DNA of 64,000 nt, from assembly GCF_001642735.1 (NCBI RefSeq), contig NZ_LWHM01000003.1:62001-126000 (forward strand), in the 5' to 3' direction. A model generated the notes under the pieces. That model was not told the origin of the DNA and made no database searches. It worked only from the letters and a program-made list of their open reading frames with translations. The position numbers and the translations under genes were made by a program. Below are positions 1 through 64,000 of the stretch, in pieces. The stretch comes from Pseudohongiella nitratireducens (GTDB lineage: Bacteria; Pseudomonadota; Gammaproteobacteria; Pseudomonadales; Pseudohongiellaceae). The first letter of the stretch is position 1, and every line of letters begins with the position of its first letter.

Positions 1-744
1 TCCGGCATCGTGCAGGGTATTTTCGCCGGTGGCACCAAATTAGGCGAACTATACAGTGAAGCGGTCAACACCGATGGCAGCATGTCCAACGCAGAATTGG
101 CCGCAGCCATTGGCAATCTGCCGATGTTATTTGAACCTGGTACAGCCTGGCATTACGGACATTCCACGGATGTATTGGGCGCGGTACTGGAAGTTGCTGC
201 CGGCCAACCCTTGGACGAAATCCTCAATGAGCGGATTTTCGAGCCGCTGAACATGGACGAAACTACCTTCTATGTACCATCCGAAAAATCTTCACGCATT
301 GCCCAGCCAATTCATGGCGCCATGGCAGATTACACCATAGAACGCCCTCAACTCTCCGGGGGTGGCGGGCTGAACTCAACCACTGAAGACTATATCCGCT
401 TCGCCAACATGCTGTTGAATGACGGTGAATACCGTGGCTCGCGTATTCTTGACAAAGAAACCCTGGACTGGATGCGTGAAGAGCGTCTGACGCCTGAAGT
501 CTCACGTGAATACTTCTTTTATGGCAATCGCGGCGGCTGGAGCATGGGCTTCCACCTGCAGCCAGTCCCTGGCCATGATGGCAGCAGCTTTGGCTGGCGT
601 GGTATCGGCGGCACCTTGTTCCTGGTAGATCAGGAAAACGACATGTTCATGCTGTACATGGAGCAGAAGCGTGGTGGCCCACGTGGCGCCCCCTTCGATA
701 ACAACATCGCCCAGCGAGTTGTCTATGAAGCGATTGCTGACTGA
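1..744 (+). CDS. Serine hydrolase, beta-lactamase class C family (3' part)
   Basis: The frame is open from base 1, so only the C-terminal 247 residues are in the window; the GTG at position 10 is an internal codon. The first residues (SGI) fit the end of the usual HTSGI block, which follows the catalytic SxxK motif, so that motif lies upstream of the window. A YGH segment (in WHYGHSTDV) stands where the family has Y-x-N, and GHDG near the C-terminus fits the third HxG motif. Related enzymes are esterases, amidases or penicillin-binding-like proteins; the substrate cannot be told. A strong terminator follows at 814-843. Confidence 0.85.
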   Translation, partial: SGIVQGIFAGGTKLGELYSEAVNTDGSMSNAELAAAIGNLPMLFEPGTAWHYGHSTDVLGAVLEVAAGQPLDEILNERIFEPLNMDETTFYVPSEKSSRIAQPIHGAMADYTIERPQLSGGGGLNSTTEDYIRFANMLLNDGEYRGSRILDKETLDWMREERLTPEVSREYFFYGNRGGWSMGFHLQPVPGHDGSSFGWRGIGGTLFLVDQENDMFMLYMEQKRGGPRGAPFDNNIAQRVVYEAIAD

Positions 745-813
745 TAGTTAAGAAACTGCTCCGCCAGCACATTCAGTTGCTGGCAAGACAGATAATTGCC
801 AGCCTACACAATA

Positions 814-843
814 AACGCGGAATCCTCATTCCGCGTTTTTTTT
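814..843 (+). terminator. Rho-independent terminator after the serine hydrolase
   Basis: A perfect 10-bp stem (814-823 with 828-837) with a CCTC loop runs straight into an eight-T tract. It separates the serine hydrolase from the efflux operon that starts at 978. Confidence 0.9.
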
Positions 844-977
844 CGCCAATTATTAGTGAACCCCGCTAACAACACCCACCTCAAATATATCTATCTAATT
901 GTATTTAAAATGATTTCCATTGTTGGCCTTGTTTTTGCTGTATCCCTGTCAGAAACATAAACAAGGAAGAAAACAAA

Positions 978-2255
978 ATGAAAATTGCGGATACATCAGC
1001 GCAGGATACTGTCCTGACGGTTCAACCAGACCGTAAAAAGCGCTATGCCGTCATCACCGTCGTCGCTCTCAGTTTAATCACTGTTCTTTGGTGGGCTGTT
1101 CCTACTTTTTCCAGATGGGGCCAGGCTCAGGATTCGATGTCACTCGACCAGATCCGGGTTGCTACCGTGACACGTGAAAGTTTCATCCGTGATGTGACCG
1201 TACCTGGCCGCGTCGTCGCTGCAGTCAGCCCGGTGCTGTATGCCAGCGATGATGGTGTCATCACTTTTTCTGTCGCTGCAGGTGATACTGTCAAATCAGG
1301 TGAAGAGCTGGCCAGCATTGACAGCCCGGAACTGGATAACCGGTTACTCCAGGAAGAGTCACGCCTTAACTCCATGCGGGTTGAACTGGAGCGTCAGCAA
1401 ATCACCACCCAGCAACAGCAACTGGTCAACCTGAAAGCGATGGATGATGCGGCTATTCGCCTGAATGCAGCCCAGCGGGAGCTGACCCGGGCAGAACAGG
1501 CATTCGAGCGCGGCGCATTATCGGCCGTGGATCTCGAGCGTGCTCGTGATGACCTGGAAACCGCACAAGTGCTACACCGGCACGCCGAAATGGATGCAGA
1601 GCTGGACAAGGAACGTCAATCTTTTGAAGTGCAGACACGCGAACTTTCGGTTGAACAGCAGTCGTTGATTGTAGAGGACCTGAAGCGCCAGGTTGCTAAT
1701 CTTACACTCCTCTCTCCCGCCAGCGGCATCGTCGGTAACCTGCTGGTTGAGCAGAAATCCAGCGTTTCACGCAACCAACCCGTGATGAGCGTCGTTGATT
1801 TATCCGCCTTTGAAGTGGAAGTACAAATTCCTGAATCTTATGTGGCTGATCTGGCTATTGGCATGGAAGCAGAAATACAGCTGCCCCAGGAAAACCTGAC
1901 CGCCACACTGGTCGCCATCTCTCCGGAAATCGTGAACAACCAGGTTACCGGACGCCTGCGCTTTCCAGAATCATCACCTGACACACTGCGCCAGAACCAG
2001 CGTCTGACAACCCGAATCTTGCTGGAACAACGTGAGAACGTACTGACCCTGCCCAGAGGACAGTTCATCGAGAGTGGCAGCGGTCGTTTCGTTTACATCA
2101 TTGAAAACGGTCTGGCGCACCGCCGTCCCATCACCATGGGTGCCACCAGCCTTAGCCATGTCGAAATTATTGACGGAGTGCAAGAGGGCGAACGCGTGAT
2201 TGTTTCATCAACTGACGCAGTCAGTGGCGCAGAAGCCATACTCATAAATAACTGA
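978..2255 (+). CDS. HlyD/MacA-type periplasmic adaptor subunit
   Basis: A 425-residue membrane fusion protein that should link an inner-membrane ABC pump to an outer-membrane channel. One N-terminal membrane segment (about residues 22-44) anchors it. It is followed by a split biotinyl-lipoyl-like domain, a long Gln/Glu/Arg-rich coiled-coil hairpin (about 115-225), and beta-barrel and membrane-proximal domains ending near residue 425. An AAGGAAG ribosome site precedes the ATG. It is the first gene of a four-gene operon (adaptor, ATPase, two permeases) with gaps of 11-16 bp. No TolC-like gene is adjacent, so the outer-membrane partner is presumably shared. The family is clear; the exported substrate is unknown. 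Confidence 0.9.
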   Translation: MKIADTSAQDTVLTVQPDRKKRYAVITVVALSLITVLWWAVPTFSRWGQAQDSMSLDQIRVATVTRESFIRDVTVPGRVVAAVSPVLYASDDGVITFSVAAGDTVKSGEELASIDSPELDNRLLQEESRLNSMRVELERQQITTQQQQLVNLKAMDDAAIRLNAAQRELTRAEQAFERGALSAVDLERARDDLETAQVLHRHAEMDAELDKERQSFEVQTRELSVEQQSLIVEDLKRQVANLTLLSPASGIVGNLLVEQKSSVSRNQPVMSVVDLSAFEVEVQIPESYVADLAIGMEAEIQLPQENLTATLVAISPEIVNNQVTGRLRFPESSPDTLRQNQRLTTRILLEQRENVLTLPRGQFIESGSGRFVYIIENGLAHRRPITMGATSLSHVEIIDGVQEGERVIVSSTDAVSGAEAILINN

Positions 2256-2271
2256 ACCAGGAGTACACACC

Positions 2272-2964
2272 ATGCTACAGATGACAAATATTGGTAAAAC
2301 ATTTTTGACCGGACAAGTGCAAACCAAGGCATTGGACCAGATTAACCTCGAGGTAGATGAAGGTGAGTTCGTCACGATTACCGGCCCATCCGGATGCGGA
2401 AAAACCACCTTTCTCAACATTGCAGGATTGTTAGAAAACGCAACCGCCGGCCAGTACCTGCTGGATGGCGAAGACGTCTCCCGCCTTGGCGACCGGCAAC
2501 GTGCCAAATTGAGAAACCAGAAGATCGGTTTTATCTTCCAGAGCTTCAACCTGATGCCCGACCTGAACTTGTTTGACAATGTGGATGTCCCCCTTCGCTA
2601 CCGAGGCCTGGGGCGTGGTGAACGACATCAGCGCATTGAGGAGGCACTAACCAATGTGGGGTTGTGGTCACGACGCAAGCACCTGCCTGCGCAGCTCTCC
2701 GGTGGTCAACAGCAACGTGTTGCCATTGCTCGCGCACTGGCAGGCAGCCCCAGATTCCTGCTGGCTGATGAGCCAACCGGTAACCTGGATTCAAAAACAG
2801 CAGCAGGCGTTATGTCATTGCTGCATGAAATTAATGCCAAAGGCACTACCATCATTATGGTGACACACGACCCTGTACTGGCCCAGAACAGTCGCAGAAA
2901 CATTGACATCCTGGACGGCCAGATCCGCGATGACGCACGCCGCAACACAGCAGCGGTAGCCTGA
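2272..2964 (+). CDS. ABC transporter ATPase, MacB/LolD type
   Basis: A 230-residue ATPase subunit that powers the neighbouring FtsX-type permeases. Visible motifs are Walker A GPSGCGKT (38-45), a Q-loop in FIFQSFNLM, the signature LSGGQQQRVAIARAL (about 142-156), Walker B FLLADEPTGNLD and the switch histidine in MVTHD. The LADEPTGNLD sequence is typical of the MacB/LolD/FtsE group. It starts 16 bp after the adaptor gene with a clear AGGAG site. The ATPase and permeases are separate proteins here, unlike the fused E. coli MacB. Confidence 0.95.
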   Translation: MLQMTNIGKTFLTGQVQTKALDQINLEVDEGEFVTITGPSGCGKTTFLNIAGLLENATAGQYLLDGEDVSRLGDRQRAKLRNQKIGFIFQSFNLMPDLNLFDNVDVPLRYRGLGRGERHQRIEEALTNVGLWSRRKHLPAQLSGGQQQRVAIARALAGSPRFLLADEPTGNLDSKTAAGVMSLLHEINAKGTTIIMVTHDPVLAQNSRRNIDILDGQIRDDARRNTAAVA

Positions 2965-2977
2965 GAGAGGGTAAATC

Positions 2978-4285
2978 ATGTTTTTTTATTATATCAAGCT
3001 GGCTTTACTCAGCTACCGTCGCAACCCCGTACTCAGCTCACTGATGGTCCTGGCAATCGCGGTGGGTATCGGCGCCTTTATGGTTGTATATACCCTGACC
3101 TACATCATGGGCGGCGATCCTATTCCTCAAAAGAGTGATCAGCTATACCACATACAGTTTGATTATGGCGATCCTGCTATTTCAGCGTTTGAGCCTCCAC
3201 CACAACTGACATACCGTGATGCGATGGCCATGCTGGAAGCGCCTTTTGATTACCCGCGCACCGCCACTTCAAGATTCTCTGAAGCGATTGAACCACCAAG
3301 CCGGAATATTGCGCCATTTTTTGCTAACGGCCGAGGCGCACTCAGTGATTTCTTCACCATGTTTGACGTGCCTTTCCTGTATGGCGGCCCCTGGGGCGCA
3401 GAAAGTGACAGTAATGGGGAGCAGGTTGTTGTCCTTTCCCGGGACATGAATGATCGCCTGTTTGGTGGCGAAAATTCAGTCGGCAAAAACCTGGATCTTG
3501 GTGGCCTGGTATTCACCATCGTCGGCGTGCTTGATGAGTGGCAGCCAATTCCTAAATTCTACGACCTTAACAATGGTCAGTTTAATGTCAGTGAAGAAGT
3601 TTATGTGCCCTGGCACCTCATTGCTTCCCAGGAATTAAGGAGATCTGGTAATACCAATTGCTGGGCACCACCGGAAGGTGACGACTTTCAGGCTTTCCTG
3701 AATGCTGAGTGTGCCTGGATACAGTACTGGGTGCAATTGCCGGATCAGAACGCTTTCAATGAATATCAGTCATTTCTGAACAGTTATGTTGAAGAACAGC
3801 GTGCTTTTGGGCGGATGCGGGTTCCTGTCGATAAACGTCTGTTCAATGTCATTGAATGGATGGAAGAGCAGGAAGCGCTCCCCAACGAAATCAAGGTTCT
3901 TACCGTACTGGCGGGCCTGTTGTTAGCCGTTTGTCTGCTCAACACCGTAGGATTGTTGCTGGCCAAGTTCCTGGGAAAATCGGCTGAACTGGGCGTTCGC
4001 CAGGCGCTGGGAGCCAACAAATCATCATTGATGATTCAACACACCATCGAAACCGGTGTACTTGGCACAATTGGTGGACTGCTTGGGCTTGGTTTTGCCG
4101 TACTGGGCATGGAAGGCGTCAAGATCTTGTTAAGTGGTGATATCCCTCTCGACTGGCTCGGCATTGATATGACGATGGCGATGACTACCGTTGGCCTTGC
4201 CATTATCAGCGGCGTCTTTGCCGGTCTTTACCCGATCTGGCGTACCAGCCGGATTAACCCTGCCATTCATCTGAAAACGCAGTAA
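2978..4285 (+). CDS. ABC transporter permease, MacB/FtsX type (first)
   Basis: A 435-residue permease with the MacB/FtsX plan: one membrane segment near residues 18-40, a large periplasmic MacB_PCD-type domain (about 45-300), then three C-terminal membrane segments ending in a PxWRxxRxxPxxxLK-like tail. It lies 13 bp after the ATPase and 11 bp before a second, different permease. The two probably form a heterodimer. It contains a Cys pair in the periplasmic domain (NTNCWAPP and NAECAW) that could form a disulfide; that is inference. Confidence 0.92.
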   Translation: MFFYYIKLALLSYRRNPVLSSLMVLAIAVGIGAFMVVYTLTYIMGGDPIPQKSDQLYHIQFDYGDPAISAFEPPPQLTYRDAMAMLEAPFDYPRTATSRFSEAIEPPSRNIAPFFANGRGALSDFFTMFDVPFLYGGPWGAESDSNGEQVVVLSRDMNDRLFGGENSVGKNLDLGGLVFTIVGVLDEWQPIPKFYDLNNGQFNVSEEVYVPWHLIASQELRRSGNTNCWAPPEGDDFQAFLNAECAWIQYWVQLPDQNAFNEYQSFLNSYVEEQRAFGRMRVPVDKRLFNVIEWMEEQEALPNEIKVLTVLAGLLLAVCLLNTVGLLLAKFLGKSAELGVRQALGANKSSLMIQHTIETGVLGTIGGLLGLGFAVLGMEGVKILLSGDIPLDWLGIDMTMAMTTVGLAIISGVFAGLYPIWRTSRINPAIHLKTQ

Positions 4286-4296
4286 GGAGCATTCAT

Positions 4297-5511
4297 ATGG
4301 AATTCGGACCGATACTAAGATCATTACTGCGTAATAAAACCGGCGCCTTACTGATCGCACTACAAATCATGGTGACACTGACCGTGATCGTCAATGCCAT
4401 TTACATCATTCAGGAGCGCTCACAACACATGACGAAACCAAGTGGTCTGGATGAGGCGAATATAACTCATATCCTCTCCATCGGGTACGGTGAAAGTTTT
4501 AATGCCGAAGCAACCACAGATAATGACTTGAGAGTGTTAAGAGGAATGACGGGGGTAGCCGATGCTACCGTCATTAATGCAATACCCGTTAGTAGCAGCG
4601 GCTCATCAAATGGGTATATGGTTGAACCCGGTCGTTTGGAGCTGGCCGTGATGGCGGCACAATACAGAAGTGACGATCATGCGATTTCAACGATGGGACT
4701 GGAGCTGATCGCCGGAGAGAATTTTTCGCCGAATGAAATTGTTCGACATGAACCCGGCACGGCCAGAACAGACACTTCAGTCATTGTCACCCGTGCGATG
4801 GCAGAAGCGCTTTACCCGGATGACGCAGCGGAAACCACAATAGGTCGAATTTTTTACGCTGCCGATGACACGGCATTGCAGATCAAAGGCATTGTCGAGA
4901 GATTGCAGGTTCCCTGGCCAAGTGCCGACTTTGCAGAAAACTCTGTGATCTATCCGGAAATTGAACTGGATGGGGGAAACTACTACCTGGTTCGTCATGA
5001 GCCAGGGTATCGCGACGAGAACCTGCCACGGGTGGAGGAAACTCTTGCTGCGCAAAATGACACCCGGGTATTACGGGAAAATCAGACCTTCGAACAGACC
5101 CGTACAATCACTTTCATTCCCGATAATGCGATGACCAGCATCCTTTCCATTGTGGTCAGCATTCTGATGTTTATTACTGGCCTGGGTATTGTCGGACTGG
5201 CCGTATTTACAATCAACCGCAGACGACGCCAGATTGGTACACGGCGCGCTCTCGGTGCAGGACATATACAGATATTGCGTTATTTTCTGGTTGAAAATTT
5301 TGTTATCAGTACCGTGGGAGTCATATTCGGCGCCATCATGACCGTGGCTTTGAATATGTTTCTTGTCAATAACTTCGACCTGGCGCCACTGCAATGGTAC
5401 TTCGTGCCAGCCGGTATGGCGGTGTTATTGGTACTGGGTCAACTGGCAGTGGTAGGCCCTGCATGGCGAGCTTCCCGAATGTCTCCTGCTACCGCTACCC
5501 GAAACATATAA
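4297..5511 (+). CDS. ABC transporter permease, MacB/FtsX type (second)
   Basis: A 404-residue second permease of the same operon. It has an N-terminal membrane helix (about 20-40), a periplasmic domain, and three C-terminal helices beginning near residue 280 with the RRRRQIGTRRALGA cytoplasmic motif typical of FtsX domains. It ends in PAWRASRMSPATATRNI. Its periplasmic domain shows little likeness to the first permease, which suggests heterodimer specialisation rather than recent duplication. The operon terminator sits 100 bp downstream, inside the convergent gene. Confidence 0.92.
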   Translation: MEFGPILRSLLRNKTGALLIALQIMVTLTVIVNAIYIIQERSQHMTKPSGLDEANITHILSIGYGESFNAEATTDNDLRVLRGMTGVADATVINAIPVSSSGSSNGYMVEPGRLELAVMAAQYRSDDHAISTMGLELIAGENFSPNEIVRHEPGTARTDTSVIVTRAMAEALYPDDAAETTIGRIFYAADDTALQIKGIVERLQVPWPSADFAENSVIYPEIELDGGNYYLVRHEPGYRDENLPRVEETLAAQNDTRVLRENQTFEQTRTITFIPDNAMTSILSIVVSILMFITGLGIVGLAVFTINRRRRQIGTRRALGAGHIQILRYFLVENFVISTVGVIFGAIMTVALNMFLVNNFDLAPLQWYFVPAGMAVLLVLGQLAVVGPAWRASRMSPATATRNI

Positions 5512-5574
5512 CAGTGTTGCAACGAGTAGCAGTTAATTCATGTAACAGAAAAAGAGCATAGCGACGTTGGGAGA

Positions 5575-6087
5575 TCAGGGCAGTTGCGCCTGCAGCTGCT
5601 CTACTTGATCCCGAAAGGTCAGGCTGGTTACCTGACCTTCTTTTTTTATATTGACCGTATTAATTTGCGAAGGCCATATTTCGCGCAAACTGTTATTAGT
5701 CACAGTCATCGCATTCATATCTTCTGGCAAGGAAATCTCCTGATACACCCAGAAGAAATTACCATCCGCTTCATACCCTACAGGCCTCAGCTCAAGTGAA
5801 CGTCCGGACTCATCAATGATGGCGAAGTTCGATTGCACATATTCTGCAAAGCGACGCTGGCTTTCCGGCGAACCGATAATATCCGCATTGGCATCAACTA
5901 CATCCCGGATTGCATGCTCCGCATCATGCAGGTAAAAACGATGTACGACCTCCAGAGAGCCGCTGCGCTCATTAAAGAGGATTTCAGTAAGCGCCGCCTT
6001 TTGCTGATGCGACCAGGCTGGACTGACACTCAGCAGAGCCAGCAACAATGCCAACCCTGCACACAGACTACTACTCTTCTTCATCAT
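5575..6087 (-). CDS. DUF6702 family secreted protein
   Basis: A small protein of about 170 residues with a signal peptide (hydrophobic LALLLALLSVS, likely cleavage near AWS-H). The mature part has the features of DUF6702: HQQKAALTEILFN at its start, then VVHRFYLHDAEHA and a WVYQEI segment. The function is unknown; homologues often sit beside an M1-family peptidase, as here. Its start overlaps the end of the peptidase gene by about 17 bp, so the two are translationally coupled. ATG at 6087 or 6084 is equally possible. Confidence 0.8.
   Translation of the reverse strand: MMKKSSSLCAGLALLLALLSVSPAWSHQQKAALTEILFNERSGSLEVVHRFYLHDAEHAIRDVVDANADIIGSPESQRRFAEYVQSNFAIIDESGRSLELRPVGYEADGNFFWVYQEISLPEDMNAMTVTNNSLREIWPSQINTVNIKKEGQVTSLTFRDQVEQLQAQLP
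5615..5647 (+). terminator. Terminator of the efflux operon, inside the convergent gene
   Basis: A perfect 9-bp stem (5615-5623 with 5631-5639), a 7-nt loop and then a T-rich run (5641-5647) read on the plus strand. It overlaps the last codons of the minus-strand DUF6702 gene, so one DNA segment is both coding and terminator. Confidence 0.75.
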
Positions 6088-8512
6088 CACTGTTCAGTTC
6101 GGTTTTAATGTCCTGCATGATGTCGCGATCAACCAGACGAGAACTCTGCGACGATTTATAAGCTTCAACACGGGAAGGAATAATACGCCGTGGATAATAG
6201 TTGTTATGAATATCGGCATCGGCAATTTCCCACTCCGGGTCCAGAACGACTTCTTCCAGTGCTTTGTCCGACACAATCAGTTTGCTGACCTGATGCGCAT
6301 TTCGACGCCAGATCTCGGCGGGGATATCGACTCGCTCAGTGCTGCCATCTTCATAGGTCAGCTGCAAAGGCAAGGGCATCACCAGCCCTCCTTGATTACT
6401 GAAAGATAAAACATAGTAATGTCGATCTTCTTCCAGTGCCCGTTCCAGGGTTGCCTTTTCCCAGGGCTCCAGGCTGTCCAGGAAACTCTGGTACTCGTTA
6501 CGTTCCTTGTTGGTCACCGTATAAATATCATTTTCATCATAAAAATCGCGTACATCAGGGTTGCGCTCTACCCAGGGGCGCATACCTTCTTCGCGGTTTC
6601 TGAGCGCTGATGTTGACGCAGGTTTGTTGGCCTCCGCCTCACGCTGACGATTCAGGTCAATATCCGGGTCATGGGTATCCAAGCGCATTTCATAGACCTG
6701 CTCCAGCGCAATATCAACATGGTCAGTGGTGTAGAACCAGCCACGCCAGAACCAGTCCAGGTCAATGCCGGAAGCATCTTCCATGGTACGGAAAAAGTCC
6801 GCAGGCGTGGGACGTTTAAACTTCCAACGCTGAGCAAATTCACGGAAGGCAAAATCAAACAACTCCCGCCCCATCACAGTCTCACGCAGTATGCGAAGTG
6901 CCGTGGCTGGTTTGGAGTAGGCATTAGGTCCAAGGCGTGTAACGCTGTCGGACTGAGTCATAATCGGCTGCTGATCCGTCGATACCATATAAGGCACGAT
7001 ATTGCGGGGTTCATTACCCCAGGGGATATCAGGATCCCACTCCAGTCCTGCTACAGCATCCAGAAAACTGTTTAGGCCCTCATCCATCCAGGTCCACTGA
7101 CGTTCATCAGTGTTGACTGTCATCGGGAAATAAATATGGCCGATCTCGTGAATCACCACACCAATCAGGAACTGTTTTTCTGACAGTGAATAGGTACGGC
7201 TGCCATCATCCTGCAAGGTAGTACGCGGACCATTAAAGGTGATCATGGGGTATTCCATGCCGCCTACCGGCCCATTGACCGACTGTGCCACAGGATAAGG
7301 ATAATCAAAAGCGAACCGGTTGTAGACTTCCATGGTGTGGATGACGACTTCTGTCGAATAGTCCGACCAGAGCGGGTCGCCTTCTTTGGGGAAGAATGAC
7401 ATGGCCATGACGAATGGCACTTCTTCACTATCCTGCTCAAACCCTTTGGCATCCCAGATAAACTTGCGTGACGATGCCCAGGCAAAATCGCGCACGTTAT
7501 CGGCTTCAAAGCGCCAGGTTTTGGTATCACTGCTGCCTTCGCGCTCATTCTCCAGGGCTTCTTCCGGGGTCACAATGTAAACCGGACGTTCGTCGTCACG
7601 TGCAGATTCCAGTCGCTGCTGCTGAGTGGCAGTCAGCACTTCAGCCGGGTTTTGCAGCACCCCGGTAGCAGAGACAATATGATCATCTGGTACAGTGATT
7701 TCGACATCGTAATCACCAAACTCCAGTGTGAATTCGCCGCTACCCAGGAACTCTTTGTTGGTCCAACCTTCATAGTCGGTATAGGCTGCCAGACGCGGGA
7801 ACCACTGCGCAATCACAAAGATATCATTGCCGCCCTCGCGCTCATCTTCCGGAAAATGCTCATAACCACTTCGCGCAGATACCGCATCCTCTTCGGGAAT
7901 GTTGAAACTGAAATCGATCTGGAATTCGACCTCTTCGCCTGAGCGCAGTGGCGCAGGCAGGTCCAGGCGCAACAACGTTCCGACCACGGTGTAAGACAAC
8001 TCGTTACCAGCGACATCTGTCACTGACTCCAGGTCATACCCCATCGGCGTGTCTTCAATAAACTGCATACGGCGCAGTTCCGACAGGCTCATACGCGCCG
8101 GTTCACTTCTGGCACCACTTTCGACAGGCAGTGATCGGCCACCGCTGCGGGAAAAGTCACTGGACATCGATGCCCGCGAGTCGGGACGGAAAATATTCTG
8201 ATCAAGCTGCAGCCAGAGGTAGCTCAGTGTATCCGGTGAGTTGTTCTCATAGCGGATAGTTTCACTGCCACTGAGCCGTCTTCGGGACTCATCAAGCGTG
8301 ACCTGAATGTCATAATCTACCTGTTGCTGCCAATAGGCGTGACCAGGCTGGCCGGCTGCATTGCGATAGATGTTGGCGGTTGGCAGAGATTCATCCAGTT
8401 GCCTGAACTTATCAATGTAATTGCCTTTGCTTTGCACCACCGGCTGCGCGGATACGGCTCCCGCAAAAATTGCCATTGCCAATGTACCCAGCCCTGCGTT
8501 CCGCCATTTCAT
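6071..8512 (-). CDS. M1 family metallopeptidase, secreted
   Basis: An 813-residue zinc aminopeptidase-like enzyme with a signal peptide (cleavage near VSA-QP). The exopeptidase motif GGMEYP (about 417-422) and the zinc site HEIGH (455-459) with the third ligand Glu about 19 residues later (WMDEGLNSF) are intact. I chose the ATG at 8512 because AGGAG lies 7 nt upstream; an in-frame ATG at 8533 has no such site. The enzyme should act in the periplasm or outside the cell on peptides. It is upstream of, and overlaps, the DUF6702 gene. Confidence 0.93.
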   Translation of the reverse strand: MKWRNAGLGTLAMAIFAGAVSAQPVVQSKGNYIDKFRQLDESLPTANIYRNAAGQPGHAYWQQQVDYDIQVTLDESRRRLSGSETIRYENNSPDTLSYLWLQLDQNIFRPDSRASMSSDFSRSGGRSLPVESGARSEPARMSLSELRRMQFIEDTPMGYDLESVTDVAGNELSYTVVGTLLRLDLPAPLRSGEEVEFQIDFSFNIPEEDAVSARSGYEHFPEDEREGGNDIFVIAQWFPRLAAYTDYEGWTNKEFLGSGEFTLEFGDYDVEITVPDDHIVSATGVLQNPAEVLTATQQQRLESARDDERPVYIVTPEEALENEREGSSDTKTWRFEADNVRDFAWASSRKFIWDAKGFEQDSEEVPFVMAMSFFPKEGDPLWSDYSTEVVIHTMEVYNRFAFDYPYPVAQSVNGPVGGMEYPMITFNGPRTTLQDDGSRTYSLSEKQFLIGVVIHEIGHIYFPMTVNTDERQWTWMDEGLNSFLDAVAGLEWDPDIPWGNEPRNIVPYMVSTDQQPIMTQSDSVTRLGPNAYSKPATALRILRETVMGRELFDFAFREFAQRWKFKRPTPADFFRTMEDASGIDLDWFWRGWFYTTDHVDIALEQVYEMRLDTHDPDIDLNRQREAEANKPASTSALRNREEGMRPWVERNPDVRDFYDENDIYTVTNKERNEYQSFLDSLEPWEKATLERALEEDRHYYVLSFSNQGGLVMPLPLQLTYEDGSTERVDIPAEIWRRNAHQVSKLIVSDKALEEVVLDPEWEIADADIHNNYYPRRIIPSRVEAYKSSQSSRLVDRDIMQDIKTELNSDDEEE

Positions 8513-8585
8513 CTTGCTGCTCCTCATTTGCAACCTTGCGACCCGACAGCGTTAAATGCCGGGTCGTTGACAACAGATCAGATTA

Positions 8586-9188
8586 TTACTTCTCTTCGTA
8601 ATGTCCCATTAACATGCCTGTGCCCAGCACATGGCCATCAATAGCCTCCAGCAACTCAGCTTTATTCAGGCCCGCTGGCAGATCAAGTTCGCTATCCAGC
8701 GCATATATTCGGAAGTGGTAAGCATGCAGTTTACCGTCTTTTGGCGGTCTAGGGCCAAAATAACCGGTCTGTCGCAAACCGTTTACGCCGTTTATCATAC
8801 CCTCCAGCCCGTCAACATTCACTTCTGCTTCTCGGGTCAGACCTTCCGGGAGGCCCTCAGCGTCTGCAGGAATATTATAAGCCACCCAATGCACGAAAGG
8901 CTGAGGTGTCGGTGCGATTGGATCATCCATGACCAGAGCCAGTTGCTGAGTTCCTTCCGGCAAGTCTGACCAGGTGATTGACGGCACAGTATTGTCGCCA
9001 TAGGCAGAATAAGCCAGCGGCACAGTACCATGATGCTCAAAAGCGGTACTGCTGACTGTGATCGTGTCTTCCATTTCAGCTGCCTGAGCCGTGGGAAACA
9101 CAATCATTAACGCCAGCATGGCCAGATACTGAGTGGAAACTGACCTGACTTTGTGCACTGTATTAATGATCATTGCGTGATATAACAT
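8586..9188 (-). CDS. YbhB/YbcL family (PEBP-like) protein, secreted
   Basis: A 200-residue protein with a signal peptide (cleavage near AQA-AE) and the phosphatidylethanolamine-binding-like fold. Family marks are PSITWSDLPEGTQQLALVMDDP, broken here at the conserved MDDP block, then PFVHWVAYNIP, GYFGPRPP and HAYHFRIYALD. The biochemical role of bacterial YbhB proteins is not settled. The ATG at 9188 has AAGGAG 8 nt upstream. A second member of the family is at 28763-29338. Confidence 0.92.
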   Translation of the reverse strand: MLYHAMIINTVHKVRSVSTQYLAMLALMIVFPTAQAAEMEDTITVSSTAFEHHGTVPLAYSAYGDNTVPSITWSDLPEGTQQLALVMDDPIAPTPQPFVHWVAYNIPADAEGLPEGLTREAEVNVDGLEGMINGVNGLRQTGYFGPRPPKDGKLHAYHFRIYALDSELDLPAGLNKAELLEAIDGHVLGTGMLMGHYEEK

Positions 9189-9437
9189 GACTGATACTCC
9201 TTTTTGCATGCCAATGATTTTTATGTAGATACTTTTTGAAGATTTTTATGAAAATGCTTTCATAAAGCACTATTACGATAGCAACTGTACTGTAATGACG
9301 ACAGTCAGCCGATTCGCCTGAAATCAGGATAGTCGACACCTAGCCGCTTCACAACTGTCCGGGCAGGAAATAGCAGTGCAATACACTCCGTTTAACGCAT
9401 CATCAGTCAAATCAGCCAGCAAGCAGCAACTATCCCT

Positions 9438-11201
9438 ATGAGTTCACCTTCCCGACAACGACCGAACAACCGCCACCCACTTCTTCAGGCCCTGGGGTTT
9501 GTCAGGCCATATCGCTGGCAAATGCTCACCGCCATGCTGGCTCTCATTTTCACAGCTGCTATTACATTAGGACTGGTTCAGTTCGTGCGGGTCATTGTCG
9601 ATTCGGGGTTTGTAGCCGGCTCTCAGCAATCCCTTACCCAGGCAATTGCCGCTTTTATTGTCATGGCCATGCTGCAGGCAGCCGGCACCTTCTGCCGGTT
9701 TTACTGGGTCTCCTGGCTGGGTGAGCGAGTGACAGCAGACATTCGGCAGGCTGTCTTCCGCCATTTGCTCTCATTACCGCCTGCGTATTTTGAAGAAAAC
9801 CGCAGTGGTGAAATTCAGTCGCGAATCACCACCGACACTACCCTGTTGCAGACTGTGATCGGCTCTTCCGCCTCTGTCTCACTGCGTAATATATTGCTGC
9901 TGTTTGGCGGAGTGATTTTTCTGTTTATCACCAACCCACGCCTGACCAGTGTGGTTCTGCTTTGTATTCCCGTTGTTATTGGCCCCATCGTGCTATTCGG
10001 CCGGAGGGTGCGCCGCCTGTCGAGAAGCACACAGGAAGAAGTCGCCCATGTCGGCGCTTACGTCGGCGAAAGTATTCAGCAAATTAAAACCGTACAGGCC
10101 TACAATCACCAGAGCGAAGATATCCGCCAGTTCGGCCAGCACACCGAGCTGGCCTTCCGCGCAGCACTGTCACAAATCAAGTCCCGTTCCATCATGATTG
10201 CCCTGGTGATGACTCTGGTATTCACTGCTCTGGCCGCCATGATCTGGGTAGGAGGACAGGACGTCATCAGCGGCAGGATGAGTGCCGGTGAACTCACAGC
10301 TTTCATCGTCTATGCCGTAATGGTGGCGACCGCTGTCGGTGCTGTCAGCCAGGTAATCGGCGACCTGCAGCGTGCTGCAGGTGCTACTGACAGGTTAATG
10401 GAACTGCTGAATGTCGAGGTCGCTGAATCTCAGACTAAAATCACTGATTCCCTGCCGGACAGAATCACCGGCAAAATAGAAATAAATAACCTTAAATTCT
10501 ACTACCCTACACGCCCCGAACAGGCTGCCTTGCATGATCTCAGCCTCGAAATACCTGCCGGCAGCAGCCTCGCCCTGGTGGGCCCGTCAGGTGCCGGAAA
10601 ATCGACATTACTGGATTTACTACTGCGCTTTTACGACCCCGATAGCGGCGACATCAGACTTGATGGCCAATCCCTGTTAAAAGTGCCTCATGAAGATCTA
10701 CGGCGCCATGTCGCGCTTGTCAGCCAGCAACCGGCCATTTTCACAGGAACCATAGCCGACAATATTAAATATGGCAGACCCGAGGCCAGTGACGATGACA
10801 TGCAGGCAGCTGCCGACGCCGCTTTTGCCAGTGAGTTCATTAACCGCCTGCCTGACACCTGGCACAGTTTTTTAGGCGAGTCAGGAACACGGCTGTCGGG
10901 CGGCCAGAAACAGCGCCTGGCCATTGCTCGCGCCATTTTGAAAGACCCGAGAATTCTGCTACTGGATGAAGCAACCAGTGCCCTCGACGCCGAAAGTGAA
11001 AGGAATGTACAGCTCGCCATCGAAAAACTGATGCCTGGACGAACGACTATCGTGATCGCGCACCGCCTGGCAACTGTCCGCAATGTCGATCGAATCGCCG
11101 TTCTCGACCAGGGCCGCCTGGTAGCGCTTGGCAAACATGACGAACTGATGGAAACTTGTGACTTGTATGCCCGGCTGGCAAACCTGCAGTTTTCGCAGTA
11201 G
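9438..11201 (+). CDS. ABC exporter, fused membrane and ATPase domains (MsbA-like)
   Basis: A 587-residue half-transporter. Six membrane helices fill about residues 25-310 and a nucleotide-binding domain follows from about 345. The ATPase has GPSGAGKST, LSGGQKQRLAIARA, the Walker B LLLDEATSALD and the H-loop IVIAHRLATV. It would act as a homodimer exporting a lipid or hydrophobic compound. It resembles the bacterial group often called MsbA-like or lipid-export ABC, but the absence of a lipid A gene nearby argues against naming it msbA. Confidence 0.92.
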   Translation: MSSPSRQRPNNRHPLLQALGFVRPYRWQMLTAMLALIFTAAITLGLVQFVRVIVDSGFVAGSQQSLTQAIAAFIVMAMLQAAGTFCRFYWVSWLGERVTADIRQAVFRHLLSLPPAYFEENRSGEIQSRITTDTTLLQTVIGSSASVSLRNILLLFGGVIFLFITNPRLTSVVLLCIPVVIGPIVLFGRRVRRLSRSTQEEVAHVGAYVGESIQQIKTVQAYNHQSEDIRQFGQHTELAFRAALSQIKSRSIMIALVMTLVFTALAAMIWVGGQDVISGRMSAGELTAFIVYAVMVATAVGAVSQVIGDLQRAAGATDRLMELLNVEVAESQTKITDSLPDRITGKIEINNLKFYYPTRPEQAALHDLSLEIPAGSSLALVGPSGAGKSTLLDLLLRFYDPDSGDIRLDGQSLLKVPHEDLRRHVALVSQQPAIFTGTIADNIKYGRPEASDDDMQAAADAAFASEFINRLPDTWHSFLGESGTRLSGGQKQRLAIARAILKDPRILLLDEATSALDAESERNVQLAIEKLMPGRTTIVIAHRLATVRNVDRIAVLDQGRLVALGKHDELMETCDLYARLANLQFSQ

Positions 11202-11304
11202 TAACAAAGGTAACGACACCTGTCACTGCAGAAAAATTGACGTTAGAATCTGAGTCTGCAAGAATCCAGCGAACTCCACTCTACCTTCAATATTGGTGCT
11301 ACGG

Positions 11305-12882
11305 ATGTCCTGGTGGGCGCTTCCATCCTTCGTCGGCATGCTGACGGCATTATATGCAGCATTAAACAGCAACAAGTATGTTCGCTATCCGGCCAACCTC
11401 TACTTTAGTCTGTTGAGCTTCCTGATTGCCTGGTGGTGTATGGGCCAATGGATTGTATTGCCATGGGAGATATATTCTTACCGATATTTCTTTGCCAAAC
11501 TGCAGTATATCGGCATCGCCTTTACGCCTTTTATGTGGCTGGCATTTGCCCTGTCATACAGCGATTACAACCACTGGCTAAGAAAATATCAGACTGTCCT
11601 GTGGATATTACCGGGCATCACAGTTTTTGCCGCTTTTACTAACGACTACCATTCTCAGCTTTGGCAATCTTTTCAGGTCATTCCCGGCCAGCTTGCCAGC
11701 CAGATTGAATACGGCCCCTGGTTTCAGGTGTACGCCCTTTGCGCCTATATGGTGGTGCTTGCTGGAACCGTTATCCTGATTTTGCGCATCAGGGCATCAT
11801 CCGGTCATTGGTCACAGTTACTGGCAGTCTCTTGCGCACCTGTGTTTGTGCTGATCGCCAATATGGCTTATCTGTTTGATCTCAACCCCTTACCTGTAGA
11901 CCCGACTCCCAGTGGTTTTGCTATTGCATCCCTGATTGCCCTGGTTGCCTTGCGTCAGAAACTGTTCTCAGTCTCCCTGGTCGCCAGGCGTGAGATTTTC
12001 AGGCAACTTGCTGACGGCATCATTGTCATCGATCACCGCCTGTTGATTGTAGACAGGAACCCGAGTGCGCAAAAACTGCTTAACAATGAACTGGCCATCG
12101 GCGAAACAATTGACACCTTGCTTCCGGCAGGATTTCTTCACAAACCGGAGAATGAAAGCAGCCAGATGAGACTGGGAGGTCTCTGGTTGGACATTCGGTT
12201 TTCCTCACCCCTGAACCTGAACAACCATAGTTATGGCCGAATTGTCGTTATGCGGGATATTACCCAGGAAGTCGCCACTCAGGAAACGTTGATTCAGACA
12301 CAGGTGCAACTCAAGGAACTGAACAACAAACTGGATCACATGGCCCATATTGATGAACTGACTGGCCTGGCCAATCGTCGCCGATTTTACGAGCAACTTA
12401 ACCATGCATGGTCAATCAGCCAACAGTTGAATAATGACCTGTCTGTTGCCATTCTGGATTTTGATTACTTCAAGCAAGTCAATGACACCTATGGGCACCA
12501 GACAGGTGACCGCGTTCTCAGCCAGGCGGCACAGTCAATGCAACACCAACTGAACGAGATGGATCTGCTTGCGCGGCTGGGAGGTGAAGAGTTTGCCTTG
12601 CTGCTCCCGGGCAGAGACCTGGAAAGCGCACTTCATGTTGCTGACCGAATACGTACAGCCCTGACCAGGGAAGTTTTTATGGCGAATGAAGGCACACAAT
12701 TCCATATTTCGGTCAGCATCGGGGTTGCCAGCCTGCTCTCCGCGAAAGGTAGCGCTGACCTGCTGATATCCAAAGCCGATGAAGCGCTGTACTACAGCAA
12801 ACAGTCAGGACGTAATGCCGTGTCATTTGCACGTATGGATGGTGAAATTCGCCGTTATCCATTAGCTACCCGGAGTCAGTAA
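11305..12882 (+). CDS. Diguanylate cyclase with 7TM histidine-kinase-type sensor domain
   Basis: A 525-residue membrane enzyme predicted to make cyclic di-GMP. About seven N-terminal membrane helices (residues 1-225) match the 7TM sensor domain first described in histidine kinases (HisKA_7TM type). A PAS-like segment (about 230-330), a short coiled coil and a GGDEF domain follow. The active motif is GGEEF. The position of the inhibitory RxxD I-site holds NEMD, so product inhibition is probably absent. I prefer the ATG at 11305 over a TTG at 11293. Confidence 0.9.
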   Translation: MSWWALPSFVGMLTALYAALNSNKYVRYPANLYFSLLSFLIAWWCMGQWIVLPWEIYSYRYFFAKLQYIGIAFTPFMWLAFALSYSDYNHWLRKYQTVLWILPGITVFAAFTNDYHSQLWQSFQVIPGQLASQIEYGPWFQVYALCAYMVVLAGTVILILRIRASSGHWSQLLAVSCAPVFVLIANMAYLFDLNPLPVDPTPSGFAIASLIALVALRQKLFSVSLVARREIFRQLADGIIVIDHRLLIVDRNPSAQKLLNNELAIGETIDTLLPAGFLHKPENESSQMRLGGLWLDIRFSSPLNLNNHSYGRIVVMRDITQEVATQETLIQTQVQLKELNNKLDHMAHIDELTGLANRRRFYEQLNHAWSISQQLNNDLSVAILDFDYFKQVNDTYGHQTGDRVLSQAAQSMQHQLNEMDLLARLGGEEFALLLPGRDLESALHVADRIRTALTREVFMANEGTQFHISVSIGVASLLSAKGSADLLISKADEALYYSKQSGRNAVSFARMDGEIRRYPLATRSQ

Positions 12883-12889
12883 TAACGGG

Positions 12890-13654
12890 TTAGCGGTTTC
12901 GCTCATAGATGGCCATATTAAGCACACTGGCCAAATTCAATGACTCGATATTTCCGCTGCCAGGGATGGTAAACCGTTGACAATGTTGATTATCCGCCAG
13001 CCATTCGGGTAGTCCCCTGGCTTCATTGCCAAACACCAGGCAATCAGCACGGCGAAAATCAGCTGAGCTCATTGGATCTCCTCGCATATCCAGGCAGGCA
13101 ATCCGGGAAAACCGCTCTGACAACGTGGCTGGTTCAACCTGGGTTTCCACCGGAACATGATAAATGGCCCCCATACTGGCACGCACGCATTTACCATTGA
13201 AAGGATCAACGCTGTCCGGGCTCAACAGGCACTGATACTGTCCAAACCAGGCAAGCGTGCGCAATATGGTACCCAGATTACCTGGATCCTGAACCTGGTA
13301 TAAGTATACAGCGGGAATGCTCTTGCCACTGTCCGGCGGCGTTACTGACCGGGGAAGCGCCGACTTTGGCACACAGGCAATAACGCCCTGAGGCGTTTTT
13401 GTATCGCTGATCCGGGCCATAATACCTGACTTAATCGTTTGCACACCAAACCCGGACGGCAGCTCCCCGGTATAGTTTTCATCGACCAGCAAGAGACTGT
13501 TACATAGCTCAGGATTGCTGACTGAGGCTCGTGTCAGCTCACTTATCAGATGCTCACCTTCTGCCAGAAACCAGGGCGCCTGCTGGCGAAACTTTTTCTG
13601 GGCGAGCTGTTTTAACTCTGTCGCGGTAAATCTCAACGTTATTTTGCCTGTCAT
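12890..13654 (-). CDS. TrmH/SpoU family RNA 2'-O-methyltransferase
   Basis: A 254-residue SPOUT methyltransferase. An N-terminal substrate-binding region (about 1-95) precedes the knot domain. The motifs include QDPGNLGTILRT (motif 1, with the catalytic Arg), LVFGNEARGLP (motif 2) and IPGSGNIESLNLASVLNMA (motif 3). It probably modifies a ribose of tRNA or rRNA in the cytoplasm using SAM; the target nucleotide is not evident. It converges with the diguanylate cyclase gene at 7 bp. Confidence 0.9.
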   Translation of the reverse strand: MTGKITLRFTATELKQLAQKKFRQQAPWFLAEGEHLISELTRASVSNPELCNSLLLVDENYTGELPSGFGVQTIKSGIMARISDTKTPQGVIACVPKSALPRSVTPPDSGKSIPAVYLYQVQDPGNLGTILRTLAWFGQYQCLLSPDSVDPFNGKCVRASMGAIYHVPVETQVEPATLSERFSRIACLDMRGDPMSSADFRRADCLVFGNEARGLPEWLADNQHCQRFTIPGSGNIESLNLASVLNMAIYERNR

Positions 13655-13817
13655 CGCTATGGGTGTTATTACTTTTATTGCTGCTAGTAATCATTCCTGT
13701 CCATTACAGCCCGGCTAATATTTGCGACGCCAATGGCGCCCTCCATCCTGACTGTCAGCAAGAAATACTGCAGATATGCTATGCTTTTGTTTTTGCAATG
13801 TCACCGAAAACATCCTT

Positions 13818-14438
13818 ATGGCTCGATCCAAAAGCAGCAAACGCTGGCTGAATGAACACGTCAGCGACCCTTATGTAAAACAGGCCCAGGTGGATGGCTA
13901 CCGTTCACGCGCCAGCTACAAATTGATAGAAATCCTGGATAAAGATCAACTGCTGCCTCGACAAGGAGCAGTACTGGACCTGGGGTCAGCGCCAGGCGGG
14001 TGGTCACAGGTAGTCGCGGCCAGATTACAGGCCAAAGGTAAAATCATTGCTTCAGATATCCTGCCCATGGACAGTATTGCCGATGTTCATTTCATACAAG
14101 GCGACTTCACAGAGCAGGCAGTTTACGATGAAATCATCACAGCCCTGGATGGCAACCAGGTCGATCTTGTCATGTCAGACATGGCGCCCAACCTGTCAGG
14201 CATTGATGCCACAGATCAGGCTGCCTCGATGTACCTGGTAGAGCTGGCACTGGATATGGCCAGAAATACACTAAAACCTGGAGGCGGCTTTTTAGCCAAA
14301 GTGTTTCAGGGTGAAGGTTACGAGGCCTATGTGAAAGATTTGCGCAGCAGCTTTGATAAAGTCCTGATCAGAAAACCGAAAGCGTCCCGGCCACGTTCCC
14401 GTGAAGTGTACCTGGTGGGCAAGGGCTTTCGCCCTTGA
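13818..14438 (+). CDS. rlmE: 23S rRNA (uridine-2552) 2'-O-methyltransferase
   Basis: A 206-residue RrmJ/FtsJ enzyme that methylates U2552 of 23S rRNA during large-subunit assembly. The SAM motif [13 protein letters not shown], the SDMAPNLSG block and the C-terminal KPxASRxxSxExYLVxxG tail are all present. [11 protein letters not shown] at the start is the usual N-terminus, so I use the ATG at 13818 and not the longer frame from 13776. In enterobacteria rlmE precedes ftsH; here it is followed by an opposing gene, so that linkage is lost. Confidence 0.96.
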
Positions 14439-14472
14439 GCCCACACATCTGCACTATCGACTTTATCGCCTG

Positions 14473-16224
14473 TTAATATCCAACCGCAGCGCCATCTCCG
14501 GCACGGGAATCGGCAGCACCGTGATAAAGACCACTTTCTGCATCATGGTAAATACCCATGGCGTGCCCCTGAGTGCCTCTGACACGGGTTTCATGCCCTT
14601 TGGCCTCATATATTCTTAATGTGTCAGGAGAAAAACGCATGGCTTCCATGCTGGTCACGTCCGGTAACCACTGGTGGTGAATACGGCCGGCTTCCACTGC
14701 TTCAGCGACATTCATGTCGTGATCAATCATGTTCAGGATGACCTGCATGGTGGTGTTAATAATGGTACGGCCACCGGGGCTGCCAATCGCCAGCACTGGT
14801 TTGCCATCTTTGGCAACAATGGTCGGCGACATGCTGGAAAGCATGCGCTTCTGGGGAGCGACCAGATTGGGATCCGTACCGATTTGCCCAAACCGGTTAG
14901 TGACACCGGGAACCGGGTTGAAATCGCCCATCTCATTATTGAGCAGGTAACCGCCACCTTCGGCCACAATACGTGAGCCATAGCTGTTTTCCAGGGTATA
15001 AGTCAGGGATACCATATTGCCTTCTGCATCCACTACTGAGAAGTGTGTTGTCTCTTCACTTTCATAAATGCCGGCATAAGCAGATTCATCACTTTCTGAG
15101 GCCTGCTCCATATCAATACTGGCTCGCAGGCTGGCAGCGTGCTCTTTGCTGGTCAGGCGAGTCAGAGGCATATCCGGGTTAAAATCGGGATCACCCAGGA
15201 ACTCAGCACGGTCGGCAAAGGCACGGCGCATCGACTCGGTCAACACATGCAGGTAGTCGGCTGAATTATGCCCCATCGCCGCCAGGTCATACCCTTCCAG
15301 GATATTCAGCATTTCCACAATGGCAACACCACCGGAACTGGGCGGTGGCATGCTAACGATATCGTACCCGCGGTAAGTGCCACGAATGGGCTCGCGCTCA
15401 ACCGCTTCGTACTTGGCCAGGTCTTCTTCGGTGATCAGACCGCCGTTCTCTGCCATGAAGTCTGCCAGCATTTTGGCGTTCTCACCTTTGTAAAAGCCGT
15501 CCCGGCCTTCATCACGGATTCGCTCCAGCGTCCGGGCAAGGTCGGGCTGTTGCCAGGTATCACCAATCTCGTAGGATGAGCCATCAGCCTTGCGGAACAC
15601 GGCTGCGGAGGAAGGGAACTGATCCCAGAAAGACTGGTTCCGGTCAAAGCCAGAATAGAGTGCGTAAGTGATCGGGATACCGTCTCGAGCCAGTTGCACA
15701 GCAGGGTCAACCAGCTCAGCCCAGGGCAATTTGCCATATTTCTGGTGCGCCTGGTACATGCCGGCTACCGTGCCCGGCACGCCCACCGACAGAAAGCCAC
15801 GGTGCTGCATGTTGTTGCTTTCTCCGTCCATGCCGACATACATCTGCTCTGTAGCCGCCAACGGCGCTTTTTCACGAAAATCAAAGGTTGTCGCGTGGCC
15901 GTCTTCCCCGTGATAAACCAGAAAACCACCCCCACCGATATTACCGGCAGTGGGCCAGGTCACGGCCAGCGCAAATGCTGTTGCCACGGTGGCATCAATC
16001 GCATTACCGCCATTTTTGAGAACATCAACACCCACTTCCGATGCGATCCGTGAGGCGCTCGTCACGATCCCGTTTTCTACCCGCAGCGGTGTTCGCCCAC
16101 CTTCGGCATACAGCGCCAAAGGAAACAGCACCAGCAAGACTGCAATAACAGCTTTGCAACGCATGGCACAGGAACGTAAAACCACAGAATGCATAGTCTG
16201 TGATTGCATGGAAAGACGGTTCAT
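14473..16224 (-). CDS. ggt: Gamma-glutamyltransferase
   Basis: A 583-residue periplasmic Ntn-hydrolase that cleaves gamma-glutamyl bonds, such as those of glutathione. A signal peptide ends near YAEGG. The precursor is expected to self-cleave before the Thr of ETTHFSVVD, giving large and small subunits. GGGGF, PPPSSGG, the SYGSRIV region and the SPGGRTI block fit the family. The gene is 45 bp downstream of the D-amino acid aminotransferase gene and may be in its operon. Confidence 0.95.
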   Translation of the reverse strand: MNRLSMQSQTMHSVVLRSCAMRCKAVIAVLLVLFPLALYAEGGRTPLRVENGIVTSASRIASEVGVDVLKNGGNAIDATVATAFALAVTWPTAGNIGGGGFLVYHGEDGHATTFDFREKAPLAATEQMYVGMDGESNNMQHRGFLSVGVPGTVAGMYQAHQKYGKLPWAELVDPAVQLARDGIPITYALYSGFDRNQSFWDQFPSSAAVFRKADGSSYEIGDTWQQPDLARTLERIRDEGRDGFYKGENAKMLADFMAENGGLITEEDLAKYEAVEREPIRGTYRGYDIVSMPPPSSGGVAIVEMLNILEGYDLAAMGHNSADYLHVLTESMRRAFADRAEFLGDPDFNPDMPLTRLTSKEHAASLRASIDMEQASESDESAYAGIYESEETTHFSVVDAEGNMVSLTYTLENSYGSRIVAEGGGYLLNNEMGDFNPVPGVTNRFGQIGTDPNLVAPQKRMLSSMSPTIVAKDGKPVLAIGSPGGRTIINTTMQVILNMIDHDMNVAEAVEAGRIHHQWLPDVTSMEAMRFSPDTLRIYEAKGHETRVRGTQGHAMGIYHDAESGLYHGAADSRAGDGAAVGY

Positions 16225-16269
16225 TTTAACCTCACTTGCTACTCATTTAGGTACGGTAGTGAATCTAAG

Positions 16270-17148
16270 TCATATGGATTTCGCAGCTGCTTCGTCCAGC
16301 AGGTGCTGTTTGTATAATGCGCGCAAATTACGAGTGACTGGTCCCGGGCTACCATCACCGATGGAATGGCCATCAATACTGGTTACCGGCAAGATCAGGG
16401 TAGTCGCGCTGCTCAGCATTGCTTCATCAGCGGCCAGGGCTTCTTCCACCGAGAATGCGCGTTGTTCCAGACGCACTCCTTGAGACTCGCACAGTTCAAG
16501 AATGACCCGGCGACGTATACCCGGCAAAATAGTACGGGACAGGGGGCGAGTGACCAGTACACCATTACTGACGATAAAGGCTGAAGAAGATCCACCCTCT
16601 GTCACCATGTCATCTTCTGTCATCCAGGCCTCGAAAGCTGATTTCGCAGCTGCTTCCTGCTTGGCCATACACTGCGCCAGCAAATTCAGTGACTTGATGT
16701 CACGTCGTTTCCAGCGCAAGTCAGGCACAGTCACCACCGACACTCCCGACTCCGCCGCAGGGTTTTCAAGAATATTCCGCTCGGCACTGAACATCATTAA
16801 TGTCGTGGGCGTATCTTTTGGATAAGCAAAGTCCCTTTTAGCAACGCCACGGGTTACCTGCACATAAACACTGCCTTCGTGCAGCTTGTTACGTGCAATC
16901 AGTTCACGCAAATTATCCAGGTACTCATCGCGCCCGCACGGCCAGGCCATCTCAATAGCCTCCAGACTGCGGCTAAGGCGCTCGACTGAGTAGGCTTCAT
17001 CCACGAGTTTGCCCTCAATGACAGGTATCACCTCATAAACGCCATCACCAAACAGAAAACCACGGTCGAATACCGACACGGTAGCTTCCTGAGCGGGTAC
17101 AAACACCCCATTGATGTAAACCTGACCGATACTTGCTTCAATGCCCAT
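16270..17148 (-). CDS. dat: D-amino acid aminotransferase (class IV PLP enzyme)
   Basis: A 292-residue fold-type IV aminotransferase. The PLP lysine is in RDIKSLNLLAQ, and EGGSSSAFIV and the C-terminal LPVTSIDG glycine/threonine region bind the cofactor phosphate. FDRGFLFGDGVYEV near the start is a family hallmark. The RDIKSLN form and the C-terminal sequence fit D-alanine-type transaminases better than branched-chain IlvE. With ggt downstream, a role in turnover of glutamyl peptides or D-amino acids is possible but unproven. Confidence 0.88.
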   Translation of the reverse strand: MGIEASIGQVYINGVFVPAQEATVSVFDRGFLFGDGVYEVIPVIEGKLVDEAYSVERLSRSLEAIEMAWPCGRDEYLDNLRELIARNKLHEGSVYVQVTRGVAKRDFAYPKDTPTTLMMFSAERNILENPAAESGVSVVTVPDLRWKRRDIKSLNLLAQCMAKQEAAAKSAFEAWMTEDDMVTEGGSSSAFIVSNGVLVTRPLSRTILPGIRRRVILELCESQGVRLEQRAFSVEEALAADEAMLSSATTLILPVTSIDGHSIGDGSPGPVTRNLRALYKQHLLDEAAAKSI

Positions 17149-17490
17149 TATGCTCTCCTGCTATTCAGCGTCATCAACCACATATTAACAACCCGCCGTC
17201 CATCAGATCAGGCAAGGGTGCAGCATGCAGACAATTCCGCCATCATTAAACTTAACACTGTCGGAAACCAGAAAGCCTCCCCGCTTCCTACTATATTTAT
17301 ACCCGTTGAGTTTCTCCATGAATATTATCGGGTTTTACGGTGATTATTGTTGGTCGGAATGGTTCAGATTGAAAAGGAGGACGGCCGAACCGTCCTAGCC
17401 TTCTGGCGAGTTTTCAATTGCGAGGATCGATCCAGCTTGCGTGGGAAAGCAGCCAGGCCATCATTTCACGTAGCGCGGCCAGTCAGCCAG

Positions 17491-17649
17491 GGCACCATAG
17501 ACCAGATTGCAGACAATAAAGACCACGTTCAGCACCTCGGGCGTCGCTCGATAAAGCGGGCGGACTGTTTGAAGCCGTCAGGCTGAGTTTCCGCCCGCCG
17601 AGCGACGCCCGAGGTGCTGTGGTCGTCTGCAATCTGGTCTATGGTGTCC
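17491..17649. repeat. Structured inverted repeat, copy 1
   Basis: An imperfect palindrome of about 159 bp. The outer stem is 22 bp perfect (17493-17514 with 17625-17646). A 6-nt A-rich bulge, a 6-bp stem, a 4-nt bulge and a 20-bp stem follow, all bulges on the left arm. The apex contains a further 9-bp stem (GCGGGCGGA with TCCGCCCGC) and a small AGCC/GGCT hairpin. A homologous element with different stem sequences is at 35707-35875. The class is unknown to me; it is not an ERIC, REP or attC element by motif. Confidence 0.9.
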
Positions 17650-17689
17650 TGGCGATACGCGATACGCGGTACGCGATATGCTAAGCACA

Positions 17690-17716
17690 ATAAAAAAGGG
17701 AGCTTGCGCTCCCTTT
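17690..17716 (-). terminator. Rho-independent terminator, minus strand
   Basis: A 9-bp stem (17695-17703 with 17708-17716) with a 4-nt loop is followed on the minus strand by a T-rich run (TTTTTTATT). It lies about 210 bp past the end of the small ORF at 17924-18001 and would end a transcript of about 340 nt, or read-through from the serine hydrolase gene. Confidence 0.75.
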
Positions 17717-17923
17717 CCGTGATGCCCGGTTCCAACGGAACCAACTCTTGCAAACTTGCTGTCAAACTTGTGGCTGGGACTGACTGTACTGCTGCCTCTT
17801 TACCAGCCAGTTACCGGCCAGAGTCGTTCATCAAACAGCTCAGGCCACTGGCAGGTTGTACAGCCTCAGCTGCAATCAGTGCCAACAAAAATCTGTCATC
17901 CGTTCAACAAGAGTGGAGTGTTA

Positions 17924-18001
17924 TCAAACCGCCAGAATGTTACCTCTGGTTTTATCAATACCACCAACATCCATTGAAACCACAGCCATATCACTAGACA
18001 T
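17924..18001 (-). CDS. Possible 25-residue small protein with an extended Shine-Dalgarno
   Basis: A short ORF encoding a 25-residue peptide beginning MSSDMAVVSMDVGG and ending RGNILAV. What makes it notable is its start: the 13-nt AAGGAGGTGATCC, almost the full complement of the 16S rRNA 3' end, lies 7 nt (from GGAGG) before the ATG. A perfect TTGACA hexamer lies further upstream (18065-18070) and a terminator downstream (17690-17716). It has no membrane segment and no recognised family. It could be a small protein, a leader peptide or the translated part of a regulatory RNA. Confidence 0.45.
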   Translation of the reverse strand: MSSDMAVVSMDVGGIDKTRGNILAV

Positions 18002-18002
18002 T

Positions 18003-18070
18003 GGATCACCTCCTTTTCACTCTCAGTTGAACATGGATTTAGACTAAAGTGCGCAGGAATTATCTGTCAA
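18003..18070 (-). promoter_or_regulatory. Candidate promoter and super-strong RBS for the small ORF
   Basis: On the minus strand a perfect -35 TTGACA (18065-18070) is followed after 18 nt by TAGTCT, a weak -10. The predicted start is near 18034. The ribosome site AAGGAGGTGATCC occupies 18003-18015. The unit begins only about 20 bp past the stop codon of the serine hydrolase gene. Confidence 0.45.
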
Positions 18071-18088
18071 CCTTTAATTTCTGTTTTT

Positions 18089-19327
18089 TTACTGCGACAC
18101 CAACTCAGTCTCAACTGCTCGAAACATGGCATTACGATGCAGTTCCAGATGTTGACGGCTGGTTGCTTCTGGCCAGGCACTGAATACGACAATTGCCAGG
18201 TTTTCATCCGGGTTAAAGTACACGCCCTGTCCGAAAATACCACTGGCACGGAAAGCACCGTTATCTTCCAGCCACCACAGGTAACCATACTGATCACTTG
18301 CCGGTGATGGCACAGTCGACTCCTGCATCCAGCCTGGAGGCAAGACATTCGTACCATCATCCAATTGCCCGTCATTTAACACGAACGTTGCCAGACGCCC
18401 CCAGTCCCTGAGCGTTGCTGCAATACAACAGCCTCCCAACTCACCGCCATTGGGGCCATGACTCATCCAGTATGCATCTGCACCCATACCCCAGGGTTTC
18501 CAGATTTTCTCACTGAGGTATGCTGAGAGGTTATTACCAATGGCTGCCCTGACGATAGCCCCTGCCAGATTCGTTTCACCTGTGTTGTAATTGAAACGTG
18601 TTCCAGGCTCAGCGATACGTTGCTTGCTTCCCAGGAAGTGCATCAGTTCCAGCATATCACCTGGCGAAGACGCTACATCCGACTCCGGATCAGCATAGTC
18701 CTCATTCCAGTCAGTGCCGGAAGCCATTTGCAGCACATCCCGTATGCGGACCCCGTCATAACTGCTGCCTTTCATTTGCGGCAAATAGTCAGTCACCGGA
18801 TCCTCCACACTGCCGATGGAGCCATCCGCAATGGCGGCCCCGGTCAGCAATGAAACAACAGATTTGGTCATGGAAAACGAGACCCAGCGATGATGGGGCT
18901 GGTTACCCAGGCCGTAGCGCTCCAGGCGGACCTCACCGTCTTTCAGCACCAGCAGTCCGGCAACATGGTTGTGCTGCATGAAATCATCCAGGTCATAGGA
19001 AACATTATCAATCTGGTAGCTGAGTTGTCCGAAGTCATGCGTGTCTTTTGGCAGATACCTGGCTTGCTCACCTGACTCAATATACCGGGTTGAACTCAGC
19101 CGATGCGTGTTCCTGAAGCCGGCAATCTGGGTATCACCCTGCCAGAACAGGATACTTCCGCCCTCTGGCAGCATCTCAATATCTTCAGAAGGAGCCAGCC
19201 ACCGGGGCTCACTCATTTCATGTGCATTTAACGCAGCTCCCATCACATTGAAAGACAAAGCCACAGCTATGCTCATTTTGACAGAGGTACTCCTGAACCC
19301 TCGTGTTAATCCAGGTATCCGCTTCAT
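18089..19327 (-). CDS. Serine hydrolase, beta-lactamase class C family
   Basis: A 412-residue secreted enzyme with a signal peptide (about residues 12-36). The catalytic SMTK (152-155) is followed by the Y-x-N equivalent YNTG in RFNYNTGETN and a GIFGQGVYFNP region where the third motif is expected. Related proteins include 6-aminohexanoate-dimer hydrolase-like esterases and penicillin-binding-like proteins; true beta-lactamase activity is not implied. It is divergent from the sirtuin gene with a 24-bp gap, so their promoters must overlap neighbouring coding DNA. Confidence 0.9.
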   Translation of the reverse strand: MKRIPGLTRGFRSTSVKMSIAVALSFNVMGAALNAHEMSEPRWLAPSEDIEMLPEGGSILFWQGDTQIAGFRNTHRLSSTRYIESGEQARYLPKDTHDFGQLSYQIDNVSYDLDDFMQHNHVAGLLVLKDGEVRLERYGLGNQPHHRWVSFSMTKSVVSLLTGAAIADGSIGSVEDPVTDYLPQMKGSSYDGVRIRDVLQMASGTDWNEDYADPESDVASSPGDMLELMHFLGSKQRIAEPGTRFNYNTGETNLAGAIVRAAIGNNLSAYLSEKIWKPWGMGADAYWMSHGPNGGELGGCCIAATLRDWGRLATFVLNDGQLDDGTNVLPPGWMQESTVPSPASDQYGYLWWLEDNGAFRASGIFGQGVYFNPDENLAIVVFSAWPEATSRQHLELHRNAMFRAVETELVSQ

Positions 19328-19351
19328 GAGTTCTCCTTGTAGAATACACAG

Positions 19352-20185
19352 ATGAATATGATGTCAAAGCATACACAGCAGGCCGCAGACAGGCTATACC
19401 AGTTTCTTCAACAGCATGCCCCCATTGCTGTTATCACCGGCGCTGGCATCAGCACTGCTTCCGGCATACCTGACTACCGTGATCAACAAGGACAATGGAA
19501 GCGCAAACAACCGGTACAACACCCGGATTTCATGCGCTGCCACCTGACCCGCCAGCGCTACTGGGCACGCAGCCTGATCGGCTGGCCAACGCTACGCAAC
19601 GCCAAACCGAATGTCGCTCATCATCAACTGGCCAGACTCAGTCACTCACCATTGGTCTCCGGTGTTATCACACAGAATGTTGATCGCCTGCACCAGAAAG
19701 CTGACACACTTAACACCATTGACCTGCACGGCCGCGCTGACCAGATCATCTGCATGGGCTGCGCCCGACAACGCCCCAGGCAATGGATGCATGATCGCTG
19801 CAGCCAGGATAACCCTTCTTTCCTGAATTTTTCCGCCACAGTCGCACCTGACGGTGATGCGGACCTGGAAGTTGACTTCAGTCAGTTTCAGGTGCCGTCT
19901 TGCGAAGATTGTGGCGGCATTCTTAAAACGGATGTGGTTTTCTTTGGCGACAATGTGCCCCGGGAGCGTGTGGATGCTTGTCGTGACGTGATCCGTCAAA
20001 GCCGGGCTCTGCTTGTCATCGGCTCCTCATTGATGGTTTATTCGGGTTATCGCTTTGCCCGGCAATGTCTTGAAAATGACCAGTCTATCGCACTGCTGGG
20101 GTTTGGAAAAAACCGGGCTGACGATATTGCCACGCTTAAAATTGAAGCTGATATATCCGAAACCTTACAATGTATAAATCATTAA
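19352..20185 (+). CDS. NAD-dependent protein deacylase, Sir2 family
   Basis: A 277-residue sirtuin. NAD-binding motifs ITGAGISTASGIPDYR and TQNVDRLHQKAD, the catalytic His in DLHGR, and two zinc Cys pairs (CMGC and CEDC) are present. GSSLMVYSGYRFA is the second nucleotide-binding block. It would remove acyl groups from lysines in cytoplasmic proteins while consuming NAD. The spacing between the Cys pairs is long, as in the class II (SIRT4-like) group, so its preferred acyl group may not be acetyl. The start may be one of several close ATGs. Confidence 0.93.
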   Translation: MNMMSKHTQQAADRLYQFLQQHAPIAVITGAGISTASGIPDYRDQQGQWKRKQPVQHPDFMRCHLTRQRYWARSLIGWPTLRNAKPNVAHHQLARLSHSPLVSGVITQNVDRLHQKADTLNTIDLHGRADQIICMGCARQRPRQWMHDRCSQDNPSFLNFSATVAPDGDADLEVDFSQFQVPSCEDCGGILKTDVVFFGDNVPRERVDACRDVIRQSRALLVIGSSLMVYSGYRFARQCLENDQSIALLGFGKNRADDIATLKIEADISETLQCINH

Positions 20186-20296
20186 CCCAGATCTACCCAA
20201 CTGTTTTTTAACGCTAAAAATAAACTACAGACAAAAAGTTGTAACGCGTTCAGTTTTCGCTTAGGATTTTTACTGCAACAAAGGATGACCGAGCAT

Positions 20297-20617
20297 ATGC
20301 CAACTATCACTTATATCGAACACGACGGAAACACTCACACGGTTGATGCGGACAATGGCGATACCGTCATGTCAGCCGCCATAAAAAACATGGTGCCTGG
20401 CATCGATGCCGACTGTGGCGGTGGCTGCTCTTGCGGCACCTGCCATGTATTCGTGGAGCCAGAGTGGCAACCAGTGGTTGGCGGACCCGGTGAATTTGAA
20501 GAACCCATGCTTGACCTGAACCCAGAACGCAACGACCAGTCACGCCTGTCTTGCCAGATCGATGTCACTGATGAACTGGATGGACTGGTGGTTCGCTTGC
20601 CCGAGTTTCAGTTCTAG
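20297..20617 (+). CDS. 2Fe-2S ferredoxin, adrenodoxin/putidaredoxin type
   Basis: A 106-residue electron carrier. The cluster ligands are C40, C46, C49 and C86 in the C-x5-C-x2-C...C spacing of vertebrate-type ferredoxins, within a DCGGGCSCGTCHVF segment. The gene is 30 bp upstream of the CYP153-type P450, so it is almost certainly its redox partner. I prefer ATG 20297; an in-frame ATG at 20285 has its AAAGG too close. No ferredoxin reductase gene is nearby. Confidence 0.93.
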   Translation: MPTITYIEHDGNTHTVDADNGDTVMSAAIKNMVPGIDADCGGGCSCGTCHVFVEPEWQPVVGGPGEFEEPMLDLNPERNDQSRLSCQIDVTDELDGLVVRLPEFQF

Positions 20618-20647
20618 CAGTATCAGCAATTTGAGGAATGGGTAAAC

Positions 20648-21919
20648 GTGAGCACATCAACTGAAAAGCTGCAAAACAAACAACCCTCCTCACGCAGTCT
20701 GGTCGGACGCGACCCCTGGACGACTCCCCTGCGCGAAATCGATCTGGCTCACCCCGGGATCTGGCAGGCTAATGAATACCTGCCTTTTCTGGCCAGACTC
20801 CGACGTGACGCCCCCATTCATTATTGTGCGGATTCAGCAGTCGGCCCTTACTGGTCGATAACCCGCTTTCAGGATGTCATGGACATTGAAAAGCGCACTG
20901 ATCTGTTCAGCTCCGAACCAACCATCGGCATTGTTGATCCAGACCCGGATTATATTCTGCCCATGTTTATCGCCATGGACCCGCCAAAGCATGACGTGCA
21001 GCGCAAAACGGTTCAGGGCGTGGTGGCTCCTGCTAACCTGAAGAATCTTGAACCACTGATCAGACAGCGTGTCTGTAAAATACTGGACAACCTCCCCAGT
21101 AATGAACCCTTCAACTGGGTAGAGAAAGTATCACGTGATCTGACCACACAGATGCTCGCCACTCTTTTTGATTTTCCTTTTGAAGAACGCAACAAACTCA
21201 CCTACTGGTCCGATGTAGCCACTGCTATTCCCGGTGCCGGCCTGGTCGACAGTTATGAAGAAAGCCAGAAAATACTTCAGGAGTGCCTGATGTGTTTTTC
21301 CAAAATCTGGCAGGAGCGAGCCAGCAAACCACCGGGTGATGATCTGATTTCAATGCTGGCACACGGTGAATCTACCCGCAATATGCCACCACTGGAATTC
21401 CTCGGCAACCTGATTCTATTGATAGTCGGCGGAAACGACACCACACGAAACTCAATCACTGGCAGCGTGCTTGCACTGCACCAGAATCCGGCTGAACACG
21501 ACAAGCTGCGTGCAGACCCGACACTGATTCCGTCAATGGTGTCTGAAACCATTCGCTGGCAAACACCCCTGGCTTACATGCGTCGTACAGCAACCCAGGA
21601 TGTCAGCATTCAGGGCGAAACCATTAAAAAGGGTGACAAGATACTGCTTTGGTATGCATCAGCTAACCAGGATGAGTCAGCCATCGAGAATGCCGACCAA
21701 TATATTATCGACCGGCCAAATGTCCGTCAGCACTTATCATTTGGCACAGGCATTCACCGCTGCATGGGCAATCGCCTGGCTGAAATGCAGCTACGTGTAC
21801 TTTGGGAAGAAATATTGCCGCGCTTTCGGGCCATTGAGGTGGTCGGTGAACCTGAGCGAATCTACTCAAGCTTCGTGAAGGGATACCACAACTTATCCGT
21901 TGTGGCTCACCCTCACTAA
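20648..21919 (+). CDS. Cytochrome P450, CYP153A-like terminal hydroxylase
   Basis: A 423-residue soluble P450 that should hydroxylate the terminal carbon of alkanes or fatty acids. The I-helix GGNDTT (261-266), ExxR (E300/R303) and the heme Cys372 in FGTGIHRCMGNRLAE are present. Segments such as MFIAMDPPKHDVQRKTV, LTTQMLATLFDFP and LLIVGGNDTTRNS match the CYP153A group closely as I remember it. The start is GTG with GAGG upstream. It is cotranscribed with the ferredoxin; an alkane regulator or reductase is not in the window. Confidence 0.92.
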   Translation: MSTSTEKLQNKQPSSRSLVGRDPWTTPLREIDLAHPGIWQANEYLPFLARLRRDAPIHYCADSAVGPYWSITRFQDVMDIEKRTDLFSSEPTIGIVDPDPDYILPMFIAMDPPKHDVQRKTVQGVVAPANLKNLEPLIRQRVCKILDNLPSNEPFNWVEKVSRDLTTQMLATLFDFPFEERNKLTYWSDVATAIPGAGLVDSYEESQKILQECLMCFSKIWQERASKPPGDDLISMLAHGESTRNMPPLEFLGNLILLIVGGNDTTRNSITGSVLALHQNPAEHDKLRADPTLIPSMVSETIRWQTPLAYMRRTATQDVSIQGETIKKGDKILLWYASANQDESAIENADQYIIDRPNVRQHLSFGTGIHRCMGNRLAEMQLRVLWEEILPRFRAIEVVGEPERIYSSFVKGYHNLSVVAHPH

Positions 21920-21995
21920 ACTCTGGCGTAACCTCGCCAGCATGATTTTATCTGCTCATGCCAGCGACCGGCTGTGGCAGTTGCTTTACGTTCCC

Positions 21996-23192
21996 TTACG
22001 CCTTGAAATCAACTTCTGGCGACACATCAGCTTCATAGTCCACATCGTCACGATTAAAGCCAAAGAGTTTCAGGAAATCGTGCTTGTAGCCTTCGTAATC
22101 AGTCAATTCAGACAGGTTTTCGGTCGTCACTTCTGACCACAGTGCTTTACACTCTGACTGCACATCATCTCGCAGCTCTTTATCGTCCAGGCGGAAACGA
22201 TCTGCCTCATCCAGGTCAAATGCCTTGCCATCGGTACGATAGAGCTGCTCTTTGAATAGTCGGTTTAACTGCTCAATCGTACCTTCATGCAGACCTTTTG
22301 CTTTCATGACTTTATAGACCAGCGCAATATACAGTGGCATCACTGGTATCGCCGCAGAGGCCTGAGTGACGACTGATTTCAGTACGGCCACATTAGCCCC
22401 ACCCTGGTAAGTCCCCGCCAGCTTGGCATCGATAGCATGAGCGGCCCGATCCAGGTCTTCCTTGGCTTTACCCAGCGCACCATGCCAGTAAATCGGCCAG
22501 GTCATTTCCGTGCCGATGTAACTGAATGCGACACTGCGCACCCCTTCTGCCAGAACATCGGCACCGCTCAGTGCCTCCATCCACAGCTCCCAGTCTTCAC
22601 CGCCCATCACTGTTACGGTATCGGCAATTTCCTGGTCTGTTGCTGGTTCGACTTCAGCCTCAATGATCTCATTTTTGTTTGTATCGATGGCCGTGGCGCG
22701 ATACACCTCACCAATCGGTTTGAGTACAGAACGTTTGACTTCTCCGGTATCCGGCATCTTGCGAACGGGTGAAGCCAGTGAGTAAATCACCAGATCCACT
22801 TGTCCCAGGTCTTCTTTGATTGTCTCAATCGCTTGCGCCCGAACCTCATCAGAGAAGGCATCCCCGTTGATTGATTTTGCGTACAACCCGGCTTTTTTGG
22901 CTTCTTTTTCCAGCGCCCATGAGTTGTACCAACCTGCCGTACCCGGTTTACGCTCATTCGCTGGCTTTTCAAAAAACACGCCCAATGTGTCAGCGCCATA
23001 ACCAAAAGCCGCGGTAATTCTGGCTGCCAGTCCATAACCGCTTGAAGCGCCGATGACCAGGACTTTTTTCGGCCCAGAACCTTCACCAATGGCGGATTTA
23101 GTGACCGCTATCTGCTCTTCCACATTACGGTAACAACCGGTCGGGTGGGTGGTCGTGCAGATGAAACCACGGTATTTGGGTTTAATGATCAT
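21996..23192 (-). CDS. fabV: Trans-2-enoyl-ACP/CoA reductase FabV
   Basis: A 398-residue NADH-dependent enoyl reductase that completes the fatty acid elongation cycle and, in other species, gives triclosan resistance. [17 protein letters not shown] is the standard N-terminus, so the start is ATG 23192. The nucleotide motif [12 protein letters not shown] and the FabV active site Y-x8-K (in [21 protein letters not shown], Tyr before PIYW) are intact. It starts 13 bp after the acetyltransferase gene and is probably cotranscribed with it. Confidence 0.96.
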
Positions 23193-23205
23193 AATTGTCC
23201 CTCGT

Positions 23206-23694
23206 TTAAATAGTGTCGGCGGCAAAGCGCTTTAAAGCCTCACCTTCCAGCCGGTATCGAATCCACTCACTCTGTGCTGAGGCACCGATAGATTCATAAA
23301 ACTGAATAGCTGGCTCATTCCAGTCCAGCACGCTCCACTCGAAGCGTCCGCAATTTTCTGCCACTGCCTCTTGGGCCAGGCTTTGCAATAGCGCCTTGCC
23401 AGCCCCGACGCCACGATATTCGGGCGAGACATACAAGTCTTCCAGATAGATACCATTCTGACCTTGCCAGGTAGAATAATTGAAGAAATAAACGGCAAAC
23501 CCGGCAACCTGCCCATCCACAAAACACATTTTGGCACGGACAGTGGAGTCATCACCAAAAATGGACCGGGTAATTCCTGCAACGTCGGTAACCACCTCAT
23601 GCTCGGCTTTTTCATAAATCGCCAGTTCGCGAATAAAGTGCAAGATATCGCTGGCATCATCTGCGGTAGCGGCACGAATCTGAATCTCTGGCAT
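23206..23694 (-). CDS. GNAT family N-acetyltransferase
   Basis: A 162-residue GNAT protein. [13 protein letters not shown] and [11 protein letters not shown] form motif A with the acetyl-CoA-binding loop R-G-V-G-A-G-K, and [19 protein letters not shown] is the typical C-terminal part of the spermidine/diamine acetyltransferase-like subfamily. The substrate is unknown. It lies just upstream of fabV. Confidence 0.88.
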
Positions 23695-23750
23695 TTACCC
23701 GTCCCTCATTTGCTAAAGCCGCGTATTCTAATGTCCGGGCAAGCAGAGGT

Positions 23751-25094
23751 CTACTCTGCGAGGTTAATGGCTCCGGTCGACACATCCATAATCATGCGTG
23801 TCATCAGGTATAACCGGGGGACGACCGAGTTAAGGTCTACATACTCATCATTACTGGTATGTGCGCCAAACCCCTGCAAACCAAAGCGCTCAATCACCGG
23901 GGCATCCGTCTCCAGTGCGGCAAAGGCCGCATCAGTACCACCGCCAGTTGCCTGGTCACTGACTGCCAGCTCCATATCCAGTTCCTGATATACCACCTGA
24001 GCGTGAGCAGCCAGCGAGCGGGCTGCATCAGTGGCATTCAATGGAGGACGACGATTTTCGAAGCTGAGAGAGATATCGGTATCAGGGATGCGCTTATTGG
24101 CAATGCGTTCACGAATGCGATCTTCCAGCCGACTGAAGTCTTCCTGGCGCAACATACGCACATCCGCAGTCGCAACGGCTTCAGCTGGAATCACATTGCG
24201 CTTGGTGCCGACCTGGGCCAGCGTCCAGTTCACTTTAAAACCGTTCTCCGGTTCAGAAAGATCATCCAGCTGCAGCAACTGATGCGCCATCTCATACAAG
24301 GCATTTCGCCCTTGCTCTGGTGCTGCGCCGGCATGAGATGCCCGGCCATGCACCGTCATAGTTGCTGCGCCAATGCCAGAGGTGGCTAACGATAGCGTGT
24401 CATTGCCAATGCTGGAGGGCTCCACTGAAAACACAGCATCATGCTCACTGCCCATACGTACCAGGGTCGCACGTGAGCCTGGTGAAGACACTTCTTCATC
24501 ACCATTGATCAGGACAGTCAGCGTCCCGTAGTCAGCAAAACCCAGCTCCTGCAGCATCGCCACCGTATGAATAATGAGTGCCACACCTTGCTTGTCATCC
24601 GAAATGCCAAGGCCATAGGCCCGGTTCCCGTCAATGCGGAATGGCTGATCATCAATCATGCCCCGCAAATAAACGGTATCCATGTGCGCAATCAGCAAAA
24701 TACGTTTATCACCGCTACCCTCAAAACGAGCATGAACCATGGGGCCAATCTGCTCTGGCGTATCAAACATACGATACACCTCCTCGTTGGCATCCAGCAG
24801 TTCAACATCTCCACCTAACTCACTCAGCGCCTCTGCGATATAGTCAGCCAGCCTGGCGAGCCCTTCATAATCACCACTGCCTGACTCAATTTCTACCACT
24901 TCCTGCAGAGTCTGGATCAATGCGGGTTTTTCCGCGTTGGCCAATGCCAAAACGTCATCGTCCAAAGTCTGGGCCTGTGTCAATGCGGGCCAAGATAAAC
25001 ACGTCAGTAATCCGGCAACCAGCCCCACTGTTAATTCTGCTAATGCTGCTCGCGGATAAAGTCGGGACCTTGCTTTGAAAGACTGGAAAAACAT
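23751..25094 (-). CDS. M20 family metallopeptidase (glutamate carboxypeptidase-like), secreted
   Basis: A 447-residue dizinc peptidase with a signal peptide ending near AQA-QT. Ligand and catalytic segments IAHMDTVY, GISDDKQG, NGDEEVSSPGS, GGGTDAAFAA and the final zinc His in GFGAHTSNDEYVDL are all intact, with a dimerisation domain between. It most resembles carboxypeptidase G2-type enzymes that release C-terminal glutamate. I use the ATG at 25094, which places the signal peptide near the N-terminus; a longer frame reaches 25166. Confidence 0.9.
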   Translation of the reverse strand: MFFQSFKARSRLYPRAALAELTVGLVAGLLTCLSWPALTQAQTLDDDVLALANAEKPALIQTLQEVVEIESGSGDYEGLARLADYIAEALSELGGDVELLDANEEVYRMFDTPEQIGPMVHARFEGSGDKRILLIAHMDTVYLRGMIDDQPFRIDGNRAYGLGISDDKQGVALIIHTVAMLQELGFADYGTLTVLINGDEEVSSPGSRATLVRMGSEHDAVFSVEPSSIGNDTLSLATSGIGAATMTVHGRASHAGAAPEQGRNALYEMAHQLLQLDDLSEPENGFKVNWTLAQVGTKRNVIPAEAVATADVRMLRQEDFSRLEDRIRERIANKRIPDTDISLSFENRRPPLNATDAARSLAAHAQVVYQELDMELAVSDQATGGGTDAAFAALETDAPVIERFGLQGFGAHTSNDEYVDLNSVVPRLYLMTRMIMDVSTGAINLAE

Positions 25095-25166
25095 GATTCT
25101 GAGCCCTCTTGTGCATACAAGTGTGTGATTAAACGTCATTACCGTTGAACACAATAGCAATCGCAT

Positions 25167-25463
25167 TCATTCAGGCGGTTCTATGCGGTACTTCATCATA
25201 TACCAAAGTGTAAAAGGCACTTCCATGGCAAAGTAGCTGATTAAGGTAAACCAGAACCAGTTGAATTCGATGCCTATCACCGAGATGGAAATATCGCGCC
25301 CCATATATAAAGAAGCTGCTACACAAATCACCACAACAGATGCCATGACATCGTTTAACGCCAGCTTTTGTAAATCCCTGCCCACCACACGTGGAAACAT
25401 CCATAAATAACAGAATACCAGGGTAAGAGCATTCAACAGGACAATTGTGGCCGCTGGTGACAT
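25167..25463 (-). CDS. Small conserved membrane protein, unknown function
   Basis: A 98-residue protein with three hydrophobic segments (about 5-25, 38-56 and 64-88) and a short charged C-terminus (KYRIEPPE). I do not recognise a named family. It starts 3 bp after the SDR gene ends, so it belongs to the minus-strand run that begins with the asparaginase gene. Confidence 0.75.
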   Translation of the reverse strand: MSPAATIVLLNALTLVFCYLWMFPRVVGRDLQKLALNDVMASVVVICVAASLYMGRDISISVIGIEFNWFWFTLISYFAMEVPFTLWYMMKYRIEPPE

Positions 25464-25466
25464 AAA

Positions 25467-26270
25467 CTAATTCCTTAAATGAGAAGCGCCATTAGCATCA
25501 ATGATGGCTCCTGTGAGGTACTCGGCATCCCCTTCTGCCAGGAACGCTGCCAGCGCAGCAATTTCCTCCGGCCGCCCGACACGGTTTAAGGGGCTCTGAG
25601 CAGCAACACCATCCCAGCCTTGTGCTGCAATACGGGGCGAAGCGGAAGGCGTTTCTGTCCATCCAGGGGCGATGGCAAAAACGGCAATTCCCCGCCCTCC
25701 CAGGGCCAGAGCCAGCGACTGTGTCGCAGAGTTTAATGCCGATTTTGCTGCGCCATAAGCCGGGGCCGCCGGCTCTCCTCGAAAGGCGCCACGTGATGTA
25801 ATATTTATGATGCGACCTTTACCCAGTGCTGACATGATTGGGGCAACGAGGTAACAAAGGTTGACGGGGGCATGCAGATTCAACGCCATGCAGTCCAGCC
25901 AGTCATTATGCCAGTCTGTTACACCAGCACTGTCCAGTGATTGCGGCGTATAACGACCGGCAGCATTAACCAGAACATCGATACGACCATAATCTCGTTG
26001 AATGCACTGCACCATGTCAGCCAGCGCTTCCGGTTGGGTCACATCTGCCTGATAACAGCGATGTCCACTGCCCGGAAGTGCCTCACAGACTTTCTCTGCA
26101 GCGTCCCCTTGTGAGCGATAATTCATGGCAACCTGGTAACCTTTGGCAGCAAGCGCTTCGGCACAGGCTTTTCCAATACCCGTTGCCGCACCTGTGACTA
26201 AGGCAACGGGAAGCTCACTGGCACTCCCTGGTTCATCAGGCTGTTTTTTAACGTCGTCAACTGCCGACAT
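25467..26270 (-). CDS. SDR family oxidoreductase (3-ketoacyl-ACP reductase-like)
   Basis: A 267-residue short-chain dehydrogenase. The cofactor motif is TGAATGIG near residue 27; an NYRS sequence after beta-2 suggests NADPH. The catalytic Ser is in ITSRGAF and YGAAK supplies Tyr and Lys. VNAAGRY matches the NAG block. The substrate is unknown. It lies 18 bp downstream of the asparaginase gene. Confidence 0.9.
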   Translation of the reverse strand: MSAVDDVKKQPDEPGSASELPVALVTGAATGIGKACAEALAAKGYQVAMNYRSQGDAAEKVCEALPGSGHRCYQADVTQPEALADMVQCIQRDYGRIDVLVNAAGRYTPQSLDSAGVTDWHNDWLDCMALNLHAPVNLCYLVAPIMSALGKGRIINITSRGAFRGEPAAPAYGAAKSALNSATQSLALALGGRGIAVFAIAPGWTETPSASPRIAAQGWDGVAAQSPLNRVGRPEEIAALAAFLAEGDAEYLTGAIIDANGASHLRN

Positions 26271-26288
26271 GCGTTTCTCCTGTCTGTT

Positions 26289-27326
26289 TTACGAAGGTAA
26301 ATGCATTTCGCCTGCCAGCGATACGGATAGTATGTCTTTAATTTCCCGACTATCGTAGCCAGCAGCAATGAGATAGTACAACTTAGTGACGGCAGCTTCC
26401 GGGGTAATATCGAGCCCACTGACAGCACCGGCACCCGCAAACTCATGTGCGGCGGCATAGCGATCAAAGTGCACCACACCATCCAGTGGTTGCGACACCA
26501 CCAGCACAACAATACCTTTGGCAATGGCCTCGCGGATAGCAGCAGTAAAAGCGGGATCACTGACCGGGCCGTTTCCTGACCCATACGCTTCAATAATGAG
26601 CGCCTGTAAATTTGTGTCCTGGCAAATCAATCGCAAAATATTGGCACTGATGCCGGGATACAGCCGTAGCAGAACCACCGCATCATCTGCGGGAATTGAC
26701 AAGGCCCGGGCATTGACTGGCAAGGGCAGCGGCGCACCTTGCTGACCTTGAAATTCGATATCGATACCAATGCGTCCCAGCTCACCAACGCGTGGCGAGG
26801 CAAAAGCATCGTAAGCACGTGCTGATATTTTGGTAGCACGGTTACCTCGCAGAATCCTGGAACCAAATACCACACAGACCTGCGTCAGATGTTCAGGCAA
26901 AGTAGCTGCCACTTCCACTGCCGAAATCAGGTTGCTTCGCGCATCGCTGCGAGGATACCCGAATGGCAACTGAGCACCGGTTACGATAACGGGTTTGCCC
27001 CGCTTCTGAATAAAGAAACTTAATGCCGAACTGGTGTAAGCGAGCGTATCTGTTCCATGTAGCACAACAAACCCATCGTACTGATCATAAACAGACTCTA
27101 TCCGCCCGGCTAACTCGATCCAGTTGCCAGGGCGCATATCTGAACTGTCTATCAACGGGTCGACCGTCTGGACAGAAAGTTGCGGTGGATCACTTGCCAG
27201 CGTCCGGCCAGAACCGATAAGGGCAGAAATATTAGCTGCCAGGTCAGGGGCGGGTGCCAGGCCCTTCTCCGTGTGCTGCATACCGATTGTGCCACCGGTA
27301 TACAGAATTAGTAAGCGTTTACTCAT
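26289..27326 (-). CDS. ansA: Asparaginase, type I (cytoplasmic)
   Basis: A 345-residue enzyme hydrolysing L-asparagine to aspartate and ammonia. The first catalytic Thr is in YTGGTIGM and the second in VLHGTDTLAYT. No signal peptide is present, as expected for AnsA-type and unlike periplasmic AnsB. The C-terminal domain has EAYGSGNGP, which fits the type I group. It is the first gene of a minus-strand series. Confidence 0.92.
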   Translation of the reverse strand: MSKRLLILYTGGTIGMQHTEKGLAPAPDLAANISALIGSGRTLASDPPQLSVQTVDPLIDSSDMRPGNWIELAGRIESVYDQYDGFVVLHGTDTLAYTSSALSFFIQKRGKPVIVTGAQLPFGYPRSDARSNLISAVEVAATLPEHLTQVCVVFGSRILRGNRATKISARAYDAFASPRVGELGRIGIDIEFQGQQGAPLPLPVNARALSIPADDAVVLLRLYPGISANILRLICQDTNLQALIIEAYGSGNGPVSDPAFTAAIREAIAKGIVVLVVSQPLDGVVHFDRYAAAHEFAGAGAVSGLDITPEAAVTKLYYLIAAGYDSREIKDILSVSLAGEMHLPS

Positions 27327-27422
27327 GCCTTGATCCTTTAAAGACGTCAGGCAGAGTCACCCGCTGAGAAGTATTATCAAAAGGCTTGGGCCTGTTCACA
27401 CTACCAGGACTATGGACTTGCT

Positions 27423-27962
27423 TTAGAAAGAGGATCCTGGCTGATCCAGAAATTCAACCTCTTCAGGTGTACTCTGCCTGCCTAGAATAGCATTGCGGTG
27501 GGGGTAACGGCCAAAACGTTGAATAATCGCCCGGTGGCGCTTTTCAAAATCAAGGTTGTTCTCAAGGCCTGTCTGTTCGTAAAGCTTGATAGCCTGCTCA
27601 TGAATCAGCAGTGACTCGCTGTGCATGTAGGGCATGTACAAAAATGCTCGGTGACTTACCGGCAACGCCATATCTGCACCAATAGCGACAGCTTCCTGTG
27701 CAAGCGCTAATGCCAGCGCATCCTGGGCAAATGCCTGCGCGGTATCGCGGTAAATATTCCGGGAGAACTGATCGAGGACGATAATTTCCGCAAGTCGGCC
27801 ATCGGGCGTATTACGCCAGGCATAAAGCTCACACGCAGCCGCTGCCAGCAAAACATCACCGAATTGTGTTTTAATCAAGCTGTCCAGCCTGTCATCCTTG
27901 CGAAACCAGTCTTTGGCCTCTAACTCCTTGAACCAGAACTTAAGCACCTGTTTATATTGCAT
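27423..27962 (-). CDS. DUF924 family protein
   Basis: A 179-residue cytoplasmic protein with the DUF924 marks: FWF near the N-terminus, IIVLDQFSRNIYR, FLYMPYMHSE, FEKRHRAIIQRFGRYPHRNAILGR broken at FGRYPHRN, and the final EEVEFL. The family has a TPR-like helical fold and no known enzyme role. I start at the ATG at 27962, 1 bp after the stop of the DUF167 gene, which marks it as the last gene of a tight four-gene operon. Confidence 0.92.
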   Translation of the reverse strand: MQYKQVLKFWFKELEAKDWFRKDDRLDSLIKTQFGDVLLAAAACELYAWRNTPDGRLAEIIVLDQFSRNIYRDTAQAFAQDALALALAQEAVAIGADMALPVSHRAFLYMPYMHSESLLIHEQAIKLYEQTGLENNLDFEKRHRAIIQRFGRYPHRNAILGRQSTPEEVEFLDQPGSSF

Positions 27963-27963
27963 G

Positions 27964-28239
27964 TCATTGTCCTTTTTCTGGCAGGCATTTTTCCAGTTCA
28001 TCCGACTCCAGCCCTTCGATCGCAATCACTTTGCGAGGCTGACTTTGACCACTGATTATCTCCATCTGTGACAACTGCAAAGACAAGGCTTCGGCCAGCA
28101 CAGCCAGAACTGCCTGATTGGCTTTGCCTCCTTCAGGCGGTGCGGCTACACGGATTTTCAGGCTCTCACCCAGCCAGCCTGCAATTTCGGTCCGGGATGC
28201 GCCTGGCACCACTTTGACAGACAGTTTTGTCGTACTCAT
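27964..28239 (-). CDS. DUF167/YggU family protein
   Basis: A 91-residue protein of the widely conserved YggU family. VKVVPGASRTEIAGW and KIRVAAPPEGGKANQAV are diagnostic. The function is unknown. It overlaps the glycosylase gene by 4 bp upstream and nearly abuts the DUF924 gene downstream. Unlike many proteobacteria it is not beside yggS, yggT or rdgB here. Confidence 0.93.
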   Translation of the reverse strand: MSTTKLSVKVVPGASRTEIAGWLGESLKIRVAAPPEGGKANQAVLAVLAEALSLQLSQMEIISGQSQPRKVIAIEGLESDELEKCLPEKGQ

Positions 28240-28766
28240 GACAATAACACCTCTCGCCAGCGTTGCTGTTTCTGGATCAGGTTGAGACTTGCATGCGCCG
28301 GACTGCTGGAAGGTAACACGGCTGTCCGCAGCGCCGACGGAACCGCCTGCTCGGGCATCACATATTTATGCCAGTATCGCGCAGCAGCCTGGCCATTAAA
28401 GGCAACCAGGCGGATCTCTGGAAAATCCCGAAATAGCCTTGAGAAGTCGTTGACAACAATAGTGCTTTCAGCAATTGCACTATCGAGACTACCCGGTCGA
28501 ATACAAGCCTTTAATACATCCCAGACGGCGACACCTTTTTCTGTGAGCTGGCGCGCACGGCTTTCATAGCTTTGCTGACCATCAATAGCAAAAAGCGCTG
28601 CCATGATCGGCCAAAAGGCGTTTCGCGGATGGGCATAGTATTGATTGGCTTCGAGGGAGGCCTGTCCCGGCATACTGCCAAGAATCAAGACTCGAGGCCT
28701 TTGCCCCAGAATAGGAGAAAAGCCTCGGGCGATGTGCTCAGCTTGATCACTGAGGATCTCTTTCAT
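28236..28766 (-). CDS. DNA-deoxyinosine glycosylase (uracil-DNA glycosylase superfamily)
   Basis: A 176-residue base-excision repair enzyme of the hypoxanthine-DNA glycosylase group. VLILGSMPG (superfamily motif A), the YYAHPRNAFWPIM block and VAFNGQAAARYW match that group; LPSSSPAHA is the C-terminal DNA-binding motif. It should remove hypoxanthine made by adenine deamination. It overlaps both neighbours by 4 bp, a pattern of translational coupling. Confidence 0.88.
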   Translation of the reverse strand: MKEILSDQAEHIARGFSPILGQRPRVLILGSMPGQASLEANQYYAHPRNAFWPIMAALFAIDGQQSYESRARQLTEKGVAVWDVLKACIRPGSLDSAIAESTIVVNDFSRLFRDFPEIRLVAFNGQAAARYWHKYVMPEQAVPSALRTAVLPSSSPAHASLNLIQKQQRWREVLLS

Positions 28767-29338
28767 TGCGGGCGATGAAAACGACCCACGTATACTGATT
28801 TGCCCAGCACATGTCCTTCCATCGCAGCCATTACGGCATCACGAGTGCTCAGTTCATCACTGTTTGGCATCACATCCAGCGTGGTATCAAGCGCATAAAC
28901 TTCGAACAGGTAATGATGGCGCGGCCTGGACGCCGGAGCACCTGGTCCACGATACACTTGTCCGGTAGCGCTGATCTGGTGAGCACCATTAGGCAGTGTC
29001 GCTCCTTCAGGCTGCCCCTCACTCAAACCAGTTGCATCTCCCGGAATATTCCAGACCACCCAGTGAACCTGCGGACGGGCACCCTGGTTGGGTGCGAAAT
29101 CCAGATCAGCCATATTAACCACAAAACTGCGTGTTCCCTGCGGTGCATTTTCCCAGCTCAGTTCAGGGGAAGTACCACCGCCAGGGGCCGCGTCAGCAGC
29201 AGCCTGTGAAAACCTCACTGGTATATCCTCGCCATCAGCAAAACCATCAACTGTCAGCACAAAATTCTGGGCTTGCGCCTGTGTGATACCCAGTACCACG
29301 CTAAATAAAACCGAACCAATCACTCCAGTTAACTTCAT
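28763..29338 (-). CDS. YbhB/YbcL family (PEBP-like) protein, secreted
   Basis: A 191-residue secreted protein, second of its family in this window. Signal peptide cleavage is near AQA-QN. PELSWENAPQGTRSFVVNM, VHWVVWNIPGD, YRGPGAPASRPRHHY and FEVYALD are family blocks. The start at ATG 29338 has AGGAG upstream. It differs clearly from the copy at 8586-9188, so this is not a recent duplication. It heads the repair/DUF167/DUF924 operon. Confidence 0.92.
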   Translation of the reverse strand: MKLTGVIGSVLFSVVLGITQAQAQNFVLTVDGFADGEDIPVRFSQAAADAAPGGGTSPELSWENAPQGTRSFVVNMADLDFAPNQGARPQVHWVVWNIPGDATGLSEGQPEGATLPNGAHQISATGQVYRGPGAPASRPRHHYLFEVYALDTTLDVMPNSDELSTRDAVMAAMEGHVLGKSVYVGRFHRPQ

Positions 29339-29390
29339 TACCAATCTCCTGGTCTTATAGTGCGATATGGCTCTACTAATGCGAATCATA

Positions 29391-29639
29391 CTATGATCGT
29401 ATTAGGCGAGCGATGAACAAAAATATGATGGCCCCCACTGTTGCGGTGATAATAAATCCAAGCAAACCATCAGACGTCAAACCAATAAGCTGAAAGACAA
29501 AACCACCGACGAAAGCGCCAACAATACCGATAGCCATGTTACCTAGCAGACCAAAACCTGACCCTTTCATGATTTGTCCTGCCAACCAGCCTGCAATCAG
29601 GCCGACCAGCAAAAATGAAACTAGTGATGTTACTGACAT
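29391..29639 (-). CDS. GlsB/YeaQ/YmgE family stress-response membrane protein
   Basis: An 82-residue, glycine-rich, three-helix membrane protein. GLIAGWLAGQIMKGSGFGLLGNMAIGIVGAFVGGF, whose core is GLIAGWLAG and GxxGNxxxGIxGAxxG, is characteristic of transglycosylase-associated (GlsB/YeaQ) proteins. The family is linked to stress responses but its activity is unknown. Confidence 0.93.
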   Translation of the reverse strand: MSVTSLVSFLLVGLIAGWLAGQIMKGSGFGLLGNMAIGIVGAFVGGFVFQLIGLTSDGLLGFIITATVGAIIFLFIARLIRS

Positions 29640-29786
29640 ATTCTACTCTCCCGATCTTGCATCAATATATTATTAGCATGCAATATTTTGATTTTACTGA
29701 AGCTCTCAGCAGGAACTATAGTGCGCATCTCATTGACAAAGCGCAACCCTCCTGTGCCGCTGTTAACAGCTACAGCCAGTTGACCA

Positions 29787-30197
29787 TCATGGCTGCTTAT
29801 CGAAAACCGGAACCCCATCCGGTATGTCGTACCACGCCTGCTTCTCGCTGACCCACACATGCGCAGTGGGCCTGAGCATTGTAGTATCCGACAGGTTCGC
29901 TGGCTTCAGCTTGATCGTATCCGGCTTTGCCGGATCGCGATGATAAATGCGGTTGCCACAGGTACGACAAAAATAAGCCTCATTTATGTTGCCGCTCTCG
30001 GCAACCCGGCTCCATTCAGCCATATCGCCAGAAAACTTAAGCGCATCAACATCAACCATTGCAGTGATGCTGAAAGCACTGGTTGATAGTTTTTGACACT
30101 CCTTGCAGTGACAGGCGACCACTTTTCTTGGCGCTCTGAGCAACTGATAGCGAACGCTGCCACACTGACAGCTACCTTCAACCGGATACTGAACCAT
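29787..30197 (-). CDS. GFA family protein
   Basis: A 136-residue zinc protein of the family named after glutathione-dependent formaldehyde-activating enzyme. The Cys sets CQCGSVRY, CHCKECQK and FCRTCGNRIY form the structural and catalytic zinc sites. Most members have no proven formaldehyde role. It has no obvious operon partner. Confidence 0.92.
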   Translation of the reverse strand: MVQYPVEGSCQCGSVRYQLLRAPRKVVACHCKECQKLSTSAFSITAMVDVDALKFSGDMAEWSRVAESGNINEAYFCRTCGNRIYHRDPAKPDTIKLKPANLSDTTMLRPTAHVWVSEKQAWYDIPDGVPVFDKQP

Positions 30198-30238
30198 TCA
30201 ATGACCTCTTATTTTTTCTCGTTTACTTCTGCCGCCCA

Positions 30239-30607
30239 CTACCTGGAAGCCAGCCAGATTTCAGCTTCAGCTTTCTGGTCACGATGGAAAGACTTTATGG
30301 TCAACCAGGGCAGCAGATGCCCCTCCCATTCGCTAACCTTTCTTATCCAAGTTTCATCGGCCAACACGGCAGCGGAATCAAATTTCCGAATAAAGGACAA
30401 CATGGCAGGCAAGCGGGAAAGCTCTACCATGATTGCACCGATTGTCGGCATCTGAAAATCAACGATATCAAACAACATTGTACCGTCTTTGATGCCCTCT
30501 GATTCAGTAATCAGCTGCTGCAGAATTTCTGCCATGGCATCTGAATCAATTTTCCCCGTCATTACGATATCAAGTCTGTTTTTTCCAGATCGCTCAACTT
30601 TCATCAC
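30239..30607 (-). CDS. SpoIIAA-like STAS-fold protein
   Basis: A 122-residue protein matching the SpoIIAA-like family (DUF3478 type). It has the alternating pattern of a STAS-like fold, with the GKIDSDAM start, MLFDIVDFQMP and a basic KSFHRDQKAEAEIWL C-terminus typical of the family. Members are thought to bind lipid-like ligands; the role is unknown. Confidence 0.8.
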   Translation of the reverse strand: MMKVERSGKNRLDIVMTGKIDSDAMAEILQQLITESEGIKDGTMLFDIVDFQMPTIGAIMVELSRLPAMLSFIRKFDSAAVLADETWIRKVSEWEGHLLPWLTIKSFHRDQKAEAEIWLASR

Positions 30608-30633
30608 TCACCTCAAACAAGCATTCGATGTTA

Positions 30634-31365
30634 TTAATGATGACGCTGACAATGAAATTCCTGACCTTCATCTGTCAGGCGTGCCTCTTCGCCCCGATTC
30701 CAGAATTCATATCTGGCATTCTGATAACGCGCACCGGAAGCAGATCTCACCCGGCTGAGTATTGACGACTCTCCGCTCTCTTCAAATTGCATGGTGATAG
30801 TTTCTGGCCCAACGAATTTCACTCGCATCACTATGGATTCATCGCAGTGAAAAACTGATTCCTGACTGGCTACCGCATCCTGTGGCACCCGCCCTGCCTG
30901 GGCATTCTCTTCACCTTCGTTTAAAGTAGCCCGCACTCTGAGATTGCCTTCCACATCGAACAACATCAGTTTAGTGTCCTGCTCGATGCGGTATGACTCA
31001 ATCGCAGCCATGGTATGTAAAAACGTTTGCTCCTGATCCATCAGCGCCGGTTCACAAGCGCGCCGGGTACTGCTTATCTGGTTGAACATAACGTCACCAT
31101 CTGATGGCGCCAAGGAGCCTGAGTAGCTGTTACAACCGGCAACACCTGATACCTGGCCACCATTGAAAGCAATAGTGATCATAGCGTTGAAAATAATATC
31201 GTTACCATCAATGCCTTTTACATGCCAGCTTGTGCTATCCAGCCTGCTTACATTGGTCTGGTTTTGTGCGACTCCGGCTGAGCCTTGTTCAGGAGTTACC
31301 TGACAGGCAGCAAGTGTCATCACCCATAAAGCCAGTAGCGACAATTTGACTCCATATGTTTTCAT
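30634..31365 (-). CDS. Lipoprotein with META and MliC-like domains
   Basis: A 243-residue outer-membrane-type lipoprotein. The lipobox is LAAC near residue 20. Residues about 45-145 are a META/HslJ domain (WHVKGIDG, FNGGQVSGVAGCNSYSG, STRRAC, EQTFL). Residues about 165-240 look like an MliC domain, which inhibits C-type lysozyme (VFHCDESI, ARYQNARYEFWNRGEEA, a final Cys). The combination suggests an envelope defence role; inhibition of lysozyme is inferred from family knowledge. Confidence 0.85.
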   Translation of the reverse strand: MKTYGVKLSLLALWVMTLAACQVTPEQGSAGVAQNQTNVSRLDSTSWHVKGIDGNDIIFNAMITIAFNGGQVSGVAGCNSYSGSLAPSDGDVMFNQISSTRRACEPALMDQEQTFLHTMAAIESYRIEQDTKLMLFDVEGNLRVRATLNEGEENAQAGRVPQDAVASQESVFHCDESIVMRVKFVGPETITMQFEESGESSILSRVRSASGARYQNARYEFWNRGEEARLTDEGQEFHCQRHH

Positions 31366-31445
31366 GCCTAAGAATCCTTGTTTTCAACCCATGTACTAAC
31401 GGTAACGAGCCAGTGCCAGGATTGTTCCAGTTGTCGCGCTGATAG

Positions 31446-31787
31446 TTACGATACCTTTTTAACGAACTCAGATTTCAGCTTCATGGCTCCGATACCGTCT
31501 ATCTTACAATCAATGTCGTGATCGCCATCAACCAGTCTGATATTTTTTACTTTAGTGCCTACCTTCACCACAGACGAGCTGCCTTTGATTTTCAGGTCCT
31601 TGATGACTGTGACAATATCCCCATCGGACAATACATTGCCTACCGAATCCGTTACCTGGCTTTCAGCTTCGGCATCATCGATGTCGGCCTGGGTCCACTC
31701 ATGAGCACACTCCGGGCAAATAAAACTGCTGCCATCAAAATAACTGTATGTCGACTGACATGCAGGACATGCTGGAACTTCACTCAC
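31446..31787 (-). CDS. yjdM: YjdM/PhnA-like zinc ribbon protein
   Basis: A 113-residue protein with an N-terminal zinc ribbon ([21 protein letters not shown] ligands C-x2-C and C-x2-C) and a C-terminal KOW-like beta domain ending LKSEFVKKV. This is the YjdM family, formerly called PhnA, although no phosphonoacetate hydrolase activity belongs to it. The start is GTG 31787 with CAGGAG 7 nt upstream. It overlaps the end of the next upstream gene by 8 bp. Confidence 0.9.
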
Positions 31788-32025
31788 CTGACTTCTCCTG
31801 TTTACTAGTATCACCACCTATGCCGGAACTCCACATCGCAGCTGTCAACGCGATACCGACGCCCATGCCCAAAGCCGGATCATTTTGTGATACACCCAGT
31901 GCGACACCGCAACTCACCCCAATTGCCACTGCAACCCCAAGGTTCCTCTGTTTTCCGGATCTATTTGGCCCAGACTCTTTACCTGACTGCTTGCCTGTCT
32001 TCTGCCCTGTTTTATCGTCGTTCAT
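31780..32025 (-). CDS. Small protein with a glycine-rich hydrophobic segment
   Basis: An 81-residue protein whose N-terminal 25 residues are Lys/Gly/Ser-rich and polar, followed by an alanine- and glycine-rich segment (about 28-68) with glycine-zipper character. I do not recognise a family. AGGAGG sits at the right distance from ATG 32025, which supports it as a real gene. It overlaps the yjdM start by 8 bp. Confidence 0.65.
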
Positions 32026-32102
32026 CCGGCCTCCTGTAAGCGAACCTGCCAAGGAATAAGCTAACAGTATATCAACCCTTGTCGCTTGTCTCTTGTCAGG
32101 AT

Positions 32103-33056
32103 TTACTTCTCTTCAAACGACAATGCATCTGACAAGTGACTTGTCGCCAGAACTCTGATAAAAATGGCCAGATCGCGGTAGAAATTGCGCGAAGGCGATG
32201 TATTTCGCCAGGCCAGTACATGGTGTCGGGCGACAGGCTGATCCTGAAGCTCGCAAATAAATAATGCCTGGGGATTATGTAATTCTGAGAAGATGTACAG
32301 ACTGGGCAAAAATGTAGACCCCATCCCCATAACCACCATTTGTCGCAATGTATCCAGACTGGTGCCTTCATAGTCTCGAGCGACATCGGCCCCGAGCCTG
32401 GCACAGACTTCGAGCACCTGATGGTGTAGCTGGTGACGGTCTTCCAACGTCAAAATTCTCTCACCCGCAAGATCCCTGGCAAACACTTCGCGGCGCCCGG
32501 CCAGTCGATGTTCGCTTGGCACGACCAACTTCAGTGATTCACTAAAAAGGTGATGCGACACAATCTGACCATCATCGCGGGAATCATCTGATAATGGCGT
32601 CATGATCAGGTCATATTCACCACTCAACAACCCTTGATACAACTGCTGAGGTGCAGCCTCTCGTACATAGAATCGCAGTTTTGGGTAGCGTCGATGCAGT
32701 GCCGGGAAAATGTGTGGCAGCAAATAAGGCCCCAGTGTTGGCGGTACACCCAGACTGTAAGTGGTGTTCTCACCTTCCGCCAGCTCTTTGGCAGACTCCA
32801 GGAAATTCACTGCGCGACTAAGCACCAGTTCCGCGTCTGGCAACAATGCTCGTCCTTGTGGAGATAAATGAGTGCCTGAGCGAGAACGCTCAAACAGCGT
32901 CATACCCAGTAACTGCTCCAGCGAACTGATCTGGGTGGTCAGTGTCGGTTGACTAACCCCAAGCGCCTGAGCTGCCTTTCTGTAGCTCAAGTGACTGGCA
33001 ACACTCACAAAATAGGTCAATTGATTTAACGAGAATGTCTTTTCCAGTTTTTGCAT
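32103..33056 (-). CDS. LysR-type regulator, OxyR-like, lacking the peroxidatic cysteine
   Basis: A 317-residue LysR regulator with an N-terminal winged helix (LNQLTYFVSVASHLSYRKAA region) and a ligand-binding domain. Segments LTLEDRHQLHHQVLEVC and TSLDTLRQMVVMGMG align with OxyR. In that alignment E. coli C199 is Gln209 and C208 is Cys218, so the peroxide-sensing disulfide cannot form. The start ATG 33056 has GGGGAG upstream. It is divergent from the carbonic anhydrase gene, with an OxyR-type dyad between them. It may sense another signal for bicarbonate supply. Confidence 0.85.
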   Translation of the reverse strand: MQKLEKTFSLNQLTYFVSVASHLSYRKAAQALGVSQPTLTTQISSLEQLLGMTLFERSRSGTHLSPQGRALLPDAELVLSRAVNFLESAKELAEGENTTYSLGVPPTLGPYLLPHIFPALHRRYPKLRFYVREAAPQQLYQGLLSGEYDLIMTPLSDDSRDDGQIVSHHLFSESLKLVVPSEHRLAGRREVFARDLAGERILTLEDRHQLHHQVLEVCARLGADVARDYEGTSLDTLRQMVVMGMGSTFLPSLYIFSELHNPQALFICELQDQPVARHHVLAWRNTSPSRNFYRDLAIFIRVLATSHLSDALSFEEK

Positions 33057-33197
33057 GCTCTCCCCTATCTGCAACTTGTCATTACCTGTTAGACCAATCA
33101 GATGTTAGCTGGTGAAATTTTCATATTTCTGTGTATCTGCTGAGAGCCCGTATAATGAAGCATCGCGCAGGTTATAGTCTGTAATATACAACCCTGC

Positions 33198-33216
33198 TGA
33201 TAGTTTAATGCTATCA
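33198..33216. promoter_or_regulatory. OxyR-type half operator between the LysR and carbonic anhydrase genes
   Basis: TGATAG, seven nucleotides, CTATCA: a perfect 6-nt dyad with the ATAG-N7-CTAT spacing known for OxyR half operators. It lies about 95 bp upstream of the carbonic anhydrase ATG. A second CTAT lies near the expected tandem position but offset by one base. A TATAAT hexamer is at 33151-33156. Confidence 0.45.
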
Positions 33217-33309
33217 CGAGCACATCTATTATTCTATTTGGCTATCAACGAAAATTCACCAGATCGGAAGTGGCCACCCGACAGGATTGAAAACAACAGG
33301 AACCCATTT

Positions 33310-33960
33310 ATGAAACATGTAATTTTAGGCGTCGAAAAATTCCAGAAAGAAGTCTTCCCTGGAAAGAAAGCAGAATTCGAGAGACTGGCTAATGGTCAAA
33401 GCCCGGAAGTGCTTTTCATTACTTGTTCTGACTCTCGCATCGATCCCAACCTGGTGACTCAGACAGAGCCAGGCGATCTATTCATCTGTCGCAACGCCGG
33501 CAACGTTATCCCACCACACAGCAATGTCACGGGCGGCATGACAGCCTCGATTGAGTTCGCAGTCGCAGCACTGGGAGTGACTCACATCGTAGTTTGTGGT
33601 CACACTGATTGTGGTGCCATGAAAGGCGCACTGAGCCCACAAAAGCTGGACAGTCTGCCCCACGTCAAAGAATGGCTGAGCCATTGCCGCGTAGCGACAG
33701 AAGTCGTTAAAGAACGTACAGGCAGCGCTGAGCTTGATGACAACCACCTCGAAGAAGTGACCAAAGAGAACGTAGTTCAGCAAATTCAACACCTGCGTAC
33801 TCACCCGGCAGTAGCCGCAAAACTGGCTGCGGGCCGTATCCAGCTGCACGGCTGGGTGTACAACATCGAAACAGGTGATGTGCTGTGTTACGACGATGAG
33901 ACTCGGGAGTTTACGCCGGTCAACCAGCAGCCTGGCGGCAGCGACGCCGCCACAAGTTAA
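33310..33960 (+). CDS. can: Beta-class carbonic anhydrase
   Basis: A 216-residue zinc enzyme interconverting CO2 and bicarbonate. Zinc ligands are C39, H98 and C101, with the Asp41/Arg43 dyad in CSDSRID. GDLFICRNAGNVIPP is a family hallmark. I use ATG 33310; the frame extends upstream to 33208 but that extension is not family-like. It is 15 bp upstream of a SulP transporter, the usual partner for bicarbonate uptake. Confidence 0.95.
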   Translation: MKHVILGVEKFQKEVFPGKKAEFERLANGQSPEVLFITCSDSRIDPNLVTQTEPGDLFICRNAGNVIPPHSNVTGGMTASIEFAVAALGVTHIVVCGHTDCGAMKGALSPQKLDSLPHVKEWLSHCRVATEVVKERTGSAELDDNHLEEVTKENVVQQIQHLRTHPAVAAKLAAGRIQLHGWVYNIETGDVLCYDDETREFTPVNQQPGGSDAATS

Positions 33961-33975
33961 TTCTCAGGAGATATC

Positions 33976-35628
33976 ATGAAGTTTGACTTATCTAATCTGC
34001 GTGGCGATCTTGCTGGCGGTTTGACTGCCGGCATCGTTGCTCTGCCTCTGGCACTTGCATTTGGTGTCGCCTCAGGCCTCGGCCCGATGGCTGGCCTTTA
34101 TGGTGCGATTGTACTGGGCTTTTTTGCTTCCCTTTTCGGCGGCACACCATCACAAATTTCCGGCCCCACCGGACCGATGGTTGTTGTTATGGCTGGTCTG
34201 TTTGCCAGTTTATCTGGGGACGCCACACTAATCCTGACAGCAGTCATGCTGGCAGGTGTGATACAGATTGCATTTGGTGTGCTGGGACTGGGCCAATACA
34301 TTCGGCTGGTTCCCTATCCCGTTATTTCAGGCTTCATGACCGGTATTGGTACCATTATTATCATTCTGCAAATGGGGCGCATGGTCGGTGGTGAGCCACC
34401 TAGCGGCACGATTGCAGCAATTGGCTACCTGCCGACAGCACTGGGCTCAATCAACTGGATGGCACTGGCACTGGGTGCTGGCACATTGGCTATTGTTTAT
34501 ACCTGGCCTGCAAAGTTTGGCAAGATCATCCCAGGTCCTCTGGTAGCGCTGATTATCGGTACGGTTGTCAGCCTGATTGTTGGCGGCGCACCCGTGCTGG
34601 GTGACATCCCAAGCGGACTGCCAACACTGCATCTGCCGGTACTCAATTCTGACCAATGGGTACTGATTGTTGAGGCCGCCATCATACTGGCAGTCCTGGG
34701 TGCTATCGACAGTCTGTTGACGTCTCTGGTGGCAGACAACATGACCCGAACCCGCCATGAAAGTAATCGCGAACTGGTAGGCCAGGGTATCGGTAATACC
34801 TTTGCGGGCTTACTGGGTGGTATTGGTGGTGCTGGTGCAACCATGCGTACTGTCGTTAACATCCGCAGCGGCGGCCAGACTAAAATCTCCGGCATGACAC
34901 ACTCGCTGGTGTTGTTAGCCATAGTACTGGGCCTTGGCCCAATGGCTTCCAACATTCCACACGCAGTGCTGGCTGGTATTCTGGTCAAAGTTGGTCTGGA
35001 TATCATCGACTGGCGTTATCTGAAACGTGCTCACAAAGGACCACGCTGGGACCTGATCCTGATGGTGCTGGTACTCGGCCTGACGGTCTTCGTTGACTTG
35101 ATCACTGCAGTCGCCGCAGGTGTTGTTCTGGCAGCACTGGCCTTTGTTCGCGAAGTTGCACAGCTGCAGATCAATGAACTGAAACCTGCCATGGCTGGCG
35201 AAGGTACGCCGGAAGAAGCCGAGTTACTGAAGCAGGCCAAAGGTAGAGTCAGCCTGTTCAGCTTTGGTGGCCCAATGAGCTTCGGTGCTGCTGCAGACCT
35301 GGGGCACCACGTCCGTGAACGAGCCCCTAAAGGCTCTCAGGTCTTGATCCTGGATTTCAGTCGAGTACCCAAAATTGATGTATCTGCTGCCATGGCAGTG
35401 GAAACCATTGCTACTGATGCCCTTGGCTCAGGACGCAGCCTGGTGATAAGCGGTGCCAACGATGACATCAAGGAAGTATTGAAAGGCCTGCTCAGCGAAT
35501 ACCAGGAAATCACCCTGGCTGATAATCAGATTAGTGCCCTGAAAAAAGCACTGAAGGAAATCAATCCTTCATCAAACGATGACGACAACCTCGCAGACGA
35601 TCCCGCATTACGGCCTGCGAGCACTTAA
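33976..35628 (+). CDS. SulP family anion (probably bicarbonate) transporter
   Basis: A 550-residue inner-membrane transporter. About 10-14 membrane segments fill residues 12-400 and a STAS domain covers about 430-530. GGLTAGIVALPLALAFGVASG and SGPTGPMVVVMAG are SulP signatures. Pairing with a beta carbonic anhydrase points to bicarbonate rather than sulfate. An AGGAG site precedes the ATG and a strong terminator follows the gene. Confidence 0.92.
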   Translation: MKFDLSNLRGDLAGGLTAGIVALPLALAFGVASGLGPMAGLYGAIVLGFFASLFGGTPSQISGPTGPMVVVMAGLFASLSGDATLILTAVMLAGVIQIAFGVLGLGQYIRLVPYPVISGFMTGIGTIIIILQMGRMVGGEPPSGTIAAIGYLPTALGSINWMALALGAGTLAIVYTWPAKFGKIIPGPLVALIIGTVVSLIVGGAPVLGDIPSGLPTLHLPVLNSDQWVLIVEAAIILAVLGAIDSLLTSLVADNMTRTRHESNRELVGQGIGNTFAGLLGGIGGAGATMRTVVNIRSGGQTKISGMTHSLVLLAIVLGLGPMASNIPHAVLAGILVKVGLDIIDWRYLKRAHKGPRWDLILMVLVLGLTVFVDLITAVAAGVVLAALAFVREVAQLQINELKPAMAGEGTPEEAELLKQAKGRVSLFSFGGPMSFGAAADLGHHVRERAPKGSQVLILDFSRVPKIDVSAAMAVETIATDALGSGRSLVISGANDDIKEVLKGLLSEYQEITLADNQISALKKALKEINPSSNDDDNLADDPALRPAST

Positions 35629-35658
35629 TAGTTGCGTTCTCACCAACTATAAGTCTTG

Positions 35659-35686
35659 GGCGCGGCATTTGCCGCGCCTTTTTTTT
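35659..35686 (+). terminator. Rho-independent terminator of the carbonic anhydrase-SulP operon
   Basis: A perfect 8-bp GC-rich stem (35659-35666 with 35671-35678), a 4-nt loop and eight Ts. The structured repeat begins 21 bp further on. Confidence 0.93.
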
Positions 35687-35706
35687 GCCCTGCAGAAACA
35701 CGACAA

Positions 35707-35875
35707 GGTCAGTGCATCATAGATCCGAGGGCAGACAATAAGACCACGCCCAGCACATCGCTTGTTGCTCGAAAAAGCGGGCAGATTGTCTGAAGCCGAC
35801 AGGCTGAATTTCCGTCCGCCGAGCGACAAGCGATGTGCTGTGGTCGTCTGCCCTCGGATCTATGATGCACTGACC
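35707..35875. repeat. Structured inverted repeat, copy 2
   Basis: A 169-bp imperfect palindrome homologous to 17491-17649 and in the same orientation. The outer stem is 30 bp and perfect (35707-35736 with 35846-35875). The A-rich bulge (AATAA), 6-bp stem, 4-nt bulge and 20-bp stem with one G-T pair recur in the same order. The outer stem sequence is wholly different from copy 1, and four pairs inside the 20-bp stem differ by compensating changes. The apical AGCC/GGCT hairpin is kept. Confidence 0.9.
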
Positions 35876-35924
35876 GCCAGCCGGTAGCGCAGGAGGATGG
35901 CGAGGATAATTACGCCCCCTTTCT

Positions 35925-36398
35925 TTACGCAGAGTTGCGCTGCAACCAGCGATCAAGCTGGTCCGCAAAAGCCTTTCTTTCCGTCTGACTAAGTGCCGCC
36001 GGCCCGCCTGTCTGTATCCCTGAACTGCGCAACGTATCCATAAAGTCGCGCATATTTAAACGTGCTTTAATGGTTGCCGGTGTGTACATCTCACCCCGAG
36101 GGTTCAACGCCCGAGCCCCCTTTGAAATCACTTCATCAGCCAGGGGAATATCGGCAGTAATAACCAGATCACCGGCAGCAGCACGCTGCACGATTTCATT
36201 GTCAGCCACATCAAACCCCTGCATGACCTGGACAGTCCGGATAAAGCGGGAGTTAGGTACACGCAAAGGCTGATTGGCGACCAGTGTCAGTACAACCTGC
36301 GCTCTCTCAGCGGCTCGGTAAAGAATCTCTTTGATAACAGTTGGGCAGGCATCAGCATCTACCCAGATTTGTGCTGGTCGGGACACGGGCGTGGTCAC
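35925..36398 (-). CDS. YaiI/YqxD family protein (DUF188)
   Basis: A 157-residue protein with the family marks [41 protein letters not shown] (ending in the conserved ITADIPLA core) and GARALNPRG. The PIN-like arrangement of acidic residues suggests a nuclease-type fold, but no activity is established. It overlaps the next gene upstream by 4 bp. Confidence 0.93.
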
Positions 36399-36838
36399 TC
36401 TTTTACTTGATTAACTTGTTCGGCAAATTTGCGGGAAGACCAGGCGAATATCCAGTTAAGAACCAGATAGTGAATGCCAATCACCACCACCGTCAGCAAT
36501 GCGATTGCCGGCCATGACATTGCCTCAATCAGTGAGGGTAATTGGCCATAGGCCTCTTCTGACATCTGCATAGGGAGCAGCAAAGTGAGTGCCATGGATG
36601 AAATACACAAGCAGATTAGCAGACAAAGCAAAACGAGTTTTCGCCTTTCCTGCGGATATGGCGCACGCTGGTGATCGATGACAAAACGCATCGCCGTGCC
36701 GTAACCAGCACCGATGGCCATCGCCAAACTGATGCTGTTGCCCAGACGAGATTCAAAAAGCACGCTGGCCAGCATCATCATGATAAGTACGGCGAGGGAA
36801 AAAAGACTGAACGTTAATACATACTTGCCATAATTCAT
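36395..36838 (-). CDS. Four-helix membrane protein, ABZJ_00895-like
   Basis: A 147-residue protein with four hydrophobic segments (about 8-28, 36-52, 66-90 and 108-132) and a charged loop ([13 protein letters not shown]) between the second and third. It resembles the small family labelled ABZJ_00895 in annotation pipelines, whose function is unknown. It is coupled to the DUF188 gene by a 4-bp overlap. Confidence 0.7.
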
Positions 36839-36905
36839 TGCTTGTCGTTCCTGGCCTCTTCCCTGGGTTTCACGTATTTTCTCAGTTGATGTGCGTAACG
36901 CAGAC

Positions 36906-37526
36906 TCAGAGAGTCTGCGCGGCTTCCATCACTAGCTCAAATGCAGGTCGCACCCGGTAATCTTCTTCGGCAAATTTTGCATGAATTGTCCCATCAGGCC
37001 GTAATAAAAAAATGCCCGGATAAGGAATACCGTATGCCCGGCTGCCTGGCTCGTACTCAGTATTCAACACACCCATTGCCATGAAATGCTTTGTGTCTTC
37101 ATCCCTAAGCAAGGGAAAGGTGGTCCCATAATCCACTTCAGCTGCTTGCAAGTGTTCAAATGTGTCATAAGTCATGGTCGCAACCCCCAACCCCATTTCC
37201 TTGAACCGGGGTGCCACTTCAACCAGGTCCTGTAACTGTCCGATGCAGTAAGGACACCAGTCGAATGAGCGGCTCAGCACCAGCACCAGACCATTGGGAC
37301 CAGTCAGATCTGACAAAGACAACGGGTTGCCATTTTGATCAGGCGCATTGATTGGCGGGAGTTTACTGCCTTCGGGAAAGTCCGGTGCCCAAACAAATTC
37401 CTGGGCATAGGATGCCGAACTGAAAAGCACTACCGTCAAATAAAGTGAAAATCGTTTCAGCCACTGGCTGACAGAAGGGCGTGCTGCTAGCAACGCAAGG
37501 ATGGCAGAGACAGGTATTCTGATCAT
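36906..37526 (-). CDS. Secreted peroxiredoxin-like (AhpC/TSA, redoxin) protein
   Basis: A 206-residue thioredoxin-fold protein with a signal peptide (cleavage near SYA-QE). SFDWCPYCIGQL places two Cys in a CPYC arrangement in the redox site, preceded by LSLSDLTGPNGLVLVLSRS of the redoxin type. Such a CxxC-like centre suggests thiol-disulfide or peroxide chemistry in the periplasm. Start ATG 37526 has GGAG upstream; a longer frame to 37655 overlaps the preceding gene and is less likely. Confidence 0.85.
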   Translation of the reverse strand: MIRIPVSAILALLAARPSVSQWLKRFSLYLTVVLFSSASYAQEFVWAPDFPEGSKLPPINAPDQNGNPLSLSDLTGPNGLVLVLSRSFDWCPYCIGQLQDLVEVAPRFKEMGLGVATMTYDTFEHLQAAEVDYGTTFPLLRDEDTKHFMAMGVLNTEYEPGSRAYGIPYPGIFLLRPDGTIHAKFAEEDYRVRPAFELVMEAAQTL

Positions 37527-37578
37527 TATTATTCTCCAGTTGAATGAAAGAACGCTGGGCTTGAGCTGCCTGGTTAAT

Positions 37579-37854
37579 TCAAGCCAAAAGGTTGCCGTCG
37601 ACTGGCCCGGACGTTTGACTGGCTGAATTCTGCTCTTGTTCTGCACTGGCTTCATATTCCGTGATCAGCGATCTTGCAACACCAACATCACTCTCCAGCA
37701 CCTGCACATCAGCAAAACCCTGAACAGCCAGGTCGCCGACAGCTCCCTGGAGATAGTGACCGCCGACAAAGGTTTTTATTCCCTCGGCCTGCAACATGCC
37801 AGCCACAATATGGGCTTCTACAATATCGTTTGCACGAAACACTGTCTTCAACAT
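37579..37854 (-). CDS. DUF2007 domain protein
   Basis: A 91-residue protein matching DUF2007, a small domain of unknown role. Evidence is the N-terminal F-R-A-N-D pattern, AHIVAGMLQAEGI, and VQVLESDVGVARSLI. The C-terminal 20 residues are polar and low-complexity. Confidence 0.85.
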   Translation of the reverse strand: MLKTVFRANDIVEAHIVAGMLQAEGIKTFVGGHYLQGAVGDLAVQGFADVQVLESDVGVARSLITEYEASAEQEQNSASQTSGPVDGNLLA

Positions 37855-37958
37855 GATGAATAGATTGACATATCTTCGCGCTGTTTACCACGCTATCAAA
37901 GCGCGGCAATCAGGCCACGCTTGCGCATGACCTGACAGACACGAAAGAACAGGGAGGG

Positions 37959-39938
37959 TTATGACTTCGGTGTGCGACGCTTACCCTTGTCCTTGTTGAC
38001 CTTTTTCTTGGTAGTGCCGCGCTTTTTGGGCTTTTCAATTTTACTGCCAGCTCTGGACTTTTTTGGCGCGTTGGTAAATTCACCAGGCGCTCTGTCCGGT
38101 TCAATAAACGCATCCCGTCGCGGCTTTCTTTTGGGCGGCGGCATATCACCTGTTGCCATCGGCGCAGAACGATGCCCACGGGTATCACGACCTCCAGTGT
38201 TTTTACCTGGACCGCCCCTGCTACTTCGACCGCGCTTCTCAGGCACCTTGCCCTTGATGCGTTCCATATTCAACGGCTGATTACAAACACGAGTGCGTTG
38301 CAGTGTTTGCAGAATATCTTCTGGCATACCTTCAGGTAAATCGATGGTAGAAAAATCATCGAAAATCTGAATGCGGCCAATATACCGGCCTTCGATGCCG
38401 CCTTCGTTGGCTATGGCACCAACAATCTCTCGCGGTGACACACCGTGCTGATGACCAACACCGATCTGAAATGACTCCATTTTGACATCTGCGTCATCAT
38501 CAGAGTTACGTTCTTCGCGGCGACGACGGGCTGGCCGCTCGTCTTGATTCGAGCTGCGCTCACGAGAGTCATCAGACCGTTTTGGTGCTTTACTGGGTGG
38601 GTCCAGCGGGCGGTCTTTCTGCATCAGATAAGCCATCGCTGCTGCTGCATCTTCCATGGAGCATTCATATTCTTCGCACATTTCAATCATGACCTGGCGG
38701 AAGAATGATAAGTCCTGGGACTTCAGCGTCTCAGCAACGGTTGCCTTGAATTGCTGGCTGCGTTTTTGGATCAGCTCGCCACGAGTTGGCAGCTCCATAC
38801 GCGTGATTTTCTTGCGTGTAGTGCGCTCGATGGACTGAAGCAGACGCTGCTCTCGCGGGGCTACGAACAGAATCGCCTTGCCACTGCGTCCGGCCCGACC
38901 GGTACGGCCAATGCGGTGTACATAGGCCTCATTATCATAAGGAATGTCGTAGTTCATCACGTGGCTGATGCGTTCCACATCCAACCCGCGTGCCGCTACG
39001 TCAGTCGCTACAACGATATCGAGCTTGCCGTTTTTCAACTGCTCCACTGTTCGTGAGCGCAATTGCTGATTCATGTCACCGTTCAGCGCTGAAGCAGAGA
39101 ATCCCCTGGCATTCAGCTTATCGGCCAGTTCCACCGTGCTGTTTTTGGTGCGCACAAAGACAATCATGCCATCGAATTCTTCCACTTCCAGCATACGTGT
39201 CAGAGCATCCAGCTTATTGGTGCCCTGTACCAGCCAGTAATATTGCTCAATATCGGCATTCGTGCTGCTCGAACTCTTAATCCGGACTTCTTTAGGGTCG
39301 CGCAAATATTTATCCGCTACCTTGCGGATTGGCGCTGGCATTGTCGCCGAAAACAGCGCAACCTGCCGCTCCGCAGGTGTCTTCTGCAGAATCATCTCAA
39401 CATCATCAATGAACCCCATGCGCAGCATTTCATCCGCTTCATCCAGTACCAGGGTCTTGATCTGGCTGAGGTCCAGTGACCGGCGGCTCAAATGGTCCAG
39501 CAAGCGGCCAGGCGTACCAACCACCACATCGACGCCGCTTTTCAGCGCCTGCAGCTGGCGACGCATGTCCTGGCCACCATAAATTGACAGCACACGAAAG
39601 CCCGGGAAGCGTGAACCATAGGTTTGAAAGGCTTCGGCGACCTGAATGGCCAGCTCTCGCGTTGGGCACAGAACCAGCGCCTGGATACCGCTGCGCTTCT
39701 GCTCCAACTGAGCAAGGATAGGTAATGCGAAGGCCGCGGTTTTACCCGTGCCTGTTTGCGCCATGCCAATCAGGTCCTGACCTGACAGCAGTGTAGGAAT
39801 AGTGGCTTTCTGGATGGGCGATGGCTTTTCGTAGCCGATCTGCTCCAGCTTTTCCAAAAGGAATGTAGGAAGATTTAGCTCAGCAAAACCCGAGCCCGTA
39901 TCAGTGTCGCTTGAAGACCCTGAATCAGTCGTTGACAT
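37959..39938 (-). CDS. deaD: DEAD-box RNA helicase, DeaD/CsdA type
   Basis: A 659-residue helicase for ribosome assembly and mRNA unwinding. Motifs include the Q motif FLLEKLEQIGYEKPSPIQ, AQTGTGKT, PTRELA, DEAD, SAT and HRIGRTGRAG. A C-terminal DbpA-like RNA-binding domain (about 490-570) and a very basic Arg/Lys/Gly tail follow. The start at ATG 39938 gives the usual short acidic N-terminus; the open frame extends 99 bp further with non-family sequence. The 5' leader is long, as is common for cold-induced deaD. Confidence 0.93.
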   Translation of the reverse strand: MSTTDSGSSSDTDTGSGFAELNLPTFLLEKLEQIGYEKPSPIQKATIPTLLSGQDLIGMAQTGTGKTAAFALPILAQLEQKRSGIQALVLCPTRELAIQVAEAFQTYGSRFPGFRVLSIYGGQDMRRQLQALKSGVDVVVGTPGRLLDHLSRRSLDLSQIKTLVLDEADEMLRMGFIDDVEMILQKTPAERQVALFSATMPAPIRKVADKYLRDPKEVRIKSSSSTNADIEQYYWLVQGTNKLDALTRMLEVEEFDGMIVFVRTKNSTVELADKLNARGFSASALNGDMNQQLRSRTVEQLKNGKLDIVVATDVAARGLDVERISHVMNYDIPYDNEAYVHRIGRTGRAGRSGKAILFVAPREQRLLQSIERTTRKKITRMELPTRGELIQKRSQQFKATVAETLKSQDLSFFRQVMIEMCEEYECSMEDAAAAMAYLMQKDRPLDPPSKAPKRSDDSRERSSNQDERPARRRREERNSDDDADVKMESFQIGVGHQHGVSPREIVGAIANEGGIEGRYIGRIQIFDDFSTIDLPEGMPEDILQTLQRTRVCNQPLNMERIKGKVPEKRGRSSRGGPGKNTGGRDTRGHRSAPMATGDMPPPKRKPRRDAFIEPDRAPGEFTNAPKKSRAGSKIEKPKKRGTTKKKVNKDKGKRRTPKS

Positions 39939-40084
39939 AGTCGATTGCCTGCGCGGCGCGATGAATTCGGCCGTTATAAGGGGGAAATGATCAAAAGGGC
40001 GGGCATTATACGTGAGGTAGACGCTCTCGTACAGCAATTTTATCGACCCGTTCGCGTCACTTCGCTACGCAGGGCAGTGAAATA

Positions 40085-41140
40085 TCAACGGTAATGCTGA
40101 ATAAAATGCACGGCGCGGTCTGGGAAATCAGTAAAAACGCCATCAACATTGGCTTCATAGAGAAACAATTCCAGCATGTGCTCGAAACTGTCTGCATAGG
40201 CTGGCACCTGCCCTTCATCCTTTCTGAATGTATAGGGATGAACCGCCATACCTGCCTGGTGAGCATCCCTGACCAGCGAACTGATCATCAACTGGTCTTT
40301 GGTAGAGGACGACAGAATAATCATTGATTTGTCCGGACCGACACCATCGGCATAACGAGCCAGTTCCTGCATGCCACCTGGCGCCAGCATCCAGCCGTAC
40401 TCATCGCTGCCGGCCATCAGTTGCACCAGTTTGAGATCCATATCCAGTGCTGGCAGGACCGTCTCTTTAACGCGTTTTAGTTCATCAAACTCAAACGTCT
40501 GCACATAGACATTGCTGTCTTTGCTGGTATAGCCAAAACGTTTCAGTTCGCTTAACACCGCTGTAGCCAGGTCTTTGCCATGCTCATGGTGGAAGGCGGG
40601 GGATTTTAATTCAGGATAAATACCGACATTGCGGCCGGTTGAGCGGTTCAGGCCGCGAATCAGTTCCAACTGTTCCGCAAAGGTATGAACCCGAAAATTG
40701 GACTGCCACATCGGAAAACGCTGTTCATAGATTTTATGCTCCTGAGCATTTTCATCCAGGCGATAACCTTCAGTAACCTGCAGTTGACGTAATTCGGCCA
40801 GGGTAAAATCAATCACATAGTGACGACCATCCTCCCTGGCACGGCCAGGAAAGCGAGTGCGCACATCCGTATTCCGATCCAGGGTCAGGTCATGCCAGAC
40901 AATCAGTTGATCATCCTGAGTCATGACCACATCCTGTTCCTGAAAGTCGACTCCCATGGCATAGGCCATGGCAGCAGCAGGCAAGGTATGCTCAGGCAGA
41001 TAACCACTGGCACCACGGTGCGCAATAACCACCTTGTCTGCGCCATCGCGCTGCGCCATCGCAGGCGAAAGATTGACCACACTGCTGATCAACGTCATGA
41101 AAAATGCCCCGAACCAGAAAGCAGATTTAGCTTGTGTCAT
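40085..41140 (-). CDS. glpQ: Glycerophosphodiester phosphodiesterase, periplasmic (GlpQ-like)
   Basis: A 351-residue enzyme that hydrolyses glycerophosphodiesters to glycerol-3-phosphate and an alcohol. A signal peptide precedes the mature start near AMAQRDG. VIAHRGASGYLPEHTLPA carries the catalytic His and metal-binding Glu; EQDVVMTQDDQLIVWHD supplies further ligands, with YPELKSP later. The length and insert after HD fit GlpQ rather than cytoplasmic UgpQ. Start ATG 41140. Confidence 0.93.
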   Translation of the reverse strand: MTQAKSAFWFGAFFMTLISSVVNLSPAMAQRDGADKVVIAHRGASGYLPEHTLPAAAMAYAMGVDFQEQDVVMTQDDQLIVWHDLTLDRNTDVRTRFPGRAREDGRHYVIDFTLAELRQLQVTEGYRLDENAQEHKIYEQRFPMWQSNFRVHTFAEQLELIRGLNRSTGRNVGIYPELKSPAFHHEHGKDLATAVLSELKRFGYTSKDSNVYVQTFEFDELKRVKETVLPALDMDLKLVQLMAGSDEYGWMLAPGGMQELARYADGVGPDKSMIILSSSTKDQLMISSLVRDAHQAGMAVHPYTFRKDEGQVPAYADSFEHMLELFLYEANVDGVFTDFPDRAVHFIQHYR

Positions 41141-41303
41141 CAGTGTAGCCCTTTTTATAGCGGTTGTATTGTTCAGGAAAGGATACCAATCTGGCAAAAA
41201 ACTACCAGCATCCCACGTTTAAAGGGAGTTTATGCAACAGTTGTGACAGAAGAATGAAGGGGAAACAACTACAGGCTAATGAGCAGACAAAGTGTGTCAA
41301 ACA

Positions 41304-41333
41304 CCCACCCGGACAATCCTTGTCCAGGGTGGG
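41304..41333 (-). terminator. Hairpin downstream of the autotransporter gene
   Basis: A 12-bp stem with one bulged base (41304-41315 with 41321-41333) followed on the minus strand by TGTTTG. It lies 27 bp past the stop codon of the trimeric-autotransporter gene and is a plausible terminator, though the T-tract is weak. Confidence 0.55.
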
Positions 41334-41359
41334 CCCTGACGTTGGGGATAATCGTTGAC

Positions 41360-44281
41360 CTAGAACTCAACACCGACACTGGCTCTAAACAGTGAGTCAT
41401 CACTGCGTTCACCCAAAGCAGCACCAGCACTAAAAAGCACACGAGCATTTTCCGAGTTCATTCTCAGCCAGTGACTGATATTAAAGCCGACGGCACTTTC
41501 TGATTTAAAGTTGCCATAACCGGCGCTGACAGTCGTTTTACCTGGCGCAGACGGCATCATGGCATTCGCCGCTGCCGCTGCCGCTGCAATGCCACGGCGA
41601 GCCTCCTGGCGCACTGCATTCATCTGGTAAACATTGACTGCATCACTGAGATCGATACCCGATGAGACGTTGGTCAGCCGACGAGTAAAGCCACGCTGAC
41701 CAATCGACACAGTGTAGTCCTCAGTAGCAATCGACCCGGCACCCAATGCGACAGAGTTGGCGCGCTGAGCCTGGGCATTATGACCGATGGCAACACCTGA
41801 GTCCTGGGACACCTGGGCATTATGACCAACCGCCACAGCTGAGCTGGCATCAATCTTAATATTTTCACCCAACCCGACGTTGTGATTACCAACGATTTCA
41901 GGGTTACCTGTCACCTGCCCTACATTGTTATTGCCGGTAATGTAACCGTCACCGGAAACACCAAACACATTGTATTGGCCGGTCACAACCACCGGGTCAC
42001 CAAAAATCGAGTTATTGTTGCCACGAACCGTAATGTTATTCCCCATGACTGTGTTGTGAGAACCACCACTGATATCAAGGTTAGTCCCCAGAGCTGAGTT
42101 TTCGACCCCACCCTCTACTCTAACTTTCGACCCCATTGCCAAAGCATTTTCACCGGTCACATCATTGTTAACACCAAATGTGACCGAGTAATCTTCTACT
42201 GCAGTCACACCCGCACCCAGTGCAACTGAGTTGACACCCAGGGCCACTGCACTATCACCCAACGCCAGTGAGTTAACTCCAACAGCTTCCGAGTTTCGTC
42301 CACCAGCGAACGATCCCTCGGCATGTGCTACTGAGCTTTCACCTAACGCAATGGAGTTAACAGCCTTGGCATTTGCGTTTGCACCAATGGCCACCGTATT
42401 TTCAGCACCGGCAATCGCGCCCTGACCGATCGCCACCGTGTCTGCCGCAACGGCCCTGGCATTGGCACCGGCACCAATCGCTACCGTATGGTCAGCAATT
42501 GCGCGAGAAGATTGCCCCATCGCCAACGCCTGCATGCCAGCTGCCATTGCATTGTTACCATAAGTCAGTGAACCCTGCCCGGATGAAACGGCAGCAGTAC
42601 CTATCGCCGCACTGTTCCGCCCTGAGGCATTAGCACTGACACCAGCGGCGAATGTATTTGCTCCGCTTGCGTTGGCATACCCACCCAGTGCGATGGCATG
42701 ACTGCCTGTTGCCTGGGCCTGGGTACCACCAGCAAATGTGTTTTCTGCCACAGCCTGGGCCTGGGTACCGAAAGCGAAAGATTGCTGACCCGAAGCAACA
42801 GACCGGTCACCTAGTGCAGCTGCGCTACTTCCGCTGGCCACACTGCTGTTACCCATCGCCATCGCGTTGTCAGCATTCGCTGTGGCATTATGCCCTGTAG
42901 CCAGGGAGTTAGTCGCAGTCGCTGATGAGCTGTCACCAATTGCTATCGCACTAACACCACTTCCTACGGCCGAATCCCCCACAGCGACTGCACTCGTACC
43001 ACTGCTCAAAGCATTACTACCCAGAGCCAAGGCATCTGTCGCCTCTGACCGGGCATCATTACCAATTGCTGTCGAATTGACTTCCAGAGCAAATGCGTTA
43101 TTACCCACTGCAGTCGCATTGGATTCAATGGCGACCGCATTATTGCCCAGACCAACAGCATTCTCACCTGTTGCAGCAGAGTTTCTACCTGCTGCAAAAG
43201 CACCTTCTGCTCGGGCTCGAGCACCGCTACCCATCGCCAGCGCATCTTCAGCACTGGCCTCGGCCTCTTTACCCAAGGCCACAGCGTTTTCACCAGAGGC
43301 TGAGGCCTGAATACCCAAGGCTGTCGCATTCTCACCAGAAGCGACACTCGCATTACCAAATGCAGCAGCATTGATAGCAGTAGCCTGGGCGCTGTCACCA
43401 ACTGCCAATGCATTTGTCTGGGTGGCAACGGCTGAATCACCCAGCGCTAATGCGCTATCACCGCTGGCAGACGCGTCATTACCCAGAGCGACTGCATTAA
43501 TCGCTGACGCCTCTGCTGATCGTCCTGCCGCAACTGCATTTTCTCCACTGGCTGAAACATCGCTACCCAGCGCCAGCGAATTCGTAGCTGAAGCTTCTGC
43601 ATTATGGCCACCGGCCAAAGCACTTGTTCCTGACGCTGATGCTGAAGTACCCAGCGCTGCAGCATCACTGCCACTGGCAACCGCCGAATCCCCTAATGCC
43701 GCCGAGCTGCTACCGCTGGCATTGGCGCTATCACCCAACGCCACTGAATTCAAAGCGGAAGCGGTGGCGCCATCGCCAGTAGCAATGGCACTATCACCGG
43801 ATGCTGAGGCAGCATTACCCAGCGCCAGGGCATTCAGCTCTGAGGCACTGGCACCATCACCGGCAGCCAGAGCACTCTCAGCCGTTGCCGACGATTCATT
43901 ACCTAATGCCACGGCATTCAGCGCAGAGGCACTCGCTGAATCACCTGCCGCCAAAGCACTGTCACCTGAAGCCTGGGTTCCATTGCCGAGAGCAACAGTA
44001 TTCTGGTTTGATGCTGAGGCCCCATCACCTGCAGCCAGCGAACTGGTGCCGGAGGCGAAGGCATCATTACCCACGGCGGTCGCATTATCACCACCAGCGC
44101 TTGCCGAATTACCTAGCGCCGCGGCATTGTCACCACTGGCAGAGGCGGCATTACCGACGGCTGTTGACTGGCTGCCACTGGCGACAGCCGTGTTACCGAA
44201 TGCTGACGCGCTGGTACCACTGGCCTCAGCGCTACTACCAAAGGCAGACGCATTATCCGCCGTTGCCGAAGCAGTGACTTG
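41360..44281 (-). pseudogene. Trimeric autotransporter adhesin (YadA-like), 5' end missing
   Basis: The open frame codes 973 residues. About 50 YadA-type head repeats of 14 residues (pattern x-A-x-A-S-G-x-x-S-x-A-L-G-x) fill most of it. Near the C-terminus come longer NHNVG-type segments, a short neck with SSGIDLSDAVNVYQMNA, and a 4-strand YadA anchor ending ASVGVEF. The anchor would insert in the outer membrane as a trimer. The frame reaches a TAG at 44282-44284 with no signal peptide and no true start. The GTG at 44074 is an ordinary repeat codon. The intact gene must have continued further. Confidence 0.85.
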
Positions 44282-44290
44282 CTAATCAGC
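44270..44290. other. Head-to-head gene junction (rearrangement or assembly breakpoint)
   Basis: Within about 15 bp the middle of a head-repeat array on the minus strand gives way to the middle of a cyclase/ATPase gene on the plus strand. Neither gene has a start region, signal or promoter here. This is best explained by a deletion or inversion joining two genes, or by a chimeric assembly at the repetitive array. Confidence 0.7.
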
Positions 44291-46663
44291 AGTGCCCAGC
44301 AGGACAACCTGTTCCGAATTTACGATATTGAGCAGTCAACTGCTATTTCCAGTCTGGAGTACTCTTCCCCCTTACCTGAGCTGATTGGCAGAGACGATGA
44401 AATTCAGTTGTTCAGGCAGCAATGGCAAAGAGTACTGAACAATGAGACCGGGGCCTTATTGATTATCGGCGAACCTGGCATTGGCAAGTCCCGCTTCCTT
44501 ACTGAGTGCTGCCAAGAAGTATCGAGTGACGTCAATGATACCGACCTGACGTTGATAAAAGGTCAGCAGCAGAATAATGAGCCTTTCGGGGTTTTCACTG
44601 ACTGGCTGCAGCGCGAATTCATTCCACCTGAAGTCAATGATGTCAGCACCTGGCTCTCAGCCAGGTTCGGCTGGCTAAAGGAGAAAAGCGCCTGTATCGC
44701 TTATCTTGTTCAAAGTGAAGAGCCTGTCGTCACACGTTTGGCCAAACAACCGGCTGCTTATATTCACAAAGAGATCAGCAAGCAGTTATTGGCATTAATG
44801 CATGCGATAACCGGGCACAACCAGCCTGCCATTCTTGCTATTGAAGATATGCACTGGGTAGATACAGATTCTATTGATGTCATTCGCCAGTTAATACAGC
44901 ACCCACCAAACAACACGTTAATACTGGCAACCAGTCGCCCGGAATTTGATACCGATTCCCTGAATGCAGATTTGCTTCGCCTGCAAGGGCTTAGTTCAAA
45001 ACATATTGAAGTGCTAATCCGCAGTAAAATAGCTGATGACGTATTCCCTGAGTATCTCCTGGAGAATGCCACCCGGCGCGCAGATGGCAATCCATTGTTT
45101 GCGGAAGCGATCTCCGCCCTGCTCAAAGAGGGAAATACCGATAAGCGTATTCCTGAGTCATTGCTAGAACTTCTGGTTTTTCGCCTGAACCTGCTGGGAG
45201 AAGAACTGCTCACGGTTATCTCTGCCGCGTCGGTTATTGGTCGTGAATTCGATGTCTTCAGCCTGTCAGATTTATTAGACAAGCCAACCAGCTATCTCAG
45301 TGAATTACTTCAGACAGCCAGTCAGTACGAACTCCTCGAACTTCGCTCCAATGACCGGTATCTGTTTAAGCACTACCTGATTTATCAGGCAGCTTATGAA
45401 TTGCTGGATTACTCCTATCGCCGCACTTTACATCGGCGGGCAGCAGAATATATTGAACACGGCACCCTCCACCCAATGCAGTACCGCTCACTGGATGCTC
45501 ATTGGCTCAAAAGTGGCAGTCCGGCAAATGCCGTCAAGTATCGCCTCTTGCACTGTGACCGACTTATTGCCCTGTCCAGCTACCAGGAAGCTCTGGATTA
45601 TAATCAGCAAACACTGACTTACTTTGAAAGTGGTGAACTTGACAACACTGAGCAGCACATAGACTGCCTGCACAAGCAGGGACAGTTAGCGATGATGCTC
45701 AGAGGGTATGGCGACCCGCTGATCGTAGAGTTCAGTCGCAAAGAAATCGAACTAGCCAGACAAACCCAGAACTTGCGAGCAGAATATTTTGCACAGCTGG
45801 TGTTATGGTTTACTTCCAGCTCACGTGACGGCCATGAAGCTGCTGTCGATGAAGCTTTGACGCTGCAACAAATCGCCATTGCCCTGGATGATTTGCCTCT
45901 GCAAGTGCAGGCACATTACTGCCTGGCCAATGGCTATATGTTCATGGGTGAGTTCGACAAGGCTGAAGCAGCGTGCCTCTGGGCAATCAAGCATGCAGAT
46001 GACAATTACGACAGCCAGGTCGACCACTTTGGTGAGCACGCAGTTGTGCTTTGCCTGTCGTTTCTGGCATGGATCGATCAATTTCGTCACAATGACCTGG
46101 ATGCGGCACTGAAGAAGTTTGATCGTGCCATCCTGCTAGCCGAAGAGGTAGACCATAGTTACAGCCTGGCATTTGCCCAGGGATTTCGCATTCTGTTATT
46201 AGCCTGGACCGATCGCTTTGACCTGGTCGAGAAGTTCCTTCCTTCTCAGCGTCAACTGGCTGATGACTATCATTTTGCCTTCTGGCAGGTTGCAGGGAAG
46301 CTGGTTAACCAGCTTTGTCTGATAAGAAATGGCACCGTCGACGACTGTCAGGAAATCCGCGAGCAATTGGATGTTATTTTGCAGATAATCCCTGGGCATT
46401 TTGTCAGTTTTGCAATTCTCCACATCAAGGCACTGGCGATTCTTGAGGACTGGGAGGCACTCAAGAAACACACCAGCCAATTACTTGCCTTTGCTGACAC
46501 CAAAACTGACAGATACCACCTTGCAGATTTGTACTACCATCTGTCGCTGGTTCCTGATGCCAATCTTAAAGCAGAATCTATCAGTAAAGCACAACGCTGG
46601 GTGACAACAGTCGGCTCTCCACACGTTGCCAATAAGCTGGCAGCTTTAAACATGACATCATGA
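44279..46663 (+). CDS. AAA-type ATPase with TPR-like repeats, probably a truncated adenylate-cyclase-type regulator
   Basis: A frame of 794 residues from TTG 44279. PELIGRDDEIQLF followed by GEPGIGKS (64-71) and AILAIEDMHWVD is the ATPase module of large signalling proteins; alpha-helical TPR-like repeats fill the second half. In relatives this module follows a class III nucleotide cyclase or a kinase domain, and the short linker FRIYDIEQSTAISSLEY looks like the linker after a cyclase. No ribosome site or promoter precedes the frame, so I think the N-terminal domain has been lost. Confidence 0.75.
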   Translation: MLISSAQQDNLFRIYDIEQSTAISSLEYSSPLPELIGRDDEIQLFRQQWQRVLNNETGALLIIGEPGIGKSRFLTECCQEVSSDVNDTDLTLIKGQQQNNEPFGVFTDWLQREFIPPEVNDVSTWLSARFGWLKEKSACIAYLVQSEEPVVTRLAKQPAAYIHKEISKQLLALMHAITGHNQPAILAIEDMHWVDTDSIDVIRQLIQHPPNNTLILATSRPEFDTDSLNADLLRLQGLSSKHIEVLIRSKIADDVFPEYLLENATRRADGNPLFAEAISALLKEGNTDKRIPESLLELLVFRLNLLGEELLTVISAASVIGREFDVFSLSDLLDKPTSYLSELLQTASQYELLELRSNDRYLFKHYLIYQAAYELLDYSYRRTLHRRAAEYIEHGTLHPMQYRSLDAHWLKSGSPANAVKYRLLHCDRLIALSSYQEALDYNQQTLTYFESGELDNTEQHIDCLHKQGQLAMMLRGYGDPLIVEFSRKEIELARQTQNLRAEYFAQLVLWFTSSSRDGHEAAVDEALTLQQIAIALDDLPLQVQAHYCLANGYMFMGEFDKAEAACLWAIKHADDNYDSQVDHFGEHAVVLCLSFLAWIDQFRHNDLDAALKKFDRAILLAEEVDHSYSLAFAQGFRILLLAWTDRFDLVEKFLPSQRQLADDYHFAFWQVAGKLVNQLCLIRNGTVDDCQEIREQLDVILQIIPGHFVSFAILHIKALAILEDWEALKKHTSQLLAFADTKTDRYHLADLYYHLSLVPDANLKAESISKAQRWVTTVGSPHVANKLAALNMTS

Positions 46664-47293
46664 GAAAACGCGCAAGCCCTTTTTAATCAGCTTTTTCAGC
46701 CGGTTTGAAGGCTTGCCTGCAGACTGACCCGTTATTTCGAGCTCCATTTCCTGCAATGCAGACATCCGGTTTAAGGGCATCCCTTCGCCCTCACGACTTA
46801 ATGTCATATAAAACTCGCAACCCACGGTTGGGTGAAAACTGAGCTCCTTCAGCTGAATAAGCCCAAGGTCGTAAAGGTCCTGAATCAACAGACGGAATGC
46901 ATGTGGCACAAAACACCAGGCATGCACATCGAGCCACTCCCCCGCTTCTTTAGCGCGAGAATAATTGATCTGCCCTGCATCTGGCGGATGCGAGAATGCC
47001 AATGAACCAGCCTTTCTGGAGTCCCAGGCATCTTCACCTTCACACCTCACCACATTGAGATAGTATTCTGCAACATAAGTCTGGCCATGCCAGACATGGT
47101 CGACCTCTTCTATATTATCCGTATTGATGCGTTGACCCGAGTACTTCTTTATCAACCCCTCTCGATCAAGGTGATCGATGATTTCAACATTGAAGCCTTT
47201 GCGTTTTGGAGCGACAGGACTGTGACAAGGTCCTATTTCAATACCCGGGCCATCCGCATTAATATGCTTTAGAATACGTGACTGGCGATTCAC
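46658..47293 (-). pseudogene. SAM-dependent methyltransferase with its core deleted
   Basis: A 211-residue frame starting at GTG 47293. Residues 1-70 (GIEIGPCHSPVAPK, VEIIDHLDREGL, NIEEVDHVWHG) and residues 73-211 (YVAEYYLNVV, WLDVHAWCFVPHAFRLLI, FHPTVGCEFYMTLSR) match the two ends of a family of about 280 residues. The part between, which holds the ASHVIEH-type core and the following strands, is absent. The join is in frame near 47,080. It overlaps the ATPase gene end by 6 bp and follows the VOC gene by 1 bp. Confidence 0.65.
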
Positions 47294-47294
47294 A

Positions 47295-48380
47295 TTACAT
47301 TTCGCAATCGCCACCAAAGACTCCGCCCCCACCACAGTAAGAAATATGCTGCAGTTGTAGCGCCAAACCATCAGGATCTGAGAAGTATACTTCTGGTGTA
47401 CCACCTGGCGCCCCGCCGCGCTCAGGCATACGCATACTGACCCAGTGCTGTAATGGTAGCTCTTCACCACCTTCCTCGCGCGGAGATAAACCGTAATCTG
47501 TCAGACGTTGCAATACTGACTCGACAGTGAAGTCATCAATATTCAGGCTGACATGATCAATGCGGCCGGGCTGCGAGGGTTCTCCTGCCTGAGTCCCCCC
47601 AACAAACATCAAAAACTGCTTACCATCTTCCCCCACATCCAGGGTTGGGAACTGTGCCTGGTGAGCCAGAGTACCAAATCCAAACAGACGACGATAAAAA
47701 GCATTGGTTGTTTCGTAATTAGCCACAAAGGTTGTCAGATGATTCAATTCGCGCAGTTGAATGCTGCCTTGTGTCGGAGCTGGCTCAGGGCTGTCACAAT
47801 TTAAGTCACCTGCGCCGCAGTCACCAGGCCGGCTCAGCTTTACCTTGACCCCATTCGGGTCGGCAAAAAACATTTCATGATTTTCTGCCAGCATAGTGTC
47901 GCTGTCGCCCGGCAGCCGCTCCAACCAGCTCAGCTCTGCCAGATCCAGTGGTGATCTTCTCGAATCATACGCAGACTCGACCGTTCTGCCGATACCGTGT
48001 TCAGAAAGACTGCTTTGCAGGCGATAACGGTTGAAACCCGGAACCGCAAGTCCAAAGGACTCGATATGCGGGCTTTCGCCTCGACGAGTCGGAGACAACG
48101 TGAAATACTGCGTGCCATCCCCGATTTGTAATGAAACACTATCACCAACACGGGCCAGGACGGGCAGACCAAACAGCCCCTGATACCACTCCAGCGAACG
48201 CTCTACATCACTGACGCGAAGTGTAAAACAATTCAGACCGCTTACTGCAATCTGTTCAGCACTGGCCTGCTGCGCTGCGCTGCGCATGGCAAACGGAGTT
48301 ATCGACAGGCCGATGAGAAGGCTGCGTCGGGAAATTCTGAGTTGTTCCTGCTTTTTTTGTTCAGTCACGGATGCGTTCAT
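47295..48380 (-). CDS. Two-domain VOC (glyoxalase/dioxygenase fold) protein, Tat-exported
   Basis: A 361-residue protein with a Tat-type signal (SRRSLLIGLSITPFAMRSA). Two vicinal-oxygen-chelate domains cover about 42-170 and 205-355. NCFTLRVSDVERSLEWYQ and LNHLTTFVANYETTNAFY are the strand-helix starts, and RIDHVSLNIDDF contributes a possible metal His. Activity cannot be assigned. Tat export suggests the protein carries a metal cofactor folded in the cytoplasm. Confidence 0.85.
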   Translation of the reverse strand: MNASVTEQKKQEQLRISRRSLLIGLSITPFAMRSAAQQASAEQIAVSGLNCFTLRVSDVERSLEWYQGLFGLPVLARVGDSVSLQIGDGTQYFTLSPTRRGESPHIESFGLAVPGFNRYRLQSSLSEHGIGRTVESAYDSRRSPLDLAELSWLERLPGDSDTMLAENHEMFFADPNGVKVKLSRPGDCGAGDLNCDSPEPAPTQGSIQLRELNHLTTFVANYETTNAFYRRLFGFGTLAHQAQFPTLDVGEDGKQFLMFVGGTQAGEPSQPGRIDHVSLNIDDFTVESVLQRLTDYGLSPREEGGEELPLQHWVSMRMPERGGAPGGTPEVYFSDPDGLALQLQHISYCGGGGVFGGDCEM

Positions 48381-48526
48381 GCGTACTCTCCACTTCCAGG
48401 CCTTATTAATACGGGCCTGCTAATTACTTGTGAACGGATAACTTTTTAGAATCTGTTCCCCTCAGAATAATCCGCTCAAAGCCAAGAGTCCAGCCTGGTA
48501 ATGATGGAAGCGGGTCCTTCAGACAA

Positions 48527-49816
48527 TTACGCCAGACGACGCATGGCCTCAACCAGTGTCGCTATCTCATTTTCGGAGGTAAAAACCTGTGGAGTAATCC
48601 GAATACAGGCACCGCTATTCAAGGCATAGCGAGCCACGGTGAATATGCCAAAGTCGTGCTCCAGGCGTTGCTGCAATTCCCTGACATCAGCACCCGAATT
48701 TTTCCCCCTCAGCCGAAATGAGGCCAGACCGGACCAGGCAGCTTCATCACCACCCCCCAACACCTCAATATGACTCATATTTTCGGCCTCATTCGTCCAC
48801 AGGCCGCGCAAATAACGCAGTCGCGCTTCTTTATTGGCAGCACCGATCGCCTGGTGGAAATCCAGCGCTGCAGGAATCGCCAGATTGGCTGCGAAGTTTG
48901 ATGTTGCAGGATGTACGCGACGGGCAACTGAAGTATTTTCCGGGTCAAGCTCACCAGGGTAAGGAGCGACTTTGTGCAACGTGCCCCGACGCATGTAGAG
49001 CGCTCCCACGCCAACTGGTGACCCAATCCATTTATGCAAATTAAACCCCGCCCAGTTCACTGCCAGCTGGGGTAGCTGGAAATTCAACAAACCCCAGGAC
49101 TGAGCACAGTCACAAACAACATCGACCTGGTGCTCACCCGCCAGTTGCGCGATCTGCTCAATGGGCAAGACCATACCCTGCTGGTTACTGGCATGAGTCA
49201 GCAATGCCAGTTTCAATGATGGGTAGTCTTCAAAAGCCTGCCGGTACAACTGCAACATTTCGGACTGGCTGGCACGATTAGGAACGGTTAGCTGCACCGC
49301 CTTCACACCCCGGTTAGCTTCCAGCCAGCGCATGGTGCTTTGAAAACTGGGGTAATCAATATCAGCAAAAAGAATGCTATCTCCTGCCTGCAACCCTTGA
49401 TAATTCAACAGCAATGCATGAATCGCTTCCGTCGCATTACGCGTCAGCACTATTTCATCGGCATTAACACCCAGGGCGTCAGCCACACGGGCAGTACTGC
49501 GCATCATGTCAGCACCGTACTGCTTTCGTGCATAGTAAGAATTCTGTGCATTGACCATAGCGGTGGCACGTTGATATACCTCCAGCACCGGCTTTGCCAT
49601 CTTTCCCCAATAGCCATGCTCAAGATTGATAATGCCTTCTGTACGGTCATAGTAAGTGGCCACTTCCCGCCAGAACGATTCATCCTGTGCCAGCCGGGTT
49701 GCCCCCGTATCCGGTGGTACAGGAAATTGCCCTTGCTCAGCCTGGCTGGCAGCAATACCAGACGCCAGAGCCAGCCCAGTTCCGGCAATGCTTTTAATCG
49801 CTGCTCTTCGGTTCAT
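48527..49816 (-). CDS. Class V PLP aminotransferase, isopenicillin-N epimerase-like, Tat-exported
   Basis: A 429-residue PLP enzyme with a Tat-like signal (MNRRAAIKSIAGTGLAL). LTRNATEAIHALL, DCAQSWGLL and FNLHKWIGSP (PLP Lys) are class V motifs, as in isopenicillin-N epimerase and cysteine desulfurase-like proteins. Export of a PLP enzyme by Tat is plausible, since the cofactor is bound before transport. It lies upstream of the VOC gene, with a 146-bp gap. ATG 49816 is chosen because it starts the twin-arginine signal. Confidence 0.9.
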   Translation of the reverse strand: MNRRAAIKSIAGTGLALASGIAASQAEQGQFPVPPDTGATRLAQDESFWREVATYYDRTEGIINLEHGYWGKMAKPVLEVYQRATAMVNAQNSYYARKQYGADMMRSTARVADALGVNADEIVLTRNATEAIHALLLNYQGLQAGDSILFADIDYPSFQSTMRWLEANRGVKAVQLTVPNRASQSEMLQLYRQAFEDYPSLKLALLTHASNQQGMVLPIEQIAQLAGEHQVDVVCDCAQSWGLLNFQLPQLAVNWAGFNLHKWIGSPVGVGALYMRRGTLHKVAPYPGELDPENTSVARRVHPATSNFAANLAIPAALDFHQAIGAANKEARLRYLRGLWTNEAENMSHIEVLGGGDEAAWSGLASFRLRGKNSGADVRELQQRLEHDFGIFTVARYALNSGACIRITPQVFTSENEIATLVEAMRRLA

Positions 49817-50120
49817 TGTTGATTGCTTACTATTCGATGACACGATGGATCTCCTGCAGAGGGGCAAACGGGTGATATCAAGGGGCATTCTAAGTCTTGT
49901 TTATGACAAAACCGCTTCCTGATGATGACAATGGGATACCGTCACGGGGTTTATCTCTCATCGCGACAATCGGAGCATAGTGACAGTCGGGTGAATTTTT
50001 TATGACGTCACTATAGCTTCACTCAGCTGTCATGAACTCAGCTTAGGGTGTGCCTCGCACAAGCAGCAGACTGTTTCCACAGCAGTCTGCCAGTATCGCT
50101 ACAATAATGAGGTTCACCCT
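49817..50120. other. Divergent intergenic region
   Basis: A 304-bp region between two divergent genes. It holds a TGACGTCA palindrome (50004-50011 region) and a 7-bp hairpin just before the TonB-receptor start (50066-50072 with 50084-50090). No riboswitch or small gene is recognisable. Confidence 0.5.
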
Positions 50121-52538
50121 ATGCGAATTCGTTACCCACTACTCCCAACTTTACTTGCTGCAGCTGTTTCTGCTGCAAGCACAGGCTCAGCGCTGGCACA
50201 GCAGGAGCAATCTGCCGAGGCACTGGAAACAATCATTGTGACCGGCACCCGCCGCAGCGAACGCACTGTTTTTGACAGCACCAGTCCCATTGACATTGTT
50301 GGCACATCCGATATCAGCAACACCGTATCCGAAGATTTGTCCGACACCATGGCGCAACTGATTCCTTCATATAAAGTACAGCGCCTGCCAATGAATGACG
50401 GGCTTATTTATGTGCGACCCGCAACTCTTCGTGCTTTATCACCTGACCATACCCTGGTAATGATCAACGGCAAACGTCGACATCGCTCAGCACTACTCGG
50501 CGGCAATGGCGCCCAGGCTCCTGACCTTGCCCAGATACCCTCTTATGCCATTGAGCGCATCGAAGTTTTGCGCGATGGCGCATCGGCCCAATATGGCTCT
50601 GATGCTATCGCCGGTGTTATTAACATCATCTTGCGCCAAAGCACTGAGCTGAAAGCATTCGCCCAGTATTCTGAATACTCTGAAGGCGACGGCGAGAATA
50701 ATCGCATCGGCCTTTCAGGCGGCCTGCCAGTCGGCAATGACGGTTTTATCAATGCCACGCTGGAGTATTCGGACGCGGACCGCACCTCACGCAGCCGGCA
50801 GCGCCCCGACGCCATTCAGTTTCAACAGGACCACCCTGATGTCGAGGTTCCCAATCCGGTTCAGCGCTGGGGGCAGCCAGAGCGGGAGTCGACCCGGTTT
50901 GCGATCAACTCCGAATTCCCCCTGACCGATGACAGCCAGCTTTACATGTTCTCGACCTATGGTACAGGCGAAGGCTTGTCAGATTTCAACTGGCGCAACC
51001 CAGACAGCACCAGTGCATTTAATCAGACAGATGTATTCCCGGACTTTGACCTGAGGGACATTTATCCGGCAGGTTTTTCTCCCCAGTTTGGTCAGGAAGA
51101 TCGCGACATGGCCGTTACAGGCGGTGTTCGTGGTGAGCTGTCGAACGGCATGAGCTGGGATTTCAGCGCCGGCACGGGCAACAATGAAATTGATTACCAT
51201 ATGTTTAACAGCATCAATGCATCATTAGGCCCCATGTCTCCCACTGCTTTTGACATTGGTGTTCTCGAGCAAAGTGAAATGACACTCAACCTGGACTTTA
51301 ATCACCAGGTTTCATGGGCAGCGCTGGCTCAACCGACCAATATAGCCTTTGGTCTGGAGTGGCGAGAGGAGACCTATAAAGTCTCAGCAGGTGAACCTGC
51401 CTCTTATCAAGTGGGGCCTGGCGCTGCAGAAGGTCTGCCTTCAGGCTCCAATGGTTTTCCTGGCTTCAGTCCCGACCAGGCAGGAGAATCCGATCAGATC
51501 AGCCATTCAGCCTACGTGGACTTTGAAGTACCCGTTAGCGACAGCTTCACACTGGGACTGGCGGGTCGCTATGAAAACTACTCTGAACATGATGATGACA
51601 TTTTCACTGGTAAAATCAGCGGTCGCTATGAAGTATCGGAAAGCCTGGCACTTCGCAGCACATTCTCCACTGGTTTCCGTGCCCCAACGCCAGGACAGTT
51701 ATTCAGTGAACGGACATCGCAGGGGCTTGATACCGTCACGCTGAACATCTTTACAGCCGGACGGTTCTCACCAGAAGGTCCCATTGCCGACCTGATCTCG
51801 CAGCGTCCCGGTGCCAGCATTCAATCTCTCGAAGCAGAAGAGTCGACCAACTTCAGCGCTGGGGTTGTCTACCGCAACGACTATGGCTTTAATTCGTCTA
51901 TCGACATCTACCGTATTGATGTTGATAACCGTTTTGGCACTTCCGAAAGCTTCACTTTGACCGATACTGAGCGCCAGCAGTTGATCTCTCTGGGTGTACC
52001 CGGTGGTGAAGGTATCACGCGTGTGAACTTCTTCCAGAATGACTTCGACACACGCTCGCAAGGTATCGACGTTGTTGCAGGCTATGGATTCGAGGCAGGT
52101 CCGGGCCGCCTTAATCTGACCGGCTCATTCAACTACAATAAAACTGAAGTGGTCGGCGGCTCACTGGAAAGCAATGACACTAACCGCATTCGTTTCGAGA
52201 AAAATTTGCCGCAACGCACCATGAACCTGACTGCCAATTACAACATGGGCGACTGGGACTTCCTGGCACGCGCCCGTTACTATGGCGAATGGACGGATTT
52301 TTCGTTTAACGCCGACGGCGATATCCATCAGGACTTCGGTGCGGAAGTGTTCACTGATGTCTCTGTTAGCTACAACGCTACCGATACACTGAGCCTGCGC
52401 CTGGGTGCCGAAAATATCTTTGACTCCTACCCGGAAGAAGCTGAGTTCCAGGCTAACCGCGGACTGATTTATTCGCGTAATGCGCCATACGATACCGATG
52501 GCCGTCGTGTTTATCTAAGAATTGACTGGCAGCAATAA
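50121..52538 (+). CDS. TonB-dependent outer-membrane receptor
   Basis: An 805-residue receptor with a signal peptide (cleavage near ALA-QQ) and a TonB-box-like ETIIVTGTRR at the mature N-terminus. A plug domain covers about 50-165 (IERIEVLRDGASAQYGSDAIAGVINII broken at the RDGASAQYGSDAI core) and a 22-strand barrel follows, ending in an aromatic-rich C-terminus (VYLRIDWQQ). The ligand is not evident. The plug type is like that of receptors annotated for ferric or carbohydrate ligands. Confidence 0.93.
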   Translation: MRIRYPLLPTLLAAAVSAASTGSALAQQEQSAEALETIIVTGTRRSERTVFDSTSPIDIVGTSDISNTVSEDLSDTMAQLIPSYKVQRLPMNDGLIYVRPATLRALSPDHTLVMINGKRRHRSALLGGNGAQAPDLAQIPSYAIERIEVLRDGASAQYGSDAIAGVINIILRQSTELKAFAQYSEYSEGDGENNRIGLSGGLPVGNDGFINATLEYSDADRTSRSRQRPDAIQFQQDHPDVEVPNPVQRWGQPERESTRFAINSEFPLTDDSQLYMFSTYGTGEGLSDFNWRNPDSTSAFNQTDVFPDFDLRDIYPAGFSPQFGQEDRDMAVTGGVRGELSNGMSWDFSAGTGNNEIDYHMFNSINASLGPMSPTAFDIGVLEQSEMTLNLDFNHQVSWAALAQPTNIAFGLEWREETYKVSAGEPASYQVGPGAAEGLPSGSNGFPGFSPDQAGESDQISHSAYVDFEVPVSDSFTLGLAGRYENYSEHDDDIFTGKISGRYEVSESLALRSTFSTGFRAPTPGQLFSERTSQGLDTVTLNIFTAGRFSPEGPIADLISQRPGASIQSLEAEESTNFSAGVVYRNDYGFNSSIDIYRIDVDNRFGTSESFTLTDTERQQLISLGVPGGEGITRVNFFQNDFDTRSQGIDVVAGYGFEAGPGRLNLTGSFNYNKTEVVGGSLESNDTNRIRFEKNLPQRTMNLTANYNMGDWDFLARARYYGEWTDFSFNADGDIHQDFGAEVFTDVSVSYNATDTLSLRLGAENIFDSYPEEAEFQANRGLIYSRNAPYDTDGRRVYLRIDWQQ

Positions 52539-52554
52539 GTATTTTTCCTGGAAT

Positions 52555-52588
52555 GCTGGCACCAGAGGACTCACCCTCCGGTGCCAGC
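52555..52588 (+). terminator. Hairpin after the TonB receptor
   Basis: A 9-bp stem plus a further 4 bp after one mismatch (52555-52568 with 52575-52588). There is no T-tract, so it may be an intrinsic terminator only in a weak sense or an mRNA 3' end stabiliser. Confidence 0.4.
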
Positions 52589-52717
52589 TGACCAAATGAC
52601 TATCTTGCCATATTACTATTTCATAACTTACCAGCATTCCACTCCTGGCAATCCTTAAGGTTGACTTCAGCTTCGCCCTGCAATCTGGCACCAGTCACAA
52701 TAGCAGGAGCCTCCAGC

Positions 52718-53419
52718 ATGGAGCTGAATTACCAGGATAATGACATCAATACCGCCAATCTGTACTTGAATTCTCAACGAGTTTCACAGATTAGTAAACT
52801 CACACCTTGTGTGGTCAACATTACACGCTTTAACTCAGTAGAACGAGAACGTGTAGAGCACTTCATCAAGGACATTTACCGAGAAAAGTATAGCGCCAAC
52901 ATCCAGGTCGATTACCCCATACTGATGAGCGTGCGCAATGAGTATGATGAAATACTGGCAGCTGTCGGGTTTCGTTTTGCCAACAATCATAGGCTTTTTC
53001 TCGAACAGTATCTTGAGTCGCCCATCGAGTTTGCTTTAAATAGTCAACGCAAGAAGATCGTTGAAATTGGCAACCTAGCTTCTGCTGGCAAAGGTGCATC
53101 TGTCTTCCTGTTTGCTGCACTGGCATCTTTCCTCAATTATAACGGCATCAATTATGCAGCGATTACAGGTACCGATTATTTGCATCGCTATTTTGTAAAA
53201 ATAGGCCTTAAACCGACTCATCTCGCCGATGCTGATGTGTCATCCCTTCTTGAAGGCAGTGAAAACTGGGGGACTTATTATGAGCAAAAGCCTCGCGTCT
53301 TAGTTGGTAATGTCCAGACCGGCATCAAAAAATTAAACCGCCTGTTTGGTGCCAAATACACACCCTGCTCCCCCCCTCTTCGCACCCGATTACACTACAG
53401 GCAAAAGGGGGGATTATGA
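52718..53419 (+). CDS. Thermostable hemolysin family protein (GNAT-like)
   Basis: A 233-residue protein of the T_hemolysin family, named from a Vibrio protein. VERFIKDIYREKYSA-like spacing, LAAVGFRFANNHRLFLEQYLE and EIGNLAS are typical; the last two resemble GNAT and acyl-homoserine-lactone-synthase folds more than a pore-forming toxin. There is no signal peptide. ATG 52718 has AGGAG 8 nt upstream; a TTG-started frame at 52661 is less likely. It overlaps the ligase gene by 4 bp. I infer an acyl-transfer role; that has not been shown. Confidence 0.85.
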   Translation: MELNYQDNDINTANLYLNSQRVSQISKLTPCVVNITRFNSVERERVEHFIKDIYREKYSANIQVDYPILMSVRNEYDEILAAVGFRFANNHRLFLEQYLESPIEFALNSQRKKIVEIGNLASAGKGASVFLFAALASFLNYNGINYAAITGTDYLHRYFVKIGLKPTHLADADVSSLLEGSENWGTYYEQKPRVLVGNVQTGIKKLNRLFGAKYTPCSPPLRTRLHYRQKGGL

Positions 53420-54783
53420 GTCAGATACTGGAAGCCATCAAAAACCACCCTGCATCCAACGCCGCTTTGATCAGTGGGTCTCGTACCCTTTCATATGGAG
53501 ATATGGTCATGCGGATCAACCATTATATGAATTCTCTCCAGGGAGTCGAGTCTCTGGCGGTGCACCTGGATAATGGCATCGAATGGATCCTCTGGGACCT
53601 GGCAGCCCTTCAAAGCAGCACACCCTGTGTCCCAATTCCTGATTTTTTCCATGCCGACCAGGTCAGTCATATCATGGCAACGGCAGGTGTCTCTCACATG
53701 GTTGACAGTGATGGTATCCGGCAGATTAATAAACAAGATAAGGAACAGCAACCTGTACGGAATTTACCACCAGGTACGGCTAAGATCACTTTTACTTCCG
53801 GTACAACAGGCACACCCAAAGGGGTTTGTCTGTCCAGGACAGGAATTGAAACGCTTGCCTTCTCAATACAGAAAAGTCTGGACAACAAGTTCGCCACCAG
53901 GCATGCCGTGATACTTCCCTTAGCTATCCTGCTGGGGAATATTGCAGGGGTCTATCCTACCCTAATAGCTGGCGGAACAATTTTCATCCCTCCTTTAAGT
54001 GAGATTGGTTTAAGAAACCCATTCACCCCGGATTTAAAACAACTTACAAGTTATCTACGCGCACAAAAAATCACGTCGGTGATAACCGTTCCAGAGTTGT
54101 TACGTGGCTTATTGTCGATCAGAGCAGCATTACCAGACATGAAGTTCATGGCGGTAGGAGGGGCCAAGGTAGCTCCGGAACTCATTGCTGCTGCACGTGA
54201 AGCAGGGCTCCCGGTATATGAAGGATACGGCCTCAGCGAAGCTGCATCTGTAGTAGCGCTCAACACCCCCCTTTATGACAAGCCAGGATCTGTCGGAAAG
54301 GTACTGGAACATATCATCATAAAAATAGAAAATGGAGAAATTTGTATCAAAAACGATGCCTTCCTGGGTTACCTGGGTCAAACATCAGGGGACTGGTTTA
54401 GGACTGGAGATTTAGGATTTATTGATAATGACGGTTACCTTCACATCAGCGGCCGAAAGAAAAACATCATCGTTACCTCTCACGGGCGCAATGTGTCTCC
54501 TGAATGGGTGGAGAGCACCTTACTGGCTCAACCCGGTATTGCACAAGCCATCGTTTATGGAGACGGCGAGTCAACTATCCGCGCATTAGTTGTCCCCTCT
54601 CACCCGAATGCTGACATCCAACAGTCCATTCTTAACGCTAACCTGTCACTACCTGAATACGCACAAATCAAGGCATATCAACTGACTCAGCCCTTCAGTG
54701 CAACACAAGGCACACTAACAGCAAATGGGCGCCCGAAACGTGAGCATATTATCAAGAAACAACTAACACTGGAGTCAATATGA
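53416..54783 (+). CDS. AMP-dependent synthetase/ligase (ANL superfamily)
   Basis: A 455-residue acyl-activating enzyme. The P-loop ITFTSGTTGTPKG (124-136), YGLSEAAS and the hinge TGDLGFIDNDGYLHISGRKKN, of which the GRKKN core is essential, are present, along with SPEWVE near the catalytic Lys region. It is shorter than most acyl-CoA synthetases (about 500-560), mainly in the N-terminal part. It should adenylate a carboxylic acid and pass it to CoA or an amine. Overlaps of 4 bp at both ends show translational coupling. Confidence 0.9.
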   Translation: MSQILEAIKNHPASNAALISGSRTLSYGDMVMRINHYMNSLQGVESLAVHLDNGIEWILWDLAALQSSTPCVPIPDFFHADQVSHIMATAGVSHMVDSDGIRQINKQDKEQQPVRNLPPGTAKITFTSGTTGTPKGVCLSRTGIETLAFSIQKSLDNKFATRHAVILPLAILLGNIAGVYPTLIAGGTIFIPPLSEIGLRNPFTPDLKQLTSYLRAQKITSVITVPELLRGLLSIRAALPDMKFMAVGGAKVAPELIAAAREAGLPVYEGYGLSEAASVVALNTPLYDKPGSVGKVLEHIIIKIENGEICIKNDAFLGYLGQTSGDWFRTGDLGFIDNDGYLHISGRKKNIIVTSHGRNVSPEWVESTLLAQPGIAQAIVYGDGESTIRALVVPSHPNADIQQSILNANLSLPEYAQIKAYQLTQPFSATQGTLTANGRPKREHIIKKQLTLESI

Positions 54784-55454
54784 ATTATTTTTACGATCAG
54801 TTGATTAAGTCTACAGAAAGTCAGCGACAGCAACTTTATAGCGTCACTCAATTACGAAATGCTATGCAGGGAGTTATCTCACGAGAAACCTATATAGCGT
54901 ACCTGACCGAAGCTTTTCACCATGTCTCCCACACTGTTCCTTTCCTGATGACAGCCGGCAGCAAGTTGCCTGCGCATAAAAAATATCTTTTGCCAGCCAT
55001 TATCAGCTATCTGGAAGAAGAAGTTGGTCATGAAGAGTGGATCTTAAATGATATTGAAGCATGTGGTGGGGACAAGGAAGCTGTCAGAAAATCTAAACCC
55101 AAATTACCAACCCAATCATTAATTGCCTACAACTACGATTATATTAATCGCAAAAATCCTGTTGGCTTCTTTGGCATGGTATTCATGTTGGAAAGTACAT
55201 CCACGCAAATAGCCACACAAGGTGCTGAAGCCGTTCAACATGCATTGCAATTGCCAGATAAGGCATTCTCCTACCTATATTCTCATGGCGAGATTGATAT
55301 TTCGCACATGAAATTCCTTGAAACGACATTGAATACCATCAAAGATCCGGATGACCAGACAGCAATCATTGAAGTCGCCCAGAATACCTTCGAGTTGTTC
55401 GCCGATGTTATCGCCAGCATTCCTTTCGAGGAGAGAGACGCCAATGTCGCTTAA
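54780..55454 (+). CDS. Heme-oxygenase-like diiron oxidase (iron-containing redox enzyme family)
   Basis: A 224-residue helical protein of the HDO/TenA-like group. Candidate metal ligands are E44/H47/H51, E80/E81/H84, E138 and H169/D173/H176 in a pattern like that of UndA, BesC and SznF enzymes, which break C-C bonds or oxidise amines using O2. Lying between an acyl-activating enzyme and an SDR, it could cleave or desaturate an activated acid. Which reaction it performs cannot be told. It overlaps the SDR gene by 11 bp. Confidence 0.82.
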   Translation: MNYFYDQLIKSTESQRQQLYSVTQLRNAMQGVISRETYIAYLTEAFHHVSHTVPFLMTAGSKLPAHKKYLLPAIISYLEEEVGHEEWILNDIEACGGDKEAVRKSKPKLPTQSLIAYNYDYINRKNPVGFFGMVFMLESTSTQIATQGAEAVQHALQLPDKAFSYLYSHGEIDISHMKFLETTLNTIKDPDDQTAIIEVAQNTFELFADVIASIPFEERDANVA

Positions 55455-56172
55455 AGGAAAAACTGCTTTCATCACAGGAGCTACCGGAGGTATTGGTATC
55501 CCTCTTATCAGACTGCTCGATGATGAAGGTGTGCAAATTCAGACTTATGATCAGGAGATCAGTGGTGACCTGCTTTGCAATCTCAATGAGGTTGCTCTTG
55601 GATTAAAGCACAACACGCCAGACATACTCATCAATCTCGCCGGGATCAATCAGTTTTCAGTTTGCGAGTCACAAGACTACCGTCATCTAATCGACCTCAA
55701 TTTATTGGCCCCAATAGTATTGGCACAAGCAGTTATTCCTGGCATGAAAGCAAAAGGTAACGGACATATAGTGAACATTGGTTCAATGGTTGCGGAAATC
55801 CCCATGCCCTTTTTATCGGGCTATGTCGCAAGCAAAGCGGGACTTAAAGGTTTCAGTGAATCCATCCGCAGAGAAGTTTCTAACGATGGCATCCTTGTTA
55901 CCCATATAAACCCTCGCGCGGTTCGTACCGAGATGAACCGTGGTGCCATGGCTGAATTCAATAGCAAGACGCATGCCTCACAAGACAGCCCCGAATGGGT
56001 CGCAAAACAGATATTCAACGCGATTCGATCTGGCACAGAAAGAAAGAGTCTGGGCAGACCAGAACGGCTCTTTGCCCTGATTCATGCCCTGCTTCCCAAA
56101 CTGATGGATAAAGCGATGAAAAACCAGAGAAAGGTCGCCCTGCAAGTTCTTTCACCCACCAACAATCCTTAA
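55444..56172 (+). CDS. SDR family oxidoreductase
   Basis: A 242-residue short-chain dehydrogenase. The GATGGIG cofactor loop, NLAGINQ, Ser of NIGSMVAE and YVASK active site are intact; a C-terminal tail (RKSLGRPERLFALIHALLPKLMDKAM, of which LIHALLPKLMD is amphipathic) may touch the membrane. The start ATG 55444 lies inside the upstream gene, showing coupling. It probably reduces or oxidises the product of the preceding diiron enzyme. Confidence 0.9.
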   Translation: MSLKGKTAFITGATGGIGIPLIRLLDDEGVQIQTYDQEISGDLLCNLNEVALGLKHNTPDILINLAGINQFSVCESQDYRHLIDLNLLAPIVLAQAVIPGMKAKGNGHIVNIGSMVAEIPMPFLSGYVASKAGLKGFSESIRREVSNDGILVTHINPRAVRTEMNRGAMAEFNSKTHASQDSPEWVAKQIFNAIRSGTERKSLGRPERLFALIHALLPKLMDKAMKNQRKVALQVLSPTNNP

Positions 56173-56186
56173 GAGAGGCGAACAAC

Positions 56187-56846
56187 ATGAAGGCAACCAC
56201 ATTAAATCAAGTTGTAGCCATTACATTTATGGCAATATATGGCCATGGTAATCTGGTTCTGGCAAGTGAGCCCAATAGCCTTGACGAAAGTATTCACGCA
56301 CTGCAGGCCGAGTGGGCCCGAATCTATTACCAGATACCCGATCATGAGCTTCAGGAAGATGCGGTCGACATACTGGCGGATCAAGCCCATGTCTTGACCG
56401 CCGAGTTCCCCAACCGGGCAGAAACCTTGATCTGGGAAGGCATTATCCTGTCTACGAGTGCCAGTATAAATGGCGGTATAAGTGCTCTGGGTAAAGTCAA
56501 AAAAGCACGATCTCTGTTTGAGGCTGCACTTGAAATTGATGACCAGGCACTGCAGGGCTCAGCTTATACTTCACTGGGTTCACTGTACTATCAAGTCCCA
56601 GGATGGCCTATTGCTTTTGGTGATAATGACAAGGCTGAGAAATTGCTCAAAAAAGCGTTGACGATTAACCCAACAGGAATTGATCCAAACTATTTCTATG
56701 GGGACTTTCTGGTGGAAGAGGGCCGTACTGATGAAGCTCGATCACATTTTCAAAAAGCCCTTTCCGCGCCTGATCGTCCAGGACGCTCCTTGGCAGATAA
56801 AGGCCGGAGACAAGAAATTAAAGCGGCCCTGGAAGAGCTAGATTGA
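56187..56846 (+). CDS. Secreted TPR-repeat protein
   Basis: A 219-residue protein with a signal peptide (cleavage near VLA-SE) and about four tetratricopeptide-like helix pairs, such as ALQGSAYTSLGSLYYQVPG and GDFLVEEGRTDEARSHFQKAL with its core GRTDEARSHF. It is 14 bp after the SDR gene and 23 bp before a two-component pair. It could be a periplasmic partner for the sensor or for export of the product. No named family is recognised. Confidence 0.82.
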   Translation: MKATTLNQVVAITFMAIYGHGNLVLASEPNSLDESIHALQAEWARIYYQIPDHELQEDAVDILADQAHVLTAEFPNRAETLIWEGIILSTSASINGGISALGKVKKARSLFEAALEIDDQALQGSAYTSLGSLYYQVPGWPIAFGDNDKAEKLLKKALTINPTGIDPNYFYGDFLVEEGRTDEARSHFQKALSAPDRPGRSLADKGRRQEIKAALEELD

Positions 56847-56869
56847 TTTTCTTTTTTCGGTAACTGGAT

Positions 56870-57526
56870 ATGCGCGTATTACTGGTTGAAGATGACAGTT
56901 TGCTTGGTAAAGCAACAGCAGAAGGCCTGAGAATGACCTTCGCTGTTGACTGGTGCACCTCGGCAGAGGATGCCAAAAAGTACATGGCAACCTCTGACTA
57001 TGATGCCATTACCCTGGATATTAATCTGCCAGGGCAGTCCGGCCTGAGTTTCCTTCAGGATGTCCGCCGGCACCTTAATACCGTCCCCGTCATTTTGCTA
57101 ACAGCTCGAGATGCCGTACAACATCGCGTAGAAGGGCTGAACCTCGGTGCAGATGACTACCTGACCAAACCGTTTGACCTTGATGAATTAACTGCACGGC
57201 TTTATGCCTTGATACGGCGCTCCCAAGGTCGAACGACGCCAGAATTGAAAGTACATGACATCACGTTTTACCCCGAAGTAAAGCAAGTCAGGAAAGCAGG
57301 CAGTATCATCAATCTCTCTGGCCGCGAGCTAGCCGTCCTTGAAGTATTGATGAGCAATATTGATCGTGTTATCAATAAATCTCAGATCGAATCCCATATT
57401 TATGACTGGGACAACAATGACATTGAAAGCAATACCATTGAAGTTCATATTTCCGGGCTACGCAGAAAGCTTGGCAAAGAGTTGATAAAAACTGTCAGAG
57501 GGGTTGGATATACCATTACGCAATGA
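56870..57526 (+). CDS. OmpR/PhoB-family response regulator
   Basis: A 218-residue DNA-binding regulator. The receiver has acidic D8/D9, phospho-acceptor D50 in TLDINLPG, Thr in LLTARD and Lys in LTKPF. A winged-helix domain follows from about residue 125 with SNTIEVHISGLRRKL and TVRGVGYTI. It resembles the QseB/PmrA group. It overlaps the kinase gene by 4 bp and follows the biosynthetic genes by a 23-bp gap from the TPR gene. Confidence 0.94.
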   Translation: MRVLLVEDDSLLGKATAEGLRMTFAVDWCTSAEDAKKYMATSDYDAITLDINLPGQSGLSFLQDVRRHLNTVPVILLTARDAVQHRVEGLNLGADDYLTKPFDLDELTARLYALIRRSQGRTTPELKVHDITFYPEVKQVRKAGSIINLSGRELAVLEVLMSNIDRVINKSQIESHIYDWDNNDIESNTIEVHISGLRRKLGKELIKTVRGVGYTITQ

Positions 57527-58881
57527 TAACAAGTTATTCGATTCGCAGACGCCTATTACTGTATACAACTGCCTCCACACTAGGTCTTACATTATTGATC
57601 AGTAGCCTGGCATTGCTCAGCGCCTATGAAGAGATCGAAGAGGTTTACGATGCCCAGCTCGCGCATTCTGCCAAGATACTTTTACAACTTACTGAAAAGG
57701 AAATTGGTGAATCCGAAAACATAGAAATTTCACTAGGCACTGAACGACCTGACATTTCTCATCACTACGAGAATAAGCTGACTTTTCGTATATGGAAAGA
57801 TGACATTTTAAGTACCCAATCTGTACAGGCAGAACAGTTCGGTTCCTTTAGTGCCACCCCCGGATTTAGCAATGAGTATGTTGCTGGTGATATGTGGCGT
57901 TTTTTTGTATTAATCGACCCGCCCAGTAACATTACGATTGAGGTTGCAGAGCAACTCGAAATTCGCCAAGAATTAATCCTGAAAATTCTGGCCAGCTTTT
58001 GGCTTCCTCTGTTCCTTTTCGTCCCTTTATTAATATTCATCATATGGTGGATTATCGGCATTGCACTCAAACCAGTTTATTCTCTGTCTAACGAAATTAA
58101 CCAGCGTGAATCAAATGATTTTTCACCTATAAACGAAGACCAGACTCCAAAGGAAATTCATTCGCTAATCCAGTCTATGAACAGCATGCTGCAACGAATC
58201 CAGGCAAGTTTCGTTCGAGAGCAACAATTTACTGACAATGCAGCACATGAATTGCGCACCCCGCTGGCCGCCATGAAAGCGCAGGCACAAGTGCTAATTA
58301 GAAAATCCAGCCATTTACCTGAATTTCATGAAGGACTGAATGACCTGCACCTTTCAATAGATCGTGCAACGCAAATGATAGAACAGCTCCTTGAGCTGGC
58401 TCGCTTGCAGTCCGGTGTAACAGATATGCATCGCATTGATCTCAACACAATTGTTGAGGAAACGATCACAGATCTATCCCCTTTGGCCAGACGCTCCAAT
58501 GTGTCCATCAATTTGACAAATCACAAACACTGCTGGATCAATGGCAACCCTCATGCTCTTACCATTATGGTTAAAAATGTGATCGACAATGCGATCAAAT
58601 TCTCACCTCAAGGTTCAGAGGTAAAAGTTGAGGTTTATGAGAAAGATGACCAGGTGGTATTGGCCATTACAGACCAGGGGCCTGGCATTCCCGATGCGGA
58701 AAAAGGAAAAATATTCGAGCGTTTTTATCGCGTTAGGAAAAGCAATCACTTCACTGGTAGCGGATTGGGGTTATCGATTGTCAAATGGGTCATCGATCTG
58801 CACCAGGCTGACATCTTGATGCTGAACAATACCCCAGGAGGCTTACGAGTTGAGCTGACATTCGCTCAACTTTTTAAGTGA
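57523..58881 (+). CDS. Two-component sensor histidine kinase (QseC/PmrB-like)
   Basis: A 452-residue inner-membrane sensor. Two membrane helices (about 12-32 and 155-180) flank a periplasmic domain of about 120 residues that I do not recognise. A HAMP-like region precedes the phospho-acceptor H242 in NAAHELRTPLAA. The ATPase has the N-box VIDNAIKFS, G1 DQGPGIP and G2 GSGLGLSIV. It would respond to a periplasmic signal, possibly the product made by the upstream enzymes. Confidence 0.93.
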   Translation: MITSYSIRRRLLLYTTASTLGLTLLISSLALLSAYEEIEEVYDAQLAHSAKILLQLTEKEIGESENIEISLGTERPDISHHYENKLTFRIWKDDILSTQSVQAEQFGSFSATPGFSNEYVAGDMWRFFVLIDPPSNITIEVAEQLEIRQELILKILASFWLPLFLFVPLLIFIIWWIIGIALKPVYSLSNEINQRESNDFSPINEDQTPKEIHSLIQSMNSMLQRIQASFVREQQFTDNAAHELRTPLAAMKAQAQVLIRKSSHLPEFHEGLNDLHLSIDRATQMIEQLLELARLQSGVTDMHRIDLNTIVEETITDLSPLARRSNVSINLTNHKHCWINGNPHALTIMVKNVIDNAIKFSPQGSEVKVEVYEKDDQVVLAITDQGPGIPDAEKGKIFERFYRVRKSNHFTGSGLGLSIVKWVIDLHQADILMLNNTPGGLRVELTFAQLFK

Positions 58882-59275
58882 CACTTACGAAAAGCACACC
58901 CCACATAACCATCAAAATCAGCGTTGATCCAAGAAATACCAGGAAGCGATGGATTGTATGATTGTAGGTCAAATGAATAAAACTATGCAGATAACGTAGT
59001 GCTACATACGCCCAAGCCAGCGTTACCATGGTGCTGCCAGTCAAATTCAACACGATACAAAGTACTGATACCAAGTAAAACAGAACCGGCATCTCTAGCA
59101 AATTTGCATAAGCACGCTCAACCTGACGTAAATAATCAGGCAGGGTATCCCCTTGTAGTAACTTGAAATATTTGGGATTCACTTCGCCACGTCTGGCGCT
59201 GACATATCTAGCGTACCCCAAACGTAATGTCACCATAAAAGTTAGCAAAACCAGAGCTATCATTGGGTAAATCAT
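58874..59275 (-). CDS. MAPEG family membrane protein
   Basis: A 133-residue protein with four hydrophobic segments. LRQVERAYANLLEMPVLFYLV contains the MAPEG signature (A-x-x-N-x-x-E-x-x-x-x-F), and ALRYLHSFIHLTYN is the second family block. The eukaryotic relatives act on glutathione and lipid substrates; bacterial roles are unclear. It converges with the kinase gene, overlapping it by 8 bp. Confidence 0.9.
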   Translation of the reverse strand: MIYPMIALVLLTFMVTLRLGYARYVSARRGEVNPKYFKLLQGDTLPDYLRQVERAYANLLEMPVLFYLVSVLCIVLNLTGSTMVTLAWAYVALRYLHSFIHLTYNHTIHRFLVFLGSTLILMVMWGVLFVSVT

Positions 59276-59283
59276 ATTTCACT

Positions 59284-59820
59284 CTATTCTGTGGTCAATT
59301 TTTCACGCACCATTGACTCAAGGCGAGTCATACCCCACGCCTTGCCCAACGTAACAGCCGTATCCAAATCACCAGTGTCCGCTCCATGCTTTAATGCCAC
59401 CATAGCCCCTACCCTGTTACCACTAGCACAATGCATCAGTACAGGCTCATCACCGATACTTTCCAGCACACGACTGAACTCCTCGGCATTTTCCAGGTTG
59501 ATACCATCTGGCACTGCAACCGGCACATTATGAAAAGTCATTCCGAGGGACTCGACAACTTCCCGCTCGTTCCACTCAAGTTCGGAAGCAGGGCGCAAAC
59601 TAATGATATGCTTAACACCAGCCGCCGCCAGCTCAGCCAGTTGTTGCTGTGATGGCTGCGCACTACTGAAACGACTTGGAGCAGGTTGGCTGAGGTTTTC
59701 TATTTGTGTTTTTACAACATCACGATATGTCAGCGCATCATCAGCGTGTACCAGTGGTAAAACTGATGTTATTAAAAGCGCAGCCAAGAATGAACGCAAT
59801 AAACGATAGCCTTTCATCAT
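59284..59820 (-). CDS. Secreted DUF442/phosphatase-like protein with a CX4R loop
   Basis: A 178-residue protein with a signal peptide (cleavage near VHA-DD). The fold is of the dual-specificity-phosphatase type: KHIISLRP, FHNVPV and the loop HCASGNR (H130-R136). The loop has four residues between Cys and Arg, not five as in true tyrosine phosphatases, as in the DUF442/BLH group. A periplasmic thiol-based activity is possible. GGGAG sits before two tandem ATGs (59820 and 59817). Its neighbours are the MAPEG gene and the cupin remnant. Confidence 0.82.
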   Translation of the reverse strand: MMKGYRLLRSFLAALLITSVLPLVHADDALTYRDVVKTQIENLSQPAPSRFSSAQPSQQQLAELAAAGVKHIISLRPASELEWNEREVVESLGMTFHNVPVAVPDGINLENAEEFSRVLESIGDEPVLMHCASGNRVGAMVALKHGADTGDLDTAVTLGKAWGMTRLESMVREKLTTE

Positions 59821-59878
59821 TGTTCTCCCGATTATTATGTTCCAGGACAAAAAATTAACTTTTCTGCAGTTATACCTT

Positions 59879-60113
59879 TTAAAGCTGTTGCCGGAACCAC
59901 TCAGCAATGGCCGCGACCTCTTTCTCAAAGTTCCCGGTACATTTAAGCTAATAAATGCTGCTTTGGCATCACTTCGGTTCTCAAAATCATGCGGCGTTCC
60001 GCCAGGAATGATGACGCAACTGCCTTGAGCACCGCCTCCATCTTGCCTATGTCGTAGCGACGTCCGACACCGGACGCCACGCTCATCGGGACAAAGGCTC
60101 GCTTGTCTGTCAT
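59879..60113 (-). pseudogene. Cupin protein remnant
   Basis: Translated on the minus strand, this gap yields pieces of a cupin protein in order but in different frames. MTDKRAFVPMSVASGVGRRY then DIGKMEAVLKA form the N-terminus, GSCVIIPGGTPHDFENRS and AKAAFISLNVPG the second cupin motif, and NFEKEVAAIAEWFRQQL the C-terminus. At least two frame breaks and an internal deletion have shortened a gene of roughly 480 bp to 235 bp. The first metal-binding cupin motif is missing. Confidence 0.65.
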
Positions 60114-60163
60114 CAGAGGCCTCTACAGTTCAAATGCTATTATTCTTCAATGAACAATAGCAG

Positions 60164-60721
60164 TTATTCCCCAGCGCCTCCAGATAATGCCTGCAAAGCC
60201 GCTTTTTCTTCGTCAGACAAAGGCACCGGCTCACAACGTGGGTCAGTTTTCTGGATGGCACGCACCATCAATTCAGTCAGCGGGATGGGGTCACAACCGT
60301 GGTTCTGTTCACAAACCATGTCCCACTGCGGCTCTGCCTTTTCGTGGCAATCCAGACAGTTACCACCAAATCGATTGACCACGTCAGAAAAGCCACGCGT
60401 GCTGATTTCACTGCCTTCAGCCGACACATTCAGCTCAAAGAACTCCCAGTCGTTAGTCTCCGGACTGTGCCCTTCTTCCCGTTTGACCATCACCTCAGTC
60501 GGCACCAGTTGAACGACTGATCCTGGCGGGTACACGCCACCGTTTTCAGATTCAGCAACAGCCTTGGTTGCCTCCAGATCTCCCAGCAGGTTGTCAATAT
60601 AGAACCCACGTACCGGTGTCATGTCACTGATACAGGAAAACTCAGGGTTCTCCAGTGGGTCAGCAGCTAATCCGTTACTGGCCAATAGCAAGCATGTCAA
60701 AAGCAGGCCTCGCAGTTTCAT
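60164..60721 (-). CDS. Periplasmic monoheme cytochrome c-like protein (P460-like)
   Basis: A 185-residue protein with a signal peptide (cleavage near LAA-DP) and one heme c motif CLDCH (122-126). The stretch GGVYPPGSVVQLVPTEVMVK and WEFFELNVS resembles the cytochrome P460 fold, which handles hydroxylamine or related nitrogen compounds, or its cytochrome c'-beta relatives that bind NO. Two further Cys near residues 137-143 may form a disulfide. It is divergent from the MarR gene across a 20-bp palindrome. Confidence 0.75.
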   Translation of the reverse strand: MKLRGLLLTCLLLASNGLAADPLENPEFSCISDMTPVRGFYIDNLLGDLEATKAVAESENGGVYPPGSVVQLVPTEVMVKREEGHSPETNDWEFFELNVSAEGSEISTRGFSDVVNRFGGNCLDCHEKAEPQWDMVCEQNHGCDPIPLTELMVRAIQKTDPRCEPVPLSDEEKAALQALSGGAGE

Positions 60722-60773
60722 TACAATTACCTCTCAAATAGTTGTTGTTAGCTCTTCAGGATGACTTTGTTAT

Positions 60774-60793
60774 TTATATTGCGCGCAATATAA
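60774..60793. promoter_or_regulatory. Perfect 20-bp palindrome, likely MarR/OhrR operator
   Basis: The segment reads the same on both strands over 20 bp, with a GCGCGC centre and AT-rich arms. It is 53 bp upstream of the P460-like gene start and 66 bp upstream of the MarR gene start. MarR-family repressors bind such palindromes in divergent promoters. Confidence 0.7.
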
Positions 60794-60858
60794 TTGCCTG
60801 TCAATTAAAGTGCTATACTTTTCTATATTGATACGATGAAACGAGTCTTGGAGTCGAT

Positions 60859-61293
60859 ATGAGCTCTCCACCGCATATGATGCTGGAAAACCAGATCTGC
60901 CTGTCACTCTACTCAGCAACCAATGCGTTAATCCGCGCCTACCGCCCTTTTCTTGACCCGCTGGATTTGACCTATCCCCAGTACCTTGTCATGCTGGCGA
61001 TATGGGATGCCGACAACATGTCAGTCACCGATATTTGCCGGGCAACCCGGCTGGACACAGGAACCGTGACACCTCTGCTAAAGCGCCTTGAAGCAAAAGG
61101 GCTGATATATCGCAAACGAAGTGCCGAGGACGAGCGCCGGCGCGTCATTTCATTGACTGAATCGGGTGAGCTGCTCCGTGCTCCGGCCAGCAAAGTGCCC
61201 GGCCAGATGGCATGCCTTAATGCCGTGTCCATTGAAGAAGCAAAACAAATCAAGTTACTTGCAGAGAAAATGTACCAAAATATCAAGATTTGA
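60859..61293 (+). CDS. MarR-family regulator, OhrR type
   Basis: A 144-residue winged-helix repressor. NQICLSLYSATNALIRAYRP matches the OhrR N-terminus with its redox-active Cys (here C14), and LTYPQYLVMLAIW and GTVTPLLKRLEAKGLI are OhrR-like. It probably senses organic peroxides through C14. No ohr gene is adjacent, so its target may be the divergent P460-like cytochrome. GGAG lies upstream of the ATG. Confidence 0.88.
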   Translation: MSSPPHMMLENQICLSLYSATNALIRAYRPFLDPLDLTYPQYLVMLAIWDADNMSVTDICRATRLDTGTVTPLLKRLEAKGLIYRKRSAEDERRRVISLTESGELLRAPASKVPGQMACLNAVSIEEAKQIKLLAEKMYQNIKI

Positions 61294-61404
61294 TCTGTCT
61301 CAACAAGAGACCGTAATTGCACTGATACAGTAAGCCAGGAATCAATGGCAGTTTTGCTTTAGGCAAACGAGCTATTGCAACTTAATTCACTCTTTGGTGG
61401 GGCT

Positions 61405-62019
61405 ATGGTTGAGCGTACGCTAGCAAACCTTCCTGTACGGGCACTTTTTCGCCCAAAAGATGCATTCGAGGCACTGGCAGGATCTGATCCGTCACCAGCC
61501 AACGTTTTGCTTCGCTATTCTGTCTGGCTACTGATTTTACCACCACTATTTTCCTGGATTGGCGCCAGCATTTTTGGTTGGCGTCTGGGCGCCACTGAAC
61601 CTTTGTACCTGTCGCAATTAACACTTGTCCGCATCAGCGTGGGGTATTTTCTCGCCCTGTTGTTTGGGTTCGTCTCCACGGCGCTAATCAGTCAATGGAT
61701 GGCAAAAACATACGGCGCCAGTGAATCGCTGGGACGGCATTTTGCCATGGTCACCATTGTTGGCTCGCCGTTAGCGTTAGCAAGTGTTGCCCACCTTGTC
61801 CCTGATGTCTTTTTTAATGTACTGGTTCTGATTCCGACCATGATCTGGAGCATGTATTTACTCTACTCCGGCATAGCTGTAGCCCTGGAAACCGTTCCAG
61901 AGCGCGGCATGCTGATGGCATCATCACTGGTTGGCTGGTTGTTGGTAGCAGCAGTATCGCTGCTAGGCCTTAGCATGGGGTTATGGGTAATGGGAATTGG
62001 TCCGTTATTGGGCGTATAG
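61405..62019 (+). CDS. Yip1 family membrane protein
   Basis: A 204-residue protein with five to six hydrophobic helices (from about residue 40 on) and the Yip1-domain layout: a short cytoplasmic N-terminus with ALFRPKDAFEAL, then helices with a VTIVGSPLALA segment. Bacterial members have no defined role. It is 12 bp upstream of ccoN and may be cotranscribed with it. ATG 61405 is preferred over a TTG at 61375. Confidence 0.82.
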   Translation: MVERTLANLPVRALFRPKDAFEALAGSDPSPANVLLRYSVWLLILPPLFSWIGASIFGWRLGATEPLYLSQLTLVRISVGYFLALLFGFVSTALISQWMAKTYGASESLGRHFAMVTIVGSPLALASVAHLVPDVFFNVLVLIPTMIWSMYLLYSGIAVALETVPERGMLMASSLVGWLLVAAVSLLGLSMGLWVMGIGPLLGV

Positions 62020-62031
62020 GAGTCCACTGTT

Positions 62032-63471
62032 TTGTCAAATGACAACAATGCACAATATCACGATGACGTCGTTCTGAGGCTGATTCAGTTTTCAATTTTC
62101 TGGGCGATAGTGGCAATGGCAGCGGGGGTTTACCTGTCTGCTGAGCTCATCTGGCCAACTATTGATTTTAGCCAGCCCTGGCTGTCTTTTGGCCGCCTGC
62201 GTCCCCTGCATACCAACGGCATTATTTTTGGTTTTGGTGTATCCGCATTAATGGCTACCGCATTTTACAGTGTACAACGAACCTGTCATGTCCCCCTCTT
62301 TGGACACCGACTGGCCTGGTTTTGCTGCTATGGTTGGCAACTGGTGGTATTGCTAGGTGGACTTTCCCTGCTTGCCGGCTGGACATCGAGCAAAGAATAC
62401 GCCGAGCTTGAATGGCCATTTGATATTGCCATTGCGGTACTTTGGATTTCATTTGGTGTGGTCTTTTTTGGCACCTTGGCTATCCGCAAAATCAGGCCGA
62501 TTTATATTTCCAACTGGTTTTATGGCGCACTGATTATTGTCATCGCCATGCTGCATATCGTAAACAACCTGGCGTTACCTGTGACGCTCGACAAATCCTA
62601 TTCACTCTATGCCGGTGCCCAGGATGCTGTCGTGCAATGGTGGTACGGACACAATGCTGTGGGCTTTCTGCTCACGGGCGGCTTCCTCGGCATGGTCTAC
62701 TATTTCCTGCCCAAGCAGGCGAATCGGCCCATCTGGAGCTATCGCCTGTCAATCGTGTCATTCTGGGCTTTTACCTACACCTATATCTGGGCGGGCCCAC
62801 ATCATCTGCATTACAGCGCTATTCCGGAATGGGTTCAGTCGCTGGGTATGGTAATGAGCATTATTCTGCTTGCACCTTCCTGGGCAACCATGATCAACGG
62901 CATCATGACAGTCAGTGGAGCGTGGCAGAAATTACGGACGGATCCAGCCCTGAAGTTCATCGTACTGGCACTGGCTTTTTACGGCCTGGCTACATTTGAA
63001 GGCCCAATGATGGCGATTCGCAGTGTGAACGTGGTCAGTCACTTCACTGACTGGACGATCGGGCACGTACATTCAGGCGCACTTGGCTGGAATGCCATGA
63101 TTACTTACGGCACATTCTATTTCCTGATCCCTCGCATGGCAGGCCGCGAGTTATATAGTACACGCTTGGCAAACATCCATTTCTGGCTGGCACTGGCAGG
63201 CACCATGCTATACATCATGGCCATGTGGGCAGCTGGCGTATCGCAGGGTCTGCTCTGGTTAAGCATTGATGAGACCGGCGAATTGGGCTTCAGCTTTACT
63301 GACATCATGTCCAGCATGGCCCCTTACTATGGGTTACGCCTGATTGCCGGCCTGATTTTCCTGACTGGCACTATCCTGATGGCGTGGAATCTCTATATGA
63401 CGATGCGTGGCAACAAACCTGTCCGTGTCACACCGCCAGCAGTCGATCCAATGTATGAGGTCAAAGCATGA
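62032..63471 (+). CDS. ccoN: cbb3-type cytochrome c oxidase subunit I
   Basis: A 479-residue catalytic subunit of the high-affinity terminal oxidase that reduces oxygen at low concentration. [10 protein letters not shown] holds a low-spin heme ligand, [10 protein letters not shown] and GPHHLHY carry copper and heme ligands, and [13 protein letters not shown] the high-spin heme His. About 12 membrane helices are present. The start appears to be TTG. It overlaps ccoO by 4 bp. Confidence 0.95.
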
Positions 63472-64000
63472 GTGGAATGTCTCTCCATAAAAAGCTTGAA
63501 GAACACAGCGGACTGCTGATCTTTGGCATTCTTGCCGTTTCTGCCGTAGGTGGACTGGTGCAGATTCTCCCGATACTTTTTCAGGAATCACTGGAAACGC
63601 CGGTTGGAGCAACCGCGCCGTATTCTGCAGTCGCACTGACAGGTCGTGACATATACATTCGCGAAGGTTGCTCGGTGTGTCATACACAACAGATCAGACC
63701 ACTTATTGCAGAGGTTGAGCGCTACGGCCCTTATTCGCGCTCCGGCGAGTTTGTCTATGACCGCCCCTTCCTTTGGGGTTCTAAGCGAACCGGGCCGGAT
63801 CTTCACCGTATTGGCGGCAAATACTCTGATATCTGGCATAGAGAACATCTCTTAAACCCGCGCTCAGTCGTACCTGATTCGATCATGCCTGGATATCCCT
63901 GGCTGGCTGAGACTCCGGCAGCCGATGTTGGTGATATTCAAAAGAAGATGCGGGTGCTGCAATCCCTGGGACACCCTTATTCAGATGCCAGCATAGAAGA
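63468..64000 (+). CDS. ccoO: cbb3-type cytochrome c oxidase subunit II (5' part)
   Basis: The first 177 residues are in the window; the gene continues past its right edge. A membrane anchor lies at about 15-38 and the heme c motif CSVCH at 68-72, within the [14 protein letters not shown] block typical of Cco[14 protein letters not shown]-like sequence (here [13 protein letters not shown]) follows. The ATGA overlap with ccoN shows coupling; ccoQ and ccoP are expected beyond the edge. Confidence 0.96.

Follow-up and report, generated by a model that had tools for sequence, protein, structure and literature searches.

The window analysed here is a stretch of 64,000 nucleotides from Pseudohongiella nitratireducens (contig NZ_LWHM01000003.1, positions 62,001 to 126,000), and it carries two large inverted repeats, copy 1 at 17486-17653 and copy 2 at 35707-35875. 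Large extragenic palindromes are common in bacteria, and it is seldom evident whether what is preserved in them is the fold or the sequence. The two repeats raise this question directly: what kind of element are they, and what has evolution kept in them?

Architecture of the two hairpins

The original prediction described two elements of identical layout, in which an outer stem is followed by an A-rich left-arm bulge, a 6-bp stem, a 4-nt left-arm bulge, a 20-bp stem and an apex with an AGCC/GGCT hairpin. The fold and the layout were confirmed in both copies, while several details had to be corrected. Both copies also have a 5-nt left bulge between the 20-bp stem and the apical stem, and in both the 6-bp stem is GACCAC/GTGGTC. 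The parts, assigned from sequence and fold unless another basis is given, are as follows.

17486..17514, + strand: copy 1 outer stem, left arm, pairing with 17625-17653 (29-nt arms, 97% complementary)
17515..17520, + strand: copy 1 left-arm bulge 1, AATAAA (from sequence; usual length 5 nt in 85 of 92 copies)
17521..17526, + strand: copy 1 6-bp stem, left side, GACCAC (partner GTGGTC, 17619-17624)
17527..17530, + strand: copy 1 left-arm bulge 2 (from sequence; 4 nt in 86 of 92 copies)
17531..17550, + strand: copy 1 20-bp stem, left side, pairing with 17599-17618 (also from arm complementarity)
17551..17555, + strand: copy 1 left-arm bulge 3, ATAAA (from sequence; 5 nt in 76 of 92 copies)
17556..17598, + strand: copy 1 apical domain with a 9-bp stem, TGTYTGA/GAG internal loop and AGCC/GGCT hairpin
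17599..17653, + strand: copy 1 unbroken right arm (partners of the 20-bp, 6-bp and outer stems)
about 17691..17718, unstranded: intrinsic-terminator-like hairpin near the 3' end of copy 1 (sequence; terminator scan)
about 35659..35687, unstranded: intrinsic-terminator-like hairpin near the 5' end of copy 2 (sequence; terminator scan)
35707..35736, + strand: copy 2 outer stem, left arm, pairing with 35846-35875
35737..35741, + strand: copy 2 bulge 1, AATAA
35742..35747, + strand: copy 2 6-bp stem, left side, pairing with 35840-35845
35748..35751, + strand: copy 2 bulge 2, GCCC
35752..35771, + strand: copy 2 20-bp stem, left side, pairing with 35820-35839
35772..35776, + strand: copy 2 bulge 3, AAAAA
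35777..35819, + strand: copy 2 apical domain (from sequence)
35820..35875, + strand: copy 2 unbroken right arm

As folded DNA, copies 1 and 2 reached -75 kcal/mol (z -15.3) and -73.9 kcal/mol (z -17.3), respectively, and in both cases none of 200 dinucleotide shuffles folded as well. Bulge 1 has 6 nt in copy 1 and 5 nt in copy 2. Five pairs of the 20-bp stem are not the same in copies 1 and 2; four of these are compensated and one is G-T, exactly as had been predicted. On the other hand, the outer stem of copy 1, which had been described as 22 bp and perfect, is 29 bp long with arms that are 97% complementary. The outer stems of the two copies are also not unrelated: 23 aligned copies share the consensus GGGCATCATAGATCnGATGGCAGAC and vary by compensated changes, indicating that these stems are homologous. 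Directly 3' of copy 1, at 17655-17680, there are short tandem repeats with a GCGATAC-like unit, of which a near-identical sister copy (locus L002) has fewer.

A repeat family with one shape

In the following, G000 is the genome of P. nitratireducens itself, other G-numbers are comparison genomes and L-numbers are extracted loci. A blastn search of G000 with copy 1 returned 56 match rows. R1, a covariance model built from 23 copies of this genome, returned 77 rows, which left 40 full copies after reverse-strand echoes and truncated pieces were removed. This number is a lower bound, as R1 scored 150 of 1067 first-look candidates and missed the cluster of a third subtype. The two elements of the window are therefore members of a family with at least 40 full copies by the covariance model, in addition to truncated copies and the third subtype.

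Full-length model matches span about 160-200 nt, and the element ends read by eye are GGCACAAGG and CCGC. At least three subtypes in this genome have unlike stem sequences in the same layout: type A includes both window copies, type B is found for example at locus L011, and a divergent third subtype has four full-length matches clustered at 119.5-121.4 kb of contig C26. Within the third-subtype cluster, a HigBA-like toxin-antitoxin pair was recognised by eye at L236:17060-17690. Several arrays consist of an intact copy followed by 5'-truncated ones, and two copies on separate contigs are 97% identical and, judged by eye, have some common flank.

Beyond this genome, R1 matched 18 of 56 genomes, namely all 15 of Pseudohongiella (G000 and 14 others) and 3 of 41 more distant ones, of which two belong to the same family and one to another family in the order. 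Further copies were thus found both at home and in relatives, and their alignment allowed the pairing to be examined column by column. Alignment A1, made with MAFFT from 23 type-A copies of G000, was not fitted to a structure, and the pairs scored in it come from folding one of those copies. In A1, 97.7% of cells are paired, versus 33-44% with slid partners, and two-sided changes occur at 41 of 68 pairs, a number equalled by none of 500 shuffles. Alignments A2 and A4 were fitted to the model structure; A4 adds relatives and has 101 distinct rows, including nine reverse-strand echo rows. Two-sided changes in A4 affect 63 of 68 pairs, with a covariation score of 0.808 versus 0.198 when shuffled. 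Judged by two-sided changes, covariation is strong and survives both the slid-partner control and the shuffles.

The bulges, too, are kept in most copies. We counted them in 92 copies of the model-fitted alignment, from which nine echo rows and two duplicate rows had been removed; 40 rows come from G000 (36 of type A or B and four of the third subtype), and among the relatives G009 gives 12 of 29 and G014 gives 14 of 20 listed copies, partly from clusters. The three left-arm bulges have 5 nt in 85, 4 nt in 86 and 5 nt in 76 copies. Opposite these bulges, the right arm runs without a break in 87, 92 and 92 copies, respectively. Mean identity between copies of G000 and those of relatives is 0.485-0.506 despite the same layout. 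The stem letters are nearly free and the shape is fixed, and what evolution keeps is the fold of one strand. The original interpretation as a selected fold, either a mobile DNA hairpin or an RNA, is supported by the further copies and their strong covariation.

One strand carries the fold

Mismatches within the stems indicate which strand is folded. Counted as column events, G-T mismatches outnumber A-C mismatches 30:7 in A1 (p=2e-4) and 43:11 in A2 (p=1e-5), where the count covers 64 of 68 pairs, since four with fewer than 60% Watson-Crick cells were dropped, two of which, internal-loop columns, held 34 A-C cells. Considering that transitions from Watson-Crick pairs yield G-T and A-C equally, this bias means that pairing is kept on the strand with the A-rich bulges. 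The excess of G-T accordingly argues against a strand-symmetric repair of palindromes and against a cruciform that is read on both strands. However, G-T is better tolerated than A-C in DNA as well, and therefore the bias does not separate RNA from single-stranded DNA.

Genomic setting and history of the copies

The orientation of flanking genes was assigned by an ORF heuristic for the 30 best-scoring of the 40 copies in G000, with both flanks assigned in 28. Eighteen of these 28 lie between convergent genes, 6 and 2 between tandem genes and 2 between divergent genes, and the gene on the 5' side is co-oriented with the element in 24 of 29 copies. Of the 30 copies, 11 have a terminator-like hairpin no more than 110 nt from the 5' end and 4 have one that close to the 3' end. 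The comparison set of 600 random windows, drawn from the same loci, gave 6, but it is mostly coding and thus an unmatched control. The adjacency to a terminator that had been noted for both window copies is correct for them and does not extend to the family as a general trait, as only 1 and 2 of 39 copies in relatives have such a hairpin at the 5' and 3' ends, respectively.

Neighbouring copies are arranged head to head. Full-length neighbours less than 1 kb apart in the lists of three genomes are all in the order '- then +' (14/14), as are ten of ten further close pairs from other genomes, while the third-subtype cluster has one head-to-head pair and two same-direction pairs. In total, 25 of 27 close full-length pairs are head to head, a count that excludes truncated copies in tandem, whose orientation is that of their neighbour. 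No replication-strand bias was seen in G009, where 14 of 29 copies are co-directional (dnaA at position 679; terminus assumed opposite). In this single-contig genome, 15 of the 29 copies lie within about 0.28 Mb (G009:C1:1.82-2.10 Mb).

Copies resemble one another most within a genome: among those examined, 38 of 40 copies of G000, 10 of 12 of G009 and 12 of 14 of G014 have their nearest neighbour by identity in their own genome. This likeness suggests that copies were amplified or homogenised within lineages. Orthologous sites were recognised by flank homology, and nine comparisons of such sites, not all independent, showed 65 two-sided and 31 one-sided changes with both pairs kept, and 19 changes with the pair lost; the count omits two internal-loop pairs. 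Compensated change in place thus exceeds what is expected for inert mobile copies, and this counts against a mobile reading.

At loci L117, L176, L156 and L183, one '+' copy persists with another outer stem that again pairs with itself, one copy is absent, and one hairpin is a hybrid of two adjacent ones. L156 lacks the '+' copy that L117 and L176 carry at this site, an absence that a deletion would explain as well as an empty site. At E 1e-50, the other 14 genomes of the genus contain no match to the gene upstream of copy 2. For the gene downstream of copy 1, 13 of these genomes gave matches, the best of them 58-68% identical.

Search for a linked enzyme or a known family

A linked transposase or recombinase had been proposed as a point to check, and none was found in the flanks examined. 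The ORF clusters of loci L061-L199, which are loci outside G000, contain no recurring protein family beside the copies; the largest of those shown are spurious frames through repeat DNA or ordinary genes. Clustering of the ORFs of 30 loci of G000 with 1.5-kb flanks likewise gave no linked enzyme. The two widest clusters there (16 and 7 loci) are the hairpin itself in translation, and every other cluster shown joins only two loci. Five proteins encoded between paired hairpins 0.86-2.2 kb apart (DUF3626, MotY, SfLAP twice and a PemK-like toxin) were considered as shared cargo and look ordinary. In G009, the gene for the PemK-like toxin (L200:3860-4189) is flanked by two hairpins that stand head to head at a distance of 2.2 kb.

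The single Y1 transposase match of G000, at G000:C14:12721-12996 in a frame of 345 aa, is about 7 kb from the nearest listed copy. Y1-like long frames (about 290-345 aa) are present in most genomes of the genus and family that were searched, with or without hairpins, and counterparts of the Y1 gene were found in all six of the same-family genomes searched that have no R1 element.

Comparison with known repeat families gave no Rfam match at the gathering threshold in the window or in 15 of 111 broad-class loci (described below), where only weak sub-threshold hits appeared. Copy 1 had no blastn match in phage and plasmid collections. Viral contigs had no exact match to the broad apical pattern, a pattern that type A itself does not fit. 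No paper was recognised as describing the element in the literature searched, a body short of subscription papers and without bioRxiv preprints.

A wider class with a shared apical core

The apical domain of the copy 1 type is conserved in relatives and in a broader class of hairpins. The apical pattern GAGGACTGTYTGAG...CGAGTTCCGCANCGCC was found in 111 stretches of the genome contigs searched. Among the 80 named matches listed, most are from Gammaproteobacteria, together with Dechloromonas and other Betaproteobacteria as well as Desulfobulbaceae and their relatives; two Bacteroidales metagenome bins also carry the pattern, possibly through contamination. The 108 usable instances have 90 distinct stems, and 64 reach a stem score of at least 10, with a left bulge of 5 nt in 38, 4 nt in 13, 6 nt in 11 and another length in 2. 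Alignment A3 was pre-filtered for at least 10 of 11 stem pairs and a 5-nt bulge, which 33 of the 108 passed and of which 25 were aligned, so pairing of helix 1 is a selected property in it. Model R2 matched 18 of 369 class genomes, an undercount, as it reported only 11 matches in G000 itself. The apical loop TGTYTGA/GA with tandem G-A is conserved, and a tandem G-A loop of this kind is reminiscent of RNA internal-loop motifs. The tail that follows one broad-class hairpin (L191:5640-5990) matches a repeat of 44-51 bp that occurs in at least 38-40 places per record in seven Paraburkholderia records.

Discussion

The element is real, repeated and folded in a strand-specific manner, and within the searches made it is undescribed. 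Known extragenic palindromes are its near counterparts in kind, and its ruler-like architecture is unusual. We put at about even the chance that the copies represent a large (about 165-180 nt), non-autonomous repetitive hairpin that was probably mobile in the past and whose function needs the fold of one particular strand. The reading as a single-strand hairpin spread in trans is in keeping with the strand specificity, the one-sided bulges, the within-genome likeness and the head-to-head dimers. Under it, a trans-acting factor would read the one-sided bulges and the apical loop of the folded strand. The same factor could measure the spacing of the bulges (6 bp and 20 bp), by analogy with TnpA-REP and integron integrases, which read bulged hairpins of single-stranded DNA. 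Such recognition may have spread the element, much like REPIN/BIME or YPAL repeats as described in the consulted parts of PMC8266576, PMC3733652 and PMC2229807, and copies at gene ends would then persist. The folded strand could be DNA or read-through RNA.

Several known repeats are similar in these respects, and the descriptions compared here are those in the consulted parts of the sources. YPAL (RU-2), the Yersinia palindromic sequence of about 168 bp, has a similar length and is also intergenic, palindromic and multi-copy (PMC2229807). YPAL targets span or adjoin dyad symmetry (PMC2229807), which is comparable to the terminator-like hairpins within 110 nt of 15 of the 30 copies here. YPAL also has target-site duplications of 3-26 bp (PMC2229807), and no such duplication was established for our copies. 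Unlike our element, YPAL is described there with no mention of a one-sided bulge ruler, in a comparison by description and not by sequence (PMC2229807). ERIC (IRU, 127 bp) is likewise multi-copy and intergenic, orientation matters for it, and RNA-level effects have been proposed, but the fixed-length stem series with one-sided bulges finds no mention for ERIC in the same description-only comparison (PMC2229807). REPs are 20-40 bp long with a GTAG or CGTC tag, and TnpA-REP (RAYT) reads their bulged single-stranded hairpin strand-specifically (PMC3733652, PMC8266576). As in REP, REPIN and BIME repeats, which are extragenic, mostly between convergent or unidirectional genes, and form dimers of opposite orientation (PMC3733652, PMC8266576), our copies favour gene 3' ends and '-/+' pairs (18/28 and 25/27, respectively). 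In contrast to REPs, they are about 165-180 nt long with three left-arm bulges, no GTAG or CGTC tag stands out by eye at their ends, and the Y1 gene of G000 is not flanked by copies as a RAYT gene would be.

A structured RNA with a role for each copy at gene 3' ends is a possibility that we take seriously without expecting it to prove right. A read-through transcript would fold into a bulged rod that is bound or cleaved, and this would limit read-through into the convergent gene or set mRNA stability. The strand-specific pairing, the co-oriented 5'-side gene in 24 of 29 copies, the terminator-like hairpin just 5' of 11 of 30 copies, the compensated evolution in place and the conserved apical loop, with its resemblance to RNA motifs, all agree with such a role. 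However, a convergent region provides a gene upstream in any orientation, which makes orientation a weak argument, and the tandem sites are just 6 versus 2. The association with terminators is absent in relatives, no Rfam family matches, and G-U (G-T) makes up merely 3-4% of pairs, which is low for an RNA family. On balance, the retention of copies with compensated change at old sites and their position at gene ends, some directly following a terminator, suit an RNA role almost as well as they do the spreading hairpin.

It is improbable, in our view, that pairing is kept by templated repair (quasi-palindrome correction, arm-to-arm template switching) rather than by selection on the fold. Even close orthologues do differ more often by two-sided than by one-sided changes (65 versus 31), and the locus that is a hybrid of two neighbouring hairpins indicates that rearrangement between hairpins occurs. 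Yet such repair should erase the left-arm bulges, and each of these retains its normal length in 76 to 86 of the 92 copies. It should also make no distinction between G-T and A-C, whereas G-T is in excess. Templated correction of the arms may add to the rate of paired changes.

In integron attC sites, it is a single strand that folds, one arm carries the extrahelical bases and the stem sequence is almost unconstrained. Our element shares these traits, its strand specificity is attC-like as well, and matches to the integron integrase at or above the curated cut-off exist in 4 of 15 genomes of the genus (G002, G003, G009 and G013). Two short, fragment-like integrase matches were seen in G000 (G000:C23:206201-206452 and G000:C30:6552-6749). 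An identity as attC-like sites is nevertheless very unlikely: the inverted R-box pair RYYYAAC/GTTRRRY is present in only 3 of 92 elements on each strand, a count given without a chance expectation, the copies are scattered singly or head to head with no cassette arrays, and five order-level genomes (G038-G041 and G043) reach the integrase cut-off without an R1 match. A relic of a retron, DGR or group II intron, or a TnpB/IscB guide RNA, would account for a structured repeat with truncated copies but is hardly credible, as RVT_1 has no match in G000 (5 of 14 other genomes of the genus have one), the TnpB zinc ribbon PF07282 has none in 31 genomes, and no Rfam family matches at the gathering score.

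Beyond these readings, we would propose, tentatively and with more doubt than belief, that the element belongs to an undescribed class of large folded single-strand elements. This class would be defined by a ruler of 6- and 20-bp stems of nearly free sequence, three bulges on one arm and the apical loop GGACTGTYTGAG...CGAGTTCC common to repeats of Beta- and Gammaproteobacteria and Desulfobulbaceae, and it would be read as single-stranded DNA or RNA by an enzyme or binding protein that measures the bulge spacing.

In summary, more than 90 aligned copies, their covariation and a strand-specific mismatch bias indicate that in this family the fold of one strand is kept, and they provide exact bulges and spacings for biochemical testing. 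The apical core links the family to repeats in other proteobacterial groups, and the identity of its reader could explain many of them together.
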